A stretch of DNA of 64,000 bases, from the NCBI RefSeq assembly GCF_020177375.1, contig NZ_JAIWHV010000005.1, positions 62,001 through 126,000 on the forward strand. Direction: 5' to 3'. The DNA is from Saliphagus infecundisoli (GTDB lineage: Archaea > Halobacteriota > Halobacteria > Halobacteriales > Natrialbaceae). The translations under genes and the position numbers were made by a program. The notes beneath the pieces were generated by a model. The model made no database searches. It was not told the origin of the DNA and saw only the letters and a program-made list of their open reading frames with translations. This document shows positions 1 through 64,000 of this stretch, piece after piece. Position 1 is the first letter of the stretch, and each line of letters starts with the position of its first letter.

Positions 1-2
1 GA

Positions 3-233
3 AGTGTCGAGGAGGCGAGCGACGCCGGGGCAAAGCGGTGGGGCGAGTGGGTGTCGGGCACCAACCTGGCCCACGACTCGGCTGAGTTCACCGACAACGG
101 CGTCGTCGGCGATCCCGCGGAGGGAACCGAAGAACGGGGCGCGCGGCTGTTCGACCGGGCCACAGACCGACTGGCGGATCTGCTCGAAGCCGTCGAGAGA
201 CGGGACGTGTCGCGGCCGGCCCGACGGGAGTGA
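3..233 (+). CDS. Creatininase family protein, C-terminal fragment
   Basis: This frame is open from the window edge and stops at 233, so only the last 76 residues are present. The tail reads GTNLAHDSAEFTDNGVVGDP followed by an EGTEERGARLFDRA stretch. That matches the end of creatininase-family amidohydrolases, where a G-V-x-GDP segment precedes a helix with a conserved E(K/R)G. The metal-binding N-terminal part lies outside the window, so the substrate cannot be judged. Haloarchaeal relatives are usually annotated only as creatininase family. The next gene is convergent, with its stop 2 bp away. Confidence 0.75.
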   Translation, partial: SVEEASDAGAKRWGEWVSGTNLAHDSAEFTDNGVVGDPAEGTEERGARLFDRATDRLADLLEAVERRDVSRPARRE

Positions 234-234
234 G

Positions 235-1512
235 TCAATCCGACCCCGTCCACCGGTGGAGCCAGAGCGCACAGGCCAGCGCGACGGCTGCGGCGAGGGT
301 CGCGATGGCGAACGCCATCCGGTAGCCGGTCGCGGTGTAGACCCTGACGCCGCCGACGAGCTCGCCCGTCCAGTAGCTGTCGAGCACGAAGCCCATCAGC
401 GTCGGAAGGGTCGATCCCCCGAGGAAGGCGGCGCCGTTTATCGTCCCCGTCGAGACGCCGCTGGCGCTCGCGGGATGGCGGTCCTTGACGACCGCGTAGC
501 TCAGGACGAACGCGCCGAGGAAGGACCCCGTCAGGAAGAAAACGGCCGCGACGACCGGCAGTGGAGGGTTCCCGACCGCGGCGATCGTCCCGAGCGCGAG
601 GACGTAACAGCCTCCGCCGACGATCATCAAACTGGTACGCTCGCCGGTCCGATCGGAGAGCCAGCCGAGCGCGGGCGGGCCGACGACCAGCCCGACGCTT
701 CCCGCGAGGGTGAACGTCGAAGCGTACGTCACCGAGACGTCGTACGTCTGGGCGACGTAGGGCACCCCCCAGAGCCCGAACAGGGTCAGGTTGATTCCCG
801 TCGCACAGAACAACATCGCGCTCACCGCCCAGACGACCCGATCCCCGAGAACCGCCGCCAGCGACGCCCGGAGCTCGGCGAGAGTGAGCGAGGGCTGGTC
901 GGGGACGCCCTCGACCGGCTCGAACCCCGCGCGTTCGGGGGAGTCCCGGACGACCAGGGCGACGAGGACGGCGACGGCGAGCCCGACGGCCCCCAACGCG
1001 GCGATCGTCGTCCGCCAGCCCGCCGCGCCGACGGCGAGCGCGAGCGGCGTCGTCGCGAGCACCCCGCCGATTCCCGACACCGCGAAGGTGAGCCCGCTCA
1101 TCGTCGCGAACTCGTCGGCGCGGTACCAGCTCGCACAGAATCGCAGGATACAGACGAAGACGACGCTCCCCCCGAGGCCGATCAGCCCTCGGCCGGCGAT
1201 CGCCGTCCAGTAACTCCCCGCGAGCGAAAACCAGAGCGCGCCGACGCTCATTACGACGGCCCCCGCGGCCGCCGTCCGCCGGGGACCGACCCGATCGGCG
1301 AGCAGCCCCGTCGGGATCTGCATCGCGGCGTAGACGTAAAAGAAGACCGCGTGGAGCGTTCCCAGGCGGGCGCCCGTCGTCCGAAACGCCGCCATCAGCT
1401 CCTCGGCGAGCACCGCAGTCGAGAGCCGGTAGACGTTGACCAGCAGGAAAACAAGCCCGAGGAGTCCCCACAGGAGCCAGCGATAGCGTCGCGGGGAACC
1501 GAACGGCTGCAT
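235..1512 (-). CDS. MFS transporter
   Basis: This is a membrane carrier of the major facilitator superfamily with about 12 hydrophobic segments over 425 residues. The family loop between TM2 and TM3 is visible as GLLADRVGPRRT, and the second half has the matching GWLSDRTGER loop. I chose ATG 1512 (MQPFGSPRRYRWLLWG), which sits directly before TM1. GTG 1548 is a possible alternative. The open frame beyond that runs antisense through the next gene and is not coding. The substrate cannot be told from the sequence. Its stop faces that of the creatininase gene. Confidence 0.9.
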   Translation of the reverse strand: MQPFGSPRRYRWLLWGLLGLVFLLVNVYRLSTAVLAEELMAAFRTTGARLGTLHAVFFYVYAAMQIPTGLLADRVGPRRTAAAGAVVMSVGALWFSLAGSYWTAIAGRGLIGLGGSVVFVCILRFCASWYRADEFATMSGLTFAVSGIGGVLATTPLALAVGAAGWRTTIAALGAVGLAVAVLVALVVRDSPERAGFEPVEGVPDQPSLTLAELRASLAAVLGDRVVWAVSAMLFCATGINLTLFGLWGVPYVAQTYDVSVTYASTFTLAGSVGLVVGPPALGWLSDRTGERTSLMIVGGGCYVLALGTIAAVGNPPLPVVAAVFFLTGSFLGAFVLSYAVVKDRHPASASGVSTGTINGAAFLGGSTLPTLMGFVLDSYWTGELVGGVRVYTATGYRMAFAIATLAAAVALACALWLHRWTGSD

Positions 1513-1571
1513 CGACTCGGACACGATTGCGACGGGAGAAACGTTCACCGATCGGCGACGGCCGCCCGCAG

Positions 1572-2024
1572 CTACTCCTCGTCCTCGTCTTCGTCTTCGC
1601 CTTCGTTCCCGCCGTCGGCTCCGTCGCCGGCGCCGGTTTCTGCGTCCTCGAGGGATTCCTTGAGCGCTAGCATCGTCTCGGGAAGGCCGTCGATGCGCTC
1701 GCCGGCCGTCGAGAGCTGCTCGACGGTTTCCTCGAGGGCCTCGATCTCGCTTTCGAGGTCGGAGGCGTCCTCGAAGGCTTCGGCGCGCTCGCCCATCGTG
1801 TACCACTTCTTTGCGTCCCGGAGATGCTCTTCTGCGTCGCCGGCCTCCAGGTTCGCGTCGAGGGTGTTCAGGACGCCGAGGACGTTGTCGGCCTCGGCCT
1901 CCCAGACCGCGTCGGCCTCGGGGAGGGCCTCCCGGGCGGCCGAAAGCGAGGACTCGACGTCGTCGCGCATCTCGCTTGCCGCCTCCCCGAACAGTTCGTC
2001 GTCGTCCAGTGCCGATTGGCTCAT
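1572..2024 (-). CDS. DUF5790-like haloarchaeal coiled-coil protein
   Basis: This 150-residue, very acidic, soluble protein begins MSQSALDDDELFGEAASEMR and contains the segment DAEEHLRDAKKWYTMGERA. It resembles a haloarchaea-restricted family that I recall as DUF5790. It is mostly predicted helix with heptad-like leucines at residues 85-130. The C-terminal 20 residues are low-complexity Gly/Glu/Asp. No catalytic motif is visible and the function is unknown. It lies just upstream of the MFS gene on the same strand, but 60 bp separate them, so co-transcription is uncertain. Confidence 0.8.
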   Translation of the reverse strand: MSQSALDDDELFGEAASEMRDDVESSLSAAREALPEADAVWEAEADNVLGVLNTLDANLEAGDAEEHLRDAKKWYTMGERAEAFEDASDLESEIEALEETVEQLSTAGERIDGLPETMLALKESLEDAETGAGDGADGGNEGEDEDEDEE

Positions 2025-2191
2025 GGCCGGGCGTACACCGCCGCCAGGGTTAAAAGGTCGCCCGAAAGCGGAAGTGAAATCGGGGTCGAGAACCGCGAAC
2101 GGGAGCGAACGACGCACGGATTCCGAAACCAGCTCGTCGGGAGAGGTCGAAACCGTTAAGCTGCTTTCGTGTCGTTTTTCAATCATTCGGG

Positions 2192-3811
2192 ATGTGGCGC
2201 TCCTGGCTCCGAGGCGGCGCGGAGATCGCACGCGGCGAGTGGGTCCTCCACCGCCGGGAACGCGGCGGAGTGGCCCGGCGAGGACTCGCGTTCGCCGTCT
2301 TCGTGGTTGGCGCCGCTCTCGGCTGGGGCGCCTACGGGATCGGCCGGGAGGTGGCTGGCGGCGAGTCCGTTCCCTTCGGCGTCCTCGGGATTGCCGCGGC
2401 CGCCACGATGGCATGGGTGGCCTGGCGGAGTTCCAGACTGACCCGGGACTCGTTCGAGGGTCTGAACCCCGAGTTCCTCCTGACGACTGTCCCGGCGCGG
2501 ATCCCCGCCCTGGGGCTGTTGGTGGTCGTCTACGCCCGCGTCGCGACCGTCCTCGCCGTCCCGACGGTTGCCATCGGAGTCGGCGGGGCGGTCGGACTCC
2601 GGACACCGGCGCTCGCGCTCACGGTCGTCCTCGCGGTCGCGGCCGCAACCGCGGCCGCCGTCGGTGTCGGCGTCTCGGTTCGGCTGGTGGCCTCGCTCGC
2701 CGCGTCGCGGCTATCCCGCGGACGGACCTACAGGGACCTGGTAGTGTTGTTCGGCTGGGTGCCGCTCGTGGTCGGCTGGTTCCTCCTCATCGAGACGGTC
2801 GAACGCGTCTCGATCGCGTGGCTCGCGGCCGCACCGACGAGAGGTGTCGCCGACCTCGCGCTGCTCGGCGCGGCCGGTCGGACGGGGGCCGACCCCGCGA
2901 GCGGGCTGGCCGCACTCGCCGTCTTCGCCAGCGGAGCGGCGCTTTCGGTCGGGACGACGACCTTCCTCGCCCGGCGGATCTGGGAGGGAGAACCCGCGGG
3001 GCGGGCCCCGAAAACCGGCTCGCACCCGCTCCTCGAGCCGGGCTGGGTCGAGCGGCTCACGGGCGAACGCATCCCGCGACCGGTCCGGACCGTCGCCCGA
3101 AAACGCTGGCTGGTCGAGCGCCGGACCGCGCGCGGGCTTTTGTATGCGGGTCAGGTCGTCGGATTTTCCGGCATCGTCCTCTTCCCAGCCGGCATCCTCG
3201 CCGGAGGAGTCCCCCTGTTCGTACTGGTAGTCCATTCGCTCGGGCTCGCGGTGGGCATCGTGTTCGGCTCCGACCCGATCGGGATCGAGTACCGCGGCCT
3301 GCAGATGATGCTGACGACTGTCGGGGGACGGGCGTTCGTCGGTGGTTTTCTGCTGGCGGCGCTCGCACCCGCCGCCGTCATCGTCCCGGCGGTCGTCCTC
3401 CCGCTGGGGGCGGTGAGTACCGCCACCGCCGGCGAGACGCTCTCGTTTGTTCTCTTCGGGATCGCCGTCTGTGGATCTACAGCCACACTCGCGCTCGCGG
3501 TCGGACTGGGCGTCGAGCGGTCGGCGTTCGTCCCTCACCCGGGGTTCTTCACGGACGCCCCCTGGTACATCGAGATCGGATGGGAACAGTTCGGCCGGCT
3601 CGGAGTGGTCCTCGTCGCCGCGACGCTTTCGGCGCTGCCGGCGTTCGTGGGGACCCACCCGGTGGTGTACGAGTATCTGGCGGGAGCCGGGCTTTCGGTC
3701 CCCGCCACCCGAAGCGTCTCCCTCCTGCTCGGTGCCCTGGTCGCCGTGGGGGTCACACGGCTCGCAAGCGAGATCGCTATCGACCGATACGAGGGGTATT
3801 CGTTCGAATGA
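2192..3811 (+). CDS. ABC-2 type transporter permease
   Basis: This 539-residue integral membrane protein has roughly 12 hydrophobic segments spread through its length. It ends in YEGYSFE and overlaps the next gene by the four bases ATGA (3808-3811). That overlap with an ABC ATPase identifies it as the membrane partner of an ABC-2 exporter. The N-terminus (MWRSWLRGGAEIARGEW) is amphipathic before the first TM segment. ATG 2192 has no Shine-Dalgarno motif, as is usual in haloarchaea. The cargo is unknown; lipid, drug or polysaccharide export are all possible for this class. Confidence 0.85.
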   Translation: MWRSWLRGGAEIARGEWVLHRRERGGVARRGLAFAVFVVGAALGWGAYGIGREVAGGESVPFGVLGIAAAATMAWVAWRSSRLTRDSFEGLNPEFLLTTVPARIPALGLLVVVYARVATVLAVPTVAIGVGGAVGLRTPALALTVVLAVAAATAAAVGVGVSVRLVASLAASRLSRGRTYRDLVVLFGWVPLVVGWFLLIETVERVSIAWLAAAPTRGVADLALLGAAGRTGADPASGLAALAVFASGAALSVGTTTFLARRIWEGEPAGRAPKTGSHPLLEPGWVERLTGERIPRPVRTVARKRWLVERRTARGLLYAGQVVGFSGIVLFPAGILAGGVPLFVLVVHSLGLAVGIVFGSDPIGIEYRGLQMMLTTVGGRAFVGGFLLAALAPAAVIVPAVVLPLGAVSTATAGETLSFVLFGIAVCGSTATLALAVGLGVERSAFVPHPGFFTDAPWYIEIGWEQFGRLGVVLVAATLSALPAFVGTHPVVYEYLAGAGLSVPATRSVSLLLGALVAVGVTRLASEIAIDRYEGYSFE

Positions 3812-4603
3812 CGCCGACGGAACCGCCGGCCGACGAATCCGATGGAAACGATGCGGCCGACCCCAAGGCGGCAGTCGTCGCCGACGGACTGACGAAACGC
3901 TACGGCGACACGGCGGTCGTCGAGGACCTGTATCTCGGAATCGAGGCCGGCACCGTCTACGGCCTCCTCGGACCCAACGGAGCAGGGAAGACGACCACCA
4001 TCCGGATGCTGACCGGGTTGGCTCCACCGACCGACGGAAGCGCCCGGGTCGCAGGCGTCCCCGTCTCCGACCGGGAGACACTCGTCTCACAGATCGGCTA
4101 CCTGCCCGAATCGACGCCGATCCGGGGACAGTTCACCGGCCGCGAACAGCTCGCCCACCACGGCCGGCTCCGCGGGATGGAGTCCCGCGAGATCGACGGC
4201 CGGACCGAGGCGCTGTTGGAGCGCCTCGCGCTCGACTCGGCCGATGACCGGGTCGTGACCTACTCGAAGGGAATGCGCCGGAAGGTGGGGTTGATCCAGG
4301 CGATCATGCACGAGCCGAGCGTCGTCTTTCTCGACGAGCCGACCGCCGGACTCGACCCGCGAGCCACGCGGACGGTCAGGGAGGTCGTCACTGAACTGGC
4401 AGACGGGGGAACGACGGTCTGTCTCTCGACGCATATCCTCCCGGTCGTCGAAGCCGTCGCGGATCGGGTCGGAATCTGTCATGAGGGCGAACTCGTCGCG
4501 GAGGGTCCCTCGAAAGAACTTCGCCGAGCGCCCGGGAGACACCGATCGAACCCTCGAGGACGCCTTCCTCCGCCTGACGAGCGAGCGAGACGGGAACCGG
4601 TGA
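3808..4603 (+). CDS. ABC transporter ATP-binding protein with apparent frameshift near its 3' end
   Basis: This is the nucleotide-binding subunit partnering the permease just upstream. Walker A is GPNGAGKTT (residues 55-63), the signature motif is YSKGMRRK, Walker B is VVFLDEPTAGLD and the switch histidine lies in STHIL. After KELRRA (about 4530) the frame of the ATG loses family similarity and would run to 4701, across the whole 3' end of the convergent mptD gene. In the +1 frame the expected tail follows at once: ERPGDTDRTLEDAFLRL, ending at TGA 4603. The paralogue at 41387 has the equivalent SLEDAFLAVTDEGE tail in frame. One extra base near 4515-4532 explains this. It may be a sequencing error or a real mutation of the last 25 residues. 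Confidence 0.85.
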
Positions 4604-4619
4604 TCGCAATTGGAGCCGG

Positions 4620-4988
4620 TCAGCGATCGACAGACTCGACTCTCATTAGCGGATACCCCTCCTCCATCTCCATACGGGTCCGGACGGTACAACCCTCGTA
4701 GGCGACGACGATTCCGACCTCGATGAACCGACCAGTCATCTCGGTGTAGCCGTCGGCGCAGGCGGCCGCGAGTTCGTCCTCGCGAACGTCGACGGTCACT
4801 TCCTCGCAGTGGGGCTGGTTCTCGATGGCCTCCTCCATCGCCCGGGCGAGGCTGGGGGCGCTCTCGGGGGTGACGGGGGTGCCGGCGAACTGGTGGTAGA
4901 GCGAGCCGAACTTGATGCCGGCCTCGAAGCAGGCGGTCTCGGGGTCGGTAGGCCCCGTCTCGTCGGCGCCTTCGAGGGTTTCGTCCAT
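4620..4988 (-). CDS. mptD: Archaeal dihydroneopterin aldolase (MptD family)
   Basis: This 122-residue protein has the segment FEAGIKFGSLYHQFAGTPV and the C-terminal block VAYEGCTVRTRMEMEEGYPL. Both are hallmarks of the archaeal MptD-type aldolase. MptD splits 7,8-dihydroneopterin to 6-hydroxymethyl-dihydropterin and glycolaldehyde in folate/pterin biosynthesis, and it replaces bacterial FolB. I chose ATG 4988 (MDETLEGADETG) because the length then equals the family norm of about 120 residues. The longer open frame to 5081 would overlap the promoter of azf. The gene is divergent from azf. Confidence 0.85.
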   Translation of the reverse strand: MDETLEGADETGPTDPETACFEAGIKFGSLYHQFAGTPVTPESAPSLARAMEEAIENQPHCEEVTVDVREDELAAACADGYTEMTGRFIEVGIVVAYEGCTVRTRMEMEEGYPLMRVESVDR

Positions 4989-5083
4989 ATCCGTTCCACG
5001 CCCGGCGAGCGGAAGGCGATTTCGGCCGCGGGAGAACCGCACGTTACTTACCCTGCCTCGCCAACGCCCCACCAAGACCAACG

Positions 5084-5830
5084 ATGGGAGAGCGAGTCCT
5101 GCTGACGGGGGCCGCGGGACGCGTCGGCCGGGCGATCATCGACGACCTGGCCGACGACTACGAGTGGCGACTCCTCGATCGAGACCCGCTCGCGGGCAGC
5201 CAGCCAGGCGAGGTCGTCGTCGCCGACATCACCGACGACGAGGCCGTCCGGGAAGCGATGGAGGGAATCGACGCGGTGGTCCATCTCGCGGGCGACCCCC
5301 GCCCGGAGGCCCCCTGGGACAGCGTCCTCGCGAACAACATCGACGGCACCCAGACCGTCTACGAGGCCGCCGTCGAGACCGGCGTCGAGCGGGTCGTCTT
5401 CGCCTCCTCGAACCACGCCGTCAGCGCCTACGAGACCGACGACCGTACCCCCGACGTCTACCGGCCCGACGACGAGTTCCGCCTCGACGGGGACGAACTC
5501 CCCCGCCCGGGAAACCTCTACGGCGTCTCGAAGGCCGCCGGCGAGACCCTCGGCCGGTACTACCACGACGCCCACGACCTCTCGGTGCTCTGTGTCCGCA
5601 TCGGCAACCTCACCAAGGGCCACCCGCCGATCGACTACGAGCGCGGCCAGGCGATGTGGCTCTCCTATCGGGACTGTGCCCACCTCTTTGATCGTAGCCT
5701 GCAAGCGGAGTACGGCTACGAGATCGTCTACGGAATCAGCGACAACGACCGGAAGTACTACTCCCTGGAGCGTGCCCGGGAAGTGCTGGGCTACGACCCT
5801 CGGGACAATTCCGCCGACCACGACGACTAG
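5084..5830 (+). CDS. azf: NAD-dependent glucose-6-phosphate dehydrogenase, Azf type
   Basis: This is an extended short-chain dehydrogenase of 248 residues. It has the nucleotide-binding LLTGAAGRVG motif at residues 6-15, an acidic residue suited to NAD in LLDRDP, and the catalytic pair Tyr146 and Lys150 in YGVSKAAGE. It closely resembles the Haloferax volcanii archaeal zwischenferment (Azf). That enzyme oxidises glucose-6-phosphate with NAD+ in the oxidative pentose phosphate route of haloarchaea. A uronic acid dehydrogenase is the nearest alternative, as the families are related. The start at 5084 follows the divergent mptD promoter closely. Confidence 0.88.
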   Translation: MGERVLLTGAAGRVGRAIIDDLADDYEWRLLDRDPLAGSQPGEVVVADITDDEAVREAMEGIDAVVHLAGDPRPEAPWDSVLANNIDGTQTVYEAAVETGVERVVFASSNHAVSAYETDDRTPDVYRPDDEFRLDGDELPRPGNLYGVSKAAGETLGRYYHDAHDLSVLCVRIGNLTKGHPPIDYERGQAMWLSYRDCAHLFDRSLQAEYGYEIVYGISDNDRKYYSLERAREVLGYDPRDNSADHDD

Positions 5831-6441
5831 AACAGTCCCTCGACGTCTCGCTCCTTCGCCTCCCGCCGCTCGACGTGGCCCCGTAGCCGGTCGTAGACGA
5901 TCCCCCGGTGGTCGTCCTCCGCGAGGAAGTCCGCGACGAGCGCGAGAAAACGGCTCCCCTCCTCGCCCGCCTCGAGATCCGCGATCGCGTACTCGCAGGC
6001 TCCCTCGACGATTTCCTCGGCGTAGCCCAGTTCGTCGGCGAGAATCGGTGCCGCGATCGCCTGCTCTTCCGAGGAGAGGTCCGCGAGGGTCGGACGCTCG
6101 CCGTCGAGAACGATCCGGGGCGGCGGCCGACGCTCGATGATTTCGGGATCGGACGCGAGCGCCGACAGCGCGCGCCGGACGCCCGCGAGGTCGACCTCTC
6201 GGTAGTCTGCGGGGAGGCCCTCCAGATAGTCGAGCGCGCTCTCCGCGAGACCGACACAGCCCTCCCAGTTTCGGTTCCTGGCGTGGTGGACCGCGGCGGT
6301 GAACTGGATCAGGCCGTGGAGCAGGCGCTCGTCGTCGCTCTCGCGTTCGAGCTCGAGCCAGTGGGCCTCCCAGGCGTCGTGGGCCGCGTGGTAGTGGCCC
6401 GCGTTGTAGATCGCGACGCCCGCCCGGAGCCGTTCGCGCAT
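5827..6441 (-). CDS. DUF309 domain protein
   Basis: This 204-residue soluble protein has the DUF309 core near its N-terminus: AIYNAGHYHAAHDAWEAHW and, further on, LLHGLIQFTAAVHHARNRNW. In this family the conserved His and Glu residues suggest a metal-binding helical bundle, but no reaction is known. The C-terminal half (residues 110-204) is acidic and helical. It is convergent with azf, and the two stop codons overlap by 4 bp. Confidence 0.85.
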   Translation of the reverse strand: MRERLRAGVAIYNAGHYHAAHDAWEAHWLELERESDDERLLHGLIQFTAAVHHARNRNWEGCVGLAESALDYLEGLPADYREVDLAGVRRALSALASDPEIIERRPPPRIVLDGERPTLADLSSEEQAIAAPILADELGYAEEIVEGACEYAIADLEAGEEGSRFLALVADFLAEDDHRGIVYDRLRGHVERREAKERDVEGLF

Positions 6442-6486
6442 ACCCGATTCAGGCGGGCCGGGCCGATAGGCGTGTGGGTCCGCGAC

Positions 6487-7563
6487 CTACAGCAGGAACT
6501 CCCCGTCGCGCTGGACGACCTCGCCGTCCACTTCCAGCACCGAGTCCTCGCTCGTATCGATCAGCATGTCCGTGTGGATCGCCGACTCGTTGCCCGACTG
6601 GCCCTCGGGAAGACAGGCGTCGTACGCCCGGCCGAGCGCGAGGTGGACCGTCTCGGCCATCTTCTCGTCGAAGAGGATGGTGTCAGTGTAGCGGTCGATC
6701 CCCCGGTTCATTCCTATCCCGAGTTCGCCCAGTCGGCGGGCGCCCTCGTCGGTCTCGAGGAGATCGGCGATCACGTCCTCCCCCCGGTCGGCTTCGTGAG
6801 AAACGACCTCGCCGTCCTCGAACTCGAGGCGGACGCCCTTGACGGCCTCGCCGTCGATCGTCATCGGGATATCGAACAGGACCTCCCCCTCCGTCGCTTC
6901 GGGCGCCGTAAAGACCTCGCCACTGGGCAAGTTGTGGGAGTCGTAGGCGACCGAGGCGGCGCTGTTGACCGCCGTCCGGTCCTCGATCGACATCGTGAGG
7001 TCGGTTCCTGCCGACTCGATCCTGACCTCGCTTCCCTCGTCGAGCACCGCCTTCACCTCGGCCATCTCGTCGGCGAGAGAGTCCCAGTCCCGGAGGATCG
7101 CGTCGTAGGCGAACTCCCGGTACTCCTCGTAGGCCATGTCGGCCTGCTGGGCGAGGCTTCGGGTCGGGTGGTACGTCGAGACCCACCGGGTGTCGTAGCG
7201 GGCCTCCCGAACGTCAGTGCGGGCACTGCGGTAGGACTGGCGGCGCTCGCCGGGGACGTCGGCCATCGCGTTCGTGTTCCGGCCGCCGCCGAGCGAGAGG
7301 ACGACGTCCGCCGCCTCGTAGAGAGCGAGTTCGTGGTCGGGAGCCTCGAACTCCCCCTCAGAGGCCCGCAGGTACGCTCGGCGGAGTTCCTCAGAACTGT
7401 AGGTCGCGAGCAGGTTCGCGCCGCGCTCGCCGAGCGCTTCGGCGACGGCGACCGCGAGGTCGTGGGCCGCGGGCCCGACCGAGAGGACGACGTCGTCGCC
7501 TTCCTCGACTCTCGCGCTCCAGTCGACGAGCGTTTCGGCGTGGTCGTAGACGCGTTCGTCCAT
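6487..7563 (-). CDS. M29 family aminopeptidase
   Basis: This 358-residue protein matches the thermophilic (M29) metallo-aminopeptidase family in length and layout. Candidate two-metal ligands lie in the C-terminal half. They are the Glu in NLPSGEVFTAPE, the Glu in DEKMAETVHLALGRAY with its following His, and the His/Asp pair in NESAIHTDMLID. These enzymes act in the cytoplasm and remove N-terminal residues from peptides. The protein has no signal peptide. ATG 7563 is preceded by a short gap to the transporter gene upstream on the same strand. Confidence 0.88.
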   Translation of the reverse strand: MDERVYDHAETLVDWSARVEEGDDVVLSVGPAAHDLAVAVAEALGERGANLLATYSSEELRRAYLRASEGEFEAPDHELALYEAADVVLSLGGGRNTNAMADVPGERRQSYRSARTDVREARYDTRWVSTYHPTRSLAQQADMAYEEYREFAYDAILRDWDSLADEMAEVKAVLDEGSEVRIESAGTDLTMSIEDRTAVNSAASVAYDSHNLPSGEVFTAPEATEGEVLFDIPMTIDGEAVKGVRLEFEDGEVVSHEADRGEDVIADLLETDEGARRLGELGIGMNRGIDRYTDTILFDEKMAETVHLALGRAYDACLPEGQSGNESAIHTDMLIDTSEDSVLEVDGEVVQRDGEFLL

Positions 7564-7613
7564 GGAATCCCCTCGACTGCCCCCGACTAAACTCCCTCTG
7601 ATCCCGGCCCGTA

Positions 7614-8315
7614 TCAGGCCGGACCGGTCTCGCGCCGGGCGAGCGCGACGACCGCGTAGACGACCGGCGTATCGAGGATCGCAATCGCGAGTTTCAGGAG
7701 GTACTGGCCGACGACCAGCGAGAGGACCGCCTCGGGCGGGAGGGCGGCGCCGATCCCGAAGAGGGCGGGCGCGACGGCGAAGGCGACCCCGACGAAGATG
7801 ACGGTGTCGATGGCCTGGCTGGTCGCCGTCGAGGCGACGTTCCGGAGCCAGAGCTTCTTTCGCCCGGTGTGTGCGCGGATCCGGTGGAAGACGAAGACGT
7901 CCCAGTTCTGGCTGACGACGTAGGCCAGCAGGCTGCCGGCGACGACGTTCGCGGCCGGTCCGAGCGCCGCCTCGAACGTCCCCGGATCGACCGGCGAGGT
8001 CGGCGAGGCGGGCGCGGCGATCGTCGACCAGACCAACACGAGCACGACAAAATTCATCGCAAAGGCGACGTTGACGACGATATGGGCCGCCCGCCGGCCG
8101 TAGAGTTCGGCATAACAGTCGCTGGCGAGGAAGGTCAGTGCATACGCGAGCGCCGCGCCGGGAAGGACGAGTTCGGCGCCCGTAATCGGAAGCGAGAACG
8201 GCAGCGAAAACGCCAGGATCTTCGAGGCCGTCAGCTGTGCGGTGACGAGCGCGGTGACGAAGAGGCCGATCAGCGCCACCTGGGGCACCGTCGGCGTCTG
8301 CCGGGGGTCGGACAT
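7614..8315 (-). CDS. Queuosine/archaeosine precursor transporter, YhhQ (VUT) family
   Basis: This 233-residue membrane protein has about six TM segments. Family landmarks are VTAQLTASKIL in TM1, the DCYAELYGRRAA loop after TM3, and TSQAIDTVIFVGVAF near the C-terminus. Bacterial YhhQ imports queuosine precursors such as preQ0. In archaea preQ0 feeds archaeosine synthesis in tRNA, so that is the likely role here, by inference. The gene precedes the M29 peptidase on the same strand with 50 bp between them. Confidence 0.85.
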   Translation of the reverse strand: MSDPRQTPTVPQVALIGLFVTALVTAQLTASKILAFSLPFSLPITGAELVLPGAALAYALTFLASDCYAELYGRRAAHIVVNVAFAMNFVVLVLVWSTIAAPASPTSPVDPGTFEAALGPAANVVAGSLLAYVVSQNWDVFVFHRIRAHTGRKKLWLRNVASTATSQAIDTVIFVGVAFAVAPALFGIGAALPPEAVLSLVVGQYLLKLAIAILDTPVVYAVVALARRETGPA

Positions 8316-8452
8316 ACCCGCACCTCTCGTCCGATCGCCCTAAACGATGCTATTCCGGTCCGATCCGTAGCATCCCTGAGGAATACCAGCCGCAGTAAGA
8401 TCGGATCTCTCCGGCTGGTCCGGGAGAACCGACGTCGAGGACGGTCGGAGAG

Positions 8453-8554
8453 CTACTCCTCCCACTGCGTCGAGATGTAGAGCAACAGGATCATACAGAC
8501 CACGACGAGGACGATCAGCGCGATCGTCGGGACGAGCGGGACGGCCAGGTCCAT
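8453..8554 (-). CDS. Single-TM micro-protein (33 aa)
   Basis: A short open frame starts at ATG 8554 and ends with TAG at 8453. It encodes MDLAVPLVPTIALIVLVVV, then CMILLLYISTQWEE. Nearly all of it is one hydrophobic helix, followed by a short acidic/aromatic tail. No standard gene caller would keep it. It has its own gap on both sides and keeps haloarchaeal codon use with GC-rich third positions, which supports it being real. The function is unknown; small single-span proteins often modulate membrane partners. Confidence 0.6.
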   Translation of the reverse strand: MDLAVPLVPTIALIVLVVVCMILLLYISTQWEE

Positions 8555-8606
8555 ACCGCTTTTCGGGTATGAGCGGCCAAAGAACTGTGGGTCGGACGGG
8601 CGTCTC

Positions 8607-8855
8607 CTACTCGACGATCGCCACCCGGTCGATGTCGACGTAGCCGATCCGGTCGGTCGAGGGCGAGTCGGTCAGCTCCTCGAGCTCGAGGTACTCCTCC
8701 TCCAAGCCGACGACGGTTCCCTCCCTGCGGTTCTCCTCGCCGGCGACCATCACGGTGTCGTAGAGCTCGATCTCGTCGCCGACCGAGACCAGTTCCCGGA
8801 CGAGTTCGCGGGCCTCACGGGCGTCGGCGTTCTGTGGAACGTCGAGTTCGGTCAT
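8607..8855 (-). CDS. Small acidic hypothetical protein (82 aa)
   Basis: This 82-residue soluble protein opens with a helix (ADAREARELVRELVS). It continues with alternating hydrophobic strands (GDEIELYDTVMV, REGTVVGLEEEYLELEEL, IGYVDIDRVAIVE), suggesting a small beta-barrel like an Sm or KOW fold. No catalytic residues are evident. I do not recognise the family. ATG 8855 is preceded by an AT-containing stretch that could hold the promoter. Confidence 0.7.
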   Translation of the reverse strand: MTELDVPQNADAREARELVRELVSVGDEIELYDTVMVAGEENRREGTVVGLEEEYLELEELTDSPSTDRIGYVDIDRVAIVE

Positions 8856-8983
8856 GCAGTACGTAGTAGCGTCTGTCAGTAGTTGAATGATAGGGGGGCA
8901 CGCGCATGGTCTGCTATAGAGGCCGACAAAAAAGACCGGACCGCTAGCCAGGAAGCGGTCTATTCGATGGAGCCGCCGCCGTT

Positions 8984-9331
8984 TCAGCTGGTGACTTCAA
9001 CCGTTCCGATTTGGGTTTCAGTATCCCCACTCACGGCGACCACTGACTCACCATCACTCCCGGTACACGACTCGCCTACACTTTCCAGAGTGCAATCACT
9101 TCCTACTTCAACAGTGTCTGCGTTCCCTTCACTGACCCAGGAAACGGTGCCGTCGTCCTCAATGTCCACGCCGGCGTTTGCCTCCTCACTGACACTGCCA
9201 CCGAGATCCAGCACGAACATCGCGATAACCGCTGCCAGAATCACTGTGATTGCCACCATCAGGATGACTCCGATGACGGGCGATACGCCGCGTTCGTCTT
9301 CGTTCCCGAAGACAGTCTGTTTCAAGTCCAT
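8984..9331 (-). CDS. Type IV pilin (archaeal PilA-like)
   Basis: This 115-residue protein has the archaeal pilin N-terminus: a charged leader ([15 protein letters not shown]) followed by [20 protein letters not shown]. Prepilin peptidase would cleave at the Gly before VSPV, and the hydrophobic helix would drive filament assembly. The mature C-terminal part is short and acidic with two cysteines ([10 protein letters not shown]) that could form a disulfide. Such pilins make adhesion pili in haloarchaea. The gene stands alone, with a long upstream region that includes a clear TATA box. Confidence 0.9.
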
Positions 9332-9684
9332 TGTTGTTCGGTCGCATCGTTGGGATGGGGACCACGCGGCCGCGAGGGCACGCGTGAGGACCGACTCCCG
9401 GCCGGTCGCATCGCATTACGTCCCGTTGTTTCCGATGCTAAACAGTAGTGACTCTCGTTCCTATATAAACATAGTTGACCGTCCCGAGTTCATGACATTC
9501 TATTTTCGAGAACGGTTCTAGGAGGAATCTCTCAATGGCCCATAGAACGCGTACAAGCGGCCCTTGAACACCCTCTCCTCGCTCGGTTTCGGTCGAGGGG
9601 CTCCGTCGCGCCGAAACCTATAATAATTCCAATTGTTAGTGGACGGCGAGCAACCCGGATAGGTCCGCCGGTGAAACCCCGCGA
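9332..9684. other. Gene-free stretch upstream of the pilin gene
   Basis: No credible gene is seen here on either strand. The right half holds an inverted repeat with 8-bp arms, GGTTTCGG and CCGAAACC, around 9578-9615. It is followed by an AT-rich run (ctataataattccaattg). The left half holds the pilin promoter. The hairpin may terminate transcription of the membrane-protein gene ending at 9685, but this is inference. Confidence 0.5.
9461..9470 (-). promoter_or_regulatory. TATA box upstream of the pilin gene
   Basis: On the minus strand this reads GTTTATATAG, a good archaeal TATA box in an otherwise GC-rich genome. It lies about 130 bp before the pilin ATG at 9331. Transcription from it would give an untranslated leader of roughly 100 nt, unlike the leaderless pattern common elsewhere in this window. 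Confidence 0.5.
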
Positions 9685-9966
9685 TCAGCGTGCCAGACGG
9701 AACCCGTAGTAGAGCCCGCCGGCGGCAACCGCAACCGCGTAGCACGCGGCGAGGAAGGGCACCCAGTAGATCCAGAGATCGTAGGAAACGAGGCGGCTCC
9801 CGACGGCGGTCATCGCGAGCATGACGGTATAGCCCGGCGCCGCAAGCGGCGTCATCAGCCGAGCGTCGAAGACCCCGAGAACGAAGGGAACGAAGAGCAG
9901 GCAGAACACGACAACCGTCGCCGGACCCGAGAGGACCCGGACCGCGAGGGTGCGGAAGTCGGTCAT
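9685..9966 (-). CDS. Small membrane protein (93 aa)
   Basis: This 93-residue protein has three hydrophobic segments: VVVFCLLFVPFVLGVF, YTVMLAMTAVGSRLV and WIYWVPFLAACYAVAVAAGG. Its start (ATG 9966) overlaps the stop of the upstream M14-like hydrolase gene by ATGA, so the two are almost certainly translated as one unit. The function is not recognised. It may anchor or assist the exported hydrolase, but that rests on context alone. Confidence 0.75.
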   Translation of the reverse strand: MTDFRTLAVRVLSGPATVVVFCLLFVPFVLGVFDARLMTPLAAPGYTVMLAMTAVGSRLVSYDLWIYWVPFLAACYAVAVAAGGLYYGFRLAR

Positions 9967-10772
9967 GCGATCCGCGCCATCCCGTACCGTTCCAACAGCC
10001 GTTCGGTGATCTCGAGGGTCCAGCGCACCTGGGTACCCGGATCGAGCAGGAAGTCGGTGAGTTCGACCAGAAAGCCCGCCCGGTCGAGGTCGCCCCCGAC
10101 CTTGTGGATCAGGAGCGGCCCCTCGCCGGTGAGCGTGTTCCCCATCGAGAACCGGTGGGCGACCATGGTCCGCGGGACGTGCTCGTCGTTCATGTGCTCG
10201 ATCACCGCCCCGGCGTCGGCGGGGGCGTCGCCGGCCGCCGTCGGGAAGATCGCCTGGCCGACCCACCGGTGATGGGTGCCGTAGATCCCCCGCGAGCGAT
10301 GCAGGTCGAGGACGACGTCCGGATCGGAGCGTTCGACCTCGGCCCACAGTGCCCGTGCGAGTTCGGTCGTCGGCTCCCGCCCCGCGGGGAACTGCCGGTT
10401 CAGATCGCCGTCCGGACCCCCGCGTTCGTTGCGCTCGAGGGCGACGATCTCCGCCCAGGGGATCACGACCAGAGTGCCCCGTTCGATCCCCCAGCCGATC
10501 ACTTCCTCGGCCGCCCGGTAGCCGCTCGTCTCGCCGCCGTGGACCCCGCCGACGACCACCGCCGTCGGCCCCGTCTCGGGTCCCTCGAGTTCGAACACGG
10601 TCGTCTCCCGGTCGGTCCCCTCCATGATCGGCCGGCGGGAGAGTGCCATCTCCCGGTGGGGGTCGGCAGGTTCGCCCGGCCCCGACGACTCGGCCCGCGA
10701 CCGGACGAGGGTGGCCCCCCCGGCCAGGCCGGAAACCGCAGCCCCGGCCCCGAGAACCGTCCGTCTGTGCAT
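9963..10772 (-). CDS. Succinylglutamate desuccinylase/aspartoacylase-like hydrolase with Tat-like leader
   Basis: This 269-residue zinc hydrolase is of the M14/AstE-AspA type. The first zinc motif GGVHGGETSG (H and E ligands) is near residue 77, the arginine-type substrate patch is DLNRQF, and the second zinc histidine lies in DLHRSRG. The N-terminus MHRRTVLGAGAAVSGLAGG has twin arginines and a short hydrophobic stretch, so Tat export is likely. The reaction may be de-amidation or trimming of a terminal acyl or peptide group, but the substrate is unknown. It is translationally coupled to the small membrane protein downstream. Confidence 0.8.
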   Translation of the reverse strand: MHRRTVLGAGAAVSGLAGGATLVRSRAESSGPGEPADPHREMALSRRPIMEGTDRETTVFELEGPETGPTAVVVGGVHGGETSGYRAAEEVIGWGIERGTLVVIPWAEIVALERNERGGPDGDLNRQFPAGREPTTELARALWAEVERSDPDVVLDLHRSRGIYGTHHRWVGQAIFPTAAGDAPADAGAVIEHMNDEHVPRTMVAHRFSMGNTLTGEGPLLIHKVGGDLDRAGFLVELTDFLLDPGTQVRWTLEITERLLERYGMARIA

Positions 10773-10828
10773 ATCGGTGACTCTCGAGCGAGCGAGGATA
10801 AATGATGTGTCATCCGCGGAGAGCCCAC

Positions 10829-11058
10829 GGATTCGAACGTCGTCGCGATCGTCCTCGAGCCGTCAGAAATCGGTCGATGACCCCCGTTGGCTCGTCACAG
10901 TTCCCTGGGCCCTGACGGATTCGAACCATGTGGAGACCGTCACGCTCGCTTCGCTCGTGAGCTGCGACTCCCCGGATTCGAACCGCCAGCGATCCGAACG
11001 ATTCGCTCCTCGCGTCCGCTCGTCGCAGAATCGATGGGCCCTGACGGATTCGAACCAT
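10829..11058 (-). repeat. Direct repeats of tRNA 3'-end sequence downstream of the CAT tRNA
   Basis: The 24 bp forming the tRNA T-arm and 3' acceptor strand (11035-11058) occur again, identical, at 10906-10929. The core ggattcgaac appears four times in the same orientation, at 10829, 10917, 10974 and 11046. A small hairpin (cacgctcgcttcgctcgtg) lies between copies. Partial tRNA 3' ends next to a tRNA gene are the usual attachment-site scars left by tyrosine-recombinase elements. No integrase gene is present here. Confidence 0.7.
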
Positions 11059-11138
11059 CGACCACTCGGTGTCCCACAACACCCCCAATGGGGCACTGAT
11101 ATGAGCCGAGCGCTCTCACCGGACTGAGCTAAGGGCCC
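11035..11138 (-). tRNA. tRNA with CAT anticodon (elongator Met or Ile2), 29-nt intron
   Basis: Acceptor strands GGGCCCT and AGGGCCC pair fully. The D-stem is GCTC/GAGC, the anticodon stem CTCGG/CCGAG, the T-arm GATGG-TTCGAAT-CCGTC and the discriminator A. The anticodon is CAT. A 29-nt intron follows A37, the canonical archaeal position. After its removal the tRNA is 75 nt, and CCA is not encoded. It is not the initiator type, because its first pair is G-C rather than the mismatch expected there. Sequence alone does not separate elongator Met from Ile2 (agmatidine-modified); intron-bearing elongator tRNA-Met is known in haloarchaea. Confidence 0.9.
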
Positions 11139-11235
11139 TCGTTCGGAGAACTCGAGCCCCGCAGTTAACCCTTACTCTCCCGGGCGAAAACGGGGCGGTC
11201 GCGGCGGTTCCACGGCGGTCGCGGGTCGAGCGGAC

Positions 11236-11400
11236 TCAGGCCGCGAGACCCAGCGCCGCGAGCTCGTCGTCGTCGAGTTCGGCCTCGAGTTCCTCGCGGC
11301 TGTGACTCTCGACGACGTCCTCTCGTTCCTCGGCGCTCAGTTCGGTCGCGTCCTCGAAGCAGTGGCACATGGCATCCGGAGCGTGGGCTGGAAGGTCCAT
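11236..11400 (-). CDS. Small CHC-motif haloarchaeal protein (54 aa)
   Basis: This 54-residue acidic protein contains MCHCFEDATELSAEEREDVV and then a helix ending ELAALGLAA. The Cys-His-Cys trio is its only notable motif and could bind a metal. ATG 11400 is chosen, with an internal ATG at MCHC as alternative. A TATA-like stretch, ATATAAAATAA on the minus strand, lies at 11461-11471, about 60 bp upstream. I recall similar short proteins in haloarchaea but no function. Confidence 0.65.
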   Translation of the reverse strand: MDLPAHAPDAMCHCFEDATELSAEEREDVVESHSREELEAELDDDELAALGLAA

Positions 11401-11521
11401 AAAGGCTGTTAGCGGCGGTTTCGTGGTTGTGTAATAACCCGAGTCACCTAGCAATTGTTGTTATTTTATATCCCAAGTTTGGTAATTTCCGACGGGGAAA
11501 GACGCGATCTCCCGACCCCCC

Positions 11522-12115
11522 TCACTCCTCGCTGAAGGCGTGGAGCGTCCGGTCTTCGGTCCCCGCGCGGTGGCTGGTCGCGAGTCCCGCGAGGTGGGGG
11601 GCCTCGGGGACGATCAGCTCCTCGCAGGCGGTCCGGACGGCGTTCGTGCTTCCCGGTAGACAGAAGACGGGCGTGTCGGCGGCGATCCCCGCCGTCGCCC
11701 GGGAGGCCATCGCGCGAGTGCCGACCTCCTCCCAGGAGAGCGCCCGGAACAGCTCGCCGAAGCCGGGAAGCTCGCGCTCGAACAGCGCCGACGTCGCCTC
11801 CGGGGAGACGTCGTCGGCCGTGACGCCGGTCCCGCCCGTGGTCACGACGACGTCGATCCCTCGCTGGGCGACGAGCCCCCGTACGGCGGTTCGGATCGCG
11901 CCGTAGTCGTCCCGGACGAGTTCGCGCTCGCGGATCTCGTGGCCCGCCGCCTCGAAGACCTCCGCGATCGTGTCCCCGCCCGGATCCTCGGGCTCCTCGT
12001 CCGCGCGTGCATCAGTCGCTCGAGAGGTCGAGACAGTGACGATCCCGACGTAGAGGGGATCGATGAGATCGTGGCCGTGGTCGTCGGTGGTACGTCTGTC
12101 GGCGGAATCTGACAT
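11522..12115 (-). CDS. moaB: Molybdenum cofactor biosynthesis protein MoaB
   Basis: This 197-residue protein has a MoaB/Mog domain from about residue 20. The conserved motif TTGGTGVTADDVSPEAT (near residue 91) and the PGSTNAVRTACEEL segment bind the molybdopterin substrate. In archaea MoaB adenylylates molybdopterin before molybdenum insertion. The N-terminal 18 residues and C-terminal tail are acidic extensions. It stands alone on the minus strand beside tRNA-Asn. Confidence 0.9.
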   Translation of the reverse strand: MSDSADRRTTDDHGHDLIDPLYVGIVTVSTSRATDARADEEPEDPGGDTIAEVFEAAGHEIRERELVRDDYGAIRTAVRGLVAQRGIDVVVTTGGTGVTADDVSPEATSALFERELPGFGELFRALSWEEVGTRAMASRATAGIAADTPVFCLPGSTNAVRTACEELIVPEAPHLAGLATSHRAGTEDRTLHAFSEE

Positions 12116-12164
12116 GGCCGGGACTCCTCGCTGCAGGGAGATATAGACGGCGGGAGAACGGAAG

Positions 12165-12268
12165 CGCCGAAGCCAGGACTCGAACCTGGGACCGCCTCGT
12201 ATCTGCGGCGATCAGCCGGCCTGTATCGCCGTAACAGCGAGGTGCTCTACCAACTGAGCTACTTCGGC
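12165..12268 (-). tRNA. tRNA-Asn (GTT) with 31-nt intron
   Basis: Acceptor strands GCCGAAG and CTTCGGC pair fully. The D-stem is GCTC/GAGC, the anticodon stem CCTCG/CGAGG, the T-arm CCAGG-TTCGAGT-CCTGG and the discriminator G. The anticodon is GTT. A 31-nt intron lies after A37; its first seven bases (CGGCGAT) pair with ATCGCCG inside it, fitting a bulge-helix-bulge fold. Mature length is 73 nt without CCA. Confidence 0.9.
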
Positions 12269-12359
12269 CCGTCTCGGTGTTGTCGGGTGGATTTGATAGG
12301 GCTTTCGCTTCCCGCCGGCCTTCGACACCCTTTCACTCCCGCCGCGAATAGGGCAGGCG

Positions 12360-13730
12360 ATGACCGACGACGCCGGCGGGGACGCGTTCGAGCGGGTCAC
12401 GAGCGAGGTCGCCGAGCGAGTCGACCCCGGCTCCGAGGAACGCGAGCGCCTCCGGGCGGTCGCCGACACCCTCGTCGAGCGCGCCCGGCGGGCCGCAACC
12501 GAGCGCTGTCCGGACGCCGACGTCCTCCGGGTCGGCTCGACTGCCCGGAACACCTGGATCAGCGGCGACCGCGACATCGACGTCTTCGTCCGCTTTCCGA
12601 CCGGTCTGGACCGAGAGACCTTAGAGCGCTACGGTCTCGCCGTCGGCCACGAGACCCTTCCCGAGGGCCGCGAGGAGTACGCCGAACATCCCTACGTCAG
12701 CGGCGAGTTCGAGGGGTTCGACGTCGACGTCGTCCCCTGCTTTCGCGTCGAGAGCGCGACGGAGACCCGGTCGGCGGTCGATCGGACCCCCTTTCACACG
12801 CGCTACCTCCAGGAGCGCCTCGACGACGAGCTCGCCAGCGAAATCCGTCTCGCAAAGGGCTTTCTGAAGGGGGTCGGGATCTACGGTAGTGACCTCCGAA
12901 CCCGGGGATTTGGGGGATATCTCACCGAACTGCTCGTCTGTGCGTACGGCGGTTTTCGCGAACTCTGTGAAGCTGCCGCCGACTGGCAGCCGCCGGTCGA
13001 ACTCGACCCCGAGGGCCACGGACGCGAATCGTTCGCGGACCCGCTGGTCGTCATCGACCCCACGGACCCCGAACGCAACGTCGCCGCCGTCTGCTCGGCC
13101 GAGAGCGTCGCCCGGTTCCAACACCACGCGCGGGACCTGCTCGCCGACCCTCGCGCCGAACTGTTCGAGCCCGACGACCTCGGCCCGCTCTCCGCCGAGG
13201 CGGTCGCCGGCCACGTCGAGCGCCGGGGAACGACCCCCCTCGCGCTCTCGTTTCCGGCCCCCGACCTCGTCGACGACCAGCTCTATCCCCAACTGCGGAA
13301 ATCACTCGCCGGCATCGCCCGCGAGCTCGAGGACCGCGGGTTCGACGTCCTTCGAACCGCGACGTTCGCGGCGGAGGACGCGGTGCTCCTGGTCGAACTC
13401 GCGGTCGCCTCGCTGCCGGCCGTCGAGCGCCACGAGGGACCCCCGGTCGCCGTTCGCTCCCACGCCGAGGGCTTTTACGACGCCTACGCCGACGAGCCGG
13501 CGGCCTACGGCCCCTACGTCGAGGGCGGCCGGTACGTCGTCGAGCGCGAGCGGGAGTTCACGTCGGCGCGGGCGTTCCTCGAGAGCGACCGGCTGTTCGA
13601 CGTCGCCCTCGGCGCACACGTCGAGACCGCCTTGGAGGAGGACTACGACCTGCTCGTCGGCGAGGACCTCGCGGCGCTGGCCGACCCCTTCGGCGCCGAG
13701 CTGGCCCGGTACTTCGACCCGAGCCCCTAA
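12360..13730 (+). CDS. cca: CCA-adding tRNA nucleotidyltransferase (class I)
   Basis: This 456-residue archaeal class I CCA-adding enzyme adds CCA to tRNA 3' ends, which this genome needs because none of its tRNA genes here encodes CCA. The nucleotidyltransferase core is clear: GSTARNTWISGDRDIDVF near residue 59 with the catalytic Asp pair, and a third Asp in FEGFDVDVVPCF. The central and tail domains follow to the usual family length. It is divergent from tRNA-Asn, whose product it would process. Confidence 0.93.
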   Translation: MTDDAGGDAFERVTSEVAERVDPGSEERERLRAVADTLVERARRAATERCPDADVLRVGSTARNTWISGDRDIDVFVRFPTGLDRETLERYGLAVGHETLPEGREEYAEHPYVSGEFEGFDVDVVPCFRVESATETRSAVDRTPFHTRYLQERLDDELASEIRLAKGFLKGVGIYGSDLRTRGFGGYLTELLVCAYGGFRELCEAAADWQPPVELDPEGHGRESFADPLVVIDPTDPERNVAAVCSAESVARFQHHARDLLADPRAELFEPDDLGPLSAEAVAGHVERRGTTPLALSFPAPDLVDDQLYPQLRKSLAGIARELEDRGFDVLRTATFAAEDAVLLVELAVASLPAVERHEGPPVAVRSHAEGFYDAYADEPAAYGPYVEGGRYVVEREREFTSARAFLESDRLFDVALGAHVETALEEDYDLLVGEDLAALADPFGAELARYFDPSP

Positions 13731-13807
13731 ACTGCCTTTCATTGCCTAATACATCTCAATTTCCATAATAGGAGCGCTTATTCCTCTCGACCGACTTCGA
13801 CTCTTCC

Positions 13808-13930
13808 ATGGCGACGGCCCCCACACGACGCGCGGAATCCTGCCCGAACTGTGCCGGACGGATCGAGCGAAGACACCGAACCTGGCAGTGTCCCGACTGT
13901 GGACATGCCCCGAACCACGGCGCCGACTGA
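13808..13930 (+). CDS. Zinc-ribbon micro-protein (40 aa)
   Basis: The open frame from ATG 13808 to TGA 13930 encodes 40 residues. It has two CxxC knuckles, CPNC and CPDC, 18 residues apart, a textbook zinc ribbon. Basic residues (RIERRHRTWQ) sit between them. It is below usual length cut-offs. Many haloarchaea carry zinc-finger micro-proteins of this size, some needed for biofilm or growth under stress, but I cannot assign this one. An AT-rich patch just upstream (around 13740-13790) may hold its promoter. Confidence 0.75.
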   Translation: MATAPTRRAESCPNCAGRIERRHRTWQCPDCGHAPNHGAD

Positions 13931-14290
13931 TAGGGTCGGGTACAGGTCAGTATACCGTCAACCCAACACGCTGGCGCGATCGAACGGTACATCGGTGTAA
14001 CCCCCTCCACGAGCGGAACCGCCGTCCCGACGGGTCGGCGAAACCGCGACCCTTCCGTGGGGTCGCCGGAGGTGTGACAGCGGTCCCGGCGAGAGCCGCC
14101 TCGGATCGGAGCCGACGGCCGGGTGCAAGTCCCGGGGCGGTCCTGGGCGCGCCGGCTCGCGCGCTCGCGGCTGCCACTGGCCACGTCACGGCCCGGCGGT
14201 CGAAAACGGCCCCGACACGACGGGCAGCCACCCTCCTGGGCGACTCCCGCCCTTCGAGCCGAAGCCGGCGGCCGCTCCCTGCGGCCGTGC
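13931..14290 (+). other. Gene-free GC-rich stretch, possible structured RNA
   Basis: No believable protein is found on either strand. The plus strand can fold strongly: GCGACCC pairs with GGGTCGC, CCTCC with GGAGG around them, and CCGGG-TGCAAGT-CCCGG forms a five-pair stem with a 7-nt loop. A core reading GGTGCAAGTCC then GCGGTCC and later GCCACTG is reminiscent of part of a cobalamin riboswitch. The spacing is wrong, the 3' box is missing and no plus-strand gene follows. I leave it as an unassigned candidate RNA. Confidence 0.3.
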
Positions 14291-15289
14291 CTACAGCCCG
14301 TGAGCGTCGGCCACCCGGTCGATCAGCGCTTCGGTCTCCTCATCGACTCCGGCGCCTTCCTCCATCGGTTCGCGGCCGTCGAACGTCTCGTGGACGAGCG
14401 CGACGCTATCGGCCAGGACCTCCAGGCCGTAGCCGCCCTCGAGGACGAACGCGAGCGCCCCGCCATCGGCGATCCCCCGGAACCGGTCGGCCAGACCGGC
14501 GTAGGCCTCCGTCGAGAGCCGGATCCGGGAGATCGGATCGTGACGGTGGGCGTCGAACCCCGCGCTCACGAGCAGGAGGTCGGGATCGAACGCCTCGAGT
14601 GCGGGGTCGATCAGGCGGTCTACGACCGCGAGGTAGTCGGTGTCGTCGGTGCCGGGAGCCATCGGGACGTTCATCGTCGTCCCGGCGCCCGCGCCCGTCC
14701 CGGTCTCTGTGACCTCGCCGGTGCCCGGATAGAGGCCCTCCTCGTGGATCGAGGCGACGAAGACGTCGTCCTGGTCGTAGAAGATGTCCTGCGTGCCGTT
14801 GCCGTGGTGGACGTCCCAGTCGACGATCGCGACCCGCTCGGCCCCGCAGTCGTCGATGGCGTGCTGGGCGGCGACGGCGACGTTGTTGGCGAAACAAAAG
14901 CCCATCGCGTCGTCCTCGATGGCGTGGTGGCCGGGCGGGCGCCCGATCGAAAACGGCGTCTTCCGACCGGAGTCGCCGTCGAGGGCGGCCTCGGCGGCCC
15001 AGCAGGCAAGCCCCGCGCTCGCACACAGGGCGTCCCAGGTCTCGGGAACGGCGCTCGTATCGGGGTCCCAGCTTCCGCCGCCGTCGCCACAGAACTCCCG
15101 GACCTCCTCTATATACTCCCGGTCGTGAACCGCCGCGAGCGTCTCGACGTCGGCGGGGTCGGCCTCGACGTACTCGACGCCGTGTTTGCGCTTTAACCCC
15201 TCCCGGATCGCCCGCAGTCGGTCGGGCGTCTCGGGGTGGCGCGGACCGGGATCGTGCTCGAGACAGGTCTCCGAGTAGCCAAAGCGCAT
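14291..15289 (-). CDS. Histone deacetylase family protein
   Basis: This 332-residue arginase/deacetylase-fold enzyme has the active-site His pair in PPGHHAIEDD (H121, H122). Zinc ligands are in DWDVHHGNGT (D159, H161) and SAGFDAH (D246), and the catalytic-type Tyr is in LEGGYGLE. Relatives deacetylate lysines or polyamines. Its ATG lies 5 bp downstream of the histone stop codon, so the two are very probably one operon and the histone or another DNA-bound protein is a plausible substrate. That link is inference. Confidence 0.92.
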   Translation of the reverse strand: MRFGYSETCLEHDPGPRHPETPDRLRAIREGLKRKHGVEYVEADPADVETLAAVHDREYIEEVREFCGDGGGSWDPDTSAVPETWDALCASAGLACWAAEAALDGDSGRKTPFSIGRPPGHHAIEDDAMGFCFANNVAVAAQHAIDDCGAERVAIVDWDVHHGNGTQDIFYDQDDVFVASIHEEGLYPGTGEVTETGTGAGAGTTMNVPMAPGTDDTDYLAVVDRLIDPALEAFDPDLLLVSAGFDAHRHDPISRIRLSTEAYAGLADRFRGIADGGALAFVLEGGYGLEVLADSVALVHETFDGREPMEEGAGVDEETEALIDRVADAHGL

Positions 15290-15293
15290 CCGG

Positions 15294-15725
15294 TCACACC
15301 CGGTCGAGCCGGACGGAGGTCTCGACGTCCTCGGCCGTGACCGTCTTCCGGCCGGCGTGGCGCGCGAGGATCGCCGCCGCGGCCGCGACGCCGTCGGCGT
15401 ACTCCTCGAGGCGCTCGGCGAGGGCGACCCGGGCCTCCGTCGATACCCGATAGCCGTCGTCGATCTCGAGGCGGGCGATCCGATCGACCGGCGCGATCGG
15501 GAGTTCGATGGCGTCGCCATCGCCGGGGTCGGCGCCGAAGTCCGCGGCCTGGAGGGTCTTGCGGCCGTCCTCGCTGGCCCGCCGGGCGGCCTCGACCGCG
15601 AGATCGGCGCCGTGGCGCTGGATCCGTTCGGCGAGTTCCCGGGCAGCATCGGCGCTCACCCGGAGATCCCCCGCGTTCCGCCGGATGATCGTATCAACCG
15701 GCGCGAACGGTAGCTCGACGTTCAT
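15294..15725 (-). CDS. Archaeal doublet histone
   Basis: This 143-residue protein consists of two histone folds in tandem. The first starts ELPFAPVDTIIRRNAG and the second ELPIAPVDRIARLEI; each ends in a GRKT loop and short last helix (GRKTLQAADF, GRKTVTAEDV). Such fused histones act as pseudo-dimers in haloarchaea. I chose ATG 15725 (MNVELPFAPVD), the usual start, over the open frame to 15746. The protein is acidic, as expected at high salt. It sits between RPA and the deacetylase-family gene. Confidence 0.95.
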   Translation of the reverse strand: MNVELPFAPVDTIIRRNAGDLRVSADAARELAERIQRHGADLAVEAARRASEDGRKTLQAADFGADPGDGDAIELPIAPVDRIARLEIDDGYRVSTEARVALAERLEEYADGVAAAAAILARHAGRKTVTAEDVETSVRLDRV

Positions 15726-15778
15726 ACCCGGATACCGGCAGTTCACACCCTTAATGATTGTGTAAGCGGGTCACGCGA

Positions 15779-17221
15779 TCAGAACAGGTCGGCGGCCTCG
15801 AGACGGCCGTCCCGGACGATCCCGCGCGCAGTGACCTCCTCGCCCAGCCCGACGTTCGCGTCGGCCTCGACGCTCATCGTCGTCTCGCCGTCGTCGAGAA
15901 CGATCGGGTCGCCGGCCTGGACGACGACGCCCGTGAACTCGACTTCCTCCCCGTCTGTGGGATCGTCGGGAGCCGCGTCACCCCCGCCCTCGCCGCCGGA
16001 GTCGTCCGCTCGGTCGGACGACGCCCCGTCCGAGGACGGCGACTCCCCGTCGGCGAAGGCGTCCAGTCCCGCCTCCGCGCCGTCGCGGTCGTCGCCGGCC
16101 TCGGCGGCGCTCTCGGCCTCGCTTTCGAGGACCGTGATCGTCGAGCGCCAGCCCGCCGACGCCTCGACGTCGTCCTGCCAGCCGTCCTGGATCTCGACGT
16201 CGCCGACCGCGACCTCGTCGCCGGGGCCGATATCGACGTCGGCCTTCTCGCCCCAGAGCGCGACCCGGATGTCGCCGGTGGCGTCCTGAATCCGAAGGTT
16301 TCTGACCTGGCCCTCCGAGCCGTCGTCCCGGTCGAAGGTGCGTTTGGGGTCTGCCGAGCGAACGACGCCCGCGAGATCGACCGTCTCGCCGATCTCGACG
16401 CCCTCGATCGGCGTGCTCTCGGGGACGTACTCGATTCCCTCCTCGATCCCCTCGACGGCGCCGCGGTCCCCGACGTGAAGCTCAAGTTGGCCGTCCCGGT
16501 CGCGGACGTAGCCGTCGACGACCTCGACTGACTCGCCGGGGGAGAGCTCCTCGGCCAGATCCGCCCGGTCGTCCCAGAGCGTGACCCGAACCCGCCCCGT
16601 CGGGTCCCCGAGCGTGAGGTTCGCGACCCGCCCCTCCGAGCCGTCGTCCCGGTCGAACGTGCGGAGCGAGTCGGTCTCGAGGACGACTCCCCGGAGGTCG
16701 ACGTCCGAGAGGCCGAGCGAGAGCTGTTCTATCGTATAGGTGTCCGTCAGCTGAACGTCGACCTCCTCGTCGGCGTCGGGTTCGGCCTCGTCGACACTGA
16801 TCTCGAGGCCCGAAAACCCCTCCTTGGGCCGGCCCTTGATCCGGAGCACCTGGCCCGCCTCCAGTTCGTCTACTGCGGCCGCGGCGTGATCGTCCCAGAA
16901 CGCCGCCCGGATCGACCCCGTCTCGTCCGCGACCTCGACGTTGACGACCCGACCGTCCTCGTCCTCGCCGTCGCGTTCGAACGTCCGCAGCTCGCCGATC
17001 GAGACCACCTTCGCGACGAACTTCGCCTCCTCCATCCCCGGCTCGACGTCGGCGATCCCCTCGACTTCCCCGCCGTCGGCCTCGTGGGCGAGCAACATTG
17101 CGGCCGTCTCCTCGTCGGCGAGCCCGCCCATCTGCTCGACTTTCTCCTCGACGGCCTCGCGGAACTCCTCGAGGGAGACGTCCGCCTCGAGGTCCTCGTA
17201 AATAGCCTCGATCTCGCTCAT
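15779..17221 (-). CDS. rpa2: Replication protein A, multi-OB-fold ssDNA-binding protein
   Basis: This protein of about 480 residues has three clear OB-fold repeats. Each carries a matching (L/K)RTFxRD(D/G) strand and a later GxIRxxxWxx(H/D) motif, at about residues 60-155, 165-265 and 275-370. A Ser/Asp/Gly linker then leads to a shorter C-terminal beta domain. It binds single-stranded DNA in replication and repair. ATG 17221 (MSEIEAIYEDL) fits the family; ATG 17233 or 17248 are possible. The symbol follows the Haloferax single-gene RPA that I recall near the histone locus. No RPA-associated partner gene is present. Confidence 0.9.
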   Translation of the reverse strand: MSEIEAIYEDLEADVSLEEFREAVEEKVEQMGGLADEETAAMLLAHEADGGEVEGIADVEPGMEEAKFVAKVVSIGELRTFERDGEDEDGRVVNVEVADETGSIRAAFWDDHAAAAVDELEAGQVLRIKGRPKEGFSGLEISVDEAEPDADEEVDVQLTDTYTIEQLSLGLSDVDLRGVVLETDSLRTFDRDDGSEGRVANLTLGDPTGRVRVTLWDDRADLAEELSPGESVEVVDGYVRDRDGQLELHVGDRGAVEGIEEGIEYVPESTPIEGVEIGETVDLAGVVRSADPKRTFDRDDGSEGQVRNLRIQDATGDIRVALWGEKADVDIGPGDEVAVGDVEIQDGWQDDVEASAGWRSTITVLESEAESAAEAGDDRDGAEAGLDAFADGESPSSDGASSDRADDSGGEGGGDAAPDDPTDGEEVEFTGVVVQAGDPIVLDDGETTMSVEADANVGLGEEVTARGIVRDGRLEAADLF

Positions 17222-17254
17222 GGAATCGTCCATGCCCAGGCCGCGCATAAGCGT

Positions 17255-18523
17255 TTATCCTCGCTTCCGGGCGACCGAGGGCGCCGGAACGTACCCCGCC
17301 GACAGCGACGCTGCGAGCCCCCCAGCGGCGGTCGAACACGCCGCGAGGACGAGGAAGGCGACCATCGGCGAGGCGTAGGTGAGCACGATCCCGACGACCG
17401 TCGCGCCGAGTGCCCCCACCCCGAAGATCGCGAGGTAGGTGTAGCCAAACGAGAGGCCTCGCGAGTCGGGCGGGGAGTACTTCGCGATCGTCGCCTGCTC
17501 CAGGGGCTGGAGGGCAAAGAGGACGAACCCGAGACAGACGCTCGCGGTCACCAGCGGGAGGCTCCCGGCCCCCGCCACGGGAACGAACAGGATCGCGATG
17601 GCGGTGAGGACGACGAAGACGACCGCGAGTCCACGGTCGGGTTCGATCGCGTCGGTGAGCCGCCCGCCGAGATACTGGCCGCCGATCCCGACCACGAGGA
17701 GCGCGACGTAGAGGTATTGCCCGAGGTCGAACTCCTCGGCCATCGGGCTCCCCTCGATCGCCGCCGGCTGGAACTCGACGGCGAGAAACTCCCCGAGGAG
17801 ATCGGGGAGGAAGGTGAGCACCCCCCGGTAGAAGAAGCCACTCAGCGTGACGAGGACGACGGCCGTCAGGAACGCCAGCGTGAACAGCCGCCGGCTGTCG
17901 GCGAGGAACCCGGCGAGACCGCCCTCGGGGTCGCCCGCGGGCGCGGAGTTCCCCGGGCCATCGACGGCCGCCGTCTCGTCGAACTCGAGTCTCGCTCCGA
18001 TGACTGCCCCGGCGATCGAAGGGATCGCGAGGACGGCGACGGCGATCCGCCAGTCGACGACGAGCAAGAGGAGCGCGGTCACGAGCGGTCCGCCCGCGAT
18101 TCCGACGTTGCCGGCCATTCCGTGGTAGGCGTAGCCGGCACCCCGTTCGGTGACGCCGTTGCTCAAGAGCGCGAGCCCCGCGGGGTGGTAAACGCTCGCG
18201 GCGACCCCCCAGACCGCGAGCGCGAGGGCGATCCCGCCGATCCCGGGTGCGAGGCCCAACAGCCCGAAGGAGATCCCCATCCCGACGAGACACGCCGCGA
18301 TTAGGGTCCGCGAGCCGTACCGATCGACGAGCATCCCCCCAGGGAGCGCGCCGACGCCGAACAGTCCGTAGCCGACCGTGACGACCGCCCCCAGCGTCGC
18401 CGCCGTGACCGAGAACTCGAGCAGCCAGACCGTCATCAGGATCGGGATCGACAGCTCGTAGGTGTGGACCAGCCCGTGGCCGACCATCGTGAAGCCGACG
18501 ATGGTGCGGTCGTTCTCGTTCAC
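17255..18523 (-). CDS. MFS transporter
   Basis: This 422-residue carrier has about 12 TM segments. The family loop GMLVDRYGSRTLI lies between TM2 and TM3, a second GGRLTDAI loop is in the C-half, and a long cytoplasmic loop of about 45 acidic residues separates the halves. I chose GTG 18523, which gives VNENDRTIVGFTMVGH; the first ATG (18487) would cut into TM1. The substrate is unknown. It is upstream of RPA on the same strand, and its stop is only 33 bp from the RPA start. Confidence 0.88.
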   Translation of the reverse strand: MNENDRTIVGFTMVGHGLVHTYELSIPILMTVWLLEFSVTAATLGAVVTVGYGLFGVGALPGGMLVDRYGSRTLIAACLVGMGISFGLLGLAPGIGGIALALAVWGVAASVYHPAGLALLSNGVTERGAGYAYHGMAGNVGIAGGPLVTALLLLVVDWRIAVAVLAIPSIAGAVIGARLEFDETAAVDGPGNSAPAGDPEGGLAGFLADSRRLFTLAFLTAVVLVTLSGFFYRGVLTFLPDLLGEFLAVEFQPAAIEGSPMAEEFDLGQYLYVALLVVGIGGQYLGGRLTDAIEPDRGLAVVFVVLTAIAILFVPVAGAGSLPLVTASVCLGFVLFALQPLEQATIAKYSPPDSRGLSFGYTYLAIFGVGALGATVVGIVLTYASPMVAFLVLAACSTAAGGLAASLSAGYVPAPSVARKRG

Positions 18524-18687
18524 GGCCGACCACCGCCGCTCCGTGGCCCCTTCCACGGTCTCCCACCGGCGCCTCCCCCGATCGGCTGACTCACTGGTCG
18601 ATCCTTCGTCGCCCCCTACGAATACGTGTCCATCCGCGCCGGCGCCGCCCGATCCATGCGGAGCGGACGCACCCCGGCCGGCGGGCG

Positions 18688-19566
18688 TCAGTCCTCGAGT
18701 TCCGCCTCGGCGACCTCGACCGGATCGCCCTCGATCCGCTCGTGCTCCACGACGATCCGCTCGACCGGTCCGACCACCGTCGCCTCGTACTCGACGGCGC
18801 CGACGCACTCCATACAGAGGCCGCTCCCGTCGCTCTCGACGCCGATCCGGAGCCGCAGTTCGTCGCCGGCGACCGCCCGTTCGGCTACCTCGGCCTCGTA
18901 ACACGGCGTCGGCGACCCGATCGTTCCCCGGATCGCCGCCCCCTCGTCGGTGGGTTCGATCGTCGCCTCGTCCACTCCGTCGTTGCCGGTGGCCTCGCCG
19001 GTCGCGTTTCCGCCCTCCCCGCGTCCACCGCCCGCACAGTCGGTTCCTACGGTCTCGATCGTCACGTCCGTGGCATCCCCCGGGTCGTCCTCCCCGTCCT
19101 CGGAGACGCCCCCGCTCTCGGTATCGTTTTCGTCGCCCCCGTCGGTGTCGGTTTCGGTGTCCGTTCCGTCGTCGGTTTCGTTCCCGTCGCGTCCTCCAGT
19201 TTCGTTTTCATCGTTCTCGACGTCCCCGTCGTCTTCGTCGCTCTCGTTGCTGTCACTACCGTTGTCGTCAGTGTCGTTACCGCCGGTGTCGTTGAGATCG
19301 CTCCCATCGTCGGTCCCGGTGTCGTTGCCGGTATCGTTGGCCGGATCGTCGGTCCCGTTCGTGTCGGTTCCGGCGTCCTCGTCGGTGTCGGTTTCGTCCT
19401 CCGTTCCGTCGCCGCCGTCCTCCGGACTCGTATCGCTCTCGTCGTCTCCGTCGGTGTCGTTTCCGTCGCCTCCGGCGTCTCCGCTGCCCCCGTCGTCGAG
19501 ACAGCCGGCGATCGTTCCGGCGGCTGCGACCGTACAGAGCGCCCCGAGGAAGGGTCGTCGGTGCAT
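18688..19566 (-). CDS. Tat-type lipoprotein with long Asp/Thr/Asn low-complexity spacer
   Basis: The N-terminus MHRRPFLGALC has a twin-arginine signal, and IAGC gives a lipobox with Cys22 as lipid site. Residues about 24-155 are almost only Asp, Glu, Thr, Asn, Gly and Ser. They contain roughly a dozen N-x-S/T sequons, so heavy N-glycosylation is likely. The C-terminal domain (about 160-292) is beta-rich, with cysteines in TPCYEAEV and GLCMECVG that may pair. It looks like a stalked surface protein holding a small globular domain through the S-layer. The domain itself is not recognised. Confidence 0.8.
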   Translation of the reverse strand: MHRRPFLGALCTVAAAGTIAGCLDDGGSGDAGGDGNDTDGDDESDTSPEDGGDGTEDETDTDEDAGTDTNGTDDPANDTGNDTGTDDGSDLNDTGGNDTDDNGSDSNESDEDDGDVENDENETGGRDGNETDDGTDTETDTDGGDENDTESGGVSEDGEDDPGDATDVTIETVGTDCAGGGRGEGGNATGEATGNDGVDEATIEPTDEGAAIRGTIGSPTPCYEAEVAERAVAGDELRLRIGVESDGSGLCMECVGAVEYEATVVGPVERIVVEHERIEGDPVEVAEAELED

Positions 19567-19708
19567 ACGTTCCGGTAGACCGTCCCCTTCAAACAGCGTT
19601 TCGGTAGCTGAAATCAGCGTTGTAGCTACGCCGATGGCGCTTCCGGGCCCCGGCTGGCGTCCCCCGTTTCGAAAGGGCTTTATTGGGGACCCGACTATCC
19701 CGAGTCGA

Positions 19709-19781
19709 GTCCTGGTAGGGTAGTGGACTATCCTCTTGGCTTGCGGAGCCAGGGACCGGAGTTCAAATCTCCGTCAGGACG
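19709..19781 (+). tRNA. tRNA-Arg (GCG)
   Basis: Acceptor strands GTCCTGG and TCAGGAC pair with one G-T. The anticodon stem TTGGC/GCCAG closes the seven-base loop TTGCGGA, giving anticodon GCG (reads CGC and CGT). The T-arm is CCGGAG-TTCAAAT-CTCCG-like and the discriminator is G. No intron and no encoded CCA. The 3' end is partly duplicated just downstream. Confidence 0.9.
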
Positions 19782-19847
19782 TTCACTTCGTTCACGACCT
19801 GACGTGCCCAACGCTCGCTTTGCTCGCGTTGGACTCCGTCAGGACGC
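19769..19847 (+). repeat. 13-bp direct repeat of the tRNA-Arg 3' end (att-like)
   Basis: The 13 bases ctccgtcaggacg at the tRNA 3' end (19769-19781) recur exactly at 19835-19847. Between them are two small hairpins (gttcacttcgttcac and aacgctcgctttgctcgcgtt). The arrangement parallels the repeats beside the CAT tRNA and fits an attachment-site scar from an element that integrated at this tRNA. Confidence 0.6.
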
Positions 19848-20103
19848 GTTTCCGAATACAACAACGACGAGCCAAGCAAGCGGCTGGTGTCGACGAACTC
19901 CAGTGGTATTTCGGTTGCCGGTTCGATAGCTTTGAAGCCGTCACTCGTGACGGTGAAAGGAAAAAGACCGCCCGCGGTGGGGGGTGACGCGAGGGCGGAC
20001 GGTCGGTCGAATGGTCCGGCACACGGTGGTGGGGGAAGTGTGCCGCAGTTGCGTGTAAACAACGGAGATATATATACACCAGGGTTGCACATCACGGCAG
20101 GGT
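19848..20103 (+). other. Gene-poor stretch with a strong TATA box
   Basis: No supported gene is seen at 19848-20060. A short open frame there ends ELQWYFGCRFDSFEAV and might be the relic of a longer protein, but I do not recognise it. At 20066-20078 the sequence agatatatataca is an excellent TATA box, placed about 30 bp before ATG 20104. Confidence 0.5.
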
Positions 20104-20253
20104 ATGTCGAACGGTAAGCGCGAGAGGCGAGACACCGGTTGGGAACGGCCGGGGACCACCGAAACGCGCGGGTCGCCAGGGCGGCGCGGTCGGGGGAGAA
20201 AGAGTATTACGCCCGGCGTGGTTCGACCGAGAAACGTGTATGCACCGGGATAG
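20104..20253 (+). CDS. Possible basic small ORF (49 aa) ahead of galK
   Basis: ATG 20104 lies about 33 bp after the centre of a strong TATA box, the spacing expected for a leaderless mRNA. It opens a 49-residue frame rich in Arg and Gly (MSNGKRERRDTG at the start), ending at TAG 20253, 14 bases inside galK. Such a basic composition is unusual in this acidic proteome, so it may be a leader peptide or simply non-coding 5' leader of galK. Confidence 0.3.
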   Translation: MSNGKRERRDTGWERPGTTETRGSPGRRGRGRKSITPGVVRPRNVYAPG

Positions 20254-21424
20254 CGGTGAGCGAGAGCGGACGGGCGGGGAGAGTTCGGTCGATCCGGTCG
20301 GCGAGGCGTTCCGCGAGCGGTTCGGCGCGGAGCCGACCGAGCGGGCGCGTGCGCCCGGCCGGGTGAACCTCGTCGGCGGCCACACCGACTACAACGACGG
20401 CCTCGTCCTGCCCGTGGCGATCGACCGGGAGACCGTCGTCGCCGCCCGAGCCCGCTCGGACGGGGTGATCCGGGCCCGCTCGTTGGCGTTCGAGGAGACG
20501 ATCACCGAGCCCGTCGGCACCACCCCCGAGGGCTGGGGCGCGTACGTCCTCGGTACCGCGTCGGTTCTCGCCGACGAGGTCGGGGAGTCCGTCGGCGCGG
20601 ACCTCGCCGTCGGCGGCGACGTGACCATGGGCGCGGGGCTGTCCTCGTCGGCCGCCCTCGAGGTCGCCGTCTGTGGCGCCATAGACGCGGCCCACGACCT
20701 CGGGCTCAACCGGGAGACGATCGCGGACGTCTGCTGGCGCGCGGAAAACGAGGCGGTCGGAATGGCCTGTGGGATCATGGACCAGTTTACGGCGGCGACC
20801 GCCCGGCCCGACCGCGCGCTCCGGATCGACTGCCGGGATCGCTCGGTCGAGCACGTCCCCTTCGAACTCGACGCCGAGCTGGTGGTGGTCGATACCAACG
20901 TCAAACACGAACTGATCGACAGCGGGTTCAACGACCGGGTCCGGGAGTGCCACGAGGCGACCGCCCGGCTCGACGGCGCGATGGGCAAACGCGTTCGGGC
21001 GCTCAGAGACGTTACCCCCGAGGAGGTCGAGGCCCACGCGGACGCCCTCGGCTCCCCCCACACCGCCCGGGCCCGCCACGTCACGAGCGAGATCAGGCGC
21101 GTCGAGGCCGCAACGGAGGCCCTGTCGGCCGACGACGCCGCGAGCCTCGGCTCGCTGATGACCCAGTCCCACCACAGCCTCCGGGACGACTACGAGGTCA
21201 GCTGCGAGGAACTCGACGCCGCCGTCTCCGCGCTGACCGACCGGCCCGCCGTCTACGGCGCCCGGATGGTCGGCGGAGGCTGGGGCGGCAGCGTCGTCTC
21301 GTTGGTCGAGCCCGGAGAGCCACCGGCAGTCGCGGAGGCGGTCCGGGAGCGCTACGAGGAGGCGACCGGCGTCGCGTGCGACATTTACACGTTCGACGCC
21401 GGCCGCGGGCTCACCGTCGAGTGA
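20240..21424 (+). CDS. galK: Galactokinase (GHMP kinase)
   Basis: This 394-residue enzyme phosphorylates a hexose, most likely galactose, at C1. The galactokinase signature GRVNLVGGHTDYNDG lies near residue 40, the GHMP ATP motif GAGLSSSAALE near residue 131, and the C-terminal motif GARMVGGGWGGSVV near residue 344. Length is normal. The downstream nucleotidyltransferase could activate the sugar-1-phosphate it makes. There is a 137-bp gap between them, so co-transcription is possible but not shown. Confidence 0.9.
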   Translation: MHRDSGERERTGGESSVDPVGEAFRERFGAEPTERARAPGRVNLVGGHTDYNDGLVLPVAIDRETVVAARARSDGVIRARSLAFEETITEPVGTTPEGWGAYVLGTASVLADEVGESVGADLAVGGDVTMGAGLSSSAALEVAVCGAIDAAHDLGLNRETIADVCWRAENEAVGMACGIMDQFTAATARPDRALRIDCRDRSVEHVPFELDAELVVVDTNVKHELIDSGFNDRVRECHEATARLDGAMGKRVRALRDVTPEEVEAHADALGSPHTARARHVTSEIRRVEAATEALSADDAASLGSLMTQSHHSLRDDYEVSCEELDAAVSALTDRPAVYGARMVGGGWGGSVVSLVEPGEPPAVAEAVRERYEEATGVACDIYTFDAGRGLTVE

Positions 21425-21561
21425 CGGACCGACCCGCCCGGATCGGCCGCGCCGACCCGGTCGCTGGCACGGGCTCGTGGGGGGAACTGTTTCGGGGACG
21501 AGCCCCGTTCGGCCCGTAGAGAACGGAAACAAACTTCACTGGCCGGCGACGAAGGGGAGAC

Positions 21562-22548
21562 ATGAAGGCCGTCGTCCTCGCGGGCGGGTACGCGACCCGG
21601 CTCTGGCCGATCACGAAGGATCGACCCAAGATGTTCCTCCCGATCGGCGACTCGACGGTCATCGACCGGATCTTCGCCGACCTGGAGGACGACGACCGGA
21701 TCACCGAGGTGTTCGTCTCCACGAACGAGTACTTCGAGGACGAGTTCCGCGAGTACCTCGCCGATCGGGACTTCGAGAAGCCGACGCTCTCGATCGAGGA
21801 CACCACCGGCGAGGACGAGAAGTTCGGCGTCGTCGGCGCCTTGGCCCAGCTCGTCGAGCGAGAAGGCGTCGACGACGACCTCCTGATCGTTGCCGGCGAC
21901 AACCTGCTCGGGTTCGATCTCGGGGAGTTCACCGACTTCTTCGAGGAGCGCGGCGAGCCCTGTCTGGTCGGCTACGACGTCGGTTCCCTCGAGCGGGCGA
22001 CGGCGTACGCACCCCTCGAGCTCGACGGGACCGAGGTGGTGGATCTCCAGGAGAAACCCGACGAGCCCGAGAGCTCGCTCGTCTCGATCGCCTGCTACGC
22101 GCTCCCCGCGGCAGAACTTCCCTCCCTCGAGACCTACCTCGCGGGCGACAACAACCCCGACGAACCCGGCTGGTTCATGCAGTGGCTCGTCGCGAACCGG
22201 ACGGTCCACGCCTTCACGTTCGACGGCAAGTGGTTCGACATCGGCGAGCCCGAGGCCTACCTCGAGGCCGTCGCCTGGGAGCTCGACGGCGAGAACCTCG
22301 TCGCCGAGGACGCCGACCTGCGGGACGCGGAGCTCTCGGGCAACGTCCACGTCATGGCGGGTGCGACCGTCGAGAACTCGACGGTCGAGAATTCGCTGGT
22401 GTTCCCGGGAGCGACGATCAGGGACGCCGCTCTCGAGGGGAGCATCGTCGACGAGCAAGCCGTCGTCGAGGAGTTGCCGCTGTCGGGGGCAGTCGTCGGC
22501 GCCCACTCGCGGCTCCAGCCCGACGGCTGGTCGAAGCGAGACGGGTGA
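21562..22548 (+). CDS. Sugar-1-phosphate nucleotidyltransferase with hexapeptide tail
   Basis: This 328-residue protein has the nucleotidyltransferase motif LAGGYATRLWPITKDRPK at its start and VAGDNLLGFDL for the metal-binding Asp. Residues about 240-328 form a left-handed beta-helix-type repeat (AELSGNVHVMAGATVENSTV, NSLVFPGATIRDAA). It would form NDP-sugar from NTP and hexose-1-phosphate in surface glycan or Leloir metabolism. The base and sugar are unknown. Following galK, a galactose-1-phosphate or glucose-1-phosphate uridylyl or thymidylyl role is plausible. Confidence 0.85.
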   Translation: MKAVVLAGGYATRLWPITKDRPKMFLPIGDSTVIDRIFADLEDDDRITEVFVSTNEYFEDEFREYLADRDFEKPTLSIEDTTGEDEKFGVVGALAQLVEREGVDDDLLIVAGDNLLGFDLGEFTDFFEERGEPCLVGYDVGSLERATAYAPLELDGTEVVDLQEKPDEPESSLVSIACYALPAAELPSLETYLAGDNNPDEPGWFMQWLVANRTVHAFTFDGKWFDIGEPEAYLEAVAWELDGENLVAEDADLRDAELSGNVHVMAGATVENSTVENSLVFPGATIRDAALEGSIVDEQAVVEELPLSGAVVGAHSRLQPDGWSKRDG

Positions 22549-22550
22549 GA

Positions 22551-22990
22551 GGAGTAAGCCCCCTTCTGTTCGGCCCGGCATTCGGCTGAGCAGTCACGCC
22601 GGCCGCGTTCGCGGCGGGTCCGGGCTACCTCGACGTGACCTTGCACCGGCGAGGGTTCGCCGTTCCATCGGTCCTCGGCCGTCTGCGATTCTCGCGGCAA
22701 AGCCGCTCCGAATCGCCCGTTCGGCGGCTTGTGCCGCCTCACGTCCCGCGGTTCCGCGTCGCGGAACCGCGCTCCCTCCGCGGGTCAACTCCCCTTCCTT
22801 GCGGTCGGGTTCGCGCGCATCATCGGTCGGGCCGAGACGTGTCGTTTCTGTTCCAGAGCCAGCGGTCTCCCGCTCCGGACTTGCGTCCGGTCGCCCGCCC
22901 GGCGGTGGGGGGACTTTCCTCGCGAGCGTTGCGCGTCTCGGGGAGACGGGCAACGTGGGCGTGGGGCGACTCGGAGAGTCGGTCCACAAT
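22551..22990 (-). ncRNA. rnpB: RNase P RNA
   Basis: The minus strand holds the universal RNase P core. GAGGAAAGTCC is at 22911-22921 (P4 5' side). Downstream come GGAACAGAAAC, then AACGGCGA with GCCGGTGCAAGGTCACG, and finally the 3' element GAACAGAAGGGGGCTTAC close to 22551. A P3-like hairpin (GTTGC...GTCTC/GAGAC...GCAAC) precedes the P4 strand. This is the catalytic RNA that matures tRNA 5' ends. The 5' boundary is uncertain by some tens of bases, with a TATA-like TTTAA near 23068. Open frames across it are spurious. Confidence 0.92.
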
Positions 22991-23134
22991 GGTGGCCCCG
23001 CCGTCGCCGGCGGAGCCATCGCGGCAGTCGGGCTCTCTCTCCCGGTTCCCGTAGGGGCGAACCGGGGTTAAATCCCTCGATGGGGCCGCCGCGAATGGAA
23101 GCGCTTTAGGACGCTCACGTGTACCACTGTCTGT

Positions 23135-23743
23135 ATGTCCCAGCCACAGGGCGTCGAACTCTCCTACGAGGACGGTGCGCGCGCGGTGGAACTCGCGCGC
23201 GAGGCCGTCGAATCGTACGTGCGCCACGGACAGCGAGAACACCCCGGCAGCATGCGCGACGCGTTCTACGAGCGCACCGGCGCGTTCGTCCGCCTCGAGT
23301 CCACCCGCGGACGGGGGAGCCTCCGGGGCTGTGCCGGGGGCTACCGCTCGGGCGACCAGCTCGGCCACGTCATCGTGGATTCGGCGATCGAGGCCGCGAG
23401 CGACGACTCCTGTGGCTCCGAAGTGACCCCCTCGGAGCTGTCGAACCTCACCGTCTCGGTCTGTGCGGTCGGCGACGTGATCCTGACCGACGACCCGCTG
23501 GCCGACCTCGAGCTCGGGGTCCACGGCGTCGCCGTCGACGGCAGCGGGCAGAGCGGCTGGCTCTACCCCACCGTCCCCGTCGAGAACGCCTGGAGCGAGC
23601 GCGAGTACCTCGATCGGGTCTGCCGGAAGGCGGGGATCCCGCCGACGGCCTGGCAGGAAGAAGACAGCGTCGTCACCCTCTTCGAAGGGCTGGTCTTTCG
23701 CGAACGAGAGGCCGACGGCAGCGTTGAGCAGCTTACCGCGTAA
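23135..23743 (+). CDS. AMMECR1 domain protein (TIGR00296 family)
   Basis: This 202-residue protein matches the AMMECR1 family. It has RGSLRGCAGGYRSG near residue 60 (the conserved L-R-G-C motif) and the DSAIEAASDD segment. It ends with the usual VPVENAW...YLDRVCRKAG block. The molecular role is not established; some archaeal genomes link the domain to radical SAM and MEMO proteins. The stop codon TAA (23741-23743) is formed at the edge of the adjoining IS element, so the last residues may differ from the ancestral protein. Confidence 0.88.
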   Translation: MSQPQGVELSYEDGARAVELAREAVESYVRHGQREHPGSMRDAFYERTGAFVRLESTRGRGSLRGCAGGYRSGDQLGHVIVDSAIEAASDDSCGSEVTPSELSNLTVSVCAVGDVILTDDPLADLELGVHGVAVDGSGQSGWLYPTVPVENAWSEREYLDRVCRKAGIPPTAWQEEDSVVTLFEGLVFREREADGSVEQLTA

Positions 23744-23900
23744 ACTACCCCACCCTACTCCCTCGGCGCTTCGCGCCTCGGTCCTTGAGGGTGGGGCTTT
23801 GATGTGGACTCCCGGCAATCAGTCGCCAGCAATAGGCCGGTGACTCTCGCCGTTCAACGTCCCACCAGTTATACGCAGGTCTACTTCTGCGTCTCCGCTC
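23741..23900 (-). ncRNA. Predicted omega-RNA / sense overlapping RNA of tnpB number 1
   Basis: In tnpB elements the guide RNA overlaps the 3' part of tnpB and runs through the right-end hairpin, ending in a guide taken from flanking DNA. Here the scaffold would cover the tnpB 3' end and the palindrome GGGTGGGGTAGTTTA. The guide would be antisense to the last codons of the AMMECR1 gene. Sense overlapping transcripts of this kind are known in Halobacterium. The 5' limit is a guess. Confidence 0.45.
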
Positions 23901-25069
23901 CCCGACGTGGGCGAGGACCGGAGTCTGTGTGTCCGCTTTCGAGCATATCGGAGCCCGATGTTCTTCGCACCGTTGTAGTCCGCGTTGACCTCATAGCCGC
24001 ACTTCTGGCACTCGAAGTGTTCACCGTGGCGGTTATCCTCATGCGTGAACCCACAGTCCATTCGAGAACAGCGTTGGGACGTGTGGTTCGGCGCAACCTG
24101 CTCTACGGAGACGCCGCGTTCTGGTGCTTTGTAGGAGACGTACTCGAACAGGCGCCGGAACGCCCAGATGTGGTGCCACTTCGCCTGTGGAAGCCGCTCG
24201 CGGATGTCCGTCAAGTCCTCGAACACGATTACGTTGCAGTCGTGTTCGACAGCTTCCGAGACAAGCTCGGTGGCGACTGTGTGGATGTACTGCGTTCGCC
24301 ACGCTTCTTCGCGTTTCCCGAGGCGAAGCAGAGCGTTGTGCGCGGCCTGTGTGCCGCGCTGTTGCATCTCGCCACGTCGCTTCTCGAATTCGCGGCACCA
24401 GTGGTCGTACTTATCTCCTTGCCAGAACGTGCCGGTCGAAGCGACCGCAAGGCTGTTGACGCCGAGGTCGATACCGAGGACCGTCTGGTGCTCGGTATCT
24501 GCCGAAACCTCGACATCGTTGCCGCCCGATTCGTAGCGTCGCGTCGAGAGGTGCAGGTAGAACTCGTCGGTTACCGAGTCGTACCGAAGCGTACTCTCGC
24601 AGAACTCGTAGCCCTCGGAGAGAACGTACCGCTCGTAGGGCGTCGGGCTGTCTGCCGGGAGAACGAACGACGGTTCGACCCGGCCCTCAACAGTTGCCAG
24701 CGACACCTTGTTGCGGGAGAACGTCGCGCTTCGCGTGTCGTAGTCCATCGTCTCGGCGGTGAACGTCGGACAAGAGATGCGTTGGCCCTTCTTCCACCGT
24801 TCGACAACGCCGTTGATGGCTTCGACGCCGCGACGAATGGCGGCTTGGACGAGTTGTGCCTGTAGGTCCGTCTCCTCACGGAGGTCGGCGTAGAGCGCGT
24901 CGCGGACCTGCCGTTTGTTGGTCTTGCACTCGGTGTAGGAGGTGTCGGACCAACAGTAGTCGGCGGTTCAGTTCGCGCAGTACAGGTATTGCTCGGCGGT
25001 TCGGTGGAGCGCGTCGCGTTGCTCGTCGGAAACGGCGAGTTTCACGACGGCGGTTCGACGCACCTCCAT
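23819..25069 (-). pseudogene. tnpB: tnpB with in-frame nonsense codon (RNA-guided nuclease/transposase accessory)
   Basis: The full frame from ATG 25069 is 417 codons. Codon 34 is TGA (24968-24970) where relatives have Arg, in YLYCAN-stop-TADYCW; a single C-to-T change explains it. The rest is intact: RuvC-I GIDLGVNSLAV, RuvC-II IVFEDLTDI, a zinc finger with CSRMDC and CQKC, and RuvC-III NADYNGAKN. A 309-residue product starting at ATG 24748 would lack the wedge domain. The downstream catalytic residues show no decay, so the stop is probably recent. Confidence 0.88.
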
Positions 25070-25162
25070 ACTTCAGGGAGAAGCCGACGGTACTTATACA
25101 GTCGGGAGTCGATCGGTCGCGGTATGCCGGTTGCGTCATACCGTGTCGGTTTCCTCTCGGGC

Positions 25163-26383
25163 CTACTCGCTCCCTTCGCTACACTCCGGTCGCTCCTCGA
25201 GGCCGGAGGCTCCACCTTGAATTACGCTGAAGCCGACCGCCTCCGCGTCGGCGAGACAGCGGTCGGTCGCCGCCGCCAGACTCTCCTCGCGAACCACCTC
25301 GCCGTCGCGGATCAACGGCTCGAGCAGGGCCTCTCCTTCATCCCCTTCGTCCCCGTCGGGCTCCCCGCAGTCCGCGAGGGCGACGCCGTGACCCCCCTCG
25401 GGCGTCCGGTAGACCTCCTTGACCCCCGAGAGCTTCCCGCGCTTCGAGACCGGGTCGCCGTCGAGCGCGACGATGTCGAGCGCGAAGTCGACCGGGTCGG
25501 CGTCGGTGATCGCGCCGCCGACGCCGAAGCCGTCGGCGACGTCGCGCAACTCCCGGAGATCCCCGGGCCCGAGCCCGCCCGAGAGGAAGATCTCGACGTC
25601 CTCGTGGCCCCGGGCGTCGAGTTCCCACCGGATCTCGCGGGCGATGTGTCGGAAGTCCCCACGACGGGAGCCCGTCGTGTCCAGGCGGACGCCGGCGAGA
25701 TCCTCGACGGTCTCGGCCGCGAGCAGGCTCTCGCTTTTCTCGTCCCAGAAGGTGTCGGTCAGCGCGACTCGGGGGACGTCCTCGGCGACGGCCTCGTCGA
25801 ACGCCGCCCAGGCGTCGGCCTGGTTGCCCTCGCCGAAACAGAACATGAGCGCGTGGGGCATCGTGCCGCTGGCCTCCCGCCCCAGGACCTCGCCGGCGGC
25901 GACGTGGGAAAAGCCGTCGAGACCCGCCAGCAGGGCGGCGCGTTCGACGACCGAGGCGATGCTGGGGTGGACGTGGCGGGCGCCAAAGGAGAGCACCCGG
26001 GAGTCGGGCGCGGCCCGGCGGACCTCGAGGGCGGCGGTCGCAAAGGCGCTCGCCTGCGACAGCAGTCCCAGGAGGGCGGTCTCGAGTTCGGCAAAGGCGA
26101 GGTAGTCGCCCTCGATCCGGGCGACGGGGCCGCCGTCGAACAGTTGGCCGTCGGGGAGTGCGTCGACGTCGACCGACCGACCCGAGAGGAGGGTCGCGAC
26201 GTCGGCGATGCCCGTGAGGACCTCGAACTCGCCGGTCGGGAACTGGTCTGCGGTGACCTCGGCGACGACGTGGGGGTTCTTCCCGGCGTGCGCCAGGGTC
26301 TCGCGGGTGCGGTCGAAGTAGGCGTCGGTTGCACGCCCTTCGAGGATCGCCTCCGGCGGGACGGTTCCGAACGGGTTCGTCAT
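25163..26383 (-). CDS. pncB: Nicotinate phosphoribosyltransferase, archaeal type
   Basis: This 406-residue enzyme joins nicotinate to PRPP for NAD salvage. Visible family segments are RATDAYFDRTRETLA near the start, SFGARHVHPSIA with the active-site His, ALTDTFWDEKSES, the Arg/Thr loop RLDTTGSRRGDF, and SGGLGPGDLREL plus GVGGAITDADPVDFA for phosphate binding. The final 12 or so codons (GLEERPECSEGSE) lie inside the left-end hairpin of IS number 1, which also supplies the TAG stop. So the C-terminus is IS-derived. pncA, at 29932, acts just before it in the pathway. Confidence 0.92.
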   Translation of the reverse strand: MTNPFGTVPPEAILEGRATDAYFDRTRETLAHAGKNPHVVAEVTADQFPTGEFEVLTGIADVATLLSGRSVDVDALPDGQLFDGGPVARIEGDYLAFAELETALLGLLSQASAFATAALEVRRAAPDSRVLSFGARHVHPSIASVVERAALLAGLDGFSHVAAGEVLGREASGTMPHALMFCFGEGNQADAWAAFDEAVAEDVPRVALTDTFWDEKSESLLAAETVEDLAGVRLDTTGSRRGDFRHIAREIRWELDARGHEDVEIFLSGGLGPGDLRELRDVADGFGVGGAITDADPVDFALDIVALDGDPVSKRGKLSGVKEVYRTPEGGHGVALADCGEPDGDEGDEGEALLEPLIRDGEVVREESLAAATDRCLADAEAVGFSVIQGGASGLEERPECSEGSE

Positions 26384-26421
26384 ACCCCCGAGTTTCCGAC
26401 CGGGGGCGAAAAAGCTACCCG

Positions 26422-27903
26422 TTAGCCCGGTTCGGCCCGCGCCGCGGTCGGTCCCGCCTGCGGAGCCAGTTCCGTCGCTCCGGGCGGGGCAGTTGGTCCG
26501 GGCAGGGACGCCGCTCGCTCCGCACCCGTCGGCCGGATCCCCTGGAGAGCATCGGCGGTCGGCCCGCCGACGACCGTCACCCGGTCGCCCGCGACGGTCA
26601 GCCGGTAGGCGCCGGAAAACGGGCGGTTCTCCGGGATCCGATAGGTCTCCCCGGAGGCCCCGATCCGCTCGGCGCCGCGTTCCTCGAGCAGGTCGCGGTA
26701 GGCGTCGGCGAACTCGGCGGCGTCCCGGTCGCTCTCCCAGGCGAGTTCCCAGACGTGGCCGGTCCGATTTCCCGGACCGCGGTAGGCGAGGAACGTGTCG
26801 CCGGCCCAGCCGTCGGTCGCCGGGTGGGAGTAGTTATACTGCCCAAGGTCGCCCGCGCCCTCGTCGATCGGGCGGGAGACGACGCCGTTTTCGAACAGCG
26901 TCGCGAACAGGGTCGCCTCGCCGACGGTCTCCGTCCGGAGGTCCGCGCTCGCGTTTCCGTCCCCGTCCTCCTCGGTGAACGGCTCCCAGCCGTCGTCCGA
27001 ACGGTCCTCGATCGAGACGTTTTCGGGGCGGTCATTGGGATACCGCTCGGGATGGATCAGTTGTTCGGTGCTCGCCGGCCGCTCCTCAAACGCCCGGCCG
27101 ACGGCCTCCCACCCCCCCGTCTCCCGGAGGGACGCGACGAACGACGGCCCCGCGGCGTAGGGCGCGTAGATCGAGAGGAAGAGGCCGACGTCGAACGGCC
27201 GCTCGCGGAGTTCGGCCCGCTCCTCCCCGTCCTGGGGGAGACACTCCCACTCCCCGCAACGGTCGTCGTAGAGCGCCGGCACGTACCCGGCCTCGCCCTC
27301 GATCAGCCCGGTCTCGGCCCGCCGTTCGTCGATCGTCTCCCCCTCGCGACCGAGACCGAACCGCTGGTCCTGGAGGGCGTGGACGAGTTCGTGGACCAGC
27401 GTCGCGCGGTTCAGCCGCAACGAGTCCGGCTCCTCGACGACGAGGACGATCCGGCCGTCCGAGTAGTAGCCGACCACCGCGTCGCCGTACACCCCGGCGA
27501 GCGCATCGTCGATGTCGGTCTCGCCGACGACGAACGCGCCGCGCCACACCTCGTTGACGAACGGTCCCGCCTCCCCCTCGCGGCTCGACTCCGCGCGATA
27601 GCGCTCGCGACTTACGACCTCGAGGGCGACGTCCTCCTCGAACCGGAGCCCCCGGATCTCCTCGATCCGGGCCATCGAGCGGTATTTCAGGGCTTCGAGG
27701 TCGGCCGGCGAGAGCTCGTCGGCGTCGATCTCGAGGGGTTCCTCGGCCGTGTAGCCCGCGACCTCCCCGAGCGGACGGTCGTCGTCGAGGTCGCCCGCCT
27801 CGACCCGGAGTCGCTCCTCGGCCGGGGAGACCGCCGGCGCCACGGCCGTCAGCGCGAGGAGGGCGGCGACGAGGAGGAAACCGAGGGCGGTAAGGCGTCG
27901 CAC
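26422..27903 (-). CDS. Hvo_1808-type surface metalloprotease-like protein
   Basis: This 493-residue secreted protein has an N-terminal signal/TM helix (LGFLLVAALLALTAV) and a zinc motif HELVH at residues 171-175, followed by ALQDQ. Cys residues in DRCGEWECLPQ may pair. The C-terminal region repeats the layout DGWAGDTFLAYRG ... GHVWELAWESDRDAAEFADAY seen in its neighbour. The family is known in haloarchaea only as Hvo_1808 surface proteins. HExxH suggests a gluzincin-like peptidase. There is no C-terminal TM anchor, unlike the next gene, and the tail is Pro/Ala-rich. Confidence 0.82.
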   Translation of the reverse strand: MRRLTALGFLLVAALLALTAVAPAVSPAEERLRVEAGDLDDDRPLGEVAGYTAEEPLEIDADELSPADLEALKYRSMARIEEIRGLRFEEDVALEVVSRERYRAESSREGEAGPFVNEVWRGAFVVGETDIDDALAGVYGDAVVGYYSDGRIVLVVEEPDSLRLNRATLVHELVHALQDQRFGLGREGETIDERRAETGLIEGEAGYVPALYDDRCGEWECLPQDGEERAELRERPFDVGLFLSIYAPYAAGPSFVASLRETGGWEAVGRAFEERPASTEQLIHPERYPNDRPENVSIEDRSDDGWEPFTEEDGDGNASADLRTETVGEATLFATLFENGVVSRPIDEGAGDLGQYNYSHPATDGWAGDTFLAYRGPGNRTGHVWELAWESDRDAAEFADAYRDLLEERGAERIGASGETYRIPENRPFSGAYRLTVAGDRVTVVGGPTADALQGIRPTGAERAASLPGPTAPPGATELAPQAGPTAARAEPG

Positions 27904-27968
27904 GGCGGGAGCGAGGGCCCGTGTCGAAAAAGCGTTTCCGGCCCGCGACCGCCGGGAGAAGAAGGCGG

Positions 27969-29840
27969 CTACTGCCGCCGAACGAACAGGGCGGCGGCGA
28001 CCGCGAGAACGACGAGGACGAGTCCGACCCCGGCGAAGGCGGCCGTGGAATCGATCGCCCCGTCGCTCTCGGTCTCGCCAGCCGCCTCGGCATCAGCGTC
28101 GTCGGATACGTTCTCGTCGCCGGTCGCGTTGCCAGTCTCGGAATCGTTCGCGACGCTCCCGGAGCCGTTCGTGCTTTCGTCGTCGACGTCCTCGCTCTCC
28201 TCGTTGCCGTTGCCGTTTCCACCCTCGTCGCTGGCCTCGTCATCCGCGCCGTCGTCGTCGGCGTCAGCGTCGGCGGTCCCTTCGTCGTCGGTGTCGTTCT
28301 CGCCGCCAGCGTCGGCATCGTCCGGTTCCTCGTTCTCGCCGTCGGCGTCCGTCGCCGCGTCGGCGACGTCATGGATCTCGCCGAGTTCCTCGACGGAGGG
28401 CGCGGTGACGATCCACAGCCGGTCGTCCTCCTGCTCGAGGGTGACCGCGCCGCCGAACTCGCTTTCGGCACCGAACTCGTAGGTTCGGTTCGCGTCCTCG
28501 ACGGCCTCGCCGCCCCGGATCTCTATCAGTTGCTCGTAGGCGTCGGCGAACTCGGCGGCCTCCTCGCCGTCCTCCCAGGCGAGCTTCCAGACGGTTCCCG
28601 TCTCCTCGCCGTCGCCGTAGGCGTAGAGCCGGTCGCCGACCCAGCCGTCGGTCTCGGGGTGATTGTACTCGAGTGGGTCCGTCCGGTTGGCCTCGCCGCC
28701 CTCCATGTTCAGGAACTCCTCGGGCGGGATGATCGGCGAGCCGTCGTAGGCCGGATCCATCAACATCGCCGAGAGCCCCGCCTGGCCGATCACGTCGTAG
28801 TCGGGGCCCTGTGGGCGCTCGATACGCTCCCAGTCGTCGCCGCTCTCGTCGGCGACGGTCACGTCCTCGGGGGTGAACTCGCCGTAGCTCTCGGGATCGA
28901 TCGTGTGGACCGACGTCGAGGGCATCTCCTCGTAGACGCCGTTGACGGCGTCCCAGCCGCCCTCGTCGTAGACGTGCTCGACGAACGACGGGCCGTCGCT
29001 GTAGGGCTGGTAGCCCATGAAGTACAGCCCCCAGCTCGGGGGTTCGCCCGCGGCCGCACCCTGGGCGGTCGCGTTCTCGCTCAGGCAGGGCTCGGCCCAC
29101 CGCCCGGCCTCACACCGCTCCGAGTACTGGTACTCGATCCGCTGGGCGTCGCCCTCGATCATCCCGAGCACGCCGTTGTCGACGTCGGTCGTCGGCCGCT
29201 CGTAGCTATCGAGGTCGAACTGCTGGTCCTGGAGGGCGTGGCCGAGTTCGTGGGCCAGGACCCCCTCGTCGATCTCGACGGACCCGGGGTCCTCGCTGAC
29301 GACCACGATCCGCTCCTCGACGAAGTCGTAGTAGCCCGCGACGACGGCCGCCCGCTCCTCCTCGCGGACGTCGATCGAGTCGGTCTCGTTGCCGACCAGC
29401 AACATCGTCTCGAGCATCGCGTTGTCGAAGGCGCGTTCGTCCTCGGTGACGTTGGCGAAGGCGTTCTCGGACTCGAACTCCTCGCGGGAGACGACGTCGA
29501 TCTCGGGGAGTTCCTCGAAGGTCAGACACCGCAGCGCCTCGAACCGGGCGGCCGCCCGCGCCGAGAGCGCGTCGAGTTCGGTCTCGTTCAGCCCGTCCTC
29601 GCGCTCGATGTCGAGGGGCTCGTCGTACCAGTAGCCCCCGACCCAGCCGACGGTGTCGTTGCCCTCGGCGGGATCGGCGTAGTCAGCCGGCATCTCGGCG
29701 GCACAGTCGGCGACGAGTTCGTCGGTCTCGTTTTCGGCCTCTTCCTGGGCGGTGACGGCCGTTCCGGCCGCGGCGACGCCGGCGCCGACGACGGCCGCCA
29801 GGAGGAGGGCGACGACGAGGCGGGTCGAACGGGCTGACAT
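27969..29840 (-). CDS. Hvo_1808-type surface metalloprotease-like protein, membrane anchored
   Basis: This 623-residue paralogue of the previous protein has a signal helix (LVVALLLAAVVGAGVAAAG), HELGH at residues 197-201 followed by ALQDQ, and the same DGWVGDRLYAYGDG ... VWKLAWEDGEEAAEFADAY block. A stalk of about 110 Asp/Glu/Asn/Gly residues with several sequons leads to a C-terminal TM helix (FAGVGLVLVVLAVAAALF) and RRQ end. It is likely displayed on the cell surface through the S-layer. Tandem arrangement with 65 bp between the two suggests duplication and possibly one transcript. Confidence 0.85.
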   Translation of the reverse strand: MSARSTRLVVALLLAAVVGAGVAAAGTAVTAQEEAENETDELVADCAAEMPADYADPAEGNDTVGWVGGYWYDEPLDIEREDGLNETELDALSARAAARFEALRCLTFEELPEIDVVSREEFESENAFANVTEDERAFDNAMLETMLLVGNETDSIDVREEERAAVVAGYYDFVEERIVVVSEDPGSVEIDEGVLAHELGHALQDQQFDLDSYERPTTDVDNGVLGMIEGDAQRIEYQYSERCEAGRWAEPCLSENATAQGAAAGEPPSWGLYFMGYQPYSDGPSFVEHVYDEGGWDAVNGVYEEMPSTSVHTIDPESYGEFTPEDVTVADESGDDWERIERPQGPDYDVIGQAGLSAMLMDPAYDGSPIIPPEEFLNMEGGEANRTDPLEYNHPETDGWVGDRLYAYGDGEETGTVWKLAWEDGEEAAEFADAYEQLIEIRGGEAVEDANRTYEFGAESEFGGAVTLEQEDDRLWIVTAPSVEELGEIHDVADAATDADGENEEPDDADAGGENDTDDEGTADADADDDGADDEASDEGGNGNGNEESEDVDDESTNGSGSVANDSETGNATGDENVSDDADAEAAGETESDGAIDSTAAFAGVGLVLVVLAVAAALFVRRQ

Positions 29841-29931
29841 GTGTGGGTTGTGCGCATTCGGAAGGTTGGCGCCTTAAGCGTATCCCTCGCGCGACGGCAG
29901 ACCTATTTTCCTCGCGGCCCACGCCTCGTCC

Positions 29932-30513
29932 ATGGAGGGGACGCTCGATCCCGACCGGACGGCGGTCGTCGTCGTGGACATGCAAAACGGCTTCGCCCAC
30001 CCCGAGGGCTCGCTGTACGCCCCCGGCAGCGAGCGCGTCGTCGGGCCGATCGCCGACCTCGTCGCCCGCGCCCGCGAGGCCGGCGCCCGGATCGTCTACA
30101 CCCGCGACGTCCACCCGCCCGAACAGTTCGAGGGCACCCACTCCTACGACGAGTTCGACCGCTGGGGCGAACACGTCCTCGAGGGCTCCTGGGACGCCGA
30201 ACTCCTCGCCGAACTCGACGTCCGCGACGACGACCTCGTCGTCGAGAAACACACCTACGACGCCTTCTACGACACCGAGCTCGAGGGCTGGCTCGACGCG
30301 CGAGGGATCCGGAACCTCGTGATCTGTGGTACCCTCGCGAACGTCTGCGTGCTCCACACCGCCGGGAGCGCGGGGCTTCGGGACTTCCGGACCGTCCTCG
30401 TCTCCGACTGCATCGGCGCGATCGAAGACGAGCACAGGGAGTACGCCCTGGAGCACGCCGCGTGGCTGTTCGGCGAGGTCTCCGACAGCGAGGAGGTCGG
30501 GTTCGCGCGATGA
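29932..30513 (+). CDS. pncA: Isochorismatase-fold cysteine hydrolase, likely nicotinamidase
   Basis: This 193-residue protein has the full catalytic triad of the family: Asp16 in VVDMQNGF, Lys106 in VEKHTYDAF and Cys139 in CGTLANVCVLHT. Nicotinamidase turns nicotinamide to nicotinate, the substrate of the pncB product encoded 4 kb away, which favours this reading over other isochorismatase-like amidases. Metal-binding residues around TRDVHPPEQF fit as well. Its stop overlaps the start of the DUF4385 remnant by ATGA. Confidence 0.85.
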   Translation: MEGTLDPDRTAVVVVDMQNGFAHPEGSLYAPGSERVVGPIADLVARAREAGARIVYTRDVHPPEQFEGTHSYDEFDRWGEHVLEGSWDAELLAELDVRDDDLVVEKHTYDAFYDTELEGWLDARGIRNLVICGTLANVCVLHTAGSAGLRDFRTVLVSDCIGAIEDEHREYALEHAAWLFGEVSDSEEVGFAR

Positions 30514-30596
30514 GCGACGACCCCGAGTACGACGTCGATTTCCGGGACCACCCAGACCGATACGAGATCGGCCGCGGCGAGGAAGGCATCTTCAAT
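30510..30596 (+). pseudogene. DUF4385 gene remnant (N-terminal 28 codons only)
   Basis: ATG 30510 overlaps the pncA stop (ATGA). It encodes MSDDPEYDVDFRDHPDRYEI then GRGEEGIF. This matches the start of DUF4385 proteins, which continue after RGEQGV with EPYKSEI. Here similarity stops at about 30593, exactly where the convergent thioesterase gene ends; the open frame then drifts to 30677 through antisense sequence. The rest of the gene, normally about 140 codons, has been deleted. Confidence 0.7.
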
Positions 30597-31062
30597 CGTC
30601 CCGGAAGATCCGGTAGGCGCCCTGTGCGATCGCCACCGGCTCCCGATCGCCGTCGGGCGTCTCGCTCTCGACGATGATCTCGCTGACGCCGATGGTCGAG
30701 CCCGCCCGGACGACTTCGGCGGTCGCCTGCAGGTCTCCCGTCGCCGGCCGGAGGTAGTTGACGTTCAGGGTGATCGTCGCGATGGCCCCCGAGAGGGGGT
30801 CGTCGAGTTCGGTCCGGAGCGCCAGCCCCCCCGTCGTGTCGACGAGGGTGGCGGCGACGCCGCCGTGAATGTCGGGCGTGCGCTCCCCGTCGGTTCCGGG
30901 CCGGCCGTTCGTGAGCTTGTCGTCGTAGGGGATCGACATGACCATGCCGCCGCGCTCGACGGCCTCGACGCCCGCGCCGAGCCAGGAGAGGAACTCGTGG
31001 TGGTCGTCGATGTAGCTCTGGAGGACGGCGGCGAGCGAGTCGAAGTCGCGGTCGTCGGTCAT
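30592..31062 (-). CDS. PaaI-type hotdog thioesterase
   Basis: This 156-residue hotdog-fold protein has the PaaI layout: DIHGGVAATLVDTTGGLAL near residue 64 carries the conserved H-G-G and the catalytic-type Asp. TITLNVNYLRPATGDL and AEVVRAGSTIGVSEI form the later strands. It would hydrolyse acyl-CoA thioesters, perhaps phenylacetyl-type or short chains. It is convergent with the pncA unit, and its end coincides with the breakpoint in the DUF4385 remnant. Confidence 0.88.
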   Translation of the reverse strand: MTDDRDFDSLAAVLQSYIDDHHEFLSWLGAGVEAVERGGMVMSIPYDDKLTNGRPGTDGERTPDIHGGVAATLVDTTGGLALRTELDDPLSGAIATITLNVNYLRPATGDLQATAEVVRAGSTIGVSEIIVESETPDGDREPVAIAQGAYRIFRDD

Positions 31063-31118
31063 GTCCCCTCGATCGGTCGCCGACGGTTTGGCTCCGGCGG
31101 TTTTCCGGCCCGGCCCGT

Positions 31119-31985
31119 TTACCGGCGTTTCTCGCGCTCGAGCGTAACCTCGACTCGCTCGCCGGCCTCGAGGGAGTGGCCGGGGGAGACGACCGTCACG
31201 CCCGGCTCGAGGCCACAGGAAAGCGAGAGGCCGGTCGCAGGGTCGCCGTTGGCCCTGACCCCGAGATCGTCCCAGGCGACGGTTCGGCCGTCGGCGACGC
31301 CGACACGCTCGCCGCCGAAGGAGACGGGTCCCTGGGGTCCGCCGAGGAGACCGCCGGCCGCGTAGTGAGGGAGCCCGCCATCGAGCACCCCGCCGCCGTC
31401 GGCCCCGATGCCGGCGAGTGTTCCCGAACCCGACCCGCGGAGGACGGCGTACGTTTCGCCCACTGCGGCGACTCTCCCCGTCCCGTCCCAGGGAACCGGG
31501 CGGAGGTCGGCGCCGACGGTCACGGGAAGCGAGCCCGACGCCCGACGGTGGTCGGCCTCGAGCGGGCGAAAGCCGACGTGGAGGTGGGCGCCGACCCAGG
31601 GGTCGAAAAACCCCGTCCGGACCAGGGTGCCAAGCGAGTCGCCGATCCCGACCTCGTCGCCGGGTTCGACGGACGGGTCGACGTGGAGGATCCTAGCTGC
31701 GAGTCCCCTCGCCGAGTCGGGTGCCGTACACGAAATGACGATCAGGTAGTCCCGGTCGATCCCCACCGGCCCCGCGGGTGCCCGAACGGTCTCGATCGAG
31801 AGCACTCGCCCTGCGACCGGCGACGGTGCCGGCTCGCCGTCGAACCCCTCGCCGGCGCGCCCGCCGGGGTAGAGGTCGATCGCCCGACCCTCGTCGTGGG
31901 CGGGGTACGGCGAGTTGAAAAGCGAGAACCGGGCGTAACGCTCGAGCGTCCCCGCACTCAACTCGATCGTCCGATCCCCGCTCAT
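31119..31985 (-). CDS. M23 (lysostaphin)-like domain protein
   Basis: In this 288-residue soluble protein the N-terminal half resembles an M23 metallopeptidase/LytM domain. It has HDEGRAIDLYPG (His and Asp ligand pair near residues 29-36), a turn PVAGRVLSIETV, and HLHVGF (the HxH ligand pair). No signal peptide is seen from ATG 31985. Archaea lack murein, so a peptidoglycan role is unlikely; a carrier or sensor use of the fold is possible. The C-terminal half is beta-rich and unrecognised. Confidence 0.7.
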   Translation of the reverse strand: MSGDRTIELSAGTLERYARFSLFNSPYPAHDEGRAIDLYPGGRAGEGFDGEPAPSPVAGRVLSIETVRAPAGPVGIDRDYLIVISCTAPDSARGLAARILHVDPSVEPGDEVGIGDSLGTLVRTGFFDPWVGAHLHVGFRPLEADHRRASGSLPVTVGADLRPVPWDGTGRVAAVGETYAVLRGSGSGTLAGIGADGGGVLDGGLPHYAAGGLLGGPQGPVSFGGERVGVADGRTVAWDDLGVRANGDPATGLSLSCGLEPGVTVVSPGHSLEAGERVEVTLEREKRR

Positions 31986-32037
31986 CGGCGCCCCTGGGTG
32001 CCGGGAGCGTTTAGGCGCGTCGGTCCCTCCTCCCGGT

Positions 32038-32736
32038 ATGGCACCGCCAGCACCGACGCGCGTCCTCCGCGCGCCCGACGGCTCGGCGAGCGAGGCCGTG
32101 CTCTCGCTCGCCGACGAGGGACCCGTCGTCTCGGTCGGCATCCCCCGCCGACAGGTCGCCTTCGGCCGGCGGGACCGCCGACGCGCGGGCTACGACCGGG
32201 CCCGGGAGATCGCCGAGAGGCGGGGCTTCGAGCCGGTCGAGCGGGCGGTCGGCGGGCGCGCGGTCGCCTTCGACGGGGCGACGACGGTCGCCTTCGCCCG
32301 GGCCGAACCGGTCGGGCGAGAGCGGACGGGGATCGCCGACCGCTACGACCGACTCCTCGGCGACGTCGCCGACGGCCTGGCCGGACTGGGCGTCGCGGTC
32401 GAGCGGGGTGAACCGGAGAACTCCTTCTGTCCGGGATCGCACTCGCTGTCGGGCGAGGACGGCAAACTCGCGGGCGTCGCCCAGCGCGTCCGGGCCGACG
32501 CCGCGGTCGCCGCGGGCGTCCTCCTGGTCACCGCCGCCGACGACCTCACGGACGCGCTCGCGGCCGTCTACGGCGCCCTCGATGTTCCGTTCGATCCGGA
32601 GACCGTCGGCAGTGTCGCCGCGGCCGACGGCCCCCGAGACGCGACGCGGGTCCGGCGCCGGCTCGAGGACGCGCTCACCGGCGATGGCCCGGTCGAAGTG
32701 GTCGATACTGCCGGCGATGGAGCCGGAGACGGGTGA
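32038..32736 (+). CDS. Lipoate--protein ligase A-like protein
   Basis: This 232-residue biotin/lipoate ligase-fold protein has the adenylate-binding Lys143 in SGEDGKLAGVAQRV, preceded by NSFCPGSHSL. An Arg/Gly-rich region, VSVGIPRRQVAFGRRDRR, corresponds to the substrate loop. It lacks a clear C-terminal accessory domain and may be an octanoyl/lipoyl transferase-like or amidotransferase variant. It is divergent from the M23-like gene with 52 bp between them. Confidence 0.8.
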   Translation: MAPPAPTRVLRAPDGSASEAVLSLADEGPVVSVGIPRRQVAFGRRDRRRAGYDRAREIAERRGFEPVERAVGGRAVAFDGATTVAFARAEPVGRERTGIADRYDRLLGDVADGLAGLGVAVERGEPENSFCPGSHSLSGEDGKLAGVAQRVRADAAVAAGVLLVTAADDLTDALAAVYGALDVPFDPETVGSVAAADGPRDATRVRRRLEDALTGDGPVEVVDTAGDGAGDG

Positions 32737-32796
32737 GCGAGGGGGCTGGAGACTGCCGGCGTGGCCCTTAGGTAGCGTCGGCCCCTCCGTTCAGGT

Positions 32797-33051
32797 ATGA
32801 GAGTCCCACGAACGCTGCGGTCGGTCGACCACGAGACCGCGATCGCCCGGACGGTGACGGCCGACGGCGAAAGCGAGATCACGGTCGACTTCGGGGCGGG
32901 GGCCGGCGACCTCGAGGTCGACGTCGTCGGCGGGACCGTCATCGCGACGACCGACGGCGACCAGTTCGAGTTCGACCTCCCCGAGGGCGCCGAGGGCGTG
33001 ACCGCCAACAACGGCGTGCTCACGATCCGGGGCCCCGCCGACGGGAACTGA
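32797..33051 (+). CDS. Small Hsp20-like beta protein (84 aa)
   Basis: This 84-residue acidic protein is built of alternating strands: GESEITVDFGAGAGDLEVDVV, then GTVIATTDGDQFEFDLPEGA and ANNGVLTIRGPADGN. The last segment, NNGVLTI, matches the end of alpha-crystallin (Hsp20) domains, and similar mini-domains exist in haloarchaea. It is too short for a full small heat-shock protein. No operon partner is obvious; 46 bp separate it from the next micro-ORF. Confidence 0.65.
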   Translation: MRVPRTLRSVDHETAIARTVTADGESEITVDFGAGAGDLEVDVVGGTVIATTDGDQFEFDLPEGAEGVTANNGVLTIRGPADGN

Positions 33052-33097
33052 CCTCGGGATGGGCAACCCTTTCTCTCAGGGTCCCCCTCCGGGAGGT

Positions 33098-33172
33098 ATG
33101 GACGAACCGAGCCGACGGCACGAGCCGACCCCCTCGAGCCCGGCGACCGGGCGGGCAGGGGGCAAGCGATGA
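33098..33172 (+). CDS. Micro-ORF (24 aa) coupled to the next gene
   Basis: ATG 33098 opens MDEPSRRHEPTPSSPATG and six more residues, ending at TGA 33170-33172, which overlaps the following ATG as ATGA. The tight coupling suggests translation of this micro-ORF feeds the 165-residue gene. The peptide is polar and shows no fold. It may be a leader peptide or a spurious frame. Confidence 0.35.
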   Translation: MDEPSRRHEPTPSSPATGRAGGKR

Positions 33173-33666
33173 CCGGCGACTCCCCGACCGAAGGGCTCGG
33201 CCCGGAGGTCTGGCCGACGTTTCTCGCCGACGCGGCCGATATCGCGGCGGAGTACCGCGAGGCCGGCTGGGAGGTCGTCGAGTGTGATCCCGGCGACGTG
33301 ACGGCGGTCGCCTCGACCGACCACGACCGCTTCGGGTTCAGCGTGTTGGTCGCCGACGACGAGTACGAGGCCATCGAGGAGCTCTTCGACCGGGCGGAGT
33401 TCGACTCCGTCGAGGTCTTCAGCCACGCCGTCGAGGGAGTCGTGTTCGTCCTCGCCGTCGAGCGCGACGAGGAGCGCGAGGTCGCGGTGACGGTGCCGAT
33501 CTTCTACCGGCGCGCCGGGAGCCAGGACCTATTCGAGGTCGCCGAGGACCGGGGGGAGCTTCCGATCCACCTCCGAACGCCGTCAGGCGACCGGTGGCTC
33601 ACCTTCTCCCACGCCGAGCCATCGTTGTTCGCGGGCGACGCCGAAAGCGGAGAGAGCGGCGGGTAG
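33169..33666 (+). CDS. Haloarchaeal hypothetical protein (165 aa)
   Basis: This 165-residue acidic soluble protein shows an ordered alpha/beta pattern: WPTFLADAADIAAEYREAGW, then VVECDPGDVTAV, FGFSVLVADDEYEAIEELF, VVFVLAVERDEEREVAVTVP and IHLRTPSGDRWLTFSH. Conserved-looking aromatic residues suggest a real family, but I cannot name it. It is convergent with the DUF5806-like gene, with 7 bp between the stops. Confidence 0.75.
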   Translation: MTGDSPTEGLGPEVWPTFLADAADIAAEYREAGWEVVECDPGDVTAVASTDHDRFGFSVLVADDEYEAIEELFDRAEFDSVEVFSHAVEGVVFVLAVERDEEREVAVTVPIFYRRAGSQDLFEVAEDRGELPIHLRTPSGDRWLTFSHAEPSLFAGDAESGESGG

Positions 33667-33673
33667 CGGGCTC

Positions 33674-34306
33674 TTACTCGCCTTCCTCGCGGAGTTGCTC
33701 GCTGGCCGCCCGGACCTCTCGCATCACCGCCGAGATCCGTTCTTCGGCCTCGAGTTCCTCCTCAACGGAGAGATCCACCCCTTCGACCTCCAGCAGGAAC
33801 TTCGCGACCTCCGTCGATTCGTACATCACGTCGTCGAGTTCCTCGGCGGTGAAGAAGTCCGACATCGCGCCGTAGAGGAACGTCGCGCCCGACTTTCTGA
33901 CTTTGTCCTCGAAGGACGAACGGGCCTGGTTGACCGCCTGCGGGGAGTAGGTGTCGGTCATGAACGGGACGAGTTCGGGGAGGTTCTCGCCGATCTTGGT
34001 CATCTCGACGCCGGTCTCGGTCCGAAAGTCCGCACAGAGCCGTGCGATCGCCCACTCGCGGGCCGTGATATAAGTCCGGTCCCGGAGGAACTCGTTGACC
34101 CGCTCGTAGGCGGCGCCGTCCATCTTCTGGAACTTCGCGTACTTCCGGACGTCCTCGGGGACCTCCTCCTGATCGGGCTCCTCGGGGACCCCCGGCATCG
34201 ACTCCTCGTCGGCCCGCTCGCCGGCGCCCGAATCCGGGTACTCGCCGTCGGCGGCCTCGTCGTCTCTGTCCTCCCCCATCGGGGGCGACCGCGGCTCCTC
34301 CGACAT
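33674..34306 (-). CDS. DUF5806-like haloarchaeal protein
   Basis: This 210-residue protein has a disordered acidic N-terminus (residues 1-50) followed by a helical domain. That domain contains PEDVRKYAKFQKMDGAAYER, then TYITAREWAIARLCADFRT and ENLPELVPFMTDTYSPQAVN. This resembles a haloarchaea-specific family that I recall as DUF5806. It has no known role. ATG 34306 is preceded by a promoter-like gap to the beta-propeller gene. Confidence 0.75.
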   Translation of the reverse strand: MSEEPRSPPMGEDRDDEAADGEYPDSGAGERADEESMPGVPEEPDQEEVPEDVRKYAKFQKMDGAAYERVNEFLRDRTYITAREWAIARLCADFRTETGVEMTKIGENLPELVPFMTDTYSPQAVNQARSSFEDKVRKSGATFLYGAMSDFFTAEELDDVMYESTEVAKFLLEVEGVDLSVEEELEAEERISAVMREVRAASEQLREEGE

Positions 34307-34359
34307 GGACTCCCGTTGCCAACCGTCGGTCAAAAGGGTTGCCGTGGCCGAGTGGTCGA

Positions 34360-36342
34360 TCAGTCCCCGCGCAGGTCGAGGTAGGCTTCCTCCTCCCAAG
34401 TCGTCTCGTCGACGACCACCAGTTCCTCGTCGCCGAAAACGTAGAGGTAGTCCTCGACGTACATCGCTCGCAGCGCCGGCCCGTCGGTCTCGACGGTCCG
34501 CACCCGCTCGAGGCCGTCCTCGTAGTCGAAGACGTGTCCCCCTTGGCTGCCGGGCAGGAAGAAGATACCGTGGCGCTCGTCGATGAGGAAGGCGGTGTGA
34601 GACTCACGGACCGCCGACCACCGGTCGTCGAGGATGCGCTCGTTCTCGATCACCGGGTCGGTCGGATCGCTCGCGTCGAAAACCACGGCCTTCACTGACC
34701 CCCCCTCCTCGCCGATCCCGAGCACCCGGTCGTCGCCCAGCGGGTGGAGGTACGTCGAGAAACCCGGCAGCTCGAGCTCGCCTTCCTCGGTCGGGTCGGT
34801 CGGCTCCGAAAGGTCGATCACGTGGAACGGATCAACCCGCCGGAACGTGACGAGGTAGGCGGTGTCCCCCTGGTAGCGCGCGGCGAACACCTCCTGGCCC
34901 TCGCCCATCCCCCGCTCGGCGCCGACAGGGTCGAGATCGGAGTCGAGCACGACGAGGTCGTTCTCGCTCTCGACCCCCGGTGCGGCGACGGTCGTCGCGA
35001 TTCGGAGATTGCCGTCGTGTTCGTCCATCGCCCACTGATCGAGCGGCGTCCCGGCGACGCTGCCGGTCGCCGCGACCGACAACGAGTCGGTCGGGAGCTT
35101 CACGATCCCCGTCCGCGAGAACGAGCGCTTTCTGTCCTCAACGTAGGTCTCCCAGGCTTCCTCGAGATCGTCGACTGCGGTCCGGCGCTCCCCCCGATCG
35201 AGGCCGGTGCGCCACTCGCGCTCGATCGCCGCAATCTCGGCACGGGTCGCGGGTTCCGAGAGGTCGTACTCCTGGAGTTCCTCGAGACGGGCGATCGCGC
35301 GGTCGTCGAGGTACTCACGGCCCTCCGAGAGCAGGAACTCGAGGCGCTGGCCGGCGCGGTCTGGCGTGTCGGCGTAGGTCAGGTAGATCGCGGTCCCCGA
35401 GACGTAGGTCGCCGTCGCCCGTCCCGAGCCGAGGAAACTGGCGTCGTCCTCGACCTCACCGCTCGCGGGGTCGATCCGCATCGCCGTGTAGACCGTGTCG
35501 GCGTCCGACTGGTCGGCGGGATAGCTGACGTCGGTACAGTCGATCGCGGGGCCGTCACCGCCGAGGGGCTCGACCGGGCAGGGGTCGGTCGGGTCGGCCC
35601 GCTCGGCGACGACCAGCAGGAGGTCGCCGCCCGCGAGGCGTGCGGCTTCGATCCGACCCTCAAGTCCGCTGCTCCAGGCTGGCTCGGGGGCGGCGGGTTC
35701 GCTCACGTCGTATCCCCGGAGCCGGTCGCTCTCGAGAGCGACCAGCGAGTCGTTGGCGAGCAGGAGCTCGCCATCGGCGGGGATTTCGCCGATCGCCTTG
35801 GGGTCTGCGGGCTCCGTGGCGTCGAGGACGTGGGTCCCGCCGGTGTCCTGCGAGCGCGAGCCGGCGTAGTAGACCGTCTCGCCGTCGCTCTTGAGGAGGT
35901 CGGGCTCGTCGATCCCCTCGACCTGAACGTTCGTCTCCGAGTGGCGCGCGGGTCCATCCTCGCCGGCCGGGGCGGCGTCGCCCCCCTCGGCGACGGTGGC
36001 GGATTCCGCGACGCCGGTCTCGGTGGCGCCGTCATCGGCCACGGCGACGTCGGCGGCGCCGGCCTGTCCGACGGGGGCCGACGCCCGGGACTCCTGGAGA
36101 TAGGTCGCGAACGCCGCCGCGGAGTCGAACCGGTCGATCGCCGGCCCGTCGGCCTCGTCCGTCGCGAGGCCGTCGTCGCGTTCGTCGCGGTCATCGGGAT
36201 CGTCGGAATCATCGAAGTCCCCGTCTCCGTCGGACTGGTCCGTGCCGGGGGCATCGACGACGCCACCCACCGCGAGGCCGACGGCCGATCCGACGAGCAG
36301 GGCGACGACGGCGACGGCCGCCAGCGTTCGTGTAGACGCCAT
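34360..36342 (-). CDS. Secreted beta-propeller domain protein
   Basis: This 660-residue protein has a signal helix (LAAVAVVALLVGSAVGLAVGG), then about 110 acidic/low-complexity residues, then a domain starting near HSETNVQVEGIDEPDLLKSD. That is the entry sequence of the beta-propeller family found in secreted archaeal and bacterial proteins. Repeated blades read LRGYDVSEPAAP, FHVIDLSEPTDP and AVVFDASDPTDP. It ends LVVVDETTWEEEAYLDLRGD. The family acts outside the cell, with no reaction known. It is divergent from the thiolase gene. Confidence 0.87.
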   Translation of the reverse strand: MASTRTLAAVAVVALLVGSAVGLAVGGVVDAPGTDQSDGDGDFDDSDDPDDRDERDDGLATDEADGPAIDRFDSAAAFATYLQESRASAPVGQAGAADVAVADDGATETGVAESATVAEGGDAAPAGEDGPARHSETNVQVEGIDEPDLLKSDGETVYYAGSRSQDTGGTHVLDATEPADPKAIGEIPADGELLLANDSLVALESDRLRGYDVSEPAAPEPAWSSGLEGRIEAARLAGGDLLLVVAERADPTDPCPVEPLGGDGPAIDCTDVSYPADQSDADTVYTAMRIDPASGEVEDDASFLGSGRATATYVSGTAIYLTYADTPDRAGQRLEFLLSEGREYLDDRAIARLEELQEYDLSEPATRAEIAAIEREWRTGLDRGERRTAVDDLEEAWETYVEDRKRSFSRTGIVKLPTDSLSVAATGSVAGTPLDQWAMDEHDGNLRIATTVAAPGVESENDLVVLDSDLDPVGAERGMGEGQEVFAARYQGDTAYLVTFRRVDPFHVIDLSEPTDPTEEGELELPGFSTYLHPLGDDRVLGIGEEGGSVKAVVFDASDPTDPVIENERILDDRWSAVRESHTAFLIDERHGIFFLPGSQGGHVFDYEDGLERVRTVETDGPALRAMYVEDYLYVFGDEELVVVDETTWEEEAYLDLRGD

Positions 36343-36472
36343 GGCTGAGCCGACGATCCCCGCAGAAAAGGGCGTATCCCAAGCTCAAACGCGGATTTCA
36401 CCCTCCGTGAACTCCGAACCCGTCGCCCGCAGTTCAACCGTGATTTAAGGCCGCGAGGCCCATACGAGGGGT

Positions 36473-37621
36473 ATGACACGGACCCCGGTCGTCGTGCGGG
36501 CAGTGCGGACCCCACAGGGCAAGGAGGACGGCGTCTTCGCGGACGTGCGAAGCGAGGACCTCTCGATCCCGCTGATCGACGAGATACTCGAAGAAACCGG
36601 CCTCTCGGGATCGGACGTGGACGACCTGATGTGGGGCTGTGCACAGCAACGCGGCGAACAGGACAACAACCTCGCGCGGGTGATCGCCCTCCTGTCGGAG
36701 CTGGGCGAGGAGGTGCCGGCGACGACGATCAACCGCTGGTGTGCCTCCTCGATGCAGGCGATCATTTCGGCGTCGGACGCGATCCGGGCGGGCCAGCGCG
36801 ACTGTATCGTCGCCGGCGGCGTCGAGAACATGTCCCGGAACCCGATGGGCGAGGGCACGTCCCACCTCCATCCCCAGCTCGCCACCGAGTACAACGTCGG
36901 CGAGCTCCAGATGGGGATGACCGCCGAGAAGGTCGCAGAGGAGTACGACGTCTCCCGGGAGCGCCAGGACGAGTACGCCCTCGAGAGCCACCGGCGGGCG
37001 GCGGAAGCGACCGACGAGGGCCGCTTCGACGACCAGATCGTCCCGATCGAAACGGACGAGGGCGAGGTCAGCGAGGACGAGGGGATCCGCCGAGACACCG
37101 ACATGGAGACCCTCGCGGGGCTCCCTACCGTGTTCAAGTCGGAGGGGACGGTCACCCCCGGAAACGCCTCCCAGATCTCCGACGGCGCCGCCGCCCTTCT
37201 GGTGACGAGCCGCGAGTTCGCCGACGACCACGACCTCGAAATCATGGCCGAGGTCGGGAGCAACGCGGTCGCGGGCGTCGATCCCACCGTGATGGGGATC
37301 GGGCCCGTCCCCGCGACCCGAGCGCTCCTAGAGCGCGTCGATCGGGAGATCGAGGCGTACGACCTCGTCGAACTCAACGAGGCCTTCGCGAGCCAGACGG
37401 TGTACGCCCGCGACGAACTCGGCATCGATCCTAAGCGGTTCAACGTCAACGGCGGTGCGATCGCGCTGGGTCATCCCCTGGGTGCCAGCGGCGCGCGACT
37501 CCCCGTGGCGTTGCTCCACGAACTCGGGCGACGGGGCGGTGGTCGCGGACTCGCGACGCTCTGTGTCGGCTTCGGCCAGGGCGCCGCAATCGAGTTCACC
37601 GTGTCACCTTCTCCGTCCTAA
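36473..37621 (+). CDS. Acetyl-CoA C-acyltransferase (thiolase)
   Basis: This 382-residue thiolase has the acyl-accepting Cys in NRWCASSMQAI (near residue 90), the GHPLGASGAR motif with catalytic His, and the second Cys in LATLCVGFGQGAA. It condenses or cleaves acyl-CoA in beta-oxidation or polymer/isoprenoid precursor supply. A TATA-like gatttaag lies about 27 bp before ATG 36473, fitting a leaderless mRNA. The last codons (SPSPS and the TAA) come from the right end of IS number 2, so the natural C-terminus has been altered. Confidence 0.92.
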   Translation: MTRTPVVVRAVRTPQGKEDGVFADVRSEDLSIPLIDEILEETGLSGSDVDDLMWGCAQQRGEQDNNLARVIALLSELGEEVPATTINRWCASSMQAIISASDAIRAGQRDCIVAGGVENMSRNPMGEGTSHLHPQLATEYNVGELQMGMTAEKVAEEYDVSRERQDEYALESHRRAAEATDEGRFDDQIVPIETDEGEVSEDEGIRRDTDMETLAGLPTVFKSEGTVTPGNASQISDGAAALLVTSREFADDHDLEIMAEVGSNAVAGVDPTVMGIGPVPATRALLERVDREIEAYDLVELNEAFASQTVYARDELGIDPKRFNVNGGAIALGHPLGASGARLPVALLHELGRRGGGRGLATLCVGFGQGAAIEFTVSPSPS

Positions 37622-37660
37622 AGGGCGGAGCTTGTCGGTGGACTCCCGTTCTGGCCGAAT

Positions 37661-39370
37661 CTACCCGGCAGGCGAATGCTCGCCATTCACGTTCAGCGTC
37701 CCCGACTTCAGGGCGAGGTGACGTGTCGCCCCTCCATGCGGAGACTTTTGCCCCGCACGGAGCATCTTGAACCCGATGTTCTTCGCTGCGTTGTAATCCG
37801 CGTTGACCTCGTAACCGCACTTGTAAACTACCCCGCCCTACTCGCACCCTCCCGCCTTGCGGCGGTCGGTCACTCCTTGAGGGCGGGGCTTTACCGCAAC
37901 GACATTGTACCCCGCAACCCCATGCAAGGGCGCGGCCCGGCTTCCTCTTCCCGTCCACGGGCGGACGGCGGGTCGGAGTTGTTGCTGCGACCCGCCTACC
38001 GGATCCGTTCCGTGGATTGTCCCGCCGATTTAATTCCCGGTGTTCTCTCACTCTACCCCAACACTGGGGACGGGGATCGAACCCGTTCGCGGTCGTCGTT
38101 CCCGAGTATAGGGTGCGACGGCCACGCCGTCGCACCACGGGAGCCAGTTTACTCGTGGCTCCTACCGACCCCGGCTTGTGCGAGGACGGCAGTATCTCAC
38201 ATAACGGGCGGAGACGGCCTAATCCTTGCGGTTTCGTCCAGCTTCGCAACGCGATTCCTCTCCACCCTACTCGCTCCCGTCGGTCGCTCGTTGAGGAAGG
38301 AGGCTCCTCGCTACCGTTTGCTGACACCGGAACTCCGCTTGCGACGGCCGGTTCTCCCGAAGCGTCGTCCCACACTGTGAGCACCGTTGGCTTGTGTAGG
38401 CCGGATCGATTTGCGTCGTTGCGATCTCTTCGGCCTCCGCTTTATAGGCGGTATAGTCGTACAGGCGTCGGAACGCCCATGCGTGGAACTTCTTCGCGCC
38501 GGGCATTCGGTCCCGAATATCGATCAGGTCCTCGAAGGCGATGTGAGAGCAGCCATGCGCGACGGCTTCTTGAACGATCGCTTTCGAGATTCGATGGAGG
38601 GAGTCCTCGACCCACCGCGTTTCGCGGTCGCCCATCTGTTCGATGGTTCGGTGGGCCGATTCGGTACCCGTATGTTGGATGTTGCCACGAATCCGCTCGT
38701 ACTCCTGGCGACGATGGTTCAGGTAAGCACCGTTCCAGAACATCCCGGTTGACGTGACGGCGATTTGTTCGATACCGAGGTCGACGCCGAGGACTGTGCT
38801 GTGCTCGGTGTCGCCTTCGTCCGGTATCTCGGGCTCCACGTCGGCCTTCGTTCCGATGTGGAGATAAAAGGTGTCCGTCTCGTCGCGGTACTGTAACGTC
38901 GCTCCTGTAACCTCGTAGTCGTCGTTGCGGAGGTACTTCGTCTGCGGATTCTCGCCCTCCGGCGGCAGGACATACTTGGCTTCGACACGCCCATTAACAG
39001 TCGAAAGCGACACGTAGTCCTCGTGGAACGTGGCACTCCGCTTGTCGTAGCGAACCGAGGGCGTCGTGAAGTGCGGTTGTGACGACTTCTTGCCGTTCTT
39101 CCATCGAGCGACGACGCCCTTGATGGCTTCGGCGGCCTTGTTCCGTGCCGACTGAACGAGGTTCGCTTGAAGTCTCGTTTCGCCCCGTACAGCCGAATAC
39201 GTCCGTTCGTGGAGTTTCGTCTTGGAGGTGGGCTTGTAGTCGTCTTGCCATGCGTCGCGAACGATGTAGTTGGCGGCCCACAGATACTCCTCGACGGTTT
39301 TGTGGAGGAGAGTCGCGTCGCTGTCGTCTACGTCAAGCTTGGCGACGACGGTGCGACGGGTCTCCACCAT
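37661..39370 (-). pseudogene. tnpB: tnpB number 2, split by an insertion in the zinc finger
   Basis: The N-terminal part (39370 to 38321) encodes 350 codons with RuvC-I GVDLGIEQIAV, RuvC-II IAFEDLIDI and the first zinc knuckle CSQC, ending at ...EFRCQ. The C-terminal part (37822 to 37661) resumes exactly with [17 protein letters not shown] (second knuckle and RuvC-III) and ends NGEHSPAG-stop. Joining the two restores an uninterrupted 403-residue TnpB. The intervening 498 bp therefore inactivate the gene by precise insertion. Confidence 0.9.
37823..38320 (-). mobile_element. 498-bp non-autonomous element inserted in tnpB number 2 (PATE/MITE-like)
   Basis: The insert has no believable gene. 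Its 3' side ends CCGCCCTCAAGGAGTGACC ... GAGTAGGGCGGGGTAGTTTAC, the same end type as IS number 1. Its 5' side has AGCGAGGAGCC ... GGAGAGGAATCGCG, shared with the left end of IS number 2. Inside are a perfect hairpin with 10-bp arms (GGTGCGACGG/CCGTCGCACC, 38112-38136) and a 17-mer with canonical T-arm form (38070-38086). It probably moves in trans, like the palindrome-associated elements described in Haloquadratum. Confidence 0.75.
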
Positions 39371-39507
39371 ACATCATATATGAAACTATACATTTATATT
39401 GGTATCGGCTCCGTCGGGGAGCCAGCCGGCTTTCGTCGGCGGCTTTCCAACGTGATTCACGCGATTCCTCCCCGCCACAGACGGTGGGATTTCCTCGCTG
39501 ACTAAAG

Positions 39508-40224
39508 ATGACCGAGGCGCTCTCCCTCTCGGACTCCAGTCTCCTCGAGTTCGAGGCGACGGTCGAGCGCGTCGTCGGCGACCGGGTCGTCCTCGATCGG
39601 ACTGCCTTCTACCCCGAGGGCGGCGGCCAGCCCGCGGATCGGGGAACGCTCGCCGCCGATGGCGAGTCCTGGGCCGTCTCCGACGTCCAGAAACGGGATA
39701 CGATCTACCACCACGTAGACCGGGAGCCACCCGCAGTCGGAACCGTCGTGGAGGGAGCGGTCGATGCCGACCGGCGACGGGCCCACAGCCGGTATCACAG
39801 CGCCCAGCACCTCCTCTCCGCGATCGTCCTCGCCGAGTTCGACGCGGCGGCGACCGGAAACCAGCTGTATGCCGACCGGGCCCGCCTCGACTGTGCCTAC
39901 GATCGCTTTTCCGAAGAAGAACTCGCCGACGTCGAAGCCCGGATGAACGACCTCGTCGAGGACGAACTCGCCGTCCGGTGGTACACGATGGATCGCGAGG
40001 ACGCCGAAGCAGGCCTGGATCCCGGACGTACCCGCCTCGACCTCCTCCCGGAGTCGATCCGCGAGGTCCGGATCGTCGAGATCGGCGACCCCGAGGCTCC
40101 CTTCGACCGGACGGCGTGTGCGGGCACCCACGTCGAGAACACCAGGGATATCGGCCCCGTCACCGTCACGGGCCGGGAGAGCCGGGGCGCCGGCGAGGAG
40201 CGACTCCGGTTCGAACTCGAGTAG
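39508..40224 (+). CDS. alaX: Alanyl-tRNA editing protein AlaX
   Basis: This 238-residue stand-alone editing domain has AFYPEGGGQPADRG, the zinc motif HSAQH near residue 97, and the second zinc pair in CAGTHVENT near residue 210. It removes serine or glycine mischarged on tRNA-Ala. The length fits AlaX-M type proteins. It begins just beyond the left end of IS number 2, so its original promoter may have been displaced. Confidence 0.9.
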   Translation: MTEALSLSDSSLLEFEATVERVVGDRVVLDRTAFYPEGGGQPADRGTLAADGESWAVSDVQKRDTIYHHVDREPPAVGTVVEGAVDADRRRAHSRYHSAQHLLSAIVLAEFDAAATGNQLYADRARLDCAYDRFSEEELADVEARMNDLVEDELAVRWYTMDREDAEAGLDPGRTRLDLLPESIREVRIVEIGDPEAPFDRTACAGTHVENTRDIGPVTVTGRESRGAGEERLRFELE

Positions 40225-40283
40225 AGTGCGAACGGTTCTCGGGGACGCCGATGTCATCGGGTAACCCGACTGTCGCCGAAGCG

Positions 40284-40291
40284 ATATATAG
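40284..40291 (+). promoter_or_regulatory. TATA box before the NmrA-like transcription unit
   Basis: The sequence gatatatagg at about 40283-40291 is a clear archaeal TATA box. A start point about 26 bp on would fall at 40313, immediately before the GTG at 40314. So the transcript would be leaderless for a micro-ORF, with the NmrA-like ATG 40387 further in. Confidence 0.5.
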
Positions 40292-40313
40292 GTTCGCGGC
40301 CGAATCAGGTAAC

Positions 40314-40385
40314 GTGATACAACCAGAGTTCCGGCAGCCGATTCGAACCGTCTCGACGACCGCCACCGACGAGGAGGGCCACTGA
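40314..40385 (+). CDS. Micro-ORF (23 aa) leader of the NmrA-like gene
   Basis: GTG 40314 to TGA 40385 encodes about 23 residues, beginning with a start residue and IQPEFRQPIRTVSTTATDEE. It begins where a TATA box would place the transcript start and ends one base before ATG 40387. A GGAGG-like motif inside it could serve as ribosome site for the next gene. It may be a translated leader coupling initiation; the peptide itself has no visible fold. Confidence 0.35.
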   Translation: MIQPEFRQPIRTVSTTATDEEGH

Positions 40386-40386
40386 G

Positions 40387-41286
40387 ATGGCCGACACCGT
40401 CCTCGTCACGGGCGCGACCGGCAACCAGGGAGGTGCCGTCGTCGAGCACCTGCTCGAGTCGGGCGAACTCGAGGTCCACGGGCTGACCCGGGACGCAGCC
40501 GGCGACCGGGCCCAGGAGCTCGCAGAGCAGGGCGTGGAGATGGTCGAGGGCGACCTGGACGACCCCGAAAGTCTCCGAGGACCCGTCGGCGACGCCGACC
40601 GGATCTTTGCGGTCACGAACTTCTGGACGGAGGGCTACGAGGGCCAGGTCCAGCAGGGAGAGAACCTCGCCGATGTCGCGAGCGAGGAGGGGGTAGACCA
40701 GTTCGTCTTCAGCGGCGTCGGAAGCCACGACGAGGAGACCGGCGTCCCTCACTTCGACTCCGCCTGGGAGATCGAACAGCACGCCCAGGATCTGGACCTC
40801 CCCATGACCGTGCTCAAGCCCGTCTTCTTCTTCCAGAACCTCGAGGCGTTCGCCGAGGACATCGTCGAGGACGGCCAGCTCGCCTTGCCCTTGGAGGAGG
40901 GCGTCTCCCTCCAGATGGTGGACGTAGACGACGTGGGCCATGCCGCCGCAGTCGCCCTCGAAAATCCCGACGAGCTCGTCGGCGAACGGATCGATCTCGC
41001 GGGCGACGAGGCGACGCTGGCGGAGACCGCCGACGTTCTCTCTACGGTGACGGGCCGGGAGGTCGAGGCCGTCCACGTCCCGATCGAGGACGCCTACGAC
41101 TCCTTCGGCGAGGAGTTCACCGTCATGTGCGAGTGGTTCAACGAGGAGGGCTACAGCGCGGACATCGACGCCATGGAGGACGTCTTCGGCTTCGACTTCG
41201 CCGACCTCGAGGAGTACCTCCGCGAGAACGGCTGGGAGGACAAGGAGGGGATGGCCTCGACCCCCGGCTGGGTCAAGGCGCTGTAG
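40387..41286 (+). CDS. NmrA/HSCARG-like NAD(P)-binding protein
   Basis: This 299-residue Rossmann protein starts VLVTGATGNQGGAVVEHLL, the family glycine motif. It has VFSGVGSHDEETGVPHFDS where catalytic SDRs carry Ser/Tyr, and lacks a canonical YxxxK. It resembles the NmrA/HSCARG group, which senses the NADP redox state or acts as a weak reductase. The C-terminus (GWVKAL) is complete. It sits 100 bp before the ABC ATPase gene on the same strand. Confidence 0.85.
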   Translation: MADTVLVTGATGNQGGAVVEHLLESGELEVHGLTRDAAGDRAQELAEQGVEMVEGDLDDPESLRGPVGDADRIFAVTNFWTEGYEGQVQQGENLADVASEEGVDQFVFSGVGSHDEETGVPHFDSAWEIEQHAQDLDLPMTVLKPVFFFQNLEAFAEDIVEDGQLALPLEEGVSLQMVDVDDVGHAAAVALENPDELVGERIDLAGDEATLAETADVLSTVTGREVEAVHVPIEDAYDSFGEEFTVMCEWFNEEGYSADIDAMEDVFGFDFADLEEYLRENGWEDKEGMASTPGWVKAL

Positions 41287-41386
41287 GCCGACGGTCGCAA
41301 CGCGGGACCCTCCACCGTCCGTGGTCGGACAGCCGGCGGCCATCGAGGAGGGATACGGTTATTACGATTCGCCAACAAGTCGGCGC

Positions 41387-42151
41387 ATGGCCGACCTCGC
41401 GATCGAGACCGACGCGCTGACGAAACGGTACGGCAACGAGTACGCGGTCCGGGAGCTCGATCTCGAGATCGACCCCGGCACGGTCTACGGCTTTCTGGGT
41501 CCAAACGGCGCGGGAAAGACGACGACGATGCGGATGCTGACGACGCTCACGAAACCGACGTCGGGCTCGGCGCGGGTCGCCGGCCACTCGATCGCCGAGC
41601 GCGACGCCGTCACCCCCCACATCGGCTACCTCCCCGAGGAGCCCCCGATCTACGACGAACTCACCGGGCGCGAACAGCTCGAGTACGTCGCCGGGCTCCG
41701 GGACCTGCCCCGCGAGGAGTCCGGAGCGCGCATCGAACGCCTGCTCGAGCGTTTCGACCTCACGGGCGACGCCGACAAGCGCATCGAGGCCTACTCGAAG
41801 GGAATGCGCCAGAAGGTCGGCGTCATCCAGGCGGTACTCCACGAGCCCGCCGTCGCCTTCCTCGACGAGCCCACGAGCGGGCTCGATCCCCGCGCGGCCC
41901 GGACGATGCGCGAGACGATCGCCGACCTCGCGGATCGGGAGATGACCATCTTCCTCTCGACGCACATCCTCCCCGTCGTCGACGAACTCGGCGACCGGAT
42001 CGGCGTCCTCCACGACGGCCGGCTGGTCGCCGAGGGCACTCCCACCGAGCTCAAGCGCCGCGCGGAGACCGGCGAGGAGGGAAGCCTGGAGGATGCCTTC
42101 CTCGCGGTCACCGACGAGGGCGAGTACGCCGAACCCGAGGAAGCGGTCTGA
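41387..42151 (+). CDS. ABC transporter ATP-binding protein (no permease alongside)
   Basis: This 254-residue protein has Walker A GPNGAGKTTTM, signature YSKGMRQKVG, Walker B VAFLDEPTSGLD and STHIL. It is a paralogue of the ATPase at 3808, with the complete C-terminal block SLEDAFLAVTDEGE. ATG 41387 fits an upstream ggttattacg promoter. Such ATPases are normally followed by an ABC-2 permease, but here an AT-rich stretch and a 57-residue membrane protein follow. The permease may be elsewhere or lost. Confidence 0.88.
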   Translation: MADLAIETDALTKRYGNEYAVRELDLEIDPGTVYGFLGPNGAGKTTTMRMLTTLTKPTSGSARVAGHSIAERDAVTPHIGYLPEEPPIYDELTGREQLEYVAGLRDLPREESGARIERLLERFDLTGDADKRIEAYSKGMRQKVGVIQAVLHEPAVAFLDEPTSGLDPRAARTMRETIADLADREMTIFLSTHILPVVDELGDRIGVLHDGRLVAEGTPTELKRRAETGEEGSLEDAFLAVTDEGEYAEPEEAV

Positions 42152-42352
42152 GAGCCTTGGTCTGGAACGACCGGCGGGTACCTCGCCCCGGTCGAACTAA
42201 GTATGGCTCGAGAATCAGCCGTTGATCGCGGAGGGTGTCATATAACGGGTCACACACTCTGCCCGCTACTACTCAGCATCGCTCAGTAGAGGGAATACTC
42301 ATATCGGTCAGTACAACGAAATAACTATCAGGATATTGGATTCTTACTAAGT
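42152..42352. other. AT-rich gap after the orphan ABC ATPase
   Basis: I see no gene here. From about 42220 onward the base composition turns AT-rich compared with its surroundings (for example aacgaaataactatcagg) and stays so through the next small gene to about 42590. This suggests an acquired segment or the scar of a replaced permease gene. Confidence 0.4.
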
Positions 42353-42526
42353 ATGGAACGCAGACTACTCAAGACAGCTATTGGGATAGCAATGGTGGGA
42401 ATAGGGCTGGTGCAGGTGTCTCTCTATGCCGTGCAAAGCGAATGGATACCTACCGGTTTGGGTGTATTCATCTCGCTACTTGGGATTGTGTATCTATGGG
42501 CCGAGGTCTACTCAACTGCACAGTAA
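42353..42526 (+). CDS. Small two-TM membrane protein (57 aa), low GC
   Basis: ATG 42353 to TAA 42526 encodes 57 residues: MERRLLKTAIGIAMVGIGLV, a short loop, then a second helix GLGVFISLLGIVYLWAEVYS. Two membrane spans and a positively charged start are evident. Codon use is AT-rich at third positions, unlike neighbouring genes, which points to transfer. A TATA-like ggatattgga lies about 25 bp upstream. The function is unknown. Confidence 0.7.
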   Translation: MERRLLKTAIGIAMVGIGLVQVSLYAVQSEWIPTGLGVFISLLGIVYLWAEVYSTAQ

Positions 42527-42598
42527 GCACCTGCAGTGAGCACGGAATTCATCAAATACACCCTGAATAGAACCGCTTGTGAACTGTTCTGTGGCACC

Positions 42599-43369
42599 CT
42601 ACTTGACCGCGACCAATCTGTCCTCGACCCCCGCCAGGTCCCGCTCGATCCGCCGGCCGGTCGCCGCGATCGCCGCGAGCAACGGGTGGACGCTCTCGCA
42701 GTCGGCGTACAGGTACTCCCCGAGGTCGTCGCCGGCGGGCGACGACCGACAGCCGTCCCCAAGGGTCGCCTGGCGCTCGGCGGCGAGGTCGTCACACCGC
42801 TCCTCGAGCCCGCACAGCCGCCGACGAGAGAGTCTGAGCGCGTTGAACTCCATGCGGTCGATCGGCTGGCCGACGATCGCCGCCCGTTCCGCTTCAATCC
42901 CCTCGAGGCGCTCGTCGAGGTCGGCGATCGACTCGAGTTCCGAATCGATGATCGAGAGCAGCGTCGTCCGACCACCGATCGCGGCGTCGGCCGCCGTCAG
43001 CAGCGACCGCTTTACGTACGGTCGGAGGCGGTCGTGGCGCGCGAGGGCAGCGGCGAGTTCGGGGCTGAGTTCGCCGGCGACGTTCTCCGTGAGGTCCTCG
43101 TCGAATCGCTCGCGGTAGTGGGGGACCGCCATCACGGTGTCGGCGTAGGCCTCCCGAACCCGAGCGATCCCGCCGCCGACCTCCCGCGATCGGGCGGGCG
43201 CCCCGCCCCGAGAACGGACGACGTCCAGATCCTCGACACGCTCGCGAAACCCGGCGAACGCGGCGCGCTCGTCCGCGAGGTGACGGCGCTCGCGCGTGAC
43301 GGCCCGCCGGGCGTCCTCGAGGCTCCCCTCGGAGGAACGCTCCACGCCGGCCGGGCCGTCGGAGGGCAT
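42599..43369 (-). CDS. Haloarchaeal coiled-coil protein (DUF7260-like)
   Basis: This 256-residue helical, Arg- and Glu-rich protein contains ADERAAFAGFRERVEDLDVV and then REAYADTVMAVPHYRERFDE. I associate these with a haloarchaeal family of unknown function (DUF7260). Helices at residues 10-50 and 140-250 have coiled-coil periodicity. No TM segment or catalytic motif is seen. It is more arginine-rich than its neighbours. Confidence 0.7.
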   Translation of the reverse strand: MPSDGPAGVERSSEGSLEDARRAVTRERRHLADERAAFAGFRERVEDLDVVRSRGGAPARSREVGGGIARVREAYADTVMAVPHYRERFDEDLTENVAGELSPELAAALARHDRLRPYVKRSLLTAADAAIGGRTTLLSIIDSELESIADLDERLEGIEAERAAIVGQPIDRMEFNALRLSRRRLCGLEERCDDLAAERQATLGDGCRSSPAGDDLGEYLYADCESVHPLLAAIAATGRRIERDLAGVEDRLVAVK

Positions 43370-43534
43370 ACCGACCCCTTCGCCGGCCCCGACTTAAACG
43401 TGTCGGGTCGTTAATTATTACCGGCAAAACCCGGAGGAGGCGAAGGGGCGTCTCGCCGGCGGCCGCCGGATCGACGGCGACGGGACGGAACGGGACGACG
43501 ACGGGGTTTTTCCCCGCGGGGCCGAAGCGAGCGT

Positions 43535-43747
43535 ATGGGTTCGGGGAACGATCGGTTCGGGGGCGCCGCGGCGATCGCGTTCGGGTCCCTCCTCGCGGCC
43601 GTCTCCGTCCTCGCGGTCGGCACCGTTGCCGGCGAGGGCATCCTCCGAAACGTCGCCGTCGCGATCGTTCTCCTCGGCGCGGTCGTCTTCGCGCCGACGT
43701 ACCTGCTCTATGCCTCCTGGTTCGACGAGTTCGGCGACCGCCGGTAG
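43535..43747 (+). CDS. Small two-TM membrane protein (70 aa)
   Basis: This 70-residue protein has hydrophobic helices AAAIAFGSLLAAVSVLAVG and AVAIVLLGAVVFAPTYLLYA, then a short soluble tail WFDEFGDRR. Its stop is directly next to the stop of the convergent acyl-CoA synthetase gene (43747/43748). The family is not recognised. Confidence 0.7.
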   Translation: MGSGNDRFGGAAAIAFGSLLAAVSVLAVGTVAGEGILRNVAVAIVLLGAVVFAPTYLLYASWFDEFGDRR

Positions 43748-45685
43748 CTACTCCTCGTAGAGCTCCCGAACCTTCTCGTCGAAGCGTTCGAGGATGACGC
43801 GGCGTTTCTTCTTCATCGTCGGGGTCAGCATCTCGTTTTCCTCGGTGAACTCCCGGGGGACGAGCCGGAACTCTTTGATCCGCTCGTGGCGCGAAAAGCC
43901 CTCGTTGACCCGTTCGACCTCCCGCTCGACGTACTCCTCGACCCGGTCGTCGGCGACGAGGGCCTCAGGGTCGTCGGGGAGGTCGATCCCCTCGCCGGCG
44001 GCCCACTCGCGGACGCGGTCGGCGTTGGGAACGATCAGGGCACCGACGAACTTCTCGCCGTCGCCGACGACCATACACTGCTCGACGACCTCGCTCGAGG
44101 CGAAGGCGTCCTCGATCGGCCCCGGCGCGACGTTTTTCCCCGTCGAGAGCACCAGGAGCTGTTTCGAGCGCTCGCGGAACTCGACGTAGCCGTCGGGACG
44201 CAGGTGGACGACGTCGCCCGTGTGAAACCAGCCATCCGAAAAGGCCCGGTCGGTCGCCGCCGGGTCCGACCAGTAACCGTCGGTGACGTTTTCCCCCCGG
44301 ACGAGGAGTTCGCCGACCTCGCCGGCGTCCGAGAACGTCTCGGGATCGACCGCCGACTCGTCGATCTCGATCTCGATGTCCGAAACCGGAGGGCCGATCG
44401 TCCCGACCTTGGGCTCCTCGGTCGGGTTGACGGTGACGACCGGCGAGGTCTCTGTCAGGCCGTACCCCTCGTAGATCGGGAGCCCCATCGCGTGATACAG
44501 CGTACAGAGCTCCGCCGAGAGGCTCCCGCCGCCGCTGATCAGCATCTCGATCTCCCCGCCGAGGGCCTCCCGGACCTGGGAAAAGACCAGCCGGTCGGCC
44601 AGCCGGCGTTTCGCCTCCAGAACGGGACCCGGATCCGCAGCCTCGTAGTGGGCGACGCCGATGTCGGTCGCCCACTCGAAGATCCGCTTTTTCGTCGCGG
44701 ACTCGCTGGCCTGCTCGCGGACCCCGTCGTAGATCTTCTCGTACACTCGAGGGACGCTCGTCGCGGAGGTCGGCGACACGGCGGCGAAGTCGGCCTGGAG
44801 GGTGTCGGGGCTCTCAGCGTAGGCGACGCAGGCGCCGCTCGCGAACATCAGGAAGTGGCCCGCCAGCCGCTCGAAGACGTGGGCCAGCGGGAGGTAGGAG
44901 ACCGTCTCCGTCCCCGAACCGATCGACGGTGCCCCCTCCGGTTTGTCCGGACGCGGCGCGAACCGCTTGCGGACCTGATTGACGTTCGTCCGGAAGTTGC
45001 GGTGGGTAAGCCGGACCCCTTTGGGCTGGCCCGTCGTCCCGCTCGTGTAGATCAGGCTCGCGAGGTCGCCGGGCGAGGCCGCGTCGATCCAGCCCTCGTA
45101 GGCCTCGCGGTCGAAGCGCTCCGCCCCGCGCTCGTAAACCTCCCCGAGCGTGTGGACGTCCTCGCACTCGCCGGCGATCGCCGACTCGTCCATCGAGACC
45201 AAAACGTCGAGATCGAGCCCGTCCGCCACGTCGAGAACCCGCTCGAGTTCGTCGTCGCCGGCGGCGACGACCGCGCTCGCGTCGGGGTCCGAGAGCAGGT
45301 GGCGGACCTGTTCGGGGCCGGAGCCGCTGTAGACGGTCGTGACGACCCCGCCGGCGGCGAGGACGGCGAAGTCAGTCTGGGCCCACTCCATGCGCGTGTC
45401 CGCGAAGATCGCGACCCGGTCGCCGGCCTCGAGGCCGAGGTCCCGAAAGCCGGCGGCGAGCCGGCGGACGACATGGCGCATCTCGGCGTAGGAGATCGTC
45501 CGGAACTCGCCCTCGCGGGCGGGCGAGAAGGCGGTCCCGGCGAGCGAGCGGTCGTAGATCCCGCCCTTGTAGCGCTGGGCCGGCCGGTCGCGGTTGCGCT
45601 CGGCACTGTCCTCGAACAGCCGCCCGAGGGTCGTCTGCCCGATGACCTCGTCGTCGTACGCGCGCTCGGCGTCCAGCCAGTCCAT
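43748..45685 (-). CDS. Long-chain acyl-CoA synthetase (AMP-forming)
   Basis: This 645-residue adenylate-forming enzyme has the AMP-binding motif YTSGTTGQPKG near residue 201 and MGLPIYEGYGLTETSP for the adenylate site. GDVVHLRPDGYVEFRERSKQ is the hinge region, and the C-terminal domain contains TMKKKRRVI. Length and the N-terminal module match FAA1-type fatty acid ligases. It activates fatty acids to acyl-CoA in the cytoplasm. ATG 45685 (MDWLDAERAYDD) is favoured over the longer frame to 45736. Confidence 0.92.
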   Translation of the reverse strand: MDWLDAERAYDDEVIGQTTLGRLFEDSAERNRDRPAQRYKGGIYDRSLAGTAFSPAREGEFRTISYAEMRHVVRRLAAGFRDLGLEAGDRVAIFADTRMEWAQTDFAVLAAGGVVTTVYSGSGPEQVRHLLSDPDASAVVAAGDDELERVLDVADGLDLDVLVSMDESAIAGECEDVHTLGEVYERGAERFDREAYEGWIDAASPGDLASLIYTSGTTGQPKGVRLTHRNFRTNVNQVRKRFAPRPDKPEGAPSIGSGTETVSYLPLAHVFERLAGHFLMFASGACVAYAESPDTLQADFAAVSPTSATSVPRVYEKIYDGVREQASESATKKRIFEWATDIGVAHYEAADPGPVLEAKRRLADRLVFSQVREALGGEIEMLISGGGSLSAELCTLYHAMGLPIYEGYGLTETSPVVTVNPTEEPKVGTIGPPVSDIEIEIDESAVDPETFSDAGEVGELLVRGENVTDGYWSDPAATDRAFSDGWFHTGDVVHLRPDGYVEFRERSKQLLVLSTGKNVAPGPIEDAFASSEVVEQCMVVGDGEKFVGALIVPNADRVREWAAGEGIDLPDDPEALVADDRVEEYVEREVERVNEGFSRHERIKEFRLVPREFTEENEMLTPTMKKKRRVILERFDEKVRELYEE

Positions 45686-45762
45686 ACTCCCTGAGAACGG
45701 CTCGCGAACGATAAAACGTGAGGAAACTCCTCGCACTGGGGGTCCCGTTTACCGACCCGGAG

Positions 45763-46659
45763 TCACCGATCGAGAGAGGCGAGGACGCCCCGGACGTTCA
45801 TCGCCGCCTCCGCACGGGCCTTGCGCTCGCCCCAGACCTCGCCCATCTCGGTCGCCTCGGCGAAGTGGTCGATCACAGCCTCGTCGTCGCCCAGTTCGGC
45901 GCGCTTTTCTTCGACCGCCCGGACCCACTCGCGGAGTACCTCCCCGTACTGCTCGAGGACCTCCCCTCGCTCCCTGGGCCCGAAGTGAGTGAACAGCAGC
46001 GTCGATCGGTCGAGAGCCTCGAGGGTCTCGATGTCGGCGAGACAGCCCTCGAGGTCGAACTGGGGTGGGGGACTGGTCTCCCTGATGACTCCCATCGAGG
46101 GCACCCAGATGCCGGCGGCGTCAGCAGTGAACACGGCGTCGTTTTCGGGGTCCTCGAAGACGACCTGGTGGGGAGCGTGGCCGGGAGCCTCGTGGACCCG
46201 GAGCTCGTGGCCCCCGAGGTCGATGGCGTCGCCGTCCTCGATCCCCGTGATGCGATCCTCGGGGACCGGCTCGGGTTCGACATAGAACTCCCACTGGTCG
46301 CCGACCGCGCGCTTCGTTCCCTCGACGAGCCGCGAAGGGTCGGCAAGGTGGTGGGCGCCCACCTCGGGAACGTAGACCTCGGCGTTCGGACAGGCCTCGG
46401 CGAGAAAGCCCGCGCCACCGGCGTGATCGAGGTGGACGTGGGTGACCGCGATGACCGCGAGCTCCTCGCGGTCGATCCCGACCTCCGCCAGCGCGTCGAG
46501 GATCAGCTCGTGGTTCGTCCCGATCCCCGACTCGACTATCGCGGGCCGGTCGTCGTCGAGAAGGTAGACCGCGCCGTACTCCGACGTCCCGTACATCCCG
46601 GTATCGACGTAGTGGAGGTCGGCGCAGTCGCCGACCGTGCGGACGTCTCCGATTCCCAT
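45763..46659 (-). CDS. MBL-fold metallo-hydrolase
   Basis: This 298-residue metallo-beta-lactamase fold protein has the metal motif THVHLDHAGG (HxHxDH) near residue 73. Later ligands are in APGHAPHQVV and the Asp in VFTADAAGIW, plus THFGPRERG near the end. It may hydrolyse thioesters or lactones, like glyoxalase II relatives. Position next to the acyl-CoA synthetase is suggestive but not proof. A 77-bp gap separates them on the same strand. Confidence 0.87.
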   Translation of the reverse strand: MGIGDVRTVGDCADLHYVDTGMYGTSEYGAVYLLDDDRPAIVESGIGTNHELILDALAEVGIDREELAVIAVTHVHLDHAGGAGFLAEACPNAEVYVPEVGAHHLADPSRLVEGTKRAVGDQWEFYVEPEPVPEDRITGIEDGDAIDLGGHELRVHEAPGHAPHQVVFEDPENDAVFTADAAGIWVPSMGVIRETSPPPQFDLEGCLADIETLEALDRSTLLFTHFGPRERGEVLEQYGEVLREWVRAVEEKRAELGDDEAVIDHFAEATEMGEVWGERKARAEAAMNVRGVLASLDR

Positions 46660-46786
46660 ACCGGTAGCCCGACGGGCGCGTCCAAGTAGCTCCCGGTCCC
46701 GGACGGACGGTCCGGAACCGCCAGGGGGAGGCCAACGCGACCAACCCCCACGCCCATCCGTCTCACAGCAGGACTAAATACTCTAC

Positions 46787-46805
46787 CATAGTATATGATA
46801 CTATG
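46787..46805. promoter_or_regulatory. Perfect palindrome over the start codon of the Tat-exported protein gene
   Basis: catagtat-atg-atactatg is an inverted repeat with 8-bp arms and a 3-bp spacer. It covers the start codon at 46803 and the presumed transcription start. An upstream ctaaata at about 46773-46780 would be the TATA box. This placement is typical of a repressor operator in a leaderless gene. Confidence 0.55.
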
Positions 46806-48086
46806 AACGAACCATATGAAAACTTCTCAAGTTCGACCGCGGATCCCGGGACCGGGCGTCGGACCGTCCTGAAGGGGCTTGCCGCCGGCACGGTCGGCCT
46901 CACGGGGATCGCGGGGACGGCCGCCGCCCAGGGGACGAAGGTCGCCGCGGACGAACGCGCGCTCTACGTCTGGGGGTACGCCCCCGTCCTGGCGACCGAC
47001 GGTGCCGCCCGGGAACGGTTCATAGAGCGGACCGACCGCTTCGGGATCGACACGGTCTACCTCTCGTGGGGTGCCCTGCGGAGCGCATCCCCGGCAGCGA
47101 TCGGCGGACTCAGCGAGGCGGCCCACGCGGCCGGGCTCGCGGTCCACGCGATGACCGGCGCCTACGGACTGGGTGCGACCGACATTGCCCGCGAGGTCGT
47201 AGGGGAGGTGCGTGCCCACAACGACGAATACGGGCCGGACGCAGGGTTCGATGGGCTCCACCTCAACCTCGAGTGTGCGCCCGGAGACCTCCGGCCGTTC
47301 CTCGAGTCTCTCGTCGCTCTCCTCGACGAGCGTCCATCGATCGCACCCGACCTCGAGGTTTCGGCGACGGTCGCCTGGTGGTGGGCGCTACCCGACTACG
47401 AGCCCGCCCTCGCGCGGGCGGTCGCGGCCCACCCCGCGCTGGCAGCCAGCGTGATCATGGCCTACTGGGACGAACCCGAGGAGGTCCGCCGGCGGCTCGC
47501 GACCATCGTCGAGGGCCTCGATGCGCCCCACCTCCTCGCGATAGAGACCCAGGAGTTTCCCGGTGGCGCAAGCTGGGTGACGACATACGAGGAGGGCTGG
47601 TCGGGGCTCCGCACGATCGAAGAGGCGATCGCGGCCGACCCACCCGGCGGCGGGTACGGGGGAATCGCGATCCACTACTACGAGAGCGGGCTCGCCGCCT
47701 GGGACGCCCTCCGGAATGCACGGTTCGACCGGGAGACTGCCCGGCCTCGCGACCGGGTTGCCGTCGAGGCAACCGTCGTCTTCGACGATACGTTCCCGGC
47801 GTCGGCCCACGAGAGCGATCTGACGGTCGTTTTCGACGGCCCCAAGCGGTACACGGCGACGACGACCGTGACGCCTCCATCGAATGAGCCCGTGACGGCG
47901 AGCGTCGAGTGGCACGTACCCCACGACGCCCCCGCGGGCGAGTACGCGGTGCGGGCGACGCTGTCTGACCCCACGGTCGAGAACGGCGACCGCGAGGCCG
48001 TCGGGCGCCGGGCGGAGCCGGTCGTCCTCGGCGAACGCGACCTCGGGACGCTCTCGGTGCTCGGGCGCGGCCGTCCCGGCAGGTAG
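46803..48086 (+). CDS. Tat-exported TIM-barrel glycosidase-like protein
   Basis: This 427-residue protein has a Tat signal (GRRTVLKGLAAGTVGLTGIA, then AAAQ cleavage). Residues about 50-310 show a TIM-barrel pattern: IDTVYLSWGAL, AVHAMTGAYGL, FDGLHLNLECAP, LEVSATVAWWW, SVIMAYWD, HLLAIETQEF and GIAIHYYES. FDGLHLNLE and the later Glu/Asp positions resemble GH18/GH-like hydrolases acting outside the cell. The C-terminal 110 residues form a beta-sandwich. No close family comes to mind. An operator-like palindrome overlaps its start. Confidence 0.75.
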   Translation: MNEPYENFSSSTADPGTGRRTVLKGLAAGTVGLTGIAGTAAAQGTKVAADERALYVWGYAPVLATDGAARERFIERTDRFGIDTVYLSWGALRSASPAAIGGLSEAAHAAGLAVHAMTGAYGLGATDIAREVVGEVRAHNDEYGPDAGFDGLHLNLECAPGDLRPFLESLVALLDERPSIAPDLEVSATVAWWWALPDYEPALARAVAAHPALAASVIMAYWDEPEEVRRRLATIVEGLDAPHLLAIETQEFPGGASWVTTYEEGWSGLRTIEEAIAADPPGGGYGGIAIHYYESGLAAWDALRNARFDRETARPRDRVAVEATVVFDDTFPASAHESDLTVVFDGPKRYTATTTVTPPSNEPVTASVEWHVPHDAPAGEYAVRATLSDPTVENGDREAVGRRAEPVVLGERDLGTLSVLGRGRPGR

Positions 48087-48241
48087 GGTCGACGCTAGTG
48101 GCCGCATCGACACTGTCGTGTCCGGCGAGTAGAACGACAGATCCCGGACGAGGGGGCCGCTGCGTGGCCGACGGGCGCGTTCGGGCGCCGGAGGGACGGA
48201 TGCGCTAGATTTAGGTGAATCCGTGGTCCCTTCGAGAACGG

Positions 48242-48523
48242 ATGGCGACCCGGCGACGGATGCAGTTCGTTCGCGGACAGGTCGCGTGGATGGTAGCGAC
48301 GGTGCTGGCGCTCTCCCTGCTCGGCTCGCTGTCGTACGAGCTCTTCTTCGTCTGCTCGCTGATCGGGTTGCTGATCGTGACCGAGTTGACCGCGCCGTTC
48401 AACGTCACCCCCGAATGGCGGAGCCGGCTGAAGTGGCTCATCCTGGCCGGGCTGGCCGGCTTCGCCTACGTCGTCGTGCGGCGGATCGTCGAGATCCTCC
48501 CGCCGGAGGTGGTGCCGTGGTAG
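48242..48523 (+). CDS. Small membrane protein of the MoxR cluster (93 aa)
   Basis: This 93-residue protein has two or three hydrophobic helices (VAWMVATVLALSLLGSL, LFFVCSLIGLLIVTELTAPF, LKWLILAGLAGFAYVVV) and a basic start. ATG 48242 is chosen; GTG 48215 is possible. Its stop overlaps the next gene's GTG start region by a few bases, so it heads the operon with DUF4350 and MoxR genes. The function is unknown. Confidence 0.75.
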   Translation: MATRRRMQFVRGQVAWMVATVLALSLLGSLSYELFFVCSLIGLLIVTELTAPFNVTPEWRSRLKWLILAGLAGFAYVVVRRIVEILPPEVVPW

Positions 48524-49665
48524 GCGTCGAGTGGCTCCGCAAACGGGGCGGCGGCGCCGACTGGCCCCGAGTGCTCCTGGTCGCGCTCGCGGCCACCGTC
48601 CTCCTCGCGGTCGGGGTCGCGGCGGCGACCTCGACGACTTCCTTCGGCCCCTACAACCCCGGCTGGGACGGCTCGAGCGACCTCCGGAGCCAGATCCAGG
48701 CGGAGCCGGGCGTCGAGGCGGAACTCCTCCGGGACACTGCCGGATACGAGGGGATCGAACCGGAGGGCACCGTCGCGTTCGTCGCCGCGCCCGACGAGCC
48801 CTACACCGGCGAGGACGCAGAGCGACTCCGGAGCTTCGTCGAGAACGGGGGCACTCTCGTCGTCCTGGAGAACTTCGGCGAGGGCGGCAACACCGTCCTC
48901 GCGGCGGTCGGCGCCGACGCGCGGTTCCACGGCGACCTGCTTCGCGATGAGCAGAACCACTTCCGGGGGCCGCCGATGCCGATCGCCGACAACGTCACCG
49001 ACCACGAGCTGACCGACGGCGTCACCCAGCTGACGCTGAACTACGCGACCGCGGTCGAACCCGGGGAGGCGACCGTGCTCGTCCGGACGAGCGACGTTAC
49101 CTATCTGGGGAGCGAGGAGACCGAGCTCGCCGAGGTCGAGGAACTCGACGCCTACCCGGTCGCGACGAGCGAGAACGTGAGCGCGGGGACGGTCGTCGCC
49201 GTCGGCGACCCGAGCATCACGATCAACTCGATGTTGGCGGAGCCGGACAACGCCGCGTTCGTCTCGGGGCTGTACGAGGACGCCGACCGGGTCGTCCTCG
49301 ACGTCTCCCACGTCGGCGACGTCCCGCCGCTCGCAGCCGCGATACTGACGCTGCGGGACTCGCCGTTCCTTCAGGTCGTCGTCGGGTTCGGGGCGATCGG
49401 CGCGGTGGCGGTCCTGTCGGGTCGGCGGCTCCCGACCGACCGACTCCGTCGGACCCGGGCCGGCCGGGCCCGCGATCTGGAGCGGGCGGAGCCGGGCCGG
49501 GAGCTCTCGACCGCCGACCGGGCCGCCTACCTCCGGAAACGGTACCCCGACTGGGACGACGACCGGATCGAGCGGGTGACGGCGGCGGTCGAGCGCGCCG
49601 AACGACGCGGGCCGGACGGACCGGGGACGGAACCGACGAGGGGGAGCGACGAACACGACCAATGA
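48517..49665 (+). CDS. DUF4350 domain membrane protein
   Basis: This 382-residue protein has TM helix LLVALAATVLLAVGVAAA at the start, an extracytoplasmic alpha/beta domain (GTVAFVAAPDEPYTGEDAERL, NGGTLVVLENFGEGGN) typical of DUF4350, and a second TM near residue 290 (FLQVVVGFGAIGAVAVLSG). The cytoplasmic tail is basic and helical. GTG 48517 overlaps the previous gene, and the stop overlaps moxR by ATGA. DUF4350 proteins recur in MoxR clusters, where a role in cell-surface complex assembly is suspected. Confidence 0.82.
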   Translation: MVGVEWLRKRGGGADWPRVLLVALAATVLLAVGVAAATSTTSFGPYNPGWDGSSDLRSQIQAEPGVEAELLRDTAGYEGIEPEGTVAFVAAPDEPYTGEDAERLRSFVENGGTLVVLENFGEGGNTVLAAVGADARFHGDLLRDEQNHFRGPPMPIADNVTDHELTDGVTQLTLNYATAVEPGEATVLVRTSDVTYLGSEETELAEVEELDAYPVATSENVSAGTVVAVGDPSITINSMLAEPDNAAFVSGLYEDADRVVLDVSHVGDVPPLAAAILTLRDSPFLQVVVGFGAIGAVAVLSGRRLPTDRLRRTRAGRARDLERAEPGRELSTADRAAYLRKRYPDWDDDRIERVTAAVERAERRGPDGPGTEPTRGSDEHDQ

Positions 49666-50702
49666 GCGAGAACACCGACGACCGACCGGACGTATCGACC
49701 GACGCCGACCCCCAGGAGATATACGACGCGCTCTCGACGGAGATAGAGCGCGTCCTCGTGGGCAACCGGGAGGCGATCGAACACCTCACCATCGCCCTGC
49801 TCACGCGGGGCCATGTTCTCCTGGAAGGGGTTCCCGGGGTCGCGAAGACGACGCTCGCGAACCTCTTTGCCCGCACGACCGGCCTCGAGTACCGCCGCAT
49901 CCAGATGACCCCCGACATCCTTCCGGCCGACATCACCGGGACCCACGTCTACCACGAGACCACCGGTGAGTTTACCCTCCAGCGCGGTCCCGTCTTCTCG
50001 AACCTGGTCGTCGCCGACGAGATCAACCGGGCGACGCCGAAGACCCAGTCCGCGCTGCTGGAGGCGATGCAAGAGCGGACGGTGACGATCGAGGGCGATA
50101 CGCTCGAGTTGCCGACGCCGTTCATGGTCGTCGCGACCCAGAACCCCATCGAGATGGAGGGGGTCTTCGAGCTCCCCGAGGCCCAGCGCGACCGCTTCCA
50201 GTTCAAGCTCACCGTAGACCTCCCCGAGCGGGAGGGCGAACGCGAGCTCCTGGAGCGGTTCGACGACGATCCCGAACTCGGCCCCGACCGGGCCGAACAG
50301 GTCATCCCCGTCGACTCCCTGGTCGCGGCCCGCGAGCAGGTGAACGGGGTCCACGTCGCCCCGCCGGTCAAGGAGTACGTCCTCGATATCGTCGCCGCGA
50401 CCCGCGACCACCCGGACGTCGTCTACGGCGCCTCCCCGCGGGCGAGCCTCGCCTTCCTCGACGGCGCGAAGGCCCGGGCGGCGATCCATGGCCGGCCCTA
50501 CGTCATCCCCGACGACGTAAAGACCTTGGCGGAGCCGATCCTGATCCACCGGCTCGTCCTCGACACCGACGCCGAACTCAGCGACGTCGGCCCCGAGGAC
50601 GTCGTCGCCGATCTGGTCGAGGGCGTCGAGCCCCCGGGCGCCGAGGCGATCGAGCCGGCCGAAGCGGTCGGCGACGGCGGCCGCGAAGAGGAAGAAGAAT
50701 AG
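49662..50702 (+). CDS. moxR: MoxR-family AAA+ ATPase
   Basis: This 346-residue protein has Walker A GVPGVAKTTLA near residue 52, Walker B LVVADEINRATPKTQSALLEA, sensor 1 VATQNP and sensor 2 region YGASPRASLAFLDGAKARA. MoxR ATPases remodel protein complexes, usually with DUF58/VWA partners. Here the DUF58 gene lies 2 kb on in the opposite orientation. The N-terminus is acidic, and the C-terminal tail is Glu-rich. Translation is coupled to DUF4350. Confidence 0.93.
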   Translation: MSENTDDRPDVSTDADPQEIYDALSTEIERVLVGNREAIEHLTIALLTRGHVLLEGVPGVAKTTLANLFARTTGLEYRRIQMTPDILPADITGTHVYHETTGEFTLQRGPVFSNLVVADEINRATPKTQSALLEAMQERTVTIEGDTLELPTPFMVVATQNPIEMEGVFELPEAQRDRFQFKLTVDLPEREGERELLERFDDDPELGPDRAEQVIPVDSLVAAREQVNGVHVAPPVKEYVLDIVAATRDHPDVVYGASPRASLAFLDGAKARAAIHGRPYVIPDDVKTLAEPILIHRLVLDTDAELSDVGPEDVVADLVEGVEPPGAEAIEPAEAVGDGGREEEEE

Positions 50703-51542
50703 TCACTCCGGGATCCCGAAGGTGTCGTCAGTCCAGTCCGTCGGCGAGAGGGTGTAGACGGACCGGTCGCGATCGAGTCCATCGAGCCGCTCGAGGTCCT
50801 CGTCGGTCAGGTTCCAGTCGAACAGGTCGAGGTTCTCCCGGATGTGTGTCGGGTCCGTCGAGCTCGGGATCACCGCGACGTCGTTTTCGACGGCCCACTT
50901 GAGCGCGATCTGTGAGGGCGCCCGATCGTGGGACTCGGCCAGATCACGGACGACCACGTCCTCGAACACCTCCGTGCGCGCCACCGGCGCGGCGGCGTCG
51001 ACGACGATCCCGGCCTTCCGGCAGTAGTCGCGGACGTCGGGGCGCTGTCGCCACGGGTGGCACTCGATCTGGTCGACCGCGATCGGGACGTCCGTGACGT
51101 GGCGAGCACAGCTGAGCCCGTAGGCGTCGAAGTTGGAGACGCCGACGTTGTCGACCAGCCCGCGGTCGCGAAGCGTCGCCATCGCCGCGAGCGACTCCCG
51201 GAGCGAGATCGCCGGGTTCGGCCAGTGGATCAGGTAGAGGTCGAGGTACTCGGTACCCAGGCGATCGAGCGACGACTCGCAGGCGTCGATCAGCGACTCG
51301 TAGTCGAGGTTCTTCGGGAGCACCTTCGAGGCGAGAAACAACTCCTCGCGGTCGTAGGGCTCGAGGGCCCTCCCGAGATTGGCCTCGTTGCCGTACCCCT
51401 CTGCGGTGTCGAACCGCGTGTACCCCGCCTCGATCGCCTCCTCGACGGCGTCTTCGAGCTCTTTGCCGGCCAGTCCGCCGGTTCCGAACCCGACGACGGG
51501 CATCGCGTCGCCGCCCGGGAGTTCCGCTGTTGGGACGGTCAT
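50703..51542 (-). CDS. Aldo/keto reductase
   Basis: This 279-residue AKR has the catalytic tetrad: Asp and Tyr in RFDTAEGYGNEA, Lys in FLASKVLPK and His in YLIHWPNP. The NADPH-binding IPSSTDPTHIRENL segment is near the C-terminus. It resembles 2,5-diketo-D-gluconate-reductase-like enzymes. The substrate is unknown. It interrupts the MoxR cluster: it is convergent with moxR (stops adjacent) and reads in the same direction as the DUF58 block. Confidence 0.92.
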   Translation of the reverse strand: MTVPTAELPGGDAMPVVGFGTGGLAGKELEDAVEEAIEAGYTRFDTAEGYGNEANLGRALEPYDREELFLASKVLPKNLDYESLIDACESSLDRLGTEYLDLYLIHWPNPAISLRESLAAMATLRDRGLVDNVGVSNFDAYGLSCARHVTDVPIAVDQIECHPWRQRPDVRDYCRKAGIVVDAAAPVARTEVFEDVVVRDLAESHDRAPSQIALKWAVENDVAVIPSSTDPTHIRENLDLFDWNLTDEDLERLDGLDRDRSVYTLSPTDWTDDTFGIPE

Positions 51543-51590
51543 CTCCGTTACCTCGTCGCTCGAACGGACGAACCTATCGGTTCGGCGCTC

Positions 51591-52454
51591 CTACGTGACC
51601 CTCTCGAGGTCCCACCGGCAGGTCACCAGCCAGTCGTGGCGGTCGTCGCCGGGGCGGACCTCGAGGGCGACCGGCCGGTCGAGCCCGGTCGCGACTCCCG
51701 TGGCGACGAAGGCGGCGACGGGGTGGTCGAACCGGTCGGCGTCGCCGAAGGCGCTGCCCGTGACCGCGAGCGTGAGCCGGTCCCCCTCGGGGTCGGCGTC
51801 GAGCTCGGCGCTCTCGACGAGTTCGAACCCCTCGACGAGCCCGTCGGCGAGTTGGGTTCCGAGGGGGGCGGGTGCGGTCGCGAGGTCGCCCGCCAGGGAG
51901 TCCTCGAACTCGGCGAACAGTCCGCTCCCCGTGGTTTCGAGCAGGAGCCCGCGGCTCCCCTCGGCGGTGACGATCGGGCCCGCGCGGGCCTCGGGGAGCT
52001 CTCCCCCGGATCGCTGGGGGACGTAGAGGCGGACGGAGCCCTCCCGCGGGAGGTAGATTCGGTCCTCGCCGAGGCCGAGGTCGTCAGCGATGGCGGCCTC
52101 GTTTCCGGCCAGCGGGGCGTAGACTCGCTCGCCGACCTCGCCCGCGACGAACCGGCCAGGGGTGAGGTAGTAGGTGAGCACCGCCCCGAAGAGCCCCGTC
52201 GCGGCGAGGGCGAAGAGAACGTCCCGGGCGTCGGGAAAGAGCAGCCCGCCGAGGGCGGCGAGGGCGCCGATCGAACCGAGCCCGATGGCGGTGTGGCGAT
52301 ACCGCGACTGGCGGGCCCGGGCGTACTCGTCGCGCAGCCGGCGGTTCTCGGCGGCCAGCAGCTCGATCTGGGCCGCGAGGTCGAGGTCATCCTCCTCGCT
52401 CTCCGCATTCTCGTCGGTCTCGGGGGTCATCTCGTCGATGTCGTGTGCGCTCAT
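51591..52454 (-). CDS. Hypothetical membrane protein of the DUF58 block (287 aa)
   Basis: This 287-residue protein has a coiled-coil start (AAQIELLAAENRRLRDEYAR), two TM helices (TAIGLGSIGALAALGGLLF, VLFALAATGLFGAVLTYYL), then a soluble beta-rich domain of about 190 residues. ATG 52454 overlaps the stop of the upstream membrane gene by 4 bp. I do not recognise the family. Genetic coupling places it in the MoxR/DUF58 module. Confidence 0.75.
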   Translation of the reverse strand: MSAHDIDEMTPETDENAESEEDDLDLAAQIELLAAENRRLRDEYARARQSRYRHTAIGLGSIGALAALGGLLFPDARDVLFALAATGLFGAVLTYYLTPGRFVAGEVGERVYAPLAGNEAAIADDLGLGEDRIYLPREGSVRLYVPQRSGGELPEARAGPIVTAEGSRGLLLETTGSGLFAEFEDSLAGDLATAPAPLGTQLADGLVEGFELVESAELDADPEGDRLTLAVTGSAFGDADRFDHPVAAFVATGVATGLDRPVALEVRPGDDRHDWLVTCRWDLERVT

Positions 52455-52918
52455 GGCTCGGTGGGAGTGTCGGTCGTCGTGAGCCCCCCGGTCGCGAGGA
52501 GCCCGTAGCGGTGGAGGCCGTAGACCGTGGCCCCGAACGCGAGGAGGAGGACGGCGGCGGCGACCGGAACCGACTGGGTCGCCCCGAGGCCCCAGGCGAG
52601 CGCGCCCAGCCCGGCTGCCGCGGCGACTCCGGCCGTCGCGAACCGACGGGGCGCCGGAGTTGCCGGCGACTCGAAGACCAGCAACGCGAGGAAACCGGCC
52701 TCGACGAGGCCAACCGAGAGGGGGTGGGCCCCGTCGGGAAAGATCGGGAGCAGGAGGACGTGACCGGCGGCGACGGCGTAGGGCGTGCCCAGCCAGTAGC
52801 CGACGGCGGCCGTCGCGAGGCCCGCAGGAATTCCGGCGAGCGGGCCGACGGCGACCGCGTAGGCCGCGACGACGACCGCGAGCCCGAGGAGGTATCGGCG
52901 CTCGCGCGGCGGGGTCAC
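52451..52918 (-). CDS. Multi-span membrane protein of the DUF58 block (155 aa)
   Basis: This 155-residue protein has four or five hydrophobic segments, including YLLGLAVVVAAYAVAVGPL, AVAAGHVLLLPIF and VPVAAAVLLLAFGATVYGL. Both ends overlap neighbours by 4 bp (ATGA type), so the three genes 54375 to 51591 form a tight operon. The family is not recognised. Confidence 0.75.
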   Translation of the reverse strand: MTPPRERRYLLGLAVVVAAYAVAVGPLAGIPAGLATAAVGYWLGTPYAVAAGHVLLLPIFPDGAHPLSVGLVEAGFLALLVFESPATPAPRRFATAGVAAAAGLGALAWGLGATQSVPVAAAVLLLAFGATVYGLHRYGLLATGGLTTTDTPTEP

Positions 52919-54375
52919 GCGAACTCACCCCGCGTGCTCCGCGAACGCCGGGAGCGCCCCGCCGAGAGCACCGTCGAGAGCCGGTCGCCGGGGCCGACCT
53001 CCAGGGCCCGCACCCGGTCCATCCCCGAGAGCTCGCGGCGAAAGCCCTCGAAGGCGACGTAGCGGTCGTAGGCGGCCTCGACGTCGGCGAGCCCCCCGGG
53101 CTCGTAGAGTACGGTCGGCGCGAGCAAGACGAGCACCTCGCCGCTCTCGCGGGCAACGGTCACGGTCTCACGGAGCTCGTCGGGCGCCGCGTCGTCGGTG
53201 AAAATCACCGTCCAGAGCCGCCCGGTGGTCCGGCCCTGGGCCGCCCGGACCGCGGCGTAGAGTGGATCGTCGTCGAATCGCTCGCGGTAGCCCTGCCGCC
53301 CGGCGTAAAAGGGCCGGAGCTGCCGGGAAAAGGCGTCGTCGGCCTCGAGGTCGGCGATCGTTCGCCGGAGGTCGGCGGCCCCGCCCGCGGTGGCGTCGGG
53401 CGCCGACCGCCCGCTGACCGTCGAGGGCGGATCCTCGGGGACCGTCGGCTCCATGTCGAGCAGCCGCCGGCGGACCGAGACGTAGGTCCGGGGGCTCGAG
53501 GCGGGCTCGATCCGGCCGGTGACGCCGGCGTCGCCGACCGCGAGCAAACCCAGGGGGTCGCCAAGCTCGCGGGTCGAGGCCGCCGTTGCGAGCGCGACCT
53601 CCCGGAGGTAGTCGAGTTTGGTCTCGCCGGGCCGGCCCGTCGCGAGCGCCCCCCGGTGGTCCGCGACCAGCAGCGTCCGCCGTTCGGTCTCGGCCTCGTA
53701 CTCCCGGACGTGGGGGGAAGCCAGCCGGGCGGTCGCCTTCCAGTCGATGTTGTCGGCGGTGTCGCCGGGGACGTACTCCCGGAGTTCGGCCGGCTCGAGG
53801 CCCGACCCCTGGCGGCCGGCCTCGTGTTCGCCGTAGGCACTCGCGAGCCGGTCGCCCCCCTCGCCGACGTGGACGTTTCGTGGGCCCGGGGGTTCGGCGG
53901 TCACCGTCGGCCCCGAACCGATCGGAACGGAGTCGCGAAACCAGCCGTCGGTCGCCGACAGCGTCGCCGGCCCGAACCGGTGGCGCCCCGCAGTCGGCCA
54001 GGAGACCTCGGTCGTCGCCGCCCGGTCGGTCTCGCCAGGCTCCATATCGAGTTCCAGCTCCTCGTCGGCTGCCGCGGCGGTCGGCAGCCCCGCCCGGACC
54101 GAGAGCTCGAGGGTGGAGGGCTCCGCGAGGCGGGCGGCCAGCGTGACGGGGGTCGAGGTCGTCGTCCGGACCCCCAGCCGGGTCGGGGACTGCTCGACCG
54201 AGAGGTCGGCGGCGGCGTCCTCGAGGGCACGAACGAACGCCGCCTGGCGGGCGAGGAACCACCCGCCGGCCACGGCCGCCCCGCCCAGCAGGAGGGGGCG
54301 GGCGACGGCGACCGCGAGGGCGGCGACGGCGGCAACGAGGCCGGCGACCGCCCACGACCGGCGCGTGGGGTACAT
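52915..54375 (-). CDS. DUF58 domain protein
   Basis: This 486-residue protein has two N-terminal TM helices (GLVAAVAALAVAVARPLLLG and the following segment), a beta domain, and then the DUF58 core. The core reads LREYVPGDTADNIDWKATAR near residue 215 and continues into a VWA-like part (RRTLLVADHRGALATG; VIFTDDAAPDELRETVTVA). DUF58 proteins work with MoxR ATPases. ATG 54375 has a divergent promoter region shared with the next gene, with a tttaag TATA-like box between them. Confidence 0.88.
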   Translation of the reverse strand: MYPTRRSWAVAGLVAAVAALAVAVARPLLLGGAAVAGGWFLARQAAFVRALEDAAADLSVEQSPTRLGVRTTTSTPVTLAARLAEPSTLELSVRAGLPTAAAADEELELDMEPGETDRAATTEVSWPTAGRHRFGPATLSATDGWFRDSVPIGSGPTVTAEPPGPRNVHVGEGGDRLASAYGEHEAGRQGSGLEPAELREYVPGDTADNIDWKATARLASPHVREYEAETERRTLLVADHRGALATGRPGETKLDYLREVALATAASTRELGDPLGLLAVGDAGVTGRIEPASSPRTYVSVRRRLLDMEPTVPEDPPSTVSGRSAPDATAGGAADLRRTIADLEADDAFSRQLRPFYAGRQGYRERFDDDPLYAAVRAAQGRTTGRLWTVIFTDDAAPDELRETVTVARESGEVLVLLAPTVLYEPGGLADVEAAYDRYVAFEGFRRELSGMDRVRALEVGPGDRLSTVLSAGRSRRSRSTRGEFA

Positions 54376-54470
54376 GGTTCCAGGGCGACGGCGTAGCGTA
54401 TTTAAGGTACTGGTTGGCGGATCAGTCACGGAGAGCAGACCTTTTTGTGACCGGTCACGAACGGGGCGTC

Positions 54471-56507
54471 GTGTCCCGCTCGCGCCGGTACGCGTTCGCC
54501 CTCGCCGTGGCCGCCCTCCTACTGGTGGCCGCCGCGGGAGCGACGGCGGGGGCGCCCGCCGACGGCGTCGTCCTCCAGACCCAAAATGAAAGCGACAACG
54601 AGACCGTCCGCCACCAGGACCCCGACGAGTACAGCGAGGACGGCGACGTCGAGGAACTCGAGGGCTGGCTCTCGGGGTGGATGAACGGCCAACTTGAGGA
54701 GGGGGCAGTGGAGTTGAGCCAGGGCGAGTACGACGCCGCAAGCGGGTACGTCGACGAGGAGTATTACGACCGATTGGAGCAGTACGTCGACGTCGCCGGC
54801 GAGACCGGCGGCGAGAGCAGCGAGGAGAGCTTCCGGGAGGCCGGCGAGCGCCAGGAGGAGATGACCGACTCCGCCCGGGAGTACGAGGAGACCCGCCAGG
54901 AGTACGAGGACGCCAGGGACGAAGGCGACGAGCAACGCGCCCGCGAACTCGCCCGCGAACTCGAGGCGCTCGCCGGCGACGTCGAGGAGTCGAGCGAGGC
55001 CGTCCGGACCCAGTACGACGAGATCGAAAACGGGACGGGCGCCGACCTCGGGGAGGCCGACGCGGCGATCGAGACGGCAAACGAGGACGTCCAGGAGAGC
55101 CAGGCCGAGATCCGGGAGGCCGAGTTCGACGAGACGCAACTGTCGCTCGCTATCGATGAACCCGCCGAGATCTCGTTTACCGATCCCCTCGAGGTCGAGG
55201 GCGAGGTCCGGACCGCCGAGGGCGATCCCATCGACGACGAGGAACTGTCCTTCGAGGTCGGCAACCAGACGGTGACGACCGAGTCCGACGGCGAGGGGGC
55301 CTTCGCGTTCGAGTACCGGCCGACGACGCTCTCGCTCGCGACGGAGGAACTCGAGGTCGCCTACCGCCCCGACAACGAGTCGGCGTACCTCGGGACGAGC
55401 GAGAACGTCTCCGTGGCCGTCGAGCAGGTCGAGCCGACGATCGAGGGGCTGTCGGTCCCCGACCGGACCGCCTACGGGGAGGAGGTGACGGTCGAAGGCG
55501 AGATCGCGGTCGGCGACGTCGACGTCGAGAACGTCGCCCTCGCGGTGGTCGCAGACGGACAGCGGATCGGGTGGGTCGGCGTCGCCGACGGCGAGTTCGA
55601 GGGGAGCGTCGAACTCCCGGTCTCGGTCCCGGCCGACGAGGTCGAACTCGGCGTCGCCGTCCCCTACGAAGGGCGGGCGCTGGCGCCGGTGACCGCGACC
55701 GAGACGGTGACCGTCGCGGAGATCCCCACCGACCTCTCGGTGTCGGCCGAACGGACCGGCGATGGCGCCCTCCGGGTCGACGGGAGCCTCTCGAGCGAGG
55801 CGAGCGGCGTGGTCGGCGAGCGAACGATCGACGTCGCGGTCGACGGCTCGACCGTCGGGACGGCGACGACCGGCGACGAGGGTGCCTTTTCACAGCGAGT
55901 CGAGATCCCCGAGAGCGCGTCGGGGAATCTGACGGTGCGGGCGGAGTACGACGGCTCGGGGACGAGCCTCGCGCCCGCGGCGGCGACGACGCAGCTCGCT
56001 GGCGGGGGCGGTGGCGGCGCGCTCTCGGCGCTACCCGGCTGGCTCCGGTGGGCCGGCCTCGCCCTCGCGGGATTGCTCGTCGTCGGCGCCGTCGTTGGCG
56101 CCAGACGGTACCGCCGGGACGAGACCGCACCAGCGGGGGGCGCGGCCGCGTCGGCCGCCTCCGGGGGCGAGGAGAGAGGCGAGCGGGAGACCGCCGCCCG
56201 CCTCGCGCTTTCGCGGGCCGCCGCGCAGCTCGAGGACGACCCCGAGGCGGCGATGGAACACTGTTATGCCGCGGTCCGCCACGAGCTTGCCGCCCGCGTC
56301 GGCGGCGACCGCTCGATGACCCACTGGGAGTTTTACCGACGGTATTCCGGAGAGGACGACGACCTGCTCCGGGACGCCACCGAGAGCTACGAGCGGGCCG
56401 TCTTCGGCCGGGAGGACATCCCGCGCGGCGAGGTTCGGGGACTGCTCGAGCGCGCCCGGGAGCTCTCCGGGGTCGAGGACGGGTCGGAGTCGGGCGACGC
56501 CGGGTGA
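54471..56507 (+). CDS. Large surface protein with C-terminal DUF4129-like domain
   Basis: This protein of about 678 residues starts at GTG 54471 with a signal helix (YAFALAVAALLLVAAAG). It continues with an acidic helical coiled-coil region (about 60-210), then three or four Ig/CARDB-like beta repeats (about 215-505). A TM helix follows (WAGLALAGLLVVGAVVGA), and a cytoplasmic helical domain (AEHCYAAVRHELAARVG-like, with MTHWEFYRRYS) resembles DUF4129. In other genomes this domain pairs with MoxR/DUF58/transglutaminase genes; no transglutaminase domain is present here. GTG 54447 or an upstream TTG are alternative starts. Confidence 0.75.
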   Translation: MSRSRRYAFALAVAALLLVAAAGATAGAPADGVVLQTQNESDNETVRHQDPDEYSEDGDVEELEGWLSGWMNGQLEEGAVELSQGEYDAASGYVDEEYYDRLEQYVDVAGETGGESSEESFREAGERQEEMTDSAREYEETRQEYEDARDEGDEQRARELARELEALAGDVEESSEAVRTQYDEIENGTGADLGEADAAIETANEDVQESQAEIREAEFDETQLSLAIDEPAEISFTDPLEVEGEVRTAEGDPIDDEELSFEVGNQTVTTESDGEGAFAFEYRPTTLSLATEELEVAYRPDNESAYLGTSENVSVAVEQVEPTIEGLSVPDRTAYGEEVTVEGEIAVGDVDVENVALAVVADGQRIGWVGVADGEFEGSVELPVSVPADEVELGVAVPYEGRALAPVTATETVTVAEIPTDLSVSAERTGDGALRVDGSLSSEASGVVGERTIDVAVDGSTVGTATTGDEGAFSQRVEIPESASGNLTVRAEYDGSGTSLAPAAATTQLAGGGGGGALSALPGWLRWAGLALAGLLVVGAVVGARRYRRDETAPAGGAAASAASGGEERGERETAARLALSRAAAQLEDDPEAAMEHCYAAVRHELAARVGGDRSMTHWEFYRRYSGEDDDLLRDATESYERAVFGREDIPRGEVRGLLERARELSGVEDGSESGDAG

Positions 56508-56550
56508 GGATCGGGAACGAATTTATACCCCTGGTCGTGGTGCCTCCGCT

Positions 56551-56844
56551 ATGGGAGACGATATCACTCGACTGGGCTTCGGGACGCCGGTGTACAGCGA
56601 GGAGGGGACGGAGGTCGGCCGGATCCGGGGGTTCGACGAGGATGGCTTCTACGTCACCCTCCGGGAGGGAATCGAGGGGATGAGCGTCCAGCACGTCCGG
56701 TCGGGCCACGCCTTCGGCGAGGCCGAACTGATGTGGCGCTGCTGGGAGTGTGGCGAGATGGACGAGATCGAGGACGACCTCCCCGAGAACTGCCCGAACT
56801 GCGGGGCCGACCGCGAGGAGATCTACTACTGGACGGAGGATTAG
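56551..56844 (+). CDS. Rubredoxin-like small protein (DUF7130 type)
   Basis: In this 97-residue protein the N-terminal 60 residues form a PRC-barrel-like beta domain (FGTPVYSEEGTEVGRIRGFD). The C-terminal part has two metal knuckles, CWEC and CPNC, 18 residues apart, followed by GADREEIYYW as in rubredoxin-like zinc/iron ribbons. Homologues are common in haloarchaea; their role is unknown. A TATA-like tttatacc lies about 30 bp before ATG 56551. Confidence 0.8.
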   Translation: MGDDITRLGFGTPVYSEEGTEVGRIRGFDEDGFYVTLREGIEGMSVQHVRSGHAFGEAELMWRCWECGEMDEIEDDLPENCPNCGADREEIYYWTED

Positions 56845-56889
56845 GGGTCGGGCCGAACGGTTTTGGTTCCCCGCGAGCGAGGGCCGCGT

Positions 56890-57786
56890 ATGGAGATCGT
56901 CGTCCTCGGCGCCGGCAGCCTCGGCAGCCTCGTCGGCGGACTGCTCGCCGGCGCCCACGACGTGACCCTCGTCGGCCGCGAACCCCACGTCGAGGCGATC
57001 GAGGCCGACGGACTCGAGATCCGGGGCGAGTACGACCGCCGGGTCTTCCTGCGGGCGACGGCCGAGGGCGAGGGGCTAGCTGCGGACTGTGCGGTCGTGA
57101 CCGTCAAGTCCTTCGACACCCCCGATGCGGCTCACGTCCTCGCGACCGGGGAGTACGGCGCCGTCATCTCCCTGCAAAACGGGATGGGAAACGAGGCGGT
57201 TCTCGCCGGCCACCACGACACGGTGCTGGCGGGAACGGCGACCTACGGTGCCGTCCGGCGCGAACCGGGCGTCGTCGACTGTACCGGCCGCGGCGAGGTC
57301 GTCCTCGGGGCGCCCGGGGGCGGGCGTTCCTCGATGGCCGACCGGGTCGGCGAGGCGTTTCGGTCGGCAGGGCTCGAGACGACCGTCGCAGCCGACATGC
57401 CTCGTCGGCTCTGGGCAAAGCTCGCGGTCAACGCCGGAATCAACGCCGTCACAGCCCTCGCACGCGTCGAGAACGGCGCCGTCCTCGAGGCACCCGCCGA
57501 GGAACTCGTCCGGGCGGCGGCCCGGGAAACCGCCCGAACCGCGCGCGCCCACGGCGTGGACCTCTCGAACCGGGAGGCCATCGCAGCGACCGAACGAGTC
57601 GCCGACCGGACGGCCGGAAACGAGTCCTCGATGCGCCAGGACGTGGAAAACGGACGGCAAACCGAGATCGACGCGATCAACGGCTACGTGGTCGATCGGG
57701 CCGAAGACGCGAGCGTGGCGGCGCCGACGAACCGGCTGCTCGCGGGGGTGATTCGGACGTGGGAGCGCGGGCGAAAACTGCGATAA
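56890..57786 (+). CDS. panE: 2-dehydropantoate 2-reductase (ketopantoate reductase)
   Basis: This 298-residue enzyme starts IVVLGAGSLGSLVGGLL, an NADPH-type Rossmann motif. The active-site helix has the conserved Lys in LWAKLAVNAGINAVTAL near residue 180, and the C-terminal domain shows SSMRQDVENGRQTEIDAING, the family's substrate-binding block. It makes pantoate for coenzyme A. ATG 56890 gives the usual length. It stands 45 bp after the rubredoxin-like gene. Confidence 0.9.
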   Translation: MEIVVLGAGSLGSLVGGLLAGAHDVTLVGREPHVEAIEADGLEIRGEYDRRVFLRATAEGEGLAADCAVVTVKSFDTPDAAHVLATGEYGAVISLQNGMGNEAVLAGHHDTVLAGTATYGAVRREPGVVDCTGRGEVVLGAPGGGRSSMADRVGEAFRSAGLETTVAADMPRRLWAKLAVNAGINAVTALARVENGAVLEAPAEELVRAAARETARTARAHGVDLSNREAIAATERVADRTAGNESSMRQDVENGRQTEIDAINGYVVDRAEDASVAAPTNRLLAGVIRTWERGRKLR

Positions 57787-57834
57787 CTACCTATTACCGC
57801 GGAAAACGGATCGCAAGACGGGGTTACGCGCGGG

Positions 57835-58203
57835 TCAGAACGGGGCCTGAGGGCCTTCGTCGTCCTCGCCGTCGTCGACGGTCTCGCCGGGGAACGAGGG
57901 GCTCATGCCGCCGCCACCGCCGCCCATGCCGCCGCCGTCGCCCTCCATCCCGGTCTGGGCGTGGACCTGCTCGATCTCGGGGATCTCCTTGACCATCCGG
58001 CTCTTGATCGCCTGGATCGTCATCGGCGAGATGCCACAGCCGCTGCAGGCACCGCCGAGCGCGATCGAGACCTCGCCGGTCTCGCGGTCGATGTCCTGAA
58101 TCGCCGCCGACCCGCCGTGCATCTGGATCTGCGGGAAGTTCCGCCGCAGGAAGTTCGTGACCCGCTCCTCCAGATCGTCGCCGCCCTTAGTCTCCGTGCT
58201 CAT
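57835..58203 (-). CDS. NifU-like (NFU) Fe-S scaffold/carrier protein
   Basis: This 122-residue protein has an NFU domain at residues 8-85: MHGGSAAIQDIDRETGEVSI and then GGACSGCGISPMTIQ with the cluster-binding CxxC pair. It carries [4Fe-4S] clusters to target enzymes. The tail (90-122) is Gly/Met-rich and then acidic, which is unusual and probably disordered. It is convergent with panE. Confidence 0.9.
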   Translation of the reverse strand: MSTETKGGDDLEERVTNFLRRNFPQIQMHGGSAAIQDIDRETGEVSIALGGACSGCGISPMTIQAIKSRMVKEIPEIEQVHAQTGMEGDGGGMGGGGGGMSPSFPGETVDDGEDDEGPQAPF

Positions 58204-58245
58204 GTACGGGCGTTGGGCGCGAGCCTCCTTAAGACCTCCGTCGGC

Positions 58246-58560
58246 TCACTCCGTGTCGAAGACGCGCTCGAGTTCGCGTTCAATCGTCTCGACGTAGGTT
58301 TCGAGGACGTCTTCGAAGCGCTCGCGCTCAACGACGATCGCCGACAGCCGGTCGTAGGGCTTGTCGGGGAGCTCGACCTCGAACTCCCCGTCGCGGTAGA
58401 ACGGTTCGCTCTCGTTTAGCACCTGCTGGTCGATCGCGTGGACCAGTTCGGAGTCGTAGCGGTCGTTCATCCGGTCGAAGGCGTTCTTGTAGGCCTGCTG
58501 GAGCTCGGTGAAGTAGTTGGCGTACTTGTCCTCGAACTTCTCGGGGTCGAAGGCGGCCAT
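58246..58560 (-). CDS. DUF5783-like haloarchaeal protein
   Basis: This 104-residue helical acidic protein begins MAAFDPEKFEDKYANYFTEL, continues AYKNAFDRMNDRYDSELVHA, and ends in a helix ETYVETIERELERVFDTE. It matches a haloarchaea-specific family that I recall as DUF5783. No catalytic motif is seen. ATG 58560 is chosen over longer frames that run into divergent promoter sequence. Confidence 0.75.
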   Translation of the reverse strand: MAAFDPEKFEDKYANYFTELQQAYKNAFDRMNDRYDSELVHAIDQQVLNESEPFYRDGEFEVELPDKPYDRLSAIVVERERFEDVLETYVETIERELERVFDTE

Positions 58561-58747
58561 GTCGGGGGCGACGGGCGGAGCCGACAAAAGTCGGCCGATC
58601 GGTCGAGGGTCGGGCGGCCGACGGCGCAACGGCGGCCGGCCGCCGATCGTTCACACACGCCGTCTGACACGGTATGGGGACCCTACATATCCGGGGTGAG
58701 TGCGCAAGCCGAACCCCCACCCCGGACGGCGTGGTTTCTCAGTACAC

Positions 58748-59125
58748 ATGCCAACCGATCAGGAACCCATTCCGCCGGAGGCGCTTCCGCCCGGGTGGGG
58801 ACCCGCCGACAACGGCACGGATCGGATCGCCTACCGCCGGAGTCGGCCCCGTATCGAACTGAGCGCCGCCCTGACGGAGGGCGTCCACTCCCACCCCTCG
58901 CTCGGCGTCGAGCGCTGCTGGGAACTGCGCTACGAGTACGACATCGGCGAACTCGCGGTCAGCGACGCGATCTGTCGGGTTTCGACGCGCCACGCCGCCA
59001 TCGAAGGCCTCCTCGAGTGCATGGCCAGGGTTCGGGACGCCGCCGGCGACGACGACCCCATGGGGATCCGGGCGGCTCTCGAGGGTGCCCGGTTCGGCGA
59101 TGTCGTTCCGGACCGGTCTCCCTAA
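58748..59125 (+). CDS. Haloarchaeal hypothetical protein (125 aa)
   Basis: This 125-residue soluble protein has residues 25-70 reading as strands (DRIAYRRSRPRIELSAAL, CWELRYEYDIGELAVSDAI) and a C-terminal helix (HAAIEGLLECMARVRDA). ATG 58748 (MPTDQEPIPPEALPPGW) is favoured. I recognise no family. It stands alone before an AT-rich intergenic island. Confidence 0.65.
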   Translation: MPTDQEPIPPEALPPGWGPADNGTDRIAYRRSRPRIELSAALTEGVHSHPSLGVERCWELRYEYDIGELAVSDAICRVSTRHAAIEGLLECMARVRDAAGDDDPMGIRAALEGARFGDVVPDRSP

Positions 59126-59465
59126 CCGGCAGTCGAACGATAAGTGATTGAATTCAAGGATAGAAACAGGCAGATGCTCGATACGATCACTATAGAACAC
59201 ACCCATATCCGAATATATGCCGCTATAATTCCGATTTAGTGCAAATTTCGTATTTAATTACAGTGGAATATATTGGCGGCTAGAACCGATAATCGAGTGT
59301 TGGGCAGTATAGAGTGCGTTACTCTGCCGTTCATACCAGGCCGATATAGATACTTAGGAATGATAAATTTTCTTATTATATATTGGACAGATATCGTATG
59401 TTATTTGAGGTCGAGAGCGATCGCGACGGGAAGGTTTAGTAGCGGTCCGCGAACAGGGAGAGACG
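59126..59465. other. AT-rich intergenic island before the carbohydrate cluster
   Basis: 340 bp without a supported gene. Base composition is strikingly AT-rich against the GC-rich flanks (for example aaattttcttattatatattgg near 59365). It holds several TATA-like elements and short palindromes such as atatattggc. It probably carries the promoter and operators of the amidohydrolase/GH2 cluster, or is an acquired segment. Confidence 0.55.
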
Positions 59466-60338
59466 ATGGTGCTCGATACTCACACCCACGCCTGGGGACC
59501 GCCGTCACCGGCCCACCCCTGGACGAACGGGCCACTGGTCGAGGACGGCGTCGACTCCTTTTCAGTCGAGACGGTCTACCGCGGGGAATCGTTGCTCGCC
59601 GACATGGACGCGGCCGGGATCGACGAGGCCGTCGTCGTCGGCTACCCGATCGGCGAGTGGACGGACAACCGGTACACCGAGCGGGTCGCCCGGGAGTTCG
59701 ACCGGCTCTACGGCGTCGTCATGCTAGATCAGTTCGCCGACGGCGCGAGCGAGGAACTCCGGGGATCGATGGACGTCGAGGGAATTCTCGGCTTTCGTCT
59801 GGGTGCGATCTGTCCGTACGACCGGATGTGGGAGACGTTCGACCCCGAGGTAGAGTGGCTCCGGGAGGCGATCGACGAGACCGCCTTCTGGGAGGCCGCC
59901 CGGGAGACCAACGCGCTCGTTCAGATTCTCGCCCACGAGGACCAGTTGGCGCAGGTCGTCGAGCTGGTCGAGACCTATCCCGATCTCACCTACGCGCTCG
60001 ATCACTTCGCCCATGCCGACCCGGAGGTTCCGCCCGCGGAGGGACCGTTCGCCCGCCTCGCCGACCTCGCCGATCACGACGTCGCGGTGAAGGTCTCGGA
60101 GATCCCCCATCGCTCGCTGGAAGGCTTTCCCTACCGGGACGTACACGACCACGTCCGGTGGCTCGTCGAGACGTTCGGTCGCGAACGGGTCGTCTGGGGC
60201 TCTGACTTCCCCAACGTGAGCGACGTCGCGGGCTACGGGGAATCCCTGCGGTGGCTCGACCACGTCGACGGACTCTCCGGGGAGGACCGCGAGTGGATCT
60301 CCGGGCGGGCGTTCCGGGATCTGGTCGGGCTCGAGTGA
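59466..60338 (+). CDS. Amidohydrolase (TIM-barrel lactonase type)
   Basis: This 290-residue protein starts VLDTHTHAWGPP, the HxH metal motif. It continues with LAHEDQLAQVVELV, the ALDHFAHADP His motif, VAVKVSEIPH and the terminal metal Asp in VVWGSDFPNVSD. This is the amidohydrolase-2 layout of sugar lactonases and decarboxylases. With a GH2 glycosidase and an SDR following, a role in breaking down a sugar lactone or acid is a reasonable inference. Confidence 0.87.
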   Translation: MVLDTHTHAWGPPSPAHPWTNGPLVEDGVDSFSVETVYRGESLLADMDAAGIDEAVVVGYPIGEWTDNRYTERVAREFDRLYGVVMLDQFADGASEELRGSMDVEGILGFRLGAICPYDRMWETFDPEVEWLREAIDETAFWEAARETNALVQILAHEDQLAQVVELVETYPDLTYALDHFAHADPEVPPAEGPFARLADLADHDVAVKVSEIPHRSLEGFPYRDVHDHVRWLVETFGRERVVWGSDFPNVSDVAGYGESLRWLDHVDGLSGEDREWISGRAFRDLVGLE

Positions 60339-60381
60339 ATCGCCGACGGATTCTTGCGCTCCCGGTCGAAACGGGGGGTCG

Positions 60382-63144
60382 ATGACGCCATCGGAGATAT
60401 CGCTTTCCGGGACGTGGGAGCTTCGTCTGGACCCCGACGGGGAGGGTGCGGTCGGCTGGCCCGACGCCGAGACCGACGGGACGATCACCCTTCCGGGGAC
60501 CACCGACGAGTACGGCTACGGCGAGCGTCCCGAGGAGACACCGCGCGAACACCTGACCCGCACCTCGCGCTACGAGGGGCCGGCATGGTACAGGCGCACG
60601 ATCCCGGTTCCCGACTCGTGGGCCGGGAAGCGGGTCACGCTGACCGTTGAGCGGAGCCGCGAGACGACGCTGTGGGTCGACGGCGAGCGGATCGGTTCGC
60701 GGGTCTGTCTGAGCACGCCCCACGTCTACGACGTGACCGACGCGCTCGAGCCCGGCGACTGCGAGGTCACCATCCGAGTCGACAACGACGGCGATTCGAT
60801 GGATCGCCGCGGGGTGAGACGGTCCCATGCAGTGGCCGAGCACACCCAGACGAACTGGAACGGGGTCGTCGGCGACCTCCGTCTCGAGGCGACCGACCCG
60901 GTCCGGATCGAAGATCTCCGGGCGATCCCCGACGGCGACGGCTTCGCCCTCGAGATCACCACGGTGAACGACGCCGGGGACGACCGCGAGGGACACCTCC
61001 GGGTCGCCGCCGAGAGCACGAACGCCGACGAGAGCCACCACCCGGACCCGATCGAGCGGCGGGTCGAACTTCCCGCGGGGGAGACGACCCACCAGCTCCG
61101 GTACGCCCTCGGTCCCAACGCCCTGTCGTGGGACGAGTTCTCCCCGGCGGTCTACGAGCTGCGCGCGGCTCTCGATAGCGGGGAGTACGCCGACGAGATC
61201 GAGACGACCGCCGGGCTCCGCGAGGTCGCCGTCGAGGGGACCCAGCTCGCGATCGGGGATCGAACCGTCTTCCTCCGGGGGCGGACCGACTGCTGTGTCT
61301 TCCCCGAGACGGGCTACCCGCCGACCTCGACCGCAGAGTGGGTCGAGCACATGGAGGTCGCGAAGGCCCACGGGCTGAACCACTACCGCTTTCATAGCTG
61401 GTGTCCCCCCGAGGCGGCCTTCGAGGCGGCCGACCGCGTCGGGATCTACCTCCTGCCCGAGTGCTCCCAGTGGGACGCCCGGGGGTCGCTGGTCGAGGAC
61501 GACGACTACGACTACTACCGACGGGAGGCCGACCGGATCCTCGCGGCCTACGGCAATCATCCCTCGTTCGTCGCGTTCGGCCTGGGCAACGAGAACCAGG
61601 GCGACGAGGAGCGGATGGCCGACCTCGTCGCCCGCTGTCGGGACCGCGACGGCCGCCGGCTCTACGTCTCGGGCGCGAACGACTTCCTCTCGGCGCCCCG
61701 TCCCGGCCCGCAGGACGACCTCTTCATCACCGCGAACGTCCCCGAGGATCCCGACGCTCCCGAGGAATCGGATCTGGTCCCGGTCCGCGGGACGGGCCAC
61801 GTCAACGATCGCCCGCCCTCGACCACGACCGACTACCGCGAGGAGATCGCACCCTACGACCTCCCGGTCGTCGGCCACGAGATCGGCCAGTTCCAGATCT
61901 ATCCAGACTTCGACGAGGCCCGGAAGTACACCGGCGTCCTCGAGGCCCGCAACCTCGAACGGTTCGAGCGTTCGCTCGCCGACCACCACATGGCGGGCGA
62001 CGACCGGCGGTTTCAGGCCGCCTCGGGCGCGCTCGCGGCGACGTGCTACCGCGAGGAGATCGAGGCCGCGCTGCGAACCCCGGGGTTCGGGGGGTTCCAG
62101 CTGCTCGACCTGGCCGACTTCCCCGGCCAGGGGACCGCCCTCGTGGGGGTCCGCGACGCCTTCATGGACTCGAAGGGCGTGATCGAGCCCCACGAGTGGC
62201 GGCGGTTCTGTGCCCCGCAAGTTCCCCTCCTCCTGATGGACCGCTACGCCTGGACCGACGGCGAGACGTTCGAGGCCGAGGCGAAGCTCGCGAACTACGG
62301 CCCGGCAGGGGTCGAGGACGCCGCCGCCGAATGGGCAATCACGGACGGCGAGCGAAAGGTCGCGGGCGGCACCCTCCCGGACCGGACCGTCGACCAGGGC
62401 GAACTCGCCCCGCTCGGAACGATCGAGGCGTCGCTCTCGGAGGTCGACGCGCCCGCCGCCCTCGAGATCGATCTCGAAGTTTCGGGGACCGATCGCCGGA
62501 CGAGCTACCCGATCTGGGTGTACCCCGACCGCTCGGACGACCCCCTCGCCGACGTGAACGTCGCCGTCCGGCACCGTTTCGACGACCGGGCCCGGGAACT
62601 GCTCGCGGAGGGCCGGCGGGTCCTGGTCGTGCCCGACGAGGGGGCGCTCCGGTACTCGCTGCGAGGGTCGTTCCAGCCGGACTTCTGGAACTACGAGCTG
62701 TTCAAGCAGAACGGAAAACCGGGGACGCTGGGGATCGCCTGCGACCCGGAGCACCCGCTGTTCGAGTCGTTCCCGACGGCGGGCCACGCCGACTGGCAGT
62801 GGTGGCACCTGCTTCGCCACGCTCGGCCGATCGTCGTCGACGACGCGCCCGCGGCGTTCGAGCCGACGGTCCGGGCGATCGACACGATCTACCGCAATCA
62901 CAAGCTCGCGCTGTTCGCCGAGACCGCCGTCGGCGACGGACGGCTCGCGGTCTGCTCGCTCGACCTCGAGCCCGACCATCCGACGGTCGACCAGTTCCGG
63001 GAGAGCCTCGCCGCCTATCTCGAGTCGCCGGCGTTCGACCCGGAGCCGGCGATCACGACCGGCGTCCTCGAGAGCCTCCTCGGCGGCGAGGACGAACGAG
63101 GAGCGTACGGCGACGACGCGAACGGCCCCTGGATCGACGGCTGA
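60382..63144 (+). CDS. Glycoside hydrolase family 2-like enzyme
   Basis: This 920-residue enzyme has an N-terminal sugar-binding domain (1-165; ISLSGTWELRLD, AWYRRTIPVPDSWAGKRVTL, TTLWVDGERIG). An Ig-like domain (170-285) follows, then a TIM barrel. The acid/base Glu404 is in FGLGNENQG and the likely nucleophile Glu500 in VGHEIGQFQIYPDF. A C-terminal beta domain and an alpha/beta tail complete it. No signal peptide is seen, so it acts inside the cell on imported oligosaccharides. GH2 covers beta-galactosidase, mannosidase, glucuronidase and glucosaminidase; I cannot choose. Confidence 0.88.
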   Translation: MTPSEISLSGTWELRLDPDGEGAVGWPDAETDGTITLPGTTDEYGYGERPEETPREHLTRTSRYEGPAWYRRTIPVPDSWAGKRVTLTVERSRETTLWVDGERIGSRVCLSTPHVYDVTDALEPGDCEVTIRVDNDGDSMDRRGVRRSHAVAEHTQTNWNGVVGDLRLEATDPVRIEDLRAIPDGDGFALEITTVNDAGDDREGHLRVAAESTNADESHHPDPIERRVELPAGETTHQLRYALGPNALSWDEFSPAVYELRAALDSGEYADEIETTAGLREVAVEGTQLAIGDRTVFLRGRTDCCVFPETGYPPTSTAEWVEHMEVAKAHGLNHYRFHSWCPPEAAFEAADRVGIYLLPECSQWDARGSLVEDDDYDYYRREADRILAAYGNHPSFVAFGLGNENQGDEERMADLVARCRDRDGRRLYVSGANDFLSAPRPGPQDDLFITANVPEDPDAPEESDLVPVRGTGHVNDRPPSTTTDYREEIAPYDLPVVGHEIGQFQIYPDFDEARKYTGVLEARNLERFERSLADHHMAGDDRRFQAASGALAATCYREEIEAALRTPGFGGFQLLDLADFPGQGTALVGVRDAFMDSKGVIEPHEWRRFCAPQVPLLLMDRYAWTDGETFEAEAKLANYGPAGVEDAAAEWAITDGERKVAGGTLPDRTVDQGELAPLGTIEASLSEVDAPAALEIDLEVSGTDRRTSYPIWVYPDRSDDPLADVNVAVRHRFDDRARELLAEGRRVLVVPDEGALRYSLRGSFQPDFWNYELFKQNGKPGTLGIACDPEHPLFESFPTAGHADWQWWHLLRHARPIVVDDAPAAFEPTVRAIDTIYRNHKLALFAETAVGDGRLAVCSLDLEPDHPTVDQFRESLAAYLESPAFDPEPAITTGVLESLLGGEDERGAYGDDANGPWIDG

Positions 63145-63233
63145 GCCCGGATATCCGTGTAGAGAGGGAGGACATCCGCGCGGCCGGCCCGGTGGAGCCA
63201 CACCACTAAGGTCCCGCCCGCCCTGCTCCAGTC

Positions 63234-64000
63234 ATGGGAACGTCCACGTACGATTTCGAGGGCGAGACGGCGATCGTGACCGGCGGAAGCTCCGGCATCG
63301 GCCGGGCCGTGGCCCGGCGGTTCGGGGAGGCGGGCGCGACGGTCGTCGTCGCCGACGTCCGCGCGGAGCCGAAGGGCAAAGGCGGGCCGACCCACGAAGC
63401 GATCGAGGACCAGGGGGGACGGGCGACGTTCGTCGGGACCGACGTGAGCGATCCGGCGGCCGTCGAGTCGCTGGTCGAGGGCGCCCGCGAGTTCGGCGGC
63501 GTCGACATCATGGTCAACAACGCGGGGATCTTCCGGGGCGCCCCGCTGCTCGAAACCGATACCGACACGTTCGACCGGCTGTACGCCACCAACGCCCGGA
63601 GCGTGCTCGTGGGCACCCGCGCGGCCGCCACGGACATGCTCGATCGAGAAGAGCCGGGCACCGTCGTCAACACGGCCTCGATCAGCTCGGAGTTCGCCCA
63701 GGCCGGCCACGCGGCCTACGACCCCTCGAAGGCCGCCGTGATGATGCTTACTCGCGTGGCGGCTCTCGAGCTCGCCGGCCGGGGGATCCGGGTCAACGCG
63801 GTCGCCCCCGGTGCCGTCGCGACCGGGATCGGTTCGGGGGGCGAGGAGTACTCGATCCCCGACTCCGCTCGCGTCGAAAAGGAGGCGCCGATGGGCCGGC
63901 GGGCGGATCCCGAGGAGATCGCCGGTTCCTACCTCTTTCTGGCCAGCGAGGATGCCTCGTTCGTGACCGGACATCTGCTGTACGCCGACGGCGGCTACGC
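63234..64000 (+). CDS. Short-chain dehydrogenase/reductase (runs off the window)
   Basis: 255 residues are visible. The nucleotide motif is TGGSSGIG near residue 17, with an acidic residue in VVADVRAE favouring NAD, NNAG near residue 91, catalytic Ser in NTASIS, and the YDPSK pair. The tail LLYADGGYA shows that only a few residues lie beyond 64000. It probably oxidises a sugar or polyol within the cluster of the GH2 enzyme and amidohydrolase. Confidence 0.9.
   Translation, partial: MGTSTYDFEGETAIVTGGSSGIGRAVARRFGEAGATVVVADVRAEPKGKGGPTHEAIEDQGGRATFVGTDVSDPAAVESLVEGAREFGGVDIMVNNAGIFRGAPLLETDTDTFDRLYATNARSVLVGTRAAATDMLDREEPGTVVNTASISSEFAQAGHAAYDPSKAAVMMLTRVAALELAGRGIRVNAVAPGAVATGIGSGGEEYSIPDSARVEKEAPMGRRADPEEIAGSYLFLASEDASFVTGHLLYADGGY

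Follow-up and report, generated by a model that had tools for sequence, protein, structure and literature searches.

Behind a tRNA gene with a CAT anticodon, the haloarchaeon Saliphagus infecundisoli (Natrialbaceae) carries what is probably a two-unit array of non-coding hairpin cassettes, which sit at the tRNA 3′ end and would recombine at its T-loop in the manner of integron or BIME arrays. The array lies in a stretch of 64,000 nucleotides (NZ_JAIWHV010000005.1, positions 62,001 to 126,000, hereafter the window), and the mobility of its units is deduced from sequence comparison. The order within a unit, or module, is the tRNA 3′ end, hairpin A, an inverted T-arm core (I), hairpin B and a copy (D2) of the last 21 nt of the same tRNA. 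The following features make up the array in the window.

11035..11138, minus strand: tRNA-CAT gene, the anchor of the array (Rfam RF00005, 57.9 bits; ARAGORN with introns)
11071..11099, minus strand: tRNA-CAT intron of 29 nt, with coordinates derived from the ARAGORN insertion point
11035..11055, minus strand: D1, the last 21 nt of tRNA-CAT, from the T-loop to the discriminator base, which form the core of the element
10999..11034, minus strand: hairpin A of module 1, with arms CGATTC/GAATCG and apex CGAGCGGACGCGAG; the same hairpin covaries in 13 relatives
10974..10989, minus strand: I, the degenerate inverted T-arm core of module 1; its flank is inverted and its T-loop palindromic
10930..10973, minus strand: hairpin B of module 1, with apex GAGCGAAGCGAG, from sequence and clustering
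10906..10929, minus strand: D2, which repeats the tRNA 3′ end perfectly over 24 bp and closes module 1
10839..10905, minus strand: putative interior of a decayed module 2, from comparison with two-module arrays of relatives
10853-10866: possible remnant inverted core CTGACGGCTCGAGG within module 2, from sequence and comparison with relatives
10818..10838, minus strand: D3, a degenerate repeat of the tRNA 3′ end that keeps 15 of 21 nt and closes module 2

The anchoring tRNA gene has its 29-nt intron inserted after nt 39 of the gene (ARAGORN, introns allowed) and was missed by the default ARAGORN run. The scan calls it tRNA-Met; we presume that it may be tRNA-Ile2. A second intron-bearing tRNA in the window, Asn(GTT), is located at 12165-12268 on the minus strand (61.8 bits, 31-nt intron), and the default tRNA scan misses it too. 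Within the family, the intron of the CAT tRNA is polymorphic (L004-L112), being present in 67 rows of the comparison and missing from 40. Modules are found at the CAT tRNA in 10 of the 67 intron-bearing rows and in 12 of the 40 intronless ones.

The initial annotation had described an exact copy of the T-arm and acceptor 129 bp from the gene, and this 24-mer is indeed found at 10906-10929 and 11035-11058, with a chance expectation of 0.00. The two copies are separated by 105 bp, which leaves no space for an integrase gene. The hairpin that had been noticed between the copies is hairpin B of module 1. Two weaker copies had also been reported, all in the same orientation, and this holds in part. 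GGATTCGAAC does occur four times on the plus strand of the window, every time within this stretch (10829, 10917, 10974 and 11046), against a chance expectation of 0.25, and four copies were reached in none of 100 shuffles. The copy at 10974, however, is better read as inverted. Only the palindromic TTCGAA makes it read like the others; the flanking CTGGCG is closer to the T-arm of the tRNA in reverse complement, and in relatives the matching position is usually occupied by an inverted copy. A chance origin of the repeats is ruled out by the shuffle test and by the 24-mer expectation. In the whole genome of S. infecundisoli (4.53 Mb), a 16-mer from the core was found at only two places, both of them here, and the genome-wide search that had been suggested restricts the 24-mer, with up to one mismatch, to the two copies at this locus.

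The unit in the window is itself degenerate. Its inverted core matches weakly (6 of 100 shuffles were as good) and its DNA folding energy is ordinary (z −0.71), with a predicted fold that pairs I with D2. By itself, the hairpin apex motif is close to its chance frequency: the window has 31 occurrences, vs 22.75 expected and 31 in the largest of 20 random runs. Hairpin B clusters with that of L012, behind the same tRNA, and with that of L169, behind tRNA-Ser(GGA) of the same genome. Module 1 would be the younger of the two modules, and module 2 the older, decayed one.

The layout is widespread. About 53 distinct tRNAs were parsed in the genome of S. infecundisoli, and they yielded 11 units besides that of the window. 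These stand behind Gly(GCC), Arg(CCT), Val(CAC), Ser(GGA), Ser(CGA), Ser(TGA), His, Leu(TAG) and Leu(GAG), behind a second, initiator-like Met(CAT), and, doubtfully, behind Phe, so that arrays follow about a fifth of the tRNAs in this genome. As a side observation, about twelve tRNA genes are clustered within 3 kb (G000:C25:6686-9493; L116, L200), alike in several genomes and possibly borne by a virus or plasmid.

In the family, two GTTCGAATCC boxes 85-115 bp apart were found in 115 of 125 genomes and in all 29 genera, and the reversed two-box pattern was not among the matches listed for these genomes. Class-wide, the two-box pattern occurs in 344 of 391 Halobacteria genomes and 82 of 87 genera; it catches full tRNA pairs too, as with two of the seven matches in S. 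infecundisoli, which fall within a tRNA cluster. A relaxed pattern searched over the phylum was present in all 43 sampled Halobacteria vs 43 of 203 other genomes. Full tRNA pairs were rejected as the general form: they account for 8 of the 10 loci inspected outside Halobacteria, and within Halobacteria they were removed by script. A three-box pattern was found in at least 120 stretches of a named collection, and among the 120 matches listed seven are clearly non-halobacterial by title (three spirochaetes, one Oligoflexia and three Woesearchaeota). When 80 listed stretches and one viral contig were parsed, 68 of the 88 matches started within a tRNA and ended within a partial copy, 17 started outside a called tRNA, and 3 were two full tRNAs. 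L306, L310 and L352, from the Oligoflexia and two Woesearchaeota, have a three-box match with a partial second copy, which may be due to chance.

A strict parse covered 373 distinct tRNAs and gave 274 units with D2, behind 29 tRNA types. I was recognized in 258 of these 274 units by a test looser than the free-form one, which found 33 of 126 modules without an inverted core. A looser filter, with 40 more loci, gave 326 units and 32 tRNA types, and the strict parse was preferred. Occupancy cannot be read from this set, since the search patterns behind many of its loci demanded a D2. Across all tRNAs, D2 starts 79-104.5 nt past the tRNA (5th-95th percentile, 126 units). Core copies lying farther out in the short flanks proved to be array units, tRNA clusters or, in one case, a facing pair of arrays. 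The recurrence of the layout in the class and the family rules out a scar private to this strain, and the phenomenon is far more general than first read.

Mobile-element records contain little of it. The 22-base core had no match in viral contigs, where the module pattern was found in one stretch (L276), behind a tRNA-Glu gene. The module had no match in phage records, and in plasmids it matched partially in four haloarchaeal records, one region of which was inspected. Apart from tRNA, no Rfam family exceeded its gathering score in the window (9500-12500, E up to 1) or in 12 loci (E up to 0.5), and three weak matches besides tRNA stayed below threshold.

Judging from module alignments, with counts that ignore shared ancestry, D2 and I track the tRNA beside them. 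Over the 11 nt past the common box of D2, 9.80 positions match the module's own tRNA vs 4.17 for other tRNAs (90 modules), and the own tRNA type is the best match in 70 of the 90. The identity ends at the T-loop: at the second base before GTTC, D2 matches its own tRNA at 0.26 and other types at 0.24 (274 units). For the inverted core, the score is 10.79 with the own tRNA and 8.07 with others, and in 53 of 90 modules it lies above the 90th percentile reached with the other types. In 79 of 93 modules, I carries the complement of the variable T-loop base of its tRNA, a count that none of 5000 permutations reached (best 67), and a second, less variable base is complementary in 81 of 93, which 33 of 5000 permutations reached. 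Over 88 modules, the tracking by I is clear at T-loop base 57 (86% vs 54%) and at T-stem bases 63-64 (61% vs 32% and 41% vs 23%), and weak across most of the acceptor part.

Hairpin A is, as its covariation indicates, a real paired structure. In 13 relatives, which were picked for alignability and on whose sequences the structure was also drawn, 95.7% of cells are paired and six of nine pairs changed on both sides; the covariation is 0.434, compared with 0.157 after shuffling and at most 0.131 when the structure is slid. Among 54 modules of a broader set, 35 have an apex of the form X-GA-NN-loop-NN-GA-X, and the apex flanks pair at 5.31 of 8 positions vs 3.77 when swapped between modules. The tRNA end and module together are predicted to fold with a mean z of −3.54 (101 of 126 modules below −2), while flank controls have −0.44 (14 of 93 below −2). 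Among the predicted folds of 88 modules, the partner of I is D1 in 46 and D2 in 35, and in some modules D1, hairpin A and I form a single long predicted hairpin.

The two hairpins differ in how widely they are shared. In the strict parse, whose pair counts likewise ignore shared ancestry, hairpin B is common (at least 85% identity) to 381 pairs of units, 244 of them across different tRNA types, and in 313 of the 381 the partners have clearly different hairpins A. Hairpin A is common to 142 pairs, 129 of which are at the same tRNA type, and both hairpins are common to 19, out of 33,153 pairs. Hairpin B, shared across tRNA types and placed between two T-loops, is thus general, while hairpin A, shared mostly within a tRNA type and on the side that carries the tRNA tail, is largely bound to its tRNA. 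These sharing patterns show that hairpins A and B reassort.

Occupied and vacant sites can be compared at the CAT tRNA. The 105 rows of the family, in which one genome was entered twice and a few genomes have two loci, comprise 22 filled, 11 weak and 72 empty sites, and ten genera have both filled and empty ones. The sequence past D2 in G022 (L021) is 93% identical over 380 bp to the sequence directly past the tRNA in G021 (L020). Similar, mostly less alike cases are L039, L048, L057, L060 and L063, and eleven empty partners of filled CAT sites were verified to be empty. In these alignments, full and empty CAT sites show a match to the base, although the empty sites could alternatively have arisen through deletion between the 21-bp direct repeats.

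Units that adjoin within an array resemble each other no more than randomly paired units do (median 0.62 in both cases; above 0.8 in one of 23 arrays), and plain tandem duplication was rejected on this ground. In the same 23 arrays, the first copy is better preserved than the second in 18, equal in four and worse in one. This polarity is partly an effect of how the loci were retrieved, and we therefore give more weight to the comparison of relatives at tRNA-Leu(TAG), where the tRNA end was the only retrieval criterion (30 loci, taken from the first of 104 genomes with a match). Units were found in 28 of the 29 parsed Leu(TAG) loci: one unit in 17, two in nine, three in one and four in one. Junctions matching at 80% or more over 75 bp occurred 25 times at the same rank and 16 times at a shifted rank. 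The second unit of G018, for example, matches the first of G019 (0.96), and the second of G024 corresponds to the first of G025 (0.919). The first unit of G024 is 0.959 identical to a unit of G012, from another genus, with flanks at only 0.503. Beyond the arrays of G024 and G025, the flanks are 0.603 identical end to end and about 89-90% over 234 bp with a 59-bp offset; since they align only with this offset, the two do not differ by a simple single step. The cleanest case of an apparently swapped hairpin A is G025 and G026, which have a flank identity of 0.957 over 300 bp and the same I, hairpin B and D2, with a different hairpin A. At Leu(TAG), then, close relatives differ either in a unit next to the tRNA or in a hairpin A that has been swapped, and the change may have been a gain or a loss. 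The hairpin swaps could alternatively stem from homologous recombination of transferred DNA.

The CAT tRNA also serves large elements. The 24-mer, with up to one mismatch, is found in 104 of 125 family genomes, in most of them as one copy. A second copy lies 102 bp away in G022 and 113 bp away in G099, and about 35 and 36 kb away in G074 and G078, respectively (L034-L037). The gene scan, which covered the long stretch of G074, revealed a tyrosine integrase of 340 aa (PF00589, E 5.3e-13) 57 bp from the distal 24-mer. Because the 24-mer bounds these long stretches, the CAT tRNA is a real integration site, and the islands that the initial annotation had proposed to look for do exist in relatives, in one of them with an integrase. 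Neither element shows the hairpin module over the 300 bp past the tRNA and the 200 bp that precede the distal copy. As further observations on this tRNA, a second full copy is present on another contig in G073 (L040/L041) and G079 (L042/L043), with similar plasmid matches that are Natrinema megaplasmids. Another kind of partial copy, GATGGTTCGAATCCAAGGGACGGCGTCG-like and about 15 bp after the tRNA, was detected in several genomes (L015, L022 and the distal flank of G074).

Recombination at the T-loop would be the simplest mechanism, in that it fits the left border of D2 identity, a general hairpin B, a tRNA-bound hairpin A and the reassortment of the two. A trans-acting site-specific recombinase, probably a tyrosine integrase, would catalyse the crossover. 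Its site would be the near-palindromic T-loop GTTCGAAYC, contained in each of D1, I and D2, and hairpin segments would be added or swapped between neighbouring T-loop sites. Hairpin B, bordered by two T-loops and devoid of a tRNA-specific tail, could then serve many tRNAs, and hairpin A, whose side bears the tRNA 3′ tail, would stay mostly with one. The substrate may consist of folded single strands, as a duplex of D1 or D2 with I, similar to attC of integrons or attP of CTXphi.

Other explanations account for parts of this picture. The initial annotation had seen successive integration and excision at one tRNA. We retain the repeated site-specific events, as the array units resemble serial insertions and the 24-mer bounds 35-36 kb in two relatives; what we do not retain are the short copies as island scars, since a defined unit of about 100 bp recurs class-wide behind 29 tRNA types and was not seen in either large element over the 300 bp past the tRNA and the 200 bp ahead of the distal copy. 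It is thus unlikely that the array consists of partial tRNA ends left behind by integrated proviruses or plasmids which departed or decayed, even though an integrase adjoins the distal copy in one of the two relatives. The interior is a recurrent structure in which D2 starts 79-104.5 nt past the tRNA, and random decay would not have kept two hairpins and an inverted core. Rather unlikely, too, is a role as a functional RNA or as a regulatory element made in one transcript with the tRNA, such as a switch between pairing of I with the tRNA 3′ end and pairing of I with D2. It would agree with the predicted folding (−3.54 vs −0.44 in controls) and with the pairing of I (with D1 in 46 and D2 in 35 of 88 modules). 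The strongest hint of function is the occupancy of 28 of 29 parsed Leu(TAG) loci. A repeat array conserved in all relatives, which had been named as a sign of a functional RNA, is however realized only in part: the Leu(TAG) loci differ in content, and at the CAT tRNA the arrays are patchy, with filled and empty loci in ten genera. Hairpins reassorted and swapped between relatives also argue against such a function, as does the result for the 12 loci, where tRNA was the only Rfam family above the gathering score.

Two further possibilities concern how the copies were made. An insertion with target-site duplication, by a casposase or Cas1-like enzyme or a single-strand DNA transposase, would attach a hairpin fragment to the tRNA 3′ end and produce D1 and D2 from a 21-bp stagger. 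D2 as a copy of the last 21 nt, with an identity that ends at the T-loop, the base-precise filled and empty sites, and the extra tRNA-proximal unit in some relatives would all be expected. Alone, however, it leaves unexplained why I follows the local T-loop and how hairpin A is exchanged while I, hairpin B and D2 are kept in place, and we regard it as quite improbable. Fold-back copying, in which a polymerase turns at a hairpin and copies the tRNA end backwards to give I and then forwards to give D2, would account for both I and D2 following the local tRNA, and for modules in which D1, hairpin A and I are one long hairpin. Since it does not explain hairpin B types common to several tRNA types, it is very improbable. 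Recombination at the T-loop remains our preferred reading.

Several known systems share traits with the arrays. Integrons collect serial gene cassettes at a primary site, attI, through IntI and folded, imperfect attC hairpins with inverted core boxes. The units described here have such folded sites and inverted boxes too, weakly so in the window; they stand serially beside one primary site, with extra units on the side of that site, and I, hairpin B and D2 together resemble attC. Unlike in integrons, no genes were noticed in the hairpin units, and the core is a tRNA T-loop. The BIME/REP arrays of bacteria alternate direct and inverted cores with two types of spacer, using a conserved REP and a RAYT transposase. 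Their alternation of inverted palindromic units is found again in the D-A-I-B-D layout, whereas the core of the hairpin arrays is a tRNA 3′ end, varies with the tRNA and is found adjoining tRNAs. Casposons carry Cas1 and DNA polymerase genes and terminal repeats; the hairpin unit itself is about 100 bp long. With integrated proviruses and plasmids the window shares a direct repeat of the tRNA 3′ end, the 24-mer present twice, and it lacks an integrase-bearing body in the 105 bp between the repeats.

According to PMC8371274, tRNA 3′ ends are preferred entry points for archaeal viruses and plasmids, and archaeal tRNA integrases favour these ends and, in Thermococcales, tRNAs reading rare codons. 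The SSV, pNOB8 and SNJ2 integrase families treated there likewise use the tRNA 3′ end as a site and generate direct repeats, whereas the hairpin units are about 100 bp long, non-coding, arrayed and equipped with an inverted core. The PATEs and IS605-type elements of Haloquadratum include elements that are also short, haloarchaeal and without a transposase, with palindromes near their ends; PMC3119063 describes PATEs as causing no target duplications, whereas the hairpin units carry 21-bp tRNA-specific direct repeats. In the open PMC literature, which includes these two papers and PMC3623002 and was judged mostly by title, no paper describing such arrays was recognized.

For the Halobacteria as a class, we tentatively suggest, as a possibility that we hold to be somewhat less than even, a class-wide system of recombination at tRNA T-loops, in which a trans-acting recombinase, perhaps working on folded single strands, would add, swap and lose hairpin cassettes and build gene-free, integron-like arrays; these might be buffers or decoys that shield the tRNAs against viral integration. 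Class-wide hairpin arrays at tRNA 3′ ends would represent a new layer of genome dynamics, and they could mislead island finders which treat partial tRNA ends as scars. The many natural pairs of filled, empty and swapped sites are available for identification of the enzyme. Should the substrate be folded single strands, the attC idea would have its archaeal counterpart in these arrays, with the tRNA as the primary site.
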